A DNA stretch of 32,607 nucleotides from Actinomycetes bacterium (GCA_021799445.1 JAJZAM010000013.1:1-32607), one strand, 5' to 3'; positions 1 to 32,607 are shown, counted from the first letter of the stretch. The notes: generated from the letters alone by a model not told the origin. Numbers and translations are program-made.

Positions 1-746
1 GCCTCGAGACAGCCGAACATTCCACTCCAGCCCGTCGACAAGAGCGGAGCGGGAGAGGTTGGACGAGCCGACGTAACCGGTATCCCAGCCGCTATTCCGC
101 CGGAAGAGCCATGCCTTAGCGTGAAGGCGAGTGCTACGGGTTTCGTAGCTGATCTTCACCTCGGCGCCCCGCCCCACGAGTTCGTCGATCGCCCGTCGCT
201 CAGTGGCGCCAACGTAGGTAGTCGTGATAACCCGGAGAGGCTTTCCCGCGCTGCAGTGTCGGCCGATAGCGTCTACGATGAGAGGCCTTGCCACTTGATG
301 AACGCGCAGAGGAGGTCTACCCGATCAGCGGAAGCGATCTCAGCGACCAGTTCCTCATGCAGGGCGGGCTCGCCCCGGGCGTTGATCAACAAGTCGGCCC
401 GGCGAAGTGGGTTTTGCGGGCGTTCAGTTGCCGCCCCAACGGAGTACAACATGGCCGGGGGATCGGCGACGAGGTCTGATTCCGTCGCTCGGCCGGTATC
501 CGCTATCAGGCCGCTGAGGACACCGTTGACCACCGACAAGCGTCTCTCAATCGGCAAGGAATCGAGAACACGGGTGGCGACCCTCTCCAGATGGGCGGCC
601 AGGATCTCCGGTGCCTCGGCGGAGTCGAGCCCTTCTACTACGGTCTGGAGGCCAGATCGGCGCACGAGCGCGTCCAAGCCAGTAGTGATCAGCTCTTCGT
701 AGGCTCCGCCAGGCAGACCGTCCACGAACCGAAACCGTAGCCGCAT
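1..746 (-). pseudogene. DUF3427 / phospholipase-D-like helicase-family protein, N-terminal part, frameshifted; runs off the window edge
   Basis: Minus-strand frame MRLRFRFVDGLPGGAYEELITTGLDAL...RADLLINARGEPALHEELVAEIASADRVDLLCAFIKWQGL stops at 273-275. A second frame resumes at about 279: IVDAIGRHCSAGKPLRVITTTYVGATERRAIDELVGRGAEVKISYETRSTRLHAKAWLFRRNSGWDTGYVGSSNLSRSALVDGLEWNVRLSRG, with a PLD-like HxK...GSSNLS signature, open to position 1. Confidence 0.75.
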
Positions 747-1167
747 TAGACGGGGCTGCGGTCGAGCCGAGTCATACCAAAACGCCAGCAGACACAACAA
801 AGCCCTAGCCGGGCTAGAGCTCTTAGCAGCATGCCTAGTAGCAGAGCCTCCGAGAAGGGCCTCACGTGTACCCCCGGGGCGAGGCCGCCCTGCATAGCCA
901 AGTGTACTTCCCAGCCCGCACACCCCCCATCCCACACACCTAGGTGGCCGGTCCTAGACGCCCTCCCGGCCTCACCCAAACCGGGCCGGACCTACCCGCG
1001 GAGCGCAACCGGCGGAAAGGCAGGCCACGGGCCTCACAACACCCCAAACTCCGACCCTTCGAGGCCCGGAAAACTACAAGAAAGGTACGTGGCTCCACCT
1101 GTGGCTCCACCTACCCACCCCAAGGGCACCCCACCCCCCACCACACCCCTCCTGAACAGGGATTTCT

Positions 1168-1243
1168 TGGTGCGCTCGGAGGGACTCGAACCCCCAACCT
1201 TCTGATCCGTAGTCAGATGCTCTATCCATTGGGCTACGAGCGC
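1168..1243 (-). tRNA. tRNA-Arg (anticodon ACG), CCA end encoded
   Basis: Minus strand GCGCTCGTAGCCCAATGGATAGAGCATCTGACTACGGATCAGAAGGTTGGGGGTTCGAGTCCCTCCGAGCGCACCA: acceptor stem GCGCTCG/CGAGCGC, anticodon stem TCTGA/TCAGA with loop CTACGGA, TTCGAGT loop, 3' CCA. Confidence 0.97.
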
Positions 1244-1471
1244 AGCGGTCACAGTCTAGATGCTGGACACGGAGGTGTTGGCACCGTTGGCAAAGTGAGT
1301 CCCGAAAGTCGATACCGCTTGCGAGGCCTCACGGATACACAAGCACCTGAGGCAACCGCTGAAGCCACGGAAACACTAACTTACTTTCACTAGTTATCTT
1401 TCCTTATTATGACTACTGATGCACCACTTCGAACAGACGTCCTCCTCGCGCTTGGTGGGCGGGTGCACACG

Positions 1472-1930
1472 TCAGTCTCTCCTTCCGCGCGAAGAGACCG
1501 CCAGCACGGCTAGGGCGAGACTCGCTCCTACGGCTATCTCGAATCCCAGTCGATTGGGAGCCTGGCGCTGCACCCGCGAGTGGAGACGACGAACAGCTAA
1601 TGGGAACGGGTTCCAGCCGAAGAAGTAAAGCATCGGTTTGTCGGCGTCGACGGATGCGGCTCCGAGCATTCCCGAGATCACGGCTTTTCGACTCGACCCG
1701 GGAGCGAAGCCAGCGCCCACTGCCATGGCCGCGAGTCCTAGGCAGCCGTCGCAGCGGGCTACCGGGTAGAACTTCTCCCACGAGAAGGGCTCCTCATCGC
1801 TCATCCCCCAGTGTGGGCATGAGTCCATCAAGAAGTGCGACATCACACCGACTCCGAAAGAAGCTACCGGGTGGCCGCCAAGCGCCCTGCCGATCAAGGC
1901 CCCGGCGAGGACGTGGTTGGTTACAAACAT
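1472..1930 (-). CDS. Hypothetical membrane protein, metal-dependent-hydrolase-like (YdjM/DUF457-like)
   Basis: ORF MFVTNHVLAGALIGRALGGHPVASFGVGVMSHFLMDSCPHWG...; the N-terminal NHxxxG...SHFxxDxxPH pattern resembles this membrane family. Confidence 0.6.
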   Translation of the reverse strand: MFVTNHVLAGALIGRALGGHPVASFGVGVMSHFLMDSCPHWGMSDEEPFSWEKFYPVARCDGCLGLAAMAVGAGFAPGSSRKAVISGMLGAASVDADKPMLYFFGWNPFPLAVRRLHSRVQRQAPNRLGFEIAVGASLALAVLAVSSRGRRD

Positions 1931-2081
1931 ACGGCAGACAGCCTCGCGCGCTGTGCCATGTTGGGACGGTCAGGCCTGCCCTGACCTCTCGCGGAGACCG
2001 TACAAAGACTTATGTCCTCAACGTACGAGTCTGGGGTCCGGTGGAAGGATCTCTCCGGCGGACCTGGCAAACTGTATCACC

Positions 2082-3050
2082 ATGACCGTACTGGTTACCG
2101 GAGGAGCCGGCTACATCGGCTCCCACACAGTTAAAGCTCTTCGCGAGCGAGGTGACCAGGTCGTCGTCCTCGACTCCCTGGAGTTCGGCAGTCGAAACGC
2201 TGTCGGCGACACTCCGCTGTTCGAGGGGGATATAGCTGACGACAGACTGGTGACAACGCTGATAGCGGATCACCGAGTGGACGCGATAGTGCACTTTGCG
2301 GCTTACAAAGCTGCAGGGGAGTCTTTCGAGAATCCGGGTCGATATTTTTTCAATAACGTCGGTGGATCCACGAAACTCATCGAAAGTGCCCGTAAAGCCG
2401 GCGTCGAACGGGTGGTCTTCTCGTCGAGCTGCGCCGTCTACGGGACCCCTTCGAAGGTTCCTGTGGCCGAAGACTGCCCGATAAATCCTGAAAGCCCATA
2501 CGGAGAGTCCAAGGCCCAGGTGGAGCGCATCCTCTTTTGGTTCGAGCGCTGCCTTGGAATACGGTCTGTCAGTCTGCGGTATTTCAACGCTGCCGGCGCA
2601 GCCATGGACGGTTCATTAGGCGAGGACTGGACCTTCTCCATGAACCTCGTTCCCGCAGCGATGAAGGCGCTTCTCGGAGCTGGCCCCCCTCTCAGAATCT
2701 TTGGAACTGACTACCCCACTCCGGACGGGACCGCGATTCGAGACTACATACACGTGGACGACCTTGCTGACGCACACTTAAGGGCGCTCGACTACCTCCG
2801 GGCAGGAGGTGCTTCAGCATCGGTAAACCTCGGCACCGGCACCGGATCTTCGGTGCGAGAGGTCCTTGAAGCTGCACAACGCGCTGCTGGGCGGCCCGTT
2901 CCATCACAGGAATCTGACCGGCGACCAGGGGACCCGATAGCGTTGTGGGCCGACAACACTAGAGCCAGGGACCTTCTGGGCTGGTCAACCCGCTACGACC
3001 TCGATGACATTGTTAAATCAGCCTGGTCCTGGCACTCAACTCACGTCTGA
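2082..3050 (+). CDS. galE: UDP-glucose 4-epimerase
   Basis: MTVLVTGGAGYIGSHTVKALRERGDQVVVLDSL...; GxxGxxG Rossmann motif, SSCAVYG, PYGESK, RYFNAAGA. ATG at 2082 preferred over the 1917 ORF start. Confidence 0.93.
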   Translation: MTVLVTGGAGYIGSHTVKALRERGDQVVVLDSLEFGSRNAVGDTPLFEGDIADDRLVTTLIADHRVDAIVHFAAYKAAGESFENPGRYFFNNVGGSTKLIESARKAGVERVVFSSSCAVYGTPSKVPVAEDCPINPESPYGESKAQVERILFWFERCLGIRSVSLRYFNAAGAAMDGSLGEDWTFSMNLVPAAMKALLGAGPPLRIFGTDYPTPDGTAIRDYIHVDDLADAHLRALDYLRAGGASASVNLGTGTGSSVREVLEAAQRAAGRPVPSQESDRRPGDPIALWADNTRARDLLGWSTRYDLDDIVKSAWSWHSTHV

Positions 3051-3065
3051 CCACAGCTGACGCCA

Positions 3066-3088
3066 GCAAAGGGCTCAAACGCCCTTGC
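3066..3088 (+). terminator. Possible intrinsic terminator after galE
   Basis: Hairpin GCAAAGGGC-tcaaa-cGCCCTTGC shortly after the galE stop; no clear T-tract. Confidence 0.3.
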
Positions 3089-3113
3089 GCAGCCTAGATT
3101 TCTCGACTACAGT
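3085..3113 (+). promoter_or_regulatory. Possible sigma70-type promoter for the LysM/NlpC gene
   Basis: TTGCGC-N17-TACAGT, about 85 nt upstream of the preferred start at 3199. Confidence 0.3.
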
Positions 3114-3198
3114 CTCCATCAAACGAAACCATAGGTGGGACGGGATCGTTCGTGCGAAGTCGCGATCGGTAATCGGTCTTCCGAGGAGGTTCTCTGTT

Positions 3199-4779
3199 AT
3201 GACCATGCTCGATGATTCGCGCGTCTACGCCAGGGCGGACCGGGTGACAGTCCGACGCCGAAAAGTGGCGCTCACATTGGCCGCTCTTGGCGCAGCAGTT
3301 GCGCTGGCGGCTGTCGCCACGGGACTTGGAGCGTTCTGGTTGGCCTTGTTCGTTGTGGTGGTCCTAGGCGGGCTCTACGGTCTGCTCATGCGTTTGGCTG
3401 ATCGACGTGCCGTCGAGAAGGAGTTCGGTCGTTGGGAGTCGGAGTTGGGCAATTTCGAGCTGTTCGGAAACGACATGGCGCCGATCCGGGACGGCAGCGG
3501 GCAGTTCGACGTGAAGGCAATGCCCCATACGAACGGTCGTGGCGAGAAGGCCAGCCGGGTCGTCGTCGACACGGTACGCTTCGTCGCCTGCAACGCAGCC
3601 GGGTGGGCACTCGCTCCTCTCGTGTTCGCGCTAACGATTGTCGTTGGAAGAACACCAAGTGACACAACCGGTCAACGCTGGTTGGCCAATCTCCGCGACA
3701 CCCAGGAAAAACTAGAGGAAGGGTCACGTCGGACGGTCGCTTTGGCGGCTACTACTGCGAGTGTCACGGTAGTCAGCACGGCAGTGGTTTTCGGTGGGGC
3801 GACAGCCGCCAACGCTGCACCGGTCAGTACCCACGCTACGTCCTCTGTAACGACCGCGAGCGTTGGGGCGGCTGCTGGATCTGCCAACGTGGTGAACTGG
3901 CCCTTAACGTCCGCCACCGGTCCGTCCGGAGGGATCGACGCCGTCCTGACCTCGGCCTCGAGTTCCACCAGCTACACAGTGCGAGCCGGCGACACGCTCG
4001 ACTCGATCGCCATGAACTTCTCCACAACCTACGAGAACCTCGCCGCCATCAACCATATCGGCGACCCCAACCTCATCTACCCCGGACAAGTTCTCCAACT
4101 CGACGGTAACCCACAAGCCGCACAACCCACGCCCACCGTCACCACACCCTCAAACGGCGAGAGCTCCTCAACCAGCTACACAGTGCGAGCCGGCGACACG
4201 CTCGACTCGATCGCCATGAACTTCTCCACAACCTACGAGAACCTCGCCGCCATCAACCATATCGGCGACCCCAACCTCATCTACCCCGGACAAGTTCTCC
4301 AACTCGACGGTAACCCACAAGCCGCACAACCCACGCCCGCCGTCACCACCCCCTCAAACGACCAGAGCTCCCCCAGTAGCCCGAGAGCCGCCGGCTCCGC
4401 TCTGCCCCCCTCGCAAACCGCAGCACAGCTAGCGGTGCGGATGGCACTTGAACAGGTCGGTAAGCCCTACGTATGGGCTGGAGCCGGTCCGAACGACTTC
4501 GACTGCTCAGGACTCGTGATGTACGCATGGGATGCCGCTGGCGTGAGCCTTCCCCACTACAGCGTGGCGCAGTTCGACGACACGGCCCGTATAACGAAGG
4601 CAGAGCTAGAACCCGGCGACCTGGTCTTCTACAACAACGGTTCGGGCCCCCAGCCGGGACATGTGACCCTGTATGTCGGAAACGGTCAGGTCGTCGCAGC
4701 CGACTATCCGGGCTCTGACGTCCGCTTGGAGCCCATGGGCTATGACGGCACCCCGATGGCCTTCGGTCGGGTGCAGTAG
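3199..4779 (+). CDS. Membrane-anchored peptidoglycan hydrolase: two LysM domains plus NlpC/P60 endopeptidase
   Basis: Start MTMLDDSRVY behind an AGGAGG-type site; hydrophobic segments; two TSYTVRAGDTLDSIA..LIYPGQVLQL LysM units; C-terminal VGKPYVWAGAGPNDFDCSGLV...PGDLVFY..GHVTLYVGNG NlpC/P60 core. Confidence 0.9.
   Translation: MTMLDDSRVYARADRVTVRRRKVALTLAALGAAVALAAVATGLGAFWLALFVVVVLGGLYGLLMRLADRRAVEKEFGRWESELGNFELFGNDMAPIRDGSGQFDVKAMPHTNGRGEKASRVVVDTVRFVACNAAGWALAPLVFALTIVVGRTPSDTTGQRWLANLRDTQEKLEEGSRRTVALAATTASVTVVSTAVVFGGATAANAAPVSTHATSSVTTASVGAAAGSANVVNWPLTSATGPSGGIDAVLTSASSSTSYTVRAGDTLDSIAMNFSTTYENLAAINHIGDPNLIYPGQVLQLDGNPQAAQPTPTVTTPSNGESSSTSYTVRAGDTLDSIAMNFSTTYENLAAINHIGDPNLIYPGQVLQLDGNPQAAQPTPAVTTPSNDQSSPSSPRAAGSALPPSQTAAQLAVRMALEQVGKPYVWAGAGPNDFDCSGLVMYAWDAAGVSLPHYSVAQFDDTARITKAELEPGDLVFYNNGSGPQPGHVTLYVGNGQVVAADYPGSDVRLEPMGYDGTPMAFGRVQ
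3967..4374 (+). repeat. Two-copy in-frame tandem repeat, 204-bp (68-codon) period, LysM units
   Basis: Copy 1 starts at 3967, copy 2 at 4171. The first 168 nt of each copy are identical; divergence starts only in the linker. Confidence 0.95.
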
Positions 4780-4830
4780 TCCGGGACAGCAGGCGGAGCT
4801 TCCGGCTTCCGGGCGGAGTCGGCCGTATCT

Positions 4831-5991
4831 TCAACCGCCGGTGGTACGTGGCGTTGCGGGCGCAGTCGTCGGACTCCGAGACCCCGCCGGTACGGTGGTG
4901 CTGGTAGTCGGAGGAGGCGGAGTAGGCATTTCGAAGGTCAGGGTAGTAGTCGCCGACTTCACTACGGCTGCGTGAGTCCCAGACGTCCCCGACTGGGGTG
5001 GTGGCGTGACATCAGCGGTCACTGTGAGCGTCACCGGAGTGCCCTTGGGCGCGCTGAGAGGGCCAAGGCTGCTTATCGCGTAAGCTTGTCCGACTGCGAG
5101 GTTCACGAAGTCCTTCGCCGTCGACGATCCGCTGCCCGCTGGGGAGATTGTGGCTGTGACCGTAACGTGAGACGCCGGTTGGTTACCCGTGTCGGCCACT
5201 ACGAGATCGACGCTGATAGCTGACGTGTCCGGCAGCACCAGAGTAGAGCCTCTGGTGGTGATCGGTGACGGGTTTAGCGAAGCCGAGAAGATACTCAGCT
5301 GGTAAAGCGGGCTCGTGGTGACAGCACTCTGCAGAGAGGTCAGGAAAATCTGAGCGGGCTGATCCTGGTATGGCTTCAAGTCGGAACCCCACTTGGAAGG
5401 GGGCATCTTGACCCCTGCGGACGTCGGGAACGTAGAGAGAAACAGTTGGTAAGCCTGATCGCCTACTGCTATATCTGACGCGGCCTGGGCTAGCAGGGGA
5501 GCTTCGGCAGACGGCGGAGCGGCAGTACTGTCTGTGGGCGCCCCCGGGCGCGTCTGGCCCGCAGCCGCACCGAGCGTGGCCAGGAGCACTTTCTGGACCG
5601 TGGAGGCTGCCTGGCTTCGCGCCAAGAGGCTCGCTTCGAGCAGACCGGCCGATCCCCCGAGGGAGCTGGGAGGGTCGAGCTTGCTAATCGTCGTGTAGTC
5701 AGAGACCGACTTAGCTGCGGCCCCGTCGATCGTCGCTGCAAGAGTCGGCCCTGAGCGAGGCAACCCCCCCGACCAGATGCCGGCGATCACCTCGCCTTGC
5801 GTCGTAGACGAGGTTATAGCGGGCAGGACCTGGTCGACCCATGCGCCTACCGCAAGCCGGTGGGTGGGAGTCGGGGACTTCGATTTGAGAGAAGCGTCGA
5901 TCAACAGGATCAAGATCGTTACGACCACCCCGACGGTGATCCAACGTAACCCTGCACCACGGCGCCGGGAGGGTAAACCGGCCAGCGTCAT
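4831..5991 (-). CDS. Hypothetical membrane-anchored extracellular protein with Pro/Thr-rich C-terminus
   Basis: N-terminal TM (WITVGVVVTILILLIDASL); Ser/Thr/Ala-rich body with a beta-rich region (VDLVVADTGNQPASHVTVTATISPAG); tail PPPPTTSTTVPAGSRSPTTAPATPRTTGG. Confidence 0.6.
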   Translation of the reverse strand: MTLAGLPSRRRGAGLRWITVGVVVTILILLIDASLKSKSPTPTHRLAVGAWVDQVLPAITSSTTQGEVIAGIWSGGLPRSGPTLAATIDGAAAKSVSDYTTISKLDPPSSLGGSAGLLEASLLARSQAASTVQKVLLATLGAAAGQTRPGAPTDSTAAPPSAEAPLLAQAASDIAVGDQAYQLFLSTFPTSAGVKMPPSKWGSDLKPYQDQPAQIFLTSLQSAVTTSPLYQLSIFSASLNPSPITTRGSTLVLPDTSAISVDLVVADTGNQPASHVTVTATISPAGSGSSTAKDFVNLAVGQAYAISSLGPLSAPKGTPVTLTVTADVTPPPQSGTSGTHAAVVKSATTTLTFEMPTPPPPTTSTTVPAGSRSPTTAPATPRTTGG

Positions 5992-6012
5992 ATCCGCTCT
6001 ACGATACCTGCC

Positions 6013-6942
6013 ATGAGATACCGACAGCTCGGCGCCTCCGGCCTCACCGTTTCAGTGGTCGGACTTGGATGCAACAACTTCGGGGGGTCCTTCGGAGGAA
6101 GGCTGGACGTGGCCGGCACCAAGGCGGTGGTAGACGCGGCCATCGATTGCGGGATCAACCTTCTCGACACTGCGAACACCTATGGGGATCGCGGCGGAAG
6201 CGAGACCCTGCTCGGCGAAGTTCTGGCCGGCCGGCGAGACAAGGTAATCCTTGCTACCAAATTCGGCTCTGACATGGGTGAAGGCCCGGGCATAGCGAGG
6301 GCGTCTCGATGGTACATGCGTAGGGCTGTCGAGGACAGCCTGCGCCGCCTGCGAACCGACTACATAGACCTTTACCAGCTTCACAGGCCTGACGGGATCA
6401 CCCCGATCGATGAGACGCTCGCAGCCCTTGACGATCTCGTACGGGAGGGCAAGGTTCTCTATGTCGGCTCGTCGAACTTCGCCGCTTGGCAGGTAACCGA
6501 GGCGGAATGGAGTGCGCGACGGGATGGTCGAAGCCGGTTCGTGTCAGCCCAGAACCACTACAGCCTCCTCGAACGTGGCGCCGAGCAGGAGCTTCTCCCA
6601 GCCTGCGCGCAGGCTGGGGTCGGGCTTCTGCCGTTCTTTCCTCTTGCCAACGGGCTTCTCACCGGTAAATATCGCCGAGGCGAGGAACGCCCGACAGGTA
6701 CGCGTATGGACGGCCGCCAGATCTCCGATAAGCAGTGGAGTCGCATCGAGGCTCTCGCCGGTTTCGCCGCCGACCGAGGCCACAGCCTCCTTGAACTCGC
6801 CTTCGCGGGGCTTCTCGCCTCCCCGGTCGTGTCCTCGGTCATCGCCGGGGCGACGAACGCCGAGCAGGTGCGATCTAACTCTGTGGCCGCCGACTGGGTA
6901 CTGACCGTCGACGACGTCGCAGCCCTGCAAGCGCTACCTTGA
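6013..6942 (+). CDS. Aldo/keto reductase
   Basis: MRYRQLGASGLTVSVVGLGCNNFGG...LLDTANTYGDRGGSETLLGEVL...IDLYQLHRPD...VLYVGSSNFAAWQ; typical AKR motifs. Confidence 0.92.
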   Translation: MRYRQLGASGLTVSVVGLGCNNFGGSFGGRLDVAGTKAVVDAAIDCGINLLDTANTYGDRGGSETLLGEVLAGRRDKVILATKFGSDMGEGPGIARASRWYMRRAVEDSLRRLRTDYIDLYQLHRPDGITPIDETLAALDDLVREGKVLYVGSSNFAAWQVTEAEWSARRDGRSRFVSAQNHYSLLERGAEQELLPACAQAGVGLLPFFPLANGLLTGKYRRGEERPTGTRMDGRQISDKQWSRIEALAGFAADRGHSLLELAFAGLLASPVVSSVIAGATNAEQVRSNSVAADWVLTVDDVAALQALP

Positions 6943-7745
6943 GAGCTGTCGGCCGGAAAAGTTCCTTTGGAGCCCCAGATGCGGAGCCCCAAACTTGGAA
7001 CCCCCAGACGAGAAACGCCCTTTGCGGGACCCCCGTCTCGCTTGCTTCGAGTCGAAATGGGCACCAAGAGATCGCCGAGAGAACCTTTCGCCGGCGAGGA
7101 TCAACCCTCCGATCCGCACAAAGCCTGCGCCTGACGCCAAGGCGAAGACGTTGTCGACGCCGGTGTTAGCAAGCGTGGCCGACTGAAGTCGGGGAACACT
7201 CGTCGTGGTGGCGCCGCCAATGACGCCACCGTGGTCGTCGTGGCGGCCGTGTTGGTGGTCGTAGTAGTCGCTGGTGGTCTGGCGACAAAGTAGGCGAACT
7301 TCACATATCCATTTCCGGTATTGGTGGAGGATTCAGCCGCGCTGAACGTGCCGCCTCCGGACAAGGCGCCTGCGATGAAATCTGAACCTCCCCCTCCCCC
7401 TCCGCCTCCGCCGTACTCGGGCCCGGCTCCACCACCGGCACCACCGCCCACGAGGATGGGCGTCGGCCCGATCGACACCGAGGTTTCGCTTCCCCCTTCA
7501 CCCCCTCCAAAAGCACGCGCCAGGTTGATCGATACGTTCGTAACTCCTGGCGGGGCGGTCCAAGAACCGGAGGTCGTGAAAGTGACGGTGCAGGCTGAGC
7601 CCCCGGTAGCGGGATCACACGACAGAACCGGAGCCACCGTCACGGCGCCCGCCCGCGAAACCAGCCCTACTGCTTACAAGCCCGCAGCACAGGCCAAGAC
7701 AGCCGTCGCCCTTGCCCTCCATGGACGCCGATGGCGCTGCTTCAT
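6934..7745 (-). pseudogene. Glycine-rich secreted surface protein with LAXTG-type sorting signal; disrupted by an in-frame stop and a frameshift
   Basis: ATG at 7745 (upstream AAGGA): MKQRHRRPWRARATAVLACAAGL*AVGLVSRAGAVTVAPVLSCDP... with TAA at 7674-7676. Gly-rich body to ...NTGNGYVKFAY; Thr-rich linker; then in another frame ...GATTTSVPRLQSATLANTGVDNVFALASGAGFVRIGGLILAGERFSRR (LANTG at 7159-7173). Confidence 0.7.
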
Positions 7746-7926
7746 AGTTTTCCTTGCACCCTCTTCGAACATCCTTCTACCGGAATCTCGACCATCCCTT
7801 CCGATTAGATTTAAGTCTCCTAGGAGTCCAGTGTCTGCTGTCACCTGGTGTCTTTGGAGAGCATGAGAGGAGGCCGGCGGTTACTGCCCCCGCCTTAGAT
7901 GAACGATCCCCGAGATGTCGGCACGG

Positions 7927-8634
7927 TCAGAGGCCTTCCAGGAGAACTTCCTGCACAGCGTCGACGTCCGAGAGGTCGTCGAAAACAGCGTCCGCTCCCA
8001 GGTCTGCCAGCTCGACGTAGGAATAGCCTCCAGTAGCCACGAGAAGACAGTGCGTTCCACCGGCTCTCGCGCACGCCAGGTCCCGGGGAGTGTCACCTAC
8101 CACCCACACGTCTTTCGGTTCGAACGCAACACCGTGCGCATCTCTCGAACGCTCCAGGGCTATAGGAACAAGGCGGTCCCGGTCGTGGTGGTCACTTCCA
8201 TAGGCGCCGGCGTCGAAGTCGAGCCAACCGTCGAGACCGAACGCTGCGGTCTTCAGCCTTGCGTTGGGGGCGACGTTGCCTGTGAGCAGGCTCGACAGGA
8301 CCCGGTCGTCGTCGAAGAGCCGTTCGAGAAGCTCTGCAACACCGGGCAGAGCGAAGCCGCCAGAGCGGATCTCCCCTCTGGCGTCGGCCTCCGCGAGTGC
8401 CACGCCCAGCGCTTCGAGCACCGCCGAGACGAGCTTCTGATCGCGTGCAACACCGAGCGCTTCGAGGTACTCACGGACGATCTGGCCGTCGGTCTTACCT
8501 GCCATGTGAGGTCGTTCGACCGGTGTGACCCCGAGGATCACCTCGACGGCCCGGTCGAACGAAGACGGGCCGACCTCCCCGGCTCTCACTAGCGTACCGT
8601 CCACGTCGAAGAGCACGAGCCTGCGCAGCGTCAC
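7927..8634 (-). CDS. HAD-family phosphatase / hydrolase
   Basis: GTG start at 8634: VTLRRLVLFDVDGTLVRAGEVG...LLTGN...VWVVGDTPRDLACARAGGTHCLLVATG; HAD motifs DVDGT and GDTPxD. Confidence 0.88.
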   Translation of the reverse strand: MTLRRLVLFDVDGTLVRAGEVGPSSFDRAVEVILGVTPVERPHMAGKTDGQIVREYLEALGVARDQKLVSAVLEALGVALAEADARGEIRSGGFALPGVAELLERLFDDDRVLSSLLTGNVAPNARLKTAAFGLDGWLDFDAGAYGSDHHDRDRLVPIALERSRDAHGVAFEPKDVWVVGDTPRDLACARAGGTHCLLVATGGYSYVELADLGADAVFDDLSDVDAVQEVLLEGL

Positions 8635-8679
8635 GCCAAAGGGTATCCGCCAGCCCGCTGATTGGGGCATACTTCGGTG

Positions 8680-10293
8680 GTGCAGATATCACCAGTTCGT
8701 ATCTCAGAGACCCCCGAATGGCAAGCGCTCTCAGCCCACGGTGAAGAGATGCGCGAGGTCCACCTGCGCGACCTGTTCGCCTCGGATCCCGAGCGGGGCC
8801 GTACCCTCAGGGTCGATGGGTCCGACCTGCACCTCGACTACTCCAAGAACCGTCTGACGGCACGCACGATCGACCTTCTCGTCGCCGTCGCTGAGAGGGC
8901 AGGGCTGGCTCAGCGTATAGAAGCAATGTGGTCCGGCGAGCACATCAACGTCACGGAGGACCGACCGGTGCTCCATATCGCACTTCGCGCGCCTAGGGGA
9001 GCTTCGATCACGACGGGAGGCGTCGACGTTGTACCCGGGGTTCACGACGTTTTGAACCGAATGTCTGAGTTCGCACGCCGTGTTCGTTCGGGGGAGTGGA
9101 CCGGCCACACAGGTAAACGGATCACCACAGTGGTCAATATCGGCATAGGCGGCTCCGACCTAGGTCCTGCAATGGCCTACGAAGCCCTTAGGCCGTTCTC
9201 CGACCGGAGCATCGAATGCCGTTTCGTCTCCAACGTAGACGGCTCCGACATCTGGGAAGCGACCCACGACCTTGACCCTGGCGCGACCCTTTTCATCGTC
9301 AGCTCCAAGACTTTCACGACGTTGGAGACTCTCAACAATGCCAAAACCGCCCGGGATTGGCTCGTATCGGGTCTTGGCGACAGTTCTGCGGTAGCCAGAC
9401 ACTTCGTTGCTGTGTCAACAAACGCCGAGAAGGTCGCCGAGTTCGGAATCGACACTTCCAACATGTTCGGCTTCTGGGATTGGGTGGGAGGTCGCTACTC
9501 CTACGACTCGGCGATAGGCCTCTCGCTCATGGTCTCTGTCGGCCCGGAGGCGTTCGTCGACATGCTCGAAGGTTTCCACTCCGTCGACGAGCATTTCCGC
9601 TCAGCCCCCTTTCGCGAGAACCTCCCGGTCCTACTGGGCCTCATAGGGGTCTGGTACAACGACTTTTTCGGAGCGGAAACCCAGGCAATCCTGCCCTACA
9701 ACCATTACCTGGCGCGTTTTCCCGCCTACCTGCAGCAGCTCGACATGGAGAGCAACGGCAAAAGCGTCACCCTCTCGGGAGAACCCGTCGACGTGGCCAC
9801 GGGTCCGGTGGTGTGGGGGACGCCCGGTACCAACGGCCAGCACGCCTACTACCAGCTCATCCACCAAGGCACCAGGTTGATCCCAGCCGATTTCATCGGC
9901 TTCGTGACGCCCAACCACGACGTCGGGGACCATCATGACCTGCTGATGGCCAACTTCTTCGCGCAGACCGAGGCATTGGCTTTCGGTAGGTCGGCCCCGC
10001 AAGGCCAGCCTTACCGGTACTTCGCGGGCAACCATCCGACCAACACCATTCTCGCCGAACAGCTCACGCCGCGTATCCTCGGCGAGCTTGTCGCCACCTA
10101 CGAGCACAAGGTCCTCACCCAAGGTGTCATCTGGGGGATCAACTCCTTCGACCAGTGGGGGGTCGAGCTAGGCAAGGAACTGGCGCAACGGATCGTCCCA
10201 GAGCTCACCGCTCCTGAGGCCCCTCCCCTTGCCCACGATTCGAGCACCAACACCCTCATAGCCCGTTACCGGGCCGGCCGGGGTCGGCCCTAA
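8680..10293 (+). CDS. pgi: Glucose-6-phosphate isomerase
   Basis: [92 protein letters not shown] at 8677/8680 preferred over the TTG ORF start. Confidence 0.95.
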
Positions 10294-10321
10294 CCGGACT
10301 CGCAGGATAGCCGGGTTGTCG

Positions 10322-10768
10322 CTAGACGCTGCGCCGGCAGGCCTCAGTGGAACCCGGCAGCACGTGGCGCCACCTGACCACCGCCCTGTACACGGCGGAC
10401 GCCGGCCAGCTAGTCGGTGGATTGAGACATGCCCAGCCGAGGAACCACCTCCAACCTCCCCCGGCTTGCAACGCCCTTCCGACGGCTCTGTGGCCCCGCT
10501 CGGCAGTTCCTCCCGAACCCACCCACCACGCGGCGGACTTTACGTCGGCGACTGACAGTCCCATCGAAGCAAGCACATCCGCTCCCAGGCTCTGCCAAGG
10601 TAAGGCGACCTGCGCGCCTGTAAAGGCTTGCTCGGCCCACCGCGCGCTCGCAGTGCAGAAACCACAGTCCCCATCGAAGATGAGCGTCGCAACTCCCGGC
10701 CGATAGGGCAGGGCGGGCCTCGTAGATGTTTCGGCCTTCGTAGATCCGCTGGGATTAAGTGAAAACAC
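10322..10768 (-). CDS. DCC-family (DUF393) thiol-disulfide oxidoreductase-like protein
   Basis: ATLIFDGDCGFCTASARWAEQ... with the DGDCGFC signature; start uncertain. Confidence 0.75.
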   Translation of the reverse strand: MFSLNPSGSTKAETSTRPALPYRPGVATLIFDGDCGFCTASARWAEQAFTGAQVALPWQSLGADVLASMGLSVADVKSAAWWVGSGGTAERGHRAVGRALQAGGGWRWFLGWACLNPPTSWPASAVYRAVVRWRHVLPGSTEACRRSV

Positions 10769-10857
10769 GGGCGTGTCCCGAGGCTACCGCCTGGGGTCAG
10801 GCGTGCAACCGTCTAGCCATCTCGAAAGGGTTGTGGCATCCGTCACCGGCTGCTACG

Positions 10858-10875
10858 CTAACGAACGATCGTTAG
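10858..10875. promoter_or_regulatory. Candidate TetR-family operator
   Basis: Perfect inverted repeat CTAACGA-ACGA-TCGTTAG, 18 nt upstream of the ATG at 10894. Confidence 0.6.
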
Positions 10876-10893
10876 GCACTGTCAGCAGGAGGG

Positions 10894-11538
10894 ATGATGG
10901 ACCTCGAAGAAGCCATGCGCACGCAGGGAACCTGCCGCTACTACCAGGATCGGGAAGTGCCCGACGAGGTGCTCTACCGAGCCTTCGACGCTGCGCGCTT
11001 CGGGCCCCAAGGCGGCAACCGCCAGCCTGTCCGTTTCGTAGTGGTACGCGACCCAACCAAGAAACGTCAGCTCAAGGAATGGTACCTAGGCCCGTGGAAG
11101 GCATACCTGTCCGGCATCGGCACCGGCGAGGTGCGCGCAGGGGCTCTGCCGAAAACGGTGGAGGCCGCAGACCATTTCGCAGAGCATTTCGACGAGGTCC
11201 CCGCTCTAGTAGTGGTATGTGCCGAGGTAGACGGGTTGCACCCGACCGACCACGAGCTCGGCCGGCTGAGCGTCGTAGGGGGTGGTTCGATCTACCCGAT
11301 CGTGCAGAACTTCCTGCTGGCGTGCAGGAACGAGGGATTGGGCAGCGCTCTCACCACCCTTCTGTGCGTGTTCGAACCTCAGGTCAAAGAGTTGCTGGAC
11401 ATCCCCGACGGGGTCATAACTGCCGCCACCATCGCCGTAGGCTGGCCGGCGAAGCCCTTCCCGAGCAAGCTGACCCGGATCGACGTGGACGATATGGTCC
11501 ACGTCGACTCCTACGGCGGCCGGACGCTCTCGCGCTGA
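10894..11538 (+). CDS. Nitroreductase-family flavoprotein
   Basis: MMDLEEAMRTQGTCRYYQDREVPDEVLYRAFDAARFGPQGGNRQPVRFVVVRD...IYPIVQNFLLACRNEGLGSALTT...; AGGAGGG RBS. Confidence 0.85.
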   Translation: MMDLEEAMRTQGTCRYYQDREVPDEVLYRAFDAARFGPQGGNRQPVRFVVVRDPTKKRQLKEWYLGPWKAYLSGIGTGEVRAGALPKTVEAADHFAEHFDEVPALVVVCAEVDGLHPTDHELGRLSVVGGGSIYPIVQNFLLACRNEGLGSALTTLLCVFEPQVKELLDIPDGVITAATIAVGWPAKPFPSKLTRIDVDDMVHVDSYGGRTLSR

Positions 11539-11567
11539 GCTGGGCCGGCGCTGAGCGGGACACGGCC

Positions 11568-13262
11568 GTGAGCGGGATAGAGGAAGGCACCTCGCTGGAC
11601 GGGGAGCCTGGCAACGCAGGGCGGCGGGAAGGCGCCAGCCGCACGACAGCGCCGGCTTACACGACCTCGTCGGGCATACCACTTTCAGCTCATTACGGCC
11701 CTGGGGACGTCCCCGACGACCACTGGCTCAAGGTGACAGCCCCACCCGGACAGGCTCCCTTCACCCGTGGCGCCTATCCGGAGATGTACCGGAGCAAACC
11801 ATGGCGGATCTTCCAACTCTCCGGGTTCGGGAATCCAGAGGACGAACGCGAGCGGATCCGTTTCCTCCTAGAGCACGGCGAGACCGGCTTCTTGATGGAG
11901 CACGACCGTATGACCGCAGATCACCTCTATGACGTGGATCACCCGGAGGTGGTCGCCCGGCGCGATGACGTGGGTCTCACCGGAGCTGTGATCCTCTCCG
12001 TCGACGACTACGAGACGGTCCTGGACGGCATCGACATCGCCAGCACGTACGCTCACGCCGGGGGTGCCGTCGTGCAGCACGCCCCGTTCGCGAACGCCTG
12101 CTACTGGACCGTAGCCAGGCGGCGGGGCATCGACCTTCGTCGGCTGGCCGGGACCGGACAGTCGGACTTCAACCTTACGTACCTCGGTTGCATCAATAAG
12201 GTGCAGGTGCCACCTCGTGACGGGCTTCGCTTCAACCTGGACCTGATCGAGCATTGCACCCGCTACCTGCCCAAGTGGGTTCCGGTTTCCATTGCCGCCT
12301 ACAACGCCGCCGACACAGGCCTCAACGCTTTCGAAGAGCTCGGCGCTCTCATGGCCAACGCAGCCGAGTACCTCGACGGCATCAGACAGCGCTCCAAGCT
12401 CGAGGTAGCCGACGTAGCGCACGGGGTCGGGGGAGTCAACCTACGAACTTCGATGGACTTCTTCGAAGACATCGCCAAGCTCCGCGCTGCGCGTTCCATG
12501 TGGGAAAGACTCCTCCGGGAGCGCTACGGGGTGACTGACGAGCGTGCCCGCCGGCTTCGGATCCACGTGGTCACAGCCGGGTCGGCAATGACCTACTCCC
12601 AGCCGCTCAACAACATCGCCCGCGGCACGCTGATGGGCTTGGCCGCAGTACTCGGAGGTGCTCAGTCGCTAGGCGTTTCTGGCTACGACGAGGCGATCAC
12701 TATCCCAAGCGAGCACGCCCACCAAATGTCGGTGCGCATCCAGCAGATACTCGCTCACGAAGCGAACCTCACGGCCGTTGCCGACCCTCTCGGCGGTTCG
12801 TGGCTCGTGGAATCCTTGACGGCGCAGCTCGAAGAGCGGGCGTGGGAGTTCTTCGAGCTGATACAACGCGAGGGGGGCTATGTCGCCACGCTCGATTCCG
12901 GCTGGTTGCATCAGCGTGCCTCGGCGGGAGCCTCGCTCGCCATGGACCAGGTGGAGAACGGCGACCGGATCCTCGTCGGGGTCAATGCGTACCAGGACGA
13001 CGTGTCCCCTTTCGAAGTAGAAGGCTTCGAAGGGACGACCGACGCTTGGGATCGGGCCATGACCCGCCTCGCTGCTCTGCGGCGCGAGCGAGACTCCCGG
13101 GCGGCCGCATCGGCGCTTCGGACGCTTGAAGGGGCCTGCCGCTCCGAGGTGAACATTATGGGCCCGATGCTCGACGCTGTGGAAGCTCGGGTGACCGTCG
13201 GTGAGATCGGCGACGTGTTTAGGACTGTGTTCGGGAACTGGGATGTCCCCATCGTCTTCTAG
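11568..13262 (+). CDS. Methylmalonyl-CoA-mutase-family acyl-CoA mutase, large (catalytic) subunit, divergent
   Basis: FTRGAYPEMYRSKPWRIFQLSGFG, FFEDIAKLRAARSMWERLLRERYG, VLGGAQSLGVSGYDEAITIPSEHAHQMSVRIQQILAHE, ADPLGGSWLVESLT, ILVGVNAY, C-terminal VFGNWDVPIVF. GTG at 11568 in frame; upstream ORF extension rejected. Confidence 0.88.
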   Translation: MSGIEEGTSLDGEPGNAGRREGASRTTAPAYTTSSGIPLSAHYGPGDVPDDHWLKVTAPPGQAPFTRGAYPEMYRSKPWRIFQLSGFGNPEDERERIRFLLEHGETGFLMEHDRMTADHLYDVDHPEVVARRDDVGLTGAVILSVDDYETVLDGIDIASTYAHAGGAVVQHAPFANACYWTVARRRGIDLRRLAGTGQSDFNLTYLGCINKVQVPPRDGLRFNLDLIEHCTRYLPKWVPVSIAAYNAADTGLNAFEELGALMANAAEYLDGIRQRSKLEVADVAHGVGGVNLRTSMDFFEDIAKLRAARSMWERLLRERYGVTDERARRLRIHVVTAGSAMTYSQPLNNIARGTLMGLAAVLGGAQSLGVSGYDEAITIPSEHAHQMSVRIQQILAHEANLTAVADPLGGSWLVESLTAQLEERAWEFFELIQREGGYVATLDSGWLHQRASAGASLAMDQVENGDRILVGVNAYQDDVSPFEVEGFEGTTDAWDRAMTRLAALRRERDSRAAASALRTLEGACRSEVNIMGPMLDAVEARVTVGEIGDVFRTVFGNWDVPIVF

Positions 13263-13270
13263 GAGGTGCT

Positions 13271-13681
13271 TTGAGCGACGAACCTGCGCGGATCCTGATG
13301 GCCAAGACATCTTTGGACGGCCACTGGAGGGGCGTAACGATCGTGGAACGCGCCCTTCGCGAAGCGCATTTCGAGGTGATAGCACTCGGGATGGCCACCG
13401 CGGAAGAAATAGTCAGAGCGGCGGTCGACGAGGAGGTGGACTTGGTGGGCCTCAATCTCGGAGGGCGTTCCGCCGTGGTAGAGCGGATCGTCGCCGAGCT
13501 TCGAGCCCAGGGGTCTGACGTTCCGGTGATGGTCGGAGGGGTTATCACACCGCAGACCAAGAAGAGACTCGAATCATCGGGGATAGCGGTGTTCCCTCCG
13601 GGGTCGTCACTCGAAGACATTGTCGCCACAGCCCGACGCCTGTGCGAACACAGCGCTGAGATGAAACAGGAGGCGCAGTAG
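13271..13681 (+). CDS. B12-binding small subunit of acyl-CoA mutase
   Basis: RILMAKTSLDGHWRGVTIVERALREAHFEVIALG (DxHxxG cobalamin motif)...VPVMVGGVITPQTKKRLESSGIAVFPPGSSLEDI; AGGAGGT RBS before TTG at 13271. Confidence 0.88.
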   Translation: MSDEPARILMAKTSLDGHWRGVTIVERALREAHFEVIALGMATAEEIVRAAVDEEVDLVGLNLGGRSAVVERIVAELRAQGSDVPVMVGGVITPQTKKRLESSGIAVFPPGSSLEDIVATARRLCEHSAEMKQEAQ

Positions 13682-15318
13682 TGGGAGACTTTCTCTCATC
13701 GCAGATGCAGCCGGTCGGCCGGGCGACTCTCGGGGATCAACTGCGACGTCATGCGATCGCAAACCCAGACGCCGAAGCTGTCGTCTCCTATGATGAGGTA
13801 GGTCGTCGCCGAAGCTTCACCTACTCCCAGCTCCACGCTAGGGCCAACAGGATCGCGAATGCGCTGAGCGCCGCGGGCGTTCGCCGCGGCGACAGGATCG
13901 CCGTCATGGCAGCAAACTCGGCTGACTGGGTTGCGATCTGGTACGGGGCTTTGAGCATCGGGGCTCCGCTTACCGGCATCAATCCCAACCTCACCGTCGA
14001 CGACATCGCCTACCAGTTGGCGCACGCCGAGCCGGCCGCCATCTTCGCCGGGGCCGACCTAGCTGGTAAAGCACAAGCGGCCCTCGAACAGACCGCGAAC
14101 CACCCGAGCGGGCCACGTTGGCCTCTGGTCGCCCGGGTCGTCATCACCACACCCCCAGGCCCACTACGCGACGCGACGGAACCGCAGCTACCGCAGAACT
14201 GGGTTCGCTTGGACGACTTGTCGGGTGGCGCGCCAGACAGCGACCCCGACGGGGCCGTAGACGAGCATGACATCGCGATGATCGTGTACACGTCCGGCAC
14301 GGAGGCACGACCCAAGGGGGTGATGATCCCCCACCGTAACTACCTGTGCGCGACGGTGCCCGGGTGGGCTTCGGAGATAGGTATCCGCCGTGGTGACCGC
14401 TGGCTGTTCGTCATGCCTTTCTTCACGATGGCGGGGATCGGTTCCATGACCAACCTCACCCAGATCGGCGCGACGCTGGTGATCCCGTCGGCGATAGATC
14501 CCAGACAGGCCATCGAACTGATACAGGCCGAGTCGATCACCACAATGGCGCAGACGCCTACCTTCTTCTTGTCCATGGCCCGTCAGGAAACCTTCCAGGC
14601 ATCCCGGGTCGCACATCTCCGCCGTTGCATCACCTACGGGGGCCTCGTCCCAAACTCGATGATCGAAGCGTGGTCAGCCGTGAAACCCGAATTGGAGTGG
14701 GGCACCTACTGGAGTCAGTCTGAGCTGTCACAGGTTGGGACGTGCGGATGGTTCAGGACTTTCGACGACGTACCCGGCCGGGATCCCGCCTGGGTTGGTC
14801 GCGCCATGCCACAACTCGAACTGAGAGTGGTCGACCCCGAGGGAAACGACACCGAGGTGGGAGAAGTGATCTGCCGTTCTCCTGCGGTGATGGCCGGCTA
14901 CTTCGCCGACCCTGACCGCACCGAGGACGCTCTCGGATCGGGGTGGCTCCACACCGGGGACGTGATGCGGATAGACCCCGACGGGAACCTCTTCTTCGTG
15001 GATCGCCTGAAGGACGTGATCAAAACCGGCGGGATGAACGTGTCCTCGGTCGAAGTGGAGCGGGCGATTGCCACCCACCCGGCCGTCGAGCGAGTAGCAG
15101 TCGTCGGCGTGGCCGATCCCTACTGGTCTGAGGCAGTCACAGCATTCGTGGTTGTAAAACCAGGCGCGAACTGCACCCCAACCGAGATCGTCGAGCATTC
15201 CCGCTCGACGCTTGCGCCTTTCAAAGTGCCGAAAGCTGTCTACGTCGTCGACGCACTCCCGACGGATAGCCAGGGCAAGGTTCTCAAGCGTGTGCTTCGC
15301 GCCGGACCGTCCTGGTGA
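13681..15318 (+). CDS. AMP-dependent acyl-CoA synthetase/ligase
   Basis: IVYTSGTEARPKGVMIPHRNY, GEVICRSPAVMAGYF, GWLHTGDVMRIDPDGNLFFVDRLKDVIKTGGMNVSSVEVE; GTG shares one base with the preceding TAG. Confidence 0.92.
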   Translation: MGDFLSSQMQPVGRATLGDQLRRHAIANPDAEAVVSYDEVGRRRSFTYSQLHARANRIANALSAAGVRRGDRIAVMAANSADWVAIWYGALSIGAPLTGINPNLTVDDIAYQLAHAEPAAIFAGADLAGKAQAALEQTANHPSGPRWPLVARVVITTPPGPLRDATEPQLPQNWVRLDDLSGGAPDSDPDGAVDEHDIAMIVYTSGTEARPKGVMIPHRNYLCATVPGWASEIGIRRGDRWLFVMPFFTMAGIGSMTNLTQIGATLVIPSAIDPRQAIELIQAESITTMAQTPTFFLSMARQETFQASRVAHLRRCITYGGLVPNSMIEAWSAVKPELEWGTYWSQSELSQVGTCGWFRTFDDVPGRDPAWVGRAMPQLELRVVDPEGNDTEVGEVICRSPAVMAGYFADPDRTEDALGSGWLHTGDVMRIDPDGNLFFVDRLKDVIKTGGMNVSSVEVERAIATHPAVERVAVVGVADPYWSEAVTAFVVVKPGANCTPTEIVEHSRSTLAPFKVPKAVYVVDALPTDSQGKVLKRVLRAGPSW

Positions 15319-15331
15319 CCACCCAGTGCTG

Positions 15332-15970
15332 ATGATAGACCCAGAGCCTGCCGGGGCATCGGAGGCAGGCGGCAGGCGGGAGGAGATCGTGGAGATCGCC
15401 AGCCGTCTTTTCGCAGAGCGAAGCTACCGGGGTGTGGGCATGCGCGCCATCGCTTCAGCCGTTGGAGTGCAACCGGCCAGCATTTACCACCACTTCTCAT
15501 CAAAGGCTGACATTCTTGACGCCATAATTGCCGATGTCACAGAGCGCTTCATCGCTGCTCACCTGTACTTGTTGGACCCCAAGTTCGTCACTGCTTCCTC
15601 GATGCGACAGCTAGTCACCGAGCACGTCGTGTACTTCTGGCAGCACCGCATCGCCGAGGCGGTCGGGCTACGAGAACTGAAAGAGCTGAGCGTCGCAAGG
15701 GCCGAACACGTCCGCCGATCCAGGCGCAGCTACCAGGATGCCTGGATCTGCGCCATCCAGGTCGGCGTATCCGGCGGATGGCTGCCGGCGCAAAACCCCA
15801 GGGTCGCCGCCTTGGCGCTACTGTCGATGATCAACGGCGTAAACGCCTGGTACCGAGAGGACGGGCCGCTAAGCATCGCAGAGGTCGCCGAGATGCACGC
15901 GGAGATGGCAGTCACGGGTCTTTTAGGAAGGCCCTCGAAGCGCCACGTCGACTCGCCTCGGCGTGGGTGA
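15332..15970 (+). CDS. TetR/AcrR-family transcriptional regulator
   Basis: RREEIVEIASRLFAERSYRGVGMRAIASAVGVQPASIYHHFSSKADILDAII: classic TetR HTH. Confidence 0.9.
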   Translation: MIDPEPAGASEAGGRREEIVEIASRLFAERSYRGVGMRAIASAVGVQPASIYHHFSSKADILDAIIADVTERFIAAHLYLLDPKFVTASSMRQLVTEHVVYFWQHRIAEAVGLRELKELSVARAEHVRRSRRSYQDAWICAIQVGVSGGWLPAQNPRVAALALLSMINGVNAWYREDGPLSIAEVAEMHAEMAVTGLLGRPSKRHVDSPRRG

Positions 15971-15976
15971 TTCCAG

Positions 15977-17038
15977 CTAGTCGGCCTGGTGGATCGGGCC
16001 TGAGGTGTCGCGCAGCGAGCGGGCGTCGCGGTGGTGAACCACAGCTTGGATCTCCGCTGCGATAGCCAACGCCACCTCAGGAGCGCGACGGCCGCCCAAG
16101 TCCAGCCCTATCGGACGGTGTATGCGCTCGAGGTCGCCTTGGCCGACGCCGGAAGCCGCCAGCCTCTCGATACGGCGGGACTGGGTATGACGAGAGCCCA
16201 TCGCCCCTATGTAGGGTATAGGCCGGCGAAGCCCTGCAGCCAGAGCCGGCACGTCGACGTGGGGGTCGTGGCTTAGCACTATGAGAGCAGCGGTCGCGCC
16301 AGCCCATTCGAGCATCTCGTCCACGCCTTCGTGGTCGGGACCCGAACGGACCTCCCACCCGAGGAGGCCCGCCTGCGCGTCGATGGCTCCTACCACGTCC
16401 CCGGTGCCTACAACGACCAGCCTAGGGGAGGGAACCCAGGCTTCGATCATTGCTGTACCTACCTCGGTGGTTACTTTACGGCGGGCAGTCGCGGCTTCTT
16501 TGAGCATCCCGAGTGCCTCTGCGACAAGCGAGTCCGCCAGAGCGGTGCCGGCGTCGCCAGAAGCGCCACTTGCGGCGGCGCTCAGAGCTCCCACCCTCGA
16601 CCCGTCCCCGAGGACAGTTAGAGCCTTCGGTCCGGTGGCTGGCCCGTCGATGATCGTGATCAGCGCCACGGGCGCCCGGCCGGCGATGGCGGCCCAGGTC
16701 TCGGTTGGGACGCTCGATGACGGTTGGAGGAGGACACCGACCCGCCCGCCGCAGGCGAGTCCCAGCTCGGACACGGCGGACCCGCCGATGGTTATATGAA
16801 CGGTTGCGAGGCGGGGCTGATCGGAGTCGAGGAGGTCGCGTGCCACCGGTGCCATCGCCTCGGCGCCGGTGACGCCCAGCAGGTCCCCGAACACCCGCCC
16901 TTGGCCGTCGAGTGCTACCAGTTCGTCTACTGGAAGGGTGGAGAAACCCTCGACCTGAACGACCCTTGCGACCACCATCGGATCGCCGGACGCAGCGGCT
17001 TTGGCGAGCATCTCCGCTGTGTGCTGTGTTGCCTGCAT
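15977..17038 (-). CDS. XdhC-family protein
   Basis: MQATQHTAEMLAKAAASGDPMVVARVVQVEG...RLVVVGTGDVVGAIDAQAGLLGWEV...ALIVLSHDPHVDVPALAAGLRRPIPYIGAMGSRHTQSRRIERL...RIHRPIGLDLGGRRAPEVALAIAAEI; RBS AAAGGTGGAG upstream of 17038. Confidence 0.88.
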   Translation of the reverse strand: MQATQHTAEMLAKAAASGDPMVVARVVQVEGFSTLPVDELVALDGQGRVFGDLLGVTGAEAMAPVARDLLDSDQPRLATVHITIGGSAVSELGLACGGRVGVLLQPSSSVPTETWAAIAGRAPVALITIIDGPATGPKALTVLGDGSRVGALSAAASGASGDAGTALADSLVAEALGMLKEAATARRKVTTEVGTAMIEAWVPSPRLVVVGTGDVVGAIDAQAGLLGWEVRSGPDHEGVDEMLEWAGATAALIVLSHDPHVDVPALAAGLRRPIPYIGAMGSRHTQSRRIERLAASGVGQGDLERIHRPIGLDLGGRRAPEVALAIAAEIQAVVHHRDARSLRDTSGPIHQAD

Positions 17039-17165
17039 CACGTAACTCCACCTTTCGGAACGCTCCGACTGGCCGGGCGGACCGAACCCAGCAAGTCGTA
17101 CCAGCTCTGTCCTACCAACGAAGCTCAGGCTACCCCCAACCGGACACTTTCCCCGCTGGCTGCCT

Positions 17166-18113
17166 TCAGTCGTGTTGGGGAGACTCGTGGGCTGCGTGGC
17201 GCGCAGGTTCGAGCTGGAAAGTAGAATGCTCAACGTCGAAGTGACCCGCAAGGCAGGCCTGAAGCCGATCCAGCACCTCAGGCAGCCGCCCGTCGCAGAA
17301 GCACTCGTCGCTCACTACCACGTGAGCTGAGACCGCCGGCAGGTCCGACGTGACCACCCAAGCGTGAAGATCGTGCACGGCCGTGACATCGCCAATGCCA
17401 AGGATGTGCTCGCGCACCTCCCCCAGGGCAAGGTCGTCGGGTGCCGCCTCCAGCAACACCCTCCCCGAGGCCCGCAGCAGTCCCCACGCCGCCCTAGCCA
17501 TTATCACCACCACCACGAGCGAGGCGATCGGGTCGGCCCGGCGGAATCCGGTGAAGATTACGATGACACCCGCTACCAGCGTCGCTACGAACGCCCACAC
17601 GTCGGTGAGCAAATGCGCTAGTGCCCCGGCCATGTTCAGGCTGCGGCGTTGCGCCCCGGCCAGGACCAGAGTCGCCGCTCCGTTAGCCGCTATGCCCGCA
17701 ACGGCTACGACCGCCACGACCGCCCCGTCGACCGCCACAGGATGAACCAGCCGGGCGATCGCCTCGACAGCCACGACTGCTGCGACGACGACCAGAGTTA
17801 CCCCGTTCGCAGCGGCCGAGAGAATCTCAGCTCTTTTGAAACCGAAGGTCATAGAACCCCCAGCCGGCCGGGCGGCCAGGTGAGTAACCCACCAGGCCAT
17901 ACCCAACGCTCCGGCATCAGCGAGCATATGACCCGCGTCGGCTAGAAGCGCTAGGGACCCGGCTAGCACCCCGGCCAGCACCTCTACGATCATGAACGCC
18001 AGGATCACGCCTAGAGCGACAGCCAGACGACCCGAGTCCGTGACGGGACTGCCATGGTCGTGGTCGTGGGAGCCGCTCACCCTCGCGATGCTACCGGGCC
18101 TCGTGTGGATCAC
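17166..18113 (-). CDS. Cation diffusion facilitator (CzcD-like)
   Basis: HDHDHG N-terminus, SLALLADAGHMLADAGALGMAWW, TFGFKRAEILSAAANGVTL, LAHLLTDVWAFVATL, VHDLHAWVVTSDLPAVSAHVV. Confidence 0.9.
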   Translation of the reverse strand: MIHTRPGSIARVSGSHDHDHGSPVTDSGRLAVALGVILAFMIVEVLAGVLAGSLALLADAGHMLADAGALGMAWWVTHLAARPAGGSMTFGFKRAEILSAAANGVTLVVVAAVVAVEAIARLVHPVAVDGAVVAVVAVAGIAANGAATLVLAGAQRRSLNMAGALAHLLTDVWAFVATLVAGVIVIFTGFRRADPIASLVVVVIMARAAWGLLRASGRVLLEAAPDDLALGEVREHILGIGDVTAVHDLHAWVVTSDLPAVSAHVVVSDECFCDGRLPEVLDRLQACLAGHFDVEHSTFQLEPARHAAHESPQHD

Positions 18114-18246
18114 CCAGGCTGGTGGATCACACTTAGTTCAGGACCTTGCCCCTGGGACCGTGCCGATGCCTGGCTACGCTCCCGCCTCTCCGAACACCTC
18201 GGGTTCAGCCCCGCTTCGCGGGAAGGAACGCGACCCCAGGAGCGTT

Positions 18247-19257
18247 GTGATTAGCGATATGACTCCTCTATCCGTGCTTGACCTTGCCACTATCGCTTCG
18301 GGGTCGAACGCTGCACGTGCCCTGGCCGAATCCACGGAGCTTGCTGGCGTGGCAGAGGAGCTCGGTTACCGGCGGTTTTGGGTTGCGGAGCACCACGGGA
18401 TGCCAGCCGTCGCCAGTTCGTCGCCGCCGGTGCTCATAGCCCACCTCGCAGCTCACACCTCGTCTATCAGGGTCGGCTCGGGAGGGGTGATGCTGCCCAA
18501 CCACTCGCCTCTCGTCGTCGCAGAGCAGTTCTCGACCCTAGAAGCTCTGCACCCGGGCAGGATCGACCTCGGCCTGGGTCGGGCCCCCGGAACCGACCAG
18601 CTGACCGCCAGGGCGTTACGCCGCGACAGCGCCCTAGGTGCAGAGAGCTTCCCTGACGACGTCATCGAGCTGTACAACTACATGGCGGACCATGCTGGGG
18701 GTCCTTCCCGGCCTGCGGCCGTACCCGGCCGTGGCTACCTCCCTGAGATCTGGTTGCTCGGCTCGTCGCTCTACAGCGCTCAGCTCGCCGGACACCTGGG
18801 ATTGCCTTTCGCTTTCGCGTACCATTTCAGCCCCGGACCTCTCGACGCTGCCGTCGCCGCCTACCGCGAGACCTTCAAGGCGTCGCCGCTGCTCGACTCC
18901 CCGCACCTGATGGTCGCTGTCTCGGTCATATGCGCTCCCACCGACGACGAGGCGAAGTGGCTCGCGGGATCGTCGGCGTTGTCGATACTTCAGCTTCACA
19001 CGGGCCGGCTCGGACCGATGCCCTCCCCCGAGGAAGCGGCGGCGTACGACTTCTCACCAGCGGAGCGGGCACACGTCGAATCTGTCATGAGAACCCACGT
19101 GATAGGCAATCCCGGGAAGGTGGCTGCAGGTCTCGCCGAACTTGTGAGACGCACACGGGCTGACGAGCTGATTATCTCCACCCGGCTTCACAGTTTCGAC
19201 TCGAGGCGACGCTCCCTTGAGCTTGTCGCCTCGGCTAACCTCGCTGCTGCGGCCTGA
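18247..19257 (+). CDS. LLM-class flavin-dependent oxidoreductase
   Basis: SVLDLATIASG...YRRFWVAEHHGMPAVASSSPPVLIAHLAAHTSSIRVGSGGVMLPNHSPLVVAEQFSTLEALHPGRIDLGLGRAPGTD; AGGAG before GTG 18247 (alternative ATG 18259). Confidence 0.88.
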   Translation: MISDMTPLSVLDLATIASGSNAARALAESTELAGVAEELGYRRFWVAEHHGMPAVASSSPPVLIAHLAAHTSSIRVGSGGVMLPNHSPLVVAEQFSTLEALHPGRIDLGLGRAPGTDQLTARALRRDSALGAESFPDDVIELYNYMADHAGGPSRPAAVPGRGYLPEIWLLGSSLYSAQLAGHLGLPFAFAYHFSPGPLDAAVAAYRETFKASPLLDSPHLMVAVSVICAPTDDEAKWLAGSSALSILQLHTGRLGPMPSPEEAAAYDFSPAERAHVESVMRTHVIGNPGKVAAGLAELVRRTRADELIISTRLHSFDSRRRSLELVASANLAAAA

Positions 19258-19264
19258 ACTCCTC

Positions 19265-19912
19265 TCAGTCCCGGACGGCTACCCCTTCGAATGTGTAGCC
19301 GAGCGCCTTAGGTGCTCCCAGACTGTAGTTGTCCATTTTCATTAGCCGGAAGCCGGCCTCCACGATCAGACCGTCTATCGGCCGGTTCAGGTGGCATCCA
19401 CCGAACAAGCGGGCCTGGACAGGAGTGAGCCGATCCTGCCAAGCGGCCACCCGAGGATTCTGGGAGCGTCCGTGTTCGACGAAGTGCAGTTGCCCGCCGG
19501 GGCGCAACACCCTTCTCATCTCCGACAGAGCGTCACCTACGTCTGGAATGCTGCAGAGGGTCCAGGTCACCAGGACGTGGTCGACACTGGCGGTTTCCAC
19601 TGGAATGCTCTGACCGTCCGTTCCGACGAACTCGACCAGCACCGAGGTCTCAGACAGGCGCCGCCTCGCGAGACGTCGCCCGAGAAGCGCAGGGTCGACG
19701 GCCCTCACCCTCTTGACCGCCAAAGGGTAATGAGGGACGTTCAGTCCCGAGCCGAAACCAACCTCAAGCACCTCGCCTTCTAAGCCTGACGCCACCCTCT
19801 CTCGGATCCGGGAGAAATGTTCTCCGCGCAGAGCGATGTCGATGACTCGGGGAAGGATCCGGTCCTCGTAGAAGCGCCCAGCCGACCTCGCTCGTCGTTC
19901 GGCCGTTGCCAC
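19265..19912 (-). CDS. Class I SAM-dependent methyltransferase
   Basis: VLEVGFGSGLNVPHYP...VDHVLVTWTLCSIPDVGDALSEMRRVLRPGGQLHFVEHG; GTG 19912 preferred start. Confidence 0.82.
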   Translation of the reverse strand: MATAERRARSAGRFYEDRILPRVIDIALRGEHFSRIRERVASGLEGEVLEVGFGSGLNVPHYPLAVKRVRAVDPALLGRRLARRRLSETSVLVEFVGTDGQSIPVETASVDHVLVTWTLCSIPDVGDALSEMRRVLRPGGQLHFVEHGRSQNPRVAAWQDRLTPVQARLFGGCHLNRPIDGLIVEAGFRLMKMDNYSLGAPKALGYTFEGVAVRD

Positions 19913-19922
19913 ACATTCAACG

Positions 19923-20459
19923 CTACACGGGTGGCGCGCCAAGATTAGGTGGGGCGTCGATTTTGTCGGACTTCGTCTTTCGGCCACCTCGGCGGCGGAA
20001 GCCGAACCGTATCAGTTCCCACACGACCGCGCCGGCAGCAGCAGTCACGAACAGGACCATCCACTCCGGGGCATCGAAATGGAAAGCCACCCAGTTGATC
20101 CTGACCGAGTGACCGTTTTGGACTATGAGCAGGGTGACAGCTACGGTTACCAGCGCACCGAACAGCACACCTGTGTGAAACGGACGCCATCTCGAACTCC
20201 GGCTGGGCTCTGACTTTGTCGAGGCACCACGGCCGACCGCGAGGCCGGGGCCCACCGCTAACGCCGCGACATCCGTGTTCCCCAACTTCCCGGTTTGGTT
20301 GTGCTCGGGCTGAAACTGTAGCGACTGCTCCTGCCCGGTCTCATCCGGATCGCCTACTCGCACACCTTCACCTCCGTCCTCGGAAGCTTCGAATACCGAA
20401 CACATCTGAACGATACCCAGATAACCCAGCCCACAAACCTCTTTCGAGGTGAGAGTCAA
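19923..20459 (-). CDS. LapA-domain (DUF1049-like) membrane protein
   Basis: GVLFGALVTVAVTLLIVQNGHSVRINWVAFHFDAPEWMVLFVTAAAGAVVWELIRFGFRRR: two TM helices in typical LapA arrangement. Confidence 0.65.
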   Translation of the reverse strand: MTLTSKEVCGLGYLGIVQMCSVFEASEDGGEGVRVGDPDETGQEQSLQFQPEHNQTGKLGNTDVAALAVGPGLAVGRGASTKSEPSRSSRWRPFHTGVLFGALVTVAVTLLIVQNGHSVRINWVAFHFDAPEWMVLFVTAAAGAVVWELIRFGFRRRGGRKTKSDKIDAPPNLGAPPV

Positions 20460-20646
20460 CTCGTGAGCGCTCCCGAAGACGTCAGCCGCCGCGACGCCGG
20501 ACGCTACCGCGAAGGCAGGTCTGGTAGCCCCTGCGATAGGGTCAGGTGGATGGTGTCGAGCGCTGTGCCCAACCGTGCTGCGGCAACTGTCCTGTTAGTC
20601 TGCCGACTCGGGACAATTGATGGAGAAGATGGGCTAGCCACTCCAA

Positions 20647-21654
20647 GTGCAACCCTGCTTCGACGGACCTGCTAGGGCAGTCGTGCTGCCGGGTCAGACA
20701 CGAGCGAAAACAGCTGATAACACCCAAAGTCGATTCCCGGGATATAGGCGTTTTGACTCCTGGGGACCTCGAAGGGCTTGCAGGGAGTGCCTGAGCCTGG
20801 CACGTCGGACCGTGCTCGAAGCGTCACGGGACAGGATCACTTCGCAGGCTGCAAGCCTTGCATTCCACCTCTTCCTTGCCATCTTCCCGGCCACCATCGC
20901 CCTGGTAGGGCTGATGCACATCGTCGGCCTACCAGCAGCGACGCTGACGAACGTGATCCACGACGTCAATGTGATCCTGCCATCGCAAGCTGCCACGGTC
21001 ATAGACCAGGCTCTCCGCCAGCCGGTTTCCGCTAGGACCGGGTCTATAGAACTCGTCGTGGGCGCAGTAGTAGCCATCTGGAGTGGCCTAGAAGCGATGG
21101 CATCGCTGCAGGTGGGCTTGGACGTCGCAAGCGAAGTCGACCACGACCGAGGCTTCATCGGTCGGAGAGTTATGGCAGTACCCCTTCTGGCGGTGAGCGT
21201 CCTGCTCGGCGGCATCGGCTTCACCCTGGTTGTCCTCGGCGTGCCTGTAGGACACCTCCTCGAGGCTTCGGTTCCTGTAGCTGGAGGACTCTTCGCCACC
21301 TTGTGGAGCGGTCTACGCTGGTTGGCTGCGCTCGCCGTAGTGATGCTCCTCCTGTCGATCTACTACAACATGGGCCCGGCCAGAAAGCCGGATCGGTGGC
21401 GCCTCCTCGACCCTGGAAGCCTCCTCGCGACCATAGGTTGGTTTGCCACGTCAGCCGGCTTCTCGTTCTACTTGGACAACTTCGCCCACGAGTCCAAGAC
21501 CTACGGCTCGGCGGCAGGAGTGGCAGTGCTGCTTTTGTGGTTGTTCGTGTCCTCCACGATCGTCCTCATCGGAGCTGAGCTGAACTGCGAGTTGCGCCGC
21601 CCCGACTCACCGTGGCGAGCGGGCACTGCCGCAGCGCAGGCCCTCGCCGAATGA
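20647..21654 (+). CDS. YihY/BrkB-family membrane protein (start uncertain)
   Basis: ITSQAASLAFHLFLAIFPATIAL...SGLEAMASLQVGLDVASEV...IYYNMGPARKPDRWRLLDPGSLLATIGWFATSAGFSFYLDNF..YGSAAGVAVLLLWLFVSSTIVLIGAELN. Confidence 0.85.
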   Translation: MQPCFDGPARAVVLPGQTRAKTADNTQSRFPGYRRFDSWGPRRACRECLSLARRTVLEASRDRITSQAASLAFHLFLAIFPATIALVGLMHIVGLPAATLTNVIHDVNVILPSQAATVIDQALRQPVSARTGSIELVVGAVVAIWSGLEAMASLQVGLDVASEVDHDRGFIGRRVMAVPLLAVSVLLGGIGFTLVVLGVPVGHLLEASVPVAGGLFATLWSGLRWLAALAVVMLLLSIYYNMGPARKPDRWRLLDPGSLLATIGWFATSAGFSFYLDNFAHESKTYGSAAGVAVLLLWLFVSSTIVLIGAELNCELRRPDSPWRAGTAAAQALAE

Positions 21655-22076
21655 GCTCGGGACCCCCGCGGGACGGAGCAGGCCAGCTTTTCTCGTTACC
21701 GGCGGAGCAGCGGCGCGTTCTCATCGCTTGCGGCACTGGGGCGGGACTAGCAGCCGTCTACAACGTCCCGTTCGCCGGTGCTCTGTTCGCCGTGATCCTC
21801 GGGCCGGCAATGGGCCTGGCGTTCGCAGGTTACGCTGTCGTAGGAGCCGCTGCTCTTCTCACAGCGGCAATCGAAGCCTCCGCGACGGGTATCGCCATGA
21901 CGGTCGAGTTGACCGGTGCCGCTCCGGTAACCGTTCCCATATTGCTCGCTTCTGTCGGGGCAACGGTCGTCTCGCGAAAGTTGGAAACCCGGTCGATCTA
22001 CTCGGCGAGGTTGGCGCCTATGCGCAGGGCGCCGGCAGAGCCTCCCGCTGGGGGGCCTGCACGAGAGGCTTCCTAG
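21651..22076 (+). pseudogene. ClC-type chloride channel remnant: N-terminal half and central core missing
   Basis: MSSGPPRDGAGQLFSLPAEQRRVLIACGTGAGLAAVYNVPFAGALFAV joined directly to ILGPAMGLAFAGYAVVGAAALLTAAIEASATGIAMTVELTGA..VPILLASVGATVVSRKLETRSIYSARL; about 140 aa, ATGA overlap with the YihY stop. Confidence 0.65.
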
Positions 22077-22128
22077 CCGGCGGTGCTCCACTGGACGTCA
22101 AGGAAGCAACCAGGGCCATAAAACTGTA

Positions 22129-22158
22129 TTGACTCCATACAACGAATAGTTCTATACT
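22129..22158 (+). promoter_or_regulatory. furA promoter
   Basis: TTGACT-N18-TATACT; the start codon lies 7 nt after the -10. Confidence 0.65.
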
Positions 22159-22165
22159 TCCCTTC

Positions 22166-22633
22166 ATGGGAGTGCCTGTGGACGCAACGATCACGAAGGA
22201 CCTGGCACCTAAAGACACCAAGAAGGCGTACATCCAGCGCCTCCGTGACGCCGGCCTGCGGGTGACCGCAACGCGCCTTGCGGTGATGGCAGCGTTGGCC
22301 AGCCATCCTCACTCTGAAACGGAGACCGTGATCGCTGCACTTAGAAGCGAGCTTGGGTCGGTATCTCCCCAAGCGGTCTACAACGTGCTGTCCGCCTTCG
22401 TCGAGGCCGGGATAGCGCGGCGGGTCGAGCCGGCCGGAAGCGTCGCCTTGTACGAGCTGAGGGTGGCCGACAACCACCACCACGTCGTTTGCCGGCACTG
22501 CGGCTCAGTCCAAGACGTCGACTGCTCGGTCGGATACCGGCCGTGCCTCACTCCCTCGCAGACCCACGGTTTCGTCCTCGACGAAGCAGAAGTCACCTAC
22601 TGGGGGCTCTGCCCTACTTGCCAGTCGACCTAG
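22166..22633 (+). CDS. furA: Fur-family regulator (FurA-like), upstream of katG
   Basis: YIQRLRDAGLRVTATRLAVMAALASHPHSETETVIAALRSELGSVSPQAVYNVLSAFVEAGIARRVEP...DNHHHVVCRHCGSVQDVDC. Confidence 0.92.
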   Translation: MGVPVDATITKDLAPKDTKKAYIQRLRDAGLRVTATRLAVMAALASHPHSETETVIAALRSELGSVSPQAVYNVLSAFVEAGIARRVEPAGSVALYELRVADNHHHVVCRHCGSVQDVDCSVGYRPCLTPSQTHGFVLDEAEVTYWGLCPTCQST

Positions 22634-22698
22634 CGGGCGACGACGGCGACGTGAATCCAAAAAAGCAAACCCAATGAAGCACTAAGTGGGAGGACCAA

Positions 22699-24891
22699 AT
22701 GACCAGCACCAACAACGAGAACAAGTGCCCCGTGATGCACACGGCGGCAGGAACCCGGTCGAACCGCGACTGGTGGCCTAACCAGATCAACCTCAAACTT
22801 CTATCCCAGCCCTCTCCGCTGGCGAATCCGATGGACCCGGACTTCGATTACGCAAGAGAGTTCGCGACGATAGACTTCGGCGAGCTCAAAGCCGACATCG
22901 AGCGGGTGATGACCACCTCCGTCGACTGGTGGCCCGCCGACTTCGGACACTATGGCCCACTTTTTATCCGGATGGCATGGCACAGCGCCGGCACCTACCG
23001 CGTCTCGGACGGCCGCGGCGGCGGCGGCCACGGAAATCAACGCTTCGCTCCGCTGAACAGCTGGCCCGACAACGCGAACCTCGACAAAGCCCGACGGCTC
23101 CTGTGGCCAGTAAAGGCCAAGTACGGGCGCAAGCTGTCATGGGGCGATCTGATCATCTTCGCCGGCAACTGCGCCCTGGAATCAATGGGATTCACCACCT
23201 TCGGTTTCGGCGGGGGAAGAGTCGACATCTGGGAACCCGAGGACGACACCTACTGGGGTCCTGAAGACACCTGGCTCGGCGACGAGCGTTACAGCGGGGA
23301 TCGAGACCTCGCCGACCCGTTCGGAGCTGTGCAGATGGGCCTCATCTACGTCAACCCGGAAGGTCCCAACGGCAACCCTGACCCGCTGGCAGCCGCCCGT
23401 GACATCAGAGAGACGTTTGCTCGTATGGCGATGAACGACGAGGAGACCGTCGCGCTGATCGCAGGCGGCCACACCTTCGGCAAGTTCCACGGCGCAGTCG
23501 ACCCTGACCGCTACGTGGGCCCCGAACCGGAAGGGGCGCCGCTGGAGGAGCAAGGCCTCGGATGGCACAACACCTACGGCAAAGGCAACGCCGAAGACAC
23601 CTACACGAGCGGGGTGGAGGGCATCTGGACTAACAACCCCACCCGCTGGGACAACGGCTTCTTCGACAACCTTTTCAACTACGAGTGGGAGCTCACCACC
23701 AGCCCTGTCGGGGCCAAGCAGTGGACCCCCACCAACCCCGAAGCAAAAGGTACCGTCCCCGACGCTCACGTCCAGTCGCTTCGCCACGCACCCACGATGC
23801 TCACCACAGACCTAGCGCTTCGCGAGGATCCGATCTACCGGCCGATAGCGCAACGCTTCCATGAACACCCCGACGAGTTCGCCCAGGTGTTCGCAAAAGC
23901 CTGGTTCAAGCTGACGCACCGTGACATGGGACCCCGCTCCCGCTACCTCGGGCCCCTAGTCCCCGACGAGGACCTCATCTGGCAAGACCCGCTGCCAGCA
24001 GTCGACCACGAACTGATCGGCCCCGCAGAGGTGGAACATCTGAAGGCGCAGATCCTAGCTTCAGGCCTGTCGGTGAGCGACCTGGTGTCAACAGCGTGGG
24101 CTTCGGCGTCGACTTTCCGGCGCACCGACAAGCGGGGCGGTGCCAACGGGGCGCGGGTTCGTCTCGCTCCTCAGAAGGATTGGGAGGTCAACAACCCTGC
24201 GGTCCTGGCCGAAGTCATAGCCAAACTCGAATCGATAAAGACAAACTTCGACAGCTCCCGCAGCGACACCAAGCGGGTCTCGCTCGCGGACCTCATCGTG
24301 CTGGGAGGCTGCGCAGCGATCGAGCAGGCAGCCGCCGAGGCTGGACACCACGTCCAGGTTCCTTTCACCCCCGGGCGAACGGACGCGACCGCCGAAGCGA
24401 CCGACGTCGAGTCGTTCACAGTTCTCGAGCCCAGAGGTGACGGCTTTCGCAACTGGGTGCGCGAAGGGGAGAAACTACCACCCGAGCACTTGCTGATCGA
24501 GCGTGCCGTGCTTTTGGACCTGACCGCCCCTGAGATGACCGTCCTCGTCGGCGGCTTACGCAGCCTCGGCGTGAACGCCCTGTCAGGCGCCCACGGCTTC
24601 TGGACCGATCGTCCGGGAAGCCTGAGCAACGACTTCTTCGTGAAGCTTCTCGACATGTCCGTGCGCTGGAGGGCCTCGGCCGAAGCCGAGCACGTCTACG
24701 AGGCCACGGACCGGGCCACCGGAGGGCTGGTACGCAGCGGGACCGCAGTAGATCTGGTTTTCGGCTCCAACTCTCAGCTGCGGGCGATCGCCGAGGTGTA
24801 CGCGTCGAGCGACTCGGCAAGCAAGTTCGTCCGTGATTTCGTGGCCGCCTGGGACAAGGTGATGATGCTCGACCGCTTCGACGTCGTCTAG
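22699..24891 (+). CDS. katG: Catalase-peroxidase
   Basis: [34 protein letters not shown]..., [41 protein letters not shown]; full two-domain length; GGGAGGA RBS. Confidence 0.98.
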
Positions 24892-24937
24892 GAGCGCTGG
24901 TGCTCGCCATGCGCTGACCGTATTGCTGGCGGGTTAC

Positions 24938-24974
24938 GCTCCTGCCGGTGCGCCACGAGCGCTCCGGCAGGAGC
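24938..24974 (+). terminator. Strong hairpin, probable katG terminator
   Basis: Perfect 11-bp stem GCTCCTGCCGG/CCGGCAGGAGC with 15-nt loop, 46 nt after the katG stop; no T-tract. Confidence 0.55.
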
Positions 24975-25076
24975 CGCTCAGGTTACGAGGACGAGGAGGA
25001 ACGCCGCCTGACGCCGAGTGAGCTTCTTAGCGAGACGCCTCAGGAATATCGGCATCCCGTAACACTATCCCCAGCC

Positions 25077-25547
25077 TTAGCGGGATGGTCGGGCAGGCTC
25101 CCCCGTTCTGGCTGCGACCGTCGCCGCAACCGCGAGAAGTACGGCGGCGGCGCACTCGACGACGAGGGATGACTTCGCGTACGGTGCGTCGAGGGAATCG
25201 CGAAAGCCGAACAGGCCGAAGTTGACCGAGACGAGTAGCGCAACGACCGTACCTGTAGCGAACACAGCCCCGCCGGCAAGAAAGACCGGCGAGCGCTTCA
25301 CCGCGACAACGGCCGACAGTGCTATCCCGGCTGCCACCTGAGCGAGGAAGAGCGGGCCGATCGTCGGGATATGACGGTACCCGCTCAACCACAGATGCAG
25401 GTGGATGACGGAGGAGACCACCAAAAGCACAGCCCCAGCCCACGCAGGCACCCTTGCGGTCCATCTCGAAACTGAGCCCTGCGCGGGGCCCGACCTGCGG
25501 AACCCGAAGGCCGCTGCCGAGCTGCTGGTACTCCGGAGTTTGCTCAC
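25077..25547 (-). CDS. Small polytopic membrane protein of unknown function
   Basis: WTARVPAWAGAVLLVVSSVIHLHLWLSGYRHIPTIGPLFLAQVAAGIALSAVVAV...: about four TM segments. Confidence 0.55.
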   Translation of the reverse strand: MSKLRSTSSSAAAFGFRRSGPAQGSVSRWTARVPAWAGAVLLVVSSVIHLHLWLSGYRHIPTIGPLFLAQVAAGIALSAVVAVKRSPVFLAGGAVFATGTVVALLVSVNFGLFGFRDSLDAPYAKSSLVVECAAAVLLAVAATVAARTGEPARPSR

Positions 25548-25732
25548 ACATGCTATCCGTAGCCGTCCTGTCCGGCGGATGCCGCATGGCGGCGCGCAGG
25601 CGGACCGACAACCGTTTCCCGTCAGGTCGCCGAGACGAGCGCGCCGATATCCGCTGGTGGTTCATTGTGAACACGCAGTTAAGTGACTCCGCCAACAGCC
25701 CACCTTCGGGCCCGATCATCTAAACTGCCATC

Positions 25733-27502
25733 ATGAGGGACCATGTAGACGCCGAAGTCCGCTCACGTGCCGTCAGGGCAGCTCTCGGGAGGGAACCCTT
25801 CGACCTGCTCCTCGAGGGTGGAACCGTAATAGATGTAGGTACAGGTTTACTCCGCAACCTCGACGTCGGCGTAGTTGGTTCCCTGATCTCTAGCGTCCAT
25901 CCACGTGGGGCTCGCCAAGACGCCCACCTTCGGGTGGACTGCTCGGGGAGCTACATCGGACCGGGATTGATCGACATGCACGTTCACTTCGAGAGCTCGA
26001 TGCTCACACCGGGTCAGTACGCTTCGGCGGTAGGCCGTCGCGGAACCACCACAGTGTTCTGCGACCCACACGAGCTCGCAAACGTCGCCGGAGTCGAAGG
26101 AGTTCGATACTGCGTTCAGGCTTCCAAAGGACTTCCCGTCCGCTTCGTCTTCCAGGCTCCCTCCTGCGTCCCGCCCCAACCTGGCCTCGAGCTCTCCGGG
26201 CACGATCTGTTCGCCTCAGATATCGCCGAGATGCTCTCGTGGCCGGAAATGGCCGGCCTAGCTGAAGTTATGGACATGCTCGGGGTCCTCAGCCTCGACG
26301 ACCGAATGGTAGGAGTCGTAAGCGAAGGGCTCGCAAGCGGCAAGCTCGTGTCCGGACACGCCGCTGGCTTGAGCCCGACCGAGATACAGGCCTATCTCGC
26401 CGCCGGTATCGAGTCCGACCACGAGATCTTCGCGACCGGTGACGTTACGACGAGGCTCCAAGCGGGCATGACAGTCGAGCTACGCGGAATGCTAGACGGG
26501 CTACTACCCGACGTGGTGAACGGACTTGGCGCTCTGCCCGAGCTGCCATCCCACCTGGTGCTGTGCACCGACGATCTCTTCGCCGCAACCTTGCTCCGCG
26601 ACGGAGGTCTCGACCACCTGATTCGACGCCTGATCGGCCATGGCATGTCACCCGTAAGGGCGCTTCGCCTGGCGACCTATCACGCCGCCCTCCGGCTTGG
26701 ACGTCCAGACCTTGGGCTCGTAGCCGCCGGGCGTCAAGCTGACCTGATCCTCCTCAGCGATCTTGATGGGTTCGTGGTCACATCTGTCTACAAGGCAGGA
26801 ACGCTCATAGCCCGGGACGCAGAGATGCTAGTAGCGTGCCAGGAGGCTCCATCCACACCTCCGCTGGACACCGTCCACCTCGACGTTGTAAGGCCGGAGG
26901 ACTTCGTCCTGCGAGTTCCTCTTGCAAACGGGTCTGCAAGGATGAAGGCGATCGACGGGATCATAAACACTCGCTGGAACGAAGTGGACGTCGACGTCCT
27001 CAACAGTGAAGTCACCGTCCCCGATGGCTACTTGCTCCAAGCGGTCGTTCACCGCCACGGCCGTGCCAGCCAGCAGGTGCGCATAGCCCTAGTCACCGGG
27101 TGGGGCGACGAGTGGACTGGAGCGGTAGCTTCCACGGTGTCACACGACACTCACAATCTCGTCGTGTTCGGCCGAGACCCCCGCGACATGGCGGTCGCCG
27201 CTAACGCAGTTATAGCCACCCAGGGCGGGGTATCTGTGGCAAAGCAGGGCTATGTAGTATCCCAGATTGCGCTGCCGATAGCAGGAATCCTGTCACCACT
27301 ATCCGCCGGTGAGGTAGCGTCAGCCCAAGACGCGCTTCTTGCGGCGGCGGCGGACGCGGGACTCCCGCTGGGTGCTCTCAGTCAACCGTTGATGCAGGTG
27401 TTTGCGTCGAGTCTTGCTTGCATTCCTGGGCCACATCTCACTGACCTCGGCCTGATCGACGGCACCACCGGCGAACTATTCCACGACGCCATCGTCTCGT
27501 GA
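25733..27502 (+). CDS. ade: Adenine deaminase (amidohydrolase)
   Basis: PGLIDMHVHFESSMLTP, VFCDPHELANVAGVEGVRY, SGHAAGLSPTEIQAYLAAGIESDHE, LCTDD, DLGLVAAGRQADLILLSDL; C-terminal IALPIAGILSPLSAGEV. Confidence 0.9.
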   Translation: MRDHVDAEVRSRAVRAALGREPFDLLLEGGTVIDVGTGLLRNLDVGVVGSLISSVHPRGARQDAHLRVDCSGSYIGPGLIDMHVHFESSMLTPGQYASAVGRRGTTTVFCDPHELANVAGVEGVRYCVQASKGLPVRFVFQAPSCVPPQPGLELSGHDLFASDIAEMLSWPEMAGLAEVMDMLGVLSLDDRMVGVVSEGLASGKLVSGHAAGLSPTEIQAYLAAGIESDHEIFATGDVTTRLQAGMTVELRGMLDGLLPDVVNGLGALPELPSHLVLCTDDLFAATLLRDGGLDHLIRRLIGHGMSPVRALRLATYHAALRLGRPDLGLVAAGRQADLILLSDLDGFVVTSVYKAGTLIARDAEMLVACQEAPSTPPLDTVHLDVVRPEDFVLRVPLANGSARMKAIDGIINTRWNEVDVDVLNSEVTVPDGYLLQAVVHRHGRASQQVRIALVTGWGDEWTGAVASTVSHDTHNLVVFGRDPRDMAVAANAVIATQGGVSVAKQGYVVSQIALPIAGILSPLSAGEVASAQDALLAAAADAGLPLGALSQPLMQVFASSLACIPGPHLTDLGLIDGTTGELFHDAIVS

Positions 27503-27540
27503 GCTACCTCAAGAGGGCCGACCGACGAGCTATCTTGCAA

Positions 27541-29205
27541 CTAGGCCGCGACCGATCCGAATCGCCGTAACACGGGGAGCTCAAGCACGCCGACGAGAGC
27601 GTAGATCGCGACCGACACGACGGTGATGGTGGCAACACCAGACCACAGCGCGTTGTACTGCGATTCCGTGCTCGACTCCAGCATGTAGAACCCTAGGCCC
27701 TTGCCTGTAGAGAGCCATTCAGCGAGGACAGCGCCGAGCAGAGCCCCCGGTGCGGCGATGCGAGCGGAGCTGAACAGCGACGGAAGGGCGCTGGGGACCT
27801 GCACCTTGGCCAGGATCTTCCACTTCGAGGCGTTGTACGCACGCATCAAGAGGAGCGAGTCAGCCGGAGCCGACCTCAGACCCTGAACGACGTTGACCAA
27901 GGTCGGAAAGAAGGTAACGATGCCCGCTATCACCGTCACACTGACGAGGCCCCGACCGAAGGCCAAAGCTATTAGCGGCGTCATCGCCACCAACGGAACC
28001 GAGCGCAGCACGACGGCAACCGGCATGAACGTCGCCTCGACAGTACGGCTTGTAACTACGGTCATCGCTGCTGCGACGGCAAGCACTGTGCCGAACAGGT
28101 AGCCCAGTGACGCGTCTCGGAGCGTAACCGTCAACTGGCTCAGAATCGTCGAACGATCAGCTGCAGCCGACGGCCCTTGGGTGAGGTAACGCCAGACGTC
28201 GGCGGGGGTCTTGGCGAAATACGAATTCAAGTGGAGTAGCTTCACGAAAGCAGTCCACAGAAGCACAGTTATCGCCACCGAAAGAACCAGGAACATCAAA
28301 GAACGTCCCGCCCTGTAGAGCCTTCCCCGGTTTCGGCTGCCGGAAGACACCACATGCGCAGCCGGTGGGAGAGCTGTCGCCCAGGGCATCGCGAACCTGC
28401 CTACAAGGCTCGTCGCTGCGTATCCCAACCCTGCCAGAGCTGACGCGAATAAGGCGATGCTCCACACGCGGGTCACGTCCAGGGACTGCTCGGCATTGAT
28501 CATGGCGACACCGAGACCTCGGGTGCCACCTAGATACTCACCTATGATCGCCCCGAGGAGCGCAGCCGGCGCGGCGATCCGCAGAGCAGCGAACAAGCTC
28601 GGCAGAGATGACCACAGACGCACCTTGACCACGGCCCCCCACGAACCGCCACCGTACGCCGTTACCAGGTCCAAGCTTGTCCGGTCAGCCGACCTCAGCC
28701 CTGCCGACATGCCGACGAGGGTCGTCAAGAAAACGCTCATGGCCGCCAAGACCACCTTGGGCTTGTCGCCACCGAACACGATGTTCAGAATCGGAGCGAT
28801 AGCGATGATCGGCATTGCGTAACTCGCAATGGCCAGACGCAGGAGAGCTGCCTCCACCGGAGGGCTTACCACGAACACCAACGCAAGCAGCACTGCGAGG
28901 GCATTACCCCACAGCCAACCTTGCGCCGCTTCCGCAATGGTTATGCCCGCGTTCTCTCGGAGCAGAACTCGATTACTCCACAGTCCATCGAGCACTCCCA
29001 CGGGGGTCGGCATGATGTGCTTCCCGGCGAACACGAACACAGCTAGGAGCTCCCAGACGACAAGAATGCCCGCCACTCCAAGGACGGCGCCAATCCAGGA
29101 CGTCTCCGACATACGTGCAAGCGGCCGAATCACCGCTCGTCCGCGACCACCGCGACCAGCAGGCCCCGGCTCGACAAGTTCGCGTTCCGCTACCAGCTGG
29201 AGCAT
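27541..29205 (-). CDS. ABC transporter permease, two SsuC/ThiX-like permease domains fused
   Basis: Two EAA-type loops: AYGGGSWGAVVKVRLWSSLPSLFAALRIAAPAALLGAIIGEYLGGTRGLG and AYNASKWKILAKVQVPSALPSLFSSARIAAPGALLGAVLAEWLSTGKGLG. Confidence 0.9.
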   Translation of the reverse strand: MLQLVAERELVEPGPAGRGGRGRAVIRPLARMSETSWIGAVLGVAGILVVWELLAVFVFAGKHIMPTPVGVLDGLWSNRVLLRENAGITIAEAAQGWLWGNALAVLLALVFVVSPPVEAALLRLAIASYAMPIIAIAPILNIVFGGDKPKVVLAAMSVFLTTLVGMSAGLRSADRTSLDLVTAYGGGSWGAVVKVRLWSSLPSLFAALRIAAPAALLGAIIGEYLGGTRGLGVAMINAEQSLDVTRVWSIALFASALAGLGYAATSLVGRFAMPWATALPPAAHVVSSGSRNRGRLYRAGRSLMFLVLSVAITVLLWTAFVKLLHLNSYFAKTPADVWRYLTQGPSAAADRSTILSQLTVTLRDASLGYLFGTVLAVAAAMTVVTSRTVEATFMPVAVVLRSVPLVAMTPLIALAFGRGLVSVTVIAGIVTFFPTLVNVVQGLRSAPADSLLLMRAYNASKWKILAKVQVPSALPSLFSSARIAAPGALLGAVLAEWLSTGKGLGFYMLESSTESQYNALWSGVATITVVSVAIYALVGVLELPVLRRFGSVAA

Positions 29206-30201
29206 CTAGACGTCATCTCCGCTCGCTGGGACTCCATCGGAGAAGAGCAGATCTGATAGCTGGTCGGTCAACTGATGGAAACGAGATGACTTCATCATGT
29301 CCGGCGTCCGAGGGCGGGGTAAGTCCACGCTGACTACGGTTCGTACCCTGCCAGGCCTCCCGGTCATCACGACGACCTGATCGGCCAGGAAGACGGCCTC
29401 ACTGATCGAGTGGGTAACAAGAACTGTCGTAGTGGCCCGCTCCGCCCAGATCCGCAGAAGCTCCATATTGAGCCTCTGACGGGTCATCTCGTCCACAGCC
29501 GCGAAAGGCTCGTCCAGAAGTAACAACTCCGGCTCGACGACCAACGCCCTGGCGATAGCCACACGCTGTCTCATCCCACCCGAAAGCTGAGAGGGCCGGG
29601 CCTTCTCGAAGCCTTCCAGGCCGACCAACCTGATCAGATCATCGACCTCTGAGTCGGGCACCTTCACCGACGTCAGCTCAAGAGGGAGCCTCACGTTTGA
29701 CCTCACTGAGCGCCACGGCAAAAGAGCCGCGTCCTGGAACGCGATGCCCAGTCTGTGGCTCTTGCGCAGCTGCGCTGGAGTCTCGCCATTGATCACCACG
29801 CTGCCCGAAGTTGGCCTCTCCAGGTCAGCCAGGACCCGTAGCACCGTCGACTTACCGCACCCTGAAGGACCGATCAGCGCAATGAAAGCACCGCGCGCAG
29901 CGGTCATGTCGAATGACTCCAGGGCAGTAACGGCGCTTCGGCCGATCCTGAACTTCTTCGTCAGACCAGCGATCTCGATACCGACACCGCCGAGACTGCA
30001 CGAAACCCCCTCATCCGCGGAGGTCCTCAAAGTGGCGATGGGGCCGTCCTCGCGGCTGGCATGCCTGGGAATGACTGATCCTGCTGGCACGGTTGCATCA
30101 ATCCAATCTCCAATAGGGCGGGCAAGTACATCCCTCCCATTGTGAGCTACGGAATCCACTTGATCAACACTCCAGGGGTCATTTTCACACAACTGACACA
30201 T
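29206..30201 (-). CDS. ABC transporter ATP-binding protein (SsuB/ThiZ-like), start uncertain
   Basis: Walker [10 protein letters not shown], signature [15 protein letters not shown], Walker [14 protein letters not shown]; stop TAG abuts the permease ATG (TAGATG). Confidence 0.9.
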
Positions 30202-30230
30202 TGAGGTCCCTTAGAGGTTCCACACGAAGG

Positions 30231-30283
30231 CGATTGCGATTGTTCACCGATCCGAAACAGACGGGCTTGTATCGTCGCAATCG
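30231..30283. repeat. Inverted repeat in the intergenic region between ATPase and oxygenase genes
   Basis: CGATTGCGA (30231-30239) and TCGCAATCG (30275-30283), perfect 9-bp arms. Confidence 0.5.
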
Positions 30284-31242
30284 TGAGCACAAGAACGATT
30301 CCCCGCGTTAACCTCCAGACCGACAGCCCAGAGGACCTTACCGACGCATTAGTTGGTGCCTCCTGCGCATTCGTCACAGGGCACTCTCTCCCTGCAGAAG
30401 TTCGCGACGATCTGCTTGACGTGTCACGTGCCTTCTTCGACCTATCGGGCGCCGAGAAGTCGAAGGTTCGCTGGCCCGGTGACGGGATCTGGCGAGGCTG
30501 GCAGGCCCTCGCGGGAAATCGCGTGGTCGAGGACCTAACCGCCTCGGCTGTCCTCGAACGCTTCGAGCTGCCCTCAAGGGCCAACACTCCTTTGGATCGC
30601 AGCCCAGGAAGCCCCGGATTTGACCACTTCGACTTGTGGCCGGGCCGTCCCGAGGGATTCGCAGCAGCATGGACCCGCTACCATGACAGCCTTGCCGCCT
30701 TGTCCAACCGGATCATCCACTCCATCTCCGCGGTATTGAAGCTACCGACCTCGGAGCTTGGAAAGTGGTGTGAACAACACCACGGCAACCTTGTGGTCAA
30801 CAACTACCTGCCACAGTTGGAAGAGCCTCCTGAAGGGACGCTGCGACAGAGGGCGCACACGGACCTAGGCGGACTCACCGTGCTTTGGGCTGACGATGCT
30901 CCGGGCGGACTAGAAGTCCGCCTGCCAAACCACGACGAGTGGACGCCGGTCGAGTTTCGAGACGGTGATCTGCTGGTACAGCCCGGAGACATGCTCGCAC
31001 GGTGGACCAACGGCGTCCTGCGCGCCAATATCCACCGCGTAGTAAACCCGCCTCGCGGGCTCGGCGCGCTGAGCCGGAGGCTATCAGTCGTCTACTTCCA
31101 CTACCCCGATCTCGACACCACCATCGTCCCCGCCGACTCGTGCATCTCCACGGACTGCCCTCGGCTGCCTTCGATGCACGCCGGAGAACACCTAAGGCGG
31201 GCCGTACACGACCCGAAGCGACGGACGTACCCACAGCTGTAA
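30283..31242 (+). CDS. Isopenicillin-N-synthase-like Fe(II)/2-oxoglutarate-dependent oxygenase
   Basis: NNYLPQ...RQRAHTDLGGLTVLW...GDLLVQPGDMLARWTNGVLRANIHRVVNPP...RRLSVVYFHYPD: HxD...H metal triad (H192, D194, H251) and RxS (R266, S268). GTG start. Confidence 0.88.
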   Translation: MSTRTIPRVNLQTDSPEDLTDALVGASCAFVTGHSLPAEVRDDLLDVSRAFFDLSGAEKSKVRWPGDGIWRGWQALAGNRVVEDLTASAVLERFELPSRANTPLDRSPGSPGFDHFDLWPGRPEGFAAAWTRYHDSLAALSNRIIHSISAVLKLPTSELGKWCEQHHGNLVVNNYLPQLEEPPEGTLRQRAHTDLGGLTVLWADDAPGGLEVRLPNHDEWTPVEFRDGDLLVQPGDMLARWTNGVLRANIHRVVNPPRGLGALSRRLSVVYFHYPDLDTTIVPADSCISTDCPRLPSMHAGEHLRRAVHDPKRRTYPQL

Positions 31243-31303
31243 GGTTCCCCCACGACTCTCGAAAGCTTGTAGAAGAGGGGTACCTAGACGAAAAGGGGTT
31301 CCG

Positions 31304-32332
31304 TCAAGTCGCTTCGAGTTGCCTCTCCAGGTGCTCCAGTTCATCAGAGAACGCACGACGCAGCGACGTCTTGTCGGAGTCGTCCAGCCATGTAGCTTCG
31401 ATACCGTCGAACACAAACCGCCTGACCTGAGCGACGTCGTAGTGCAAAGCCATGCATAGGTCTGCGTATTCCGATCCGATGTCGGTGCGAAACATTGTCG
31501 GATCGTCTGAGTTCAAGGTCACGCGCAAGCCGGCGTCAACCATATCCCTGATCGGGTGGGTACGTAGATCGGTCCAGCCGTACACGACGGACGTGGATGT
31601 TGGACAACAGGTGAAGTAGATTCCCTCGTCCCTACAGCGCGCAGTTACCTCCGGGGACTCCAGGACATGGTATCCATGATCGATCCGTTCGCATCCGAGC
31701 AGGTCGAGGCAGGTGGTTACGTTCTCCGGGGGACCGTCCTCGCAAGCGTGACTCGTCAGTCGAAGCCCATTCCGTGCAGCTAAGGCGAATGCCTCGACGA
31801 ACCTCTCCGGTGAGTCGGGCGATTCCGCTCCATCCATTCCCAGACCGATGACTTCGGGTCGACGTAGCTCGACAACTTCCTCTACCATCTGACGGGCCGT
31901 AGCCGGCTCGTCTTGACGGTAAACATCAGCTATCAGCCTGCACTGCACGCCGAGGTCCGTCTCCGCCTGACGAATGCCGTCGATCATCCCGTCAAGTACC
32001 GTGGCAATCCTGATACCTCGGCGGGTATGAAGGGTGGGGTTAAAGAACATTTCACGGTAGCGCAAGTTCCCTAGGGTAACCCCGTCTTCAAGCGACTCGT
32101 AGGCTACGCGAGCAAAGTCCTCACGGTCGACCAGCGTCGAAGATACCAAGGCGAAAATGTCCAGAAACTCGTAGATCGTTGCATAGTCGTAGAGCTTCGA
32201 TACGTCGCCTGTCGGTAAGGCTATGCCGTGACGCTTTGCAAGGTCTGCGAAAGTCGAAGCCCGTACCGTGCCTTCGAAGTGGCAGTGCAATTCCACCTTT
32301 GGAACCTTGCGGAGGAACTCCTCGAATCGCAT
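31304..32332 (-). CDS. add: Adenosine/adenine deaminase family protein
   Basis: VPKVELHCHFEGTVRASTFADLAKRHGI..., IGLGMDGAE, LTSHACEDGPPENV, ERIDHGYHVLESPEV, CCPTSTSVVYGW, LRVTLNSDDPTMF. Confidence 0.88.
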   Translation of the reverse strand: MRFEEFLRKVPKVELHCHFEGTVRASTFADLAKRHGIALPTGDVSKLYDYATIYEFLDIFALVSSTLVDREDFARVAYESLEDGVTLGNLRYREMFFNPTLHTRRGIRIATVLDGMIDGIRQAETDLGVQCRLIADVYRQDEPATARQMVEEVVELRRPEVIGLGMDGAESPDSPERFVEAFALAARNGLRLTSHACEDGPPENVTTCLDLLGCERIDHGYHVLESPEVTARCRDEGIYFTCCPTSTSVVYGWTDLRTHPIRDMVDAGLRVTLNSDDPTMFRTDIGSEYADLCMALHYDVAQVRRFVFDGIEATWLDDSDKTSLRRAFSDELEHLERQLEAT

Positions 32333-32350
32333 TACCGCCCCTGCCTCATG

Positions 32351-32607
32351 TCAAGCTGGCACCGGCAGGGAGCTTTGCCCATTGTAGATCTCCTGCATGA
32401 TCGAGTTGTCGAAGTAGCTTTGCGAGCTCTTGATACCCAAGAGGGAGAGAGTCGATATATTCTGCGCTATATCCGTGGGGTCCATCCAAAGCAGGCCATG
32501 GGCTTCGGTGACCGAAGTCTTGTAAAGAGGCTCATAGGCCGCGAGCTCCTTGGTCTGCGTCGGAATGTCAAGGCCGTTGGTCTTCCCGTAGACGTTCACC
32601 GTAAGGT
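32351..32607 (-). CDS. C-terminal fragment of probable ABC transporter substrate-binding protein (NMT1/ThiY-like), cut by window edge
   Basis: Frame stays open to the last base; ...TEAHGLLWMDPTDIAQNISTLSLLGIKSSQSYFDNSIMQEIYNG; position next to the ABC transporter genes. Assignment is mainly by context. Confidence 0.5.
   Translation of the reverse strand, partial: LTVNVYGKTNGLDIPTQTKELAAYEPLYKTSVTEAHGLLWMDPTDIAQNISTLSLLGIKSSQSYFDNSIMQEIYNGQSSLPVPA

Follow-up and report, generated by a model that had tools for sequence, protein, structure and literature searches.

Which acid is handled by a compact actinobacterial operon that carries a B12-dependent mutase together with a CoA ligase, and by what reaction? 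In the window, by which we mean the whole 32,607-nucleotide stretch of DNA analysed here, ORF calls gave five co-directional genes on the plus strand at 10,894–15,970. They encode, in order, a nitroreductase-family (FMN) protein of 214 aa (10894–11538, with the start at 10894 or 10897; PF00881, 71 bits), the large, substrate-binding subunit of a B12-dependent acyl-CoA mutase (564 aa; GTG at 11568 to 13262; PF01642, 462 bits), a B12-binding small subunit (136 aa; TTG at 13271 to 13681; PF02310, 69 bits), an AMP-forming acyl-CoA ligase of the FadD type (545 aa; GTG at 13681 to 15318; PF00501, 251 bits, and PF13193, 72 bits), and a TetR-family regulator (GTG at 15326 or ATG at 15332 to 15970; PF00440, 60 bits, and PF17932 TetR_C_24, 87 bits). 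The original prediction of five same-strand genes with tight spacing was thus confirmed by the ORF calls and Pfam, the gaps in gene order being 29, 8, −1 and 7 bases, and the single shared base that it had noted (TAGTG) is real: base 13681 belongs both to the small-subunit stop TAG (13679–13681) and to the ligase start GTG (13681–13683). As the neighbours on the nitroreductase side (a DCC1-like gene, 10322–10768) and on the TetR side (an XdhC-like gene, from 15977) both lie on the minus strand, the operon stands alone as a self-contained unit. All five genes are also present in a sister species of the same genus at 97–99.5% identity, so the set is no assembly accident. A MeaB gene is found elsewhere in the genome, outside the operon.

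Control of the operon by the TetR protein is well supported by a putative operator that recurs 5′ of operon and regulator genes. An inverted repeat, CTAACGAACGATCGTTAG, with 7-base arms (CTAACGA and TCGTTAG) around a 4-base spacer (ACGA), lies at 10858–10875, 36 bases 5′ of the nitroreductase start, and position 10858, with which the originally noted stretch began, is exactly its first base. Even with 3 mismatches allowed, the window contains no other match. Copies at up to 3 mismatches were found 5′ of the operon's first gene and/or of a divergent TetR gene in L041, L043, L098, L099, L107 and L116; similar sites precede the nitroreductase in all of these except L043. That locus is from a different phylum (a Chloroflexota bin of the Ktedonobacterales), and its site is directly 5′ of the mutase, the first gene there. 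Sites 5′ of the divergent TetR gene occur in L098, L099 and L107. No copy at up to 3 mismatches was present in L042 or L092, which have the nitroreductase and the mutase without a nearby TetR gene. The putative operator is therefore present with a nearby TetR gene and absent without one, which supports TetR control as originally predicted, as does its occurrence in several lineages far above chance: at up to 2 mismatches, nine loci together gave 13 strand-matches where shuffling gave a mean of 0.017, with zero matches at that threshold in 1.25 Mb of other loci.

The large subunit, by its PF01642 score, and the small subunit, by its B12-binding motif DGHWRG (DxHxxG), belong to the PF01642 B12-dependent acyl-CoA mutase superfamily, the small subunit also exceeding the cut-off of TIGR00640 (86.5 versus 57.45 bits). 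The Mcm equivalog model NF006944 gave 329 bits against a cut-off of 876, a full-length model that penalises a split subunit. The closest solved structure was Hcm (4r3u) both by sequence (294 bits) and by fold (TM 0.76), the latter from a model of modest confidence (mean pLDDT 68) from which nothing but the fold was taken. Within the same genome, the next mutase is only 39% identical, and no plasmid match reached 60% identity, those among the matches listed having 32–36%. One Marinobacter plasmid (strain M3C; L155:3842–5946) carries an enoyl-CoA hydratase, a split mutase, a CoA transferase and an adenosyltransferase near transposases; its mutase is 50% identical to the Icm-like type, but has Ala-His at positions 243–244, and the cluster is a further one without an assignment.

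Scanning about 85,000 species yielded 80 kept loci, and clade members at 58–70% identity occur in 16 of the 296 sampled genomes of the class. The hosts, with bin names as deposited, comprise Acidimicrobiia, other actinobacteria, Halieaceae, other gammaproteobacteria, alpha-, beta- and deltaproteobacteria and one Ktedonobacterales bin, and include the cultured Acidithrix ferrooxidans, Pseudohaliea rubra, Kineobactrum sediminis and strain NOR5-3. In a 59-row tree, the clade had 100/100 support on a stem of 1.45 changes per site and stood apart from Mcm, Hcm (PM1, 4r3u and Xaut_5021), Pcm (Xaut_5043), the Icm-like rows, IcmF and an Ecm-like row. The last, from the window's own genome, is the sole Ecm representative on the tree; it has retained Arg207 and His244 and is placed in another part of the tree. 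In the search alignment this Ecm-like gene (L003:284–1870) has two in-frame TGA codons, reflecting either an assembly error or a broken gene. A row from the Sphingobium plasmid pTomMM7Aa (L162:3920–5641) joins the base of the clade weakly (86/91) on a long branch; this large subunit, likewise from an orphan mutase, has Gln in place of His244, and its gene is flanked by a P450 gene on one side and by MeaB/TonB genes on the other. The mutase is, as had been predicted, divergent, falling outside every characterised group placed on a tree that was built without RcmA, the benzylmalonyl-CoA mutase IaaG or an authenticated Ecm. The literature searched, a set that excluded several key mutase papers, yielded no description of this clade. 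By sequence and tree position it is a distinct orphan clade of a known kind of enzyme, conserved and uncharacterised.

Active-site positions were scored in 74 clade members and 29 references, using what we take to be the P. shermanii and Hcm residue numbers; the window's large subunit has Leu84, Glu111, Arg114, Asn246 and Val335. Asn replaces His244 in 74 of 74 clade members (28 of the 29 references have His), and Leu replaces Tyr89 just as invariantly. At the Arg207/Gln position all 74 have Val, Pro, Ile or Leu (Ile209 in the window) and no Arg or Gln is aligned, the exact register there being uncertain because of a one-residue insertion beside position 207. The Gln330 position is Val in 69 members, the Hcm Asp117 position holds Glu (63 members) or Lys (11) but never Val, and Arg114 is found in 72, where most references have Leu or Met. 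By contrast with these replacements, Tyr243 and Gln197 (72/74 each) and His328 and Glu370 (74/74 each) are kept, as is DxHxxG in 58 of 58 clade small subunits. This pattern suggests to us a functional B12 enzyme whose substrate pocket has been re-shaped. The loss of His244 and Gln330 could alter or weaken catalysis; in Mcm, the H244A mutant (PDB 1e1c) is reportedly impaired. The (near-)invariant replacement of several catalytic-pocket residues would also fit a large subunit that has no mutase activity and plays another role, for example as a lyase or a CoA-ester binding protein, but we regard this as very improbable given the four kept residues, the intact DxHxxG and the presence near the mutase, in 44 of the 80 loci, of MeaB, which suits an active B12 enzyme. 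For an active mutase, carbon-skeleton rearrangement is the likely reaction type. In Mcm, Arg207 holds the carboxylate, and its absence throughout the clade argues against methylmalonyl-, succinyl- or ethylmalonyl-CoA; the substrate is probably a branched or hydroxylated monocarboxylic acyl-CoA. According to a review (PMC2847961), substrate choice in the mutase family depends on only a few residues, and exchanging them in a simple way had not given active enzymes.

Gene context was counted over the 80 loci with tblastn; several contigs are truncated, and many loci come from close relatives, so that the counts are not independent events. The small subunit lies beside the large one in 77 loci, with a ligase near by in 66 and a TetR homologue in 46; further neighbours, in addition to the MeaB count given above, are iron-type alcohol dehydrogenases (43 loci), TonB receptors (35), enoyl-CoA hydratases (29) and nitroreductases (8). 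The original prediction is supported on both points that could have refuted it, since the mutase fell in no characterised clade placed on the tree and gene order is conserved as to its core: the core of large subunit, small subunit and ligase is conserved in most loci and in several phyla, whereas the full five-gene set occurs in only 6 of 80 (L041, L043, L098, L099, L107 and L116), with some reshuffling, and is a lineage version. The five-gene order as a universal unit was accordingly rejected. Gammaproteobacteria usually have TonB-ligase-TetR-iron-type alcohol dehydrogenase facing mutase-MeaB-hydratase, often with a P450 near, and amidohydrolase or amidase genes are found in other clade loci. 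Since neighbours vary between lineages (P450, iron-type alcohol dehydrogenase, TonB, xsc/aminotransferase, amidohydrolases), clade members may differ in substrate, and deducing the substrate from neighbour genes was rejected because the contexts are too diverse.

The flavin nitroreductase had been taken as a pointer to a different substrate, a suggestion that lost its weight: with a nitroreductase in 8 of 80 loci, it is an accessory of the actinobacterial/Ktedonobacterales version and says little about the core substrate of the clade. The protein gave weak scores to BluB and several other flavoenzymes and no family-level assignment, and its fold resembles generic nitroreductase, FbiB and IYD structures; BluB, the FbiB C-terminal domain and IYD are like it in fold and weak profile similarity. 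Its identity as BluB was rejected, the score against TIGR02476 (50.9 bits) being far below the cut-off of 150. Among the 296 class genomes, 8 have homologues of at least 53% identity: in five these lie close to or next to the mutase, and in the other three, where the identity is 54–57%, no clade mutase was found. The neighbours of these three (a cupin, a luciferase-like gene and unassigned genes) are of an uninformative kind, and these loci were set aside as a clue to its role. The nitroreductase lies directly 5′ of the mutase in the window locus, L041, L042, L098, L099, L107 and L116; these seven loci, and a family that includes flavin reductases and BluB, would suit a role in cofactor repair, in which the protein reduces cob(II)alamin for re-adenosylation of the mutase cofactor. 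We consider this improbable in view of its rarity among the mutase loci, the three homologues apart from any clade mutase and the low BluB score. A redox role on the substrate is more likely than cofactor repair, although it is the weakest step of our explanation.

The Glu/Lys residue follows gene context partly. Of residues 111 and 117 (window 11898–11918), Glu111 goes with mostly Ala/Gly117 in one group and Lys111 with mostly Asp117 in the other, and this pairing is a possible specificity switch. The Lys group contains xsc loci, M20 amidohydrolase loci (L108–L111), an amidase locus (L104), and L102, L103 and L089. As L100, L102, L108 and L110 group together at 93/89 in the tree, much of the Lys group is one branch, making the link between Lys and context a lead rather than proof. 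A sponge-associated acidimicrobial genus has a run of mutase, small subunit, xsc, class-III aminotransferase and ligase (L031, L033, L035–L037, L100, L105 and L106), in which the TPP enzyme scores as a sulfoacetaldehyde acetyltransferase (788 bits, curated cut-off 676); its alternative identity as a 2-hydroxyacyl-CoA lyase was rejected on this score. This run possibly links taurine/sulfonate metabolism to a B12 mutase. Because the Lys group includes the xsc/aminotransferase loci, its enzymes may accept anionic acyl-CoA esters, such as sulfonated ones, and neutral or hydroxylated esters may be the substrates of the Glu branch, to which the mutase in this window belongs. Within one genus, three genomes (G237, G253 and G264) each have two clade paralogues (L024–L026 and L031, L035, L037), with P450/luciferase-like neighbours for one and xsc/aminotransferase neighbours for the other, hinting at different substrates within the clade.

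Taken together, we are fairly confident that this is a substrate-inducible catabolic operon whose orphan-clade B12 mutase rearranges an acyl-CoA, most likely a branched or hydroxylated monocarboxylic one. TetR would bind the putative operator at 10858–10875 and repress the operon until the acid or its CoA ester releases it. The ligase, the family of which is clear, would convert the acid to its CoA ester. In the split mutase, the large subunit would hold the substrate and the adenosyl radical, and the small subunit adenosylcobalamin via the His of DxHxxG; going by its family, the enzyme would move CO-SCoA to the neighbouring carbon to give a skeleton fit for normal acyl-CoA oxidation. MeaB, encoded elsewhere in the genome, would load and repair the cofactor, and the nitroreductase would most likely act on this compound too, in a flavin redox step specific to the lineage. 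That the clade acts, with Asn replacing the catalytic His, on a substrate class new for B12 acyl-CoA mutases is a narrower proposal that we make tentatively, rating it somewhat short of an even chance. To our knowledge, few substrates are known for these mutases, and every addition to the list has led to a route of degradation or biosynthesis, as for 2-hydroxyisobutyrate, ethylmalonyl-CoA and pivalate; the present clade may reveal a new degradation route. It occurs in several phyla and in cultured strains, usually with its own ligase, which can be used for finding the substrate, and it offers a natural replacement of a residue (His244) thought important for radical control, so that the rearrangement range of the family and its need for His244 become directly assayable.

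Comparison with known systems places the operon mutase beside, rather than within, the characterised groups. It has in common with Mcm (MMUT) the PF01642 fold, the B12-binding motif and the Tyr243, Gln197, His328 and Glu370 positions, but it lacks Tyr89, Arg207, His244 and Gln330 and its subunits are split; Mcm membership was rejected on the first three of these pocket residues (here Leu84, Ile209 and Asn246) and on the tree. The Icm/IcmF pocket is of the Phe80 and Gln198 type, and membership there was rejected since the operon enzyme has Leu and no Gln and is unfused, and the IcmF rows branch elsewhere. RcmA (Rcm of Kyrpidia, the (R)-3-hydroxybutyryl-CoA-forming mutase) has Val at the Asp117 position. 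A known reaction, on 2-hydroxyisobutyryl-/3-hydroxybutyryl-CoA or pivalyl-/isovaleryl-CoA, might be carried out here by a diverged, convergent sequence, making the operon another 2-hydroxyisobutyrate- or pivalate-type pathway; we think this rather unlikely. Among solved structures, HcmAB (Aquincola tertiaricarbonis 4r3u, Methylibium PM1 and Xanthobacter Xaut_5021) comes closest in both sequence and fold; it has an acidic residue at the Asp117 site, as here, and is alike in its split subunits and clustered ligase and regulator. Its cluster differs in having a GntR rather than a TetR regulator, a PaaK-like ligase and MeaB inside the cluster, and Hcm has His244, Ile90 and Gln208, where the operon enzyme has Asn, Leu and no Gln; membership was rejected on the replacement of Ile90/Asp117/Gln208 by Leu/Glu/no Gln, on the separate clade and on the ligase. 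The latter, below the cut-offs of the NCBIfam models listed and not detectably related to HCL (Xaut_5019; 24 bits, E 0.016), is on profile evidence FadD-type, not HCL-type. Xaut_5043/5044 of Xanthobacter autotrophicus Py2, which we take to be Pcm, resembles the operon in its split mutase, nearby TetR (25% identical), MeaB and ligase, and in Leu at the Tyr89 position, but keeps His244, has another gene order and sits on a separate long branch; membership was rejected on the 35% identity to Xaut_5043 and the lack of grouping with it. Identities of only about 31–36%, a separate 100/100 clade, the change of His244 to Asn, the loss of Gln207 and a ligase unlike HCL weigh against a known reaction. 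The predicted likeness to 2-hydroxyisobutyrate- and pivalate-type logic nevertheless holds at the level of layout: the Hcm and Pcm clusters likewise join a regulator, a split mutase, MeaB and a ligase, while residues and tree set the operon mutase apart from both.
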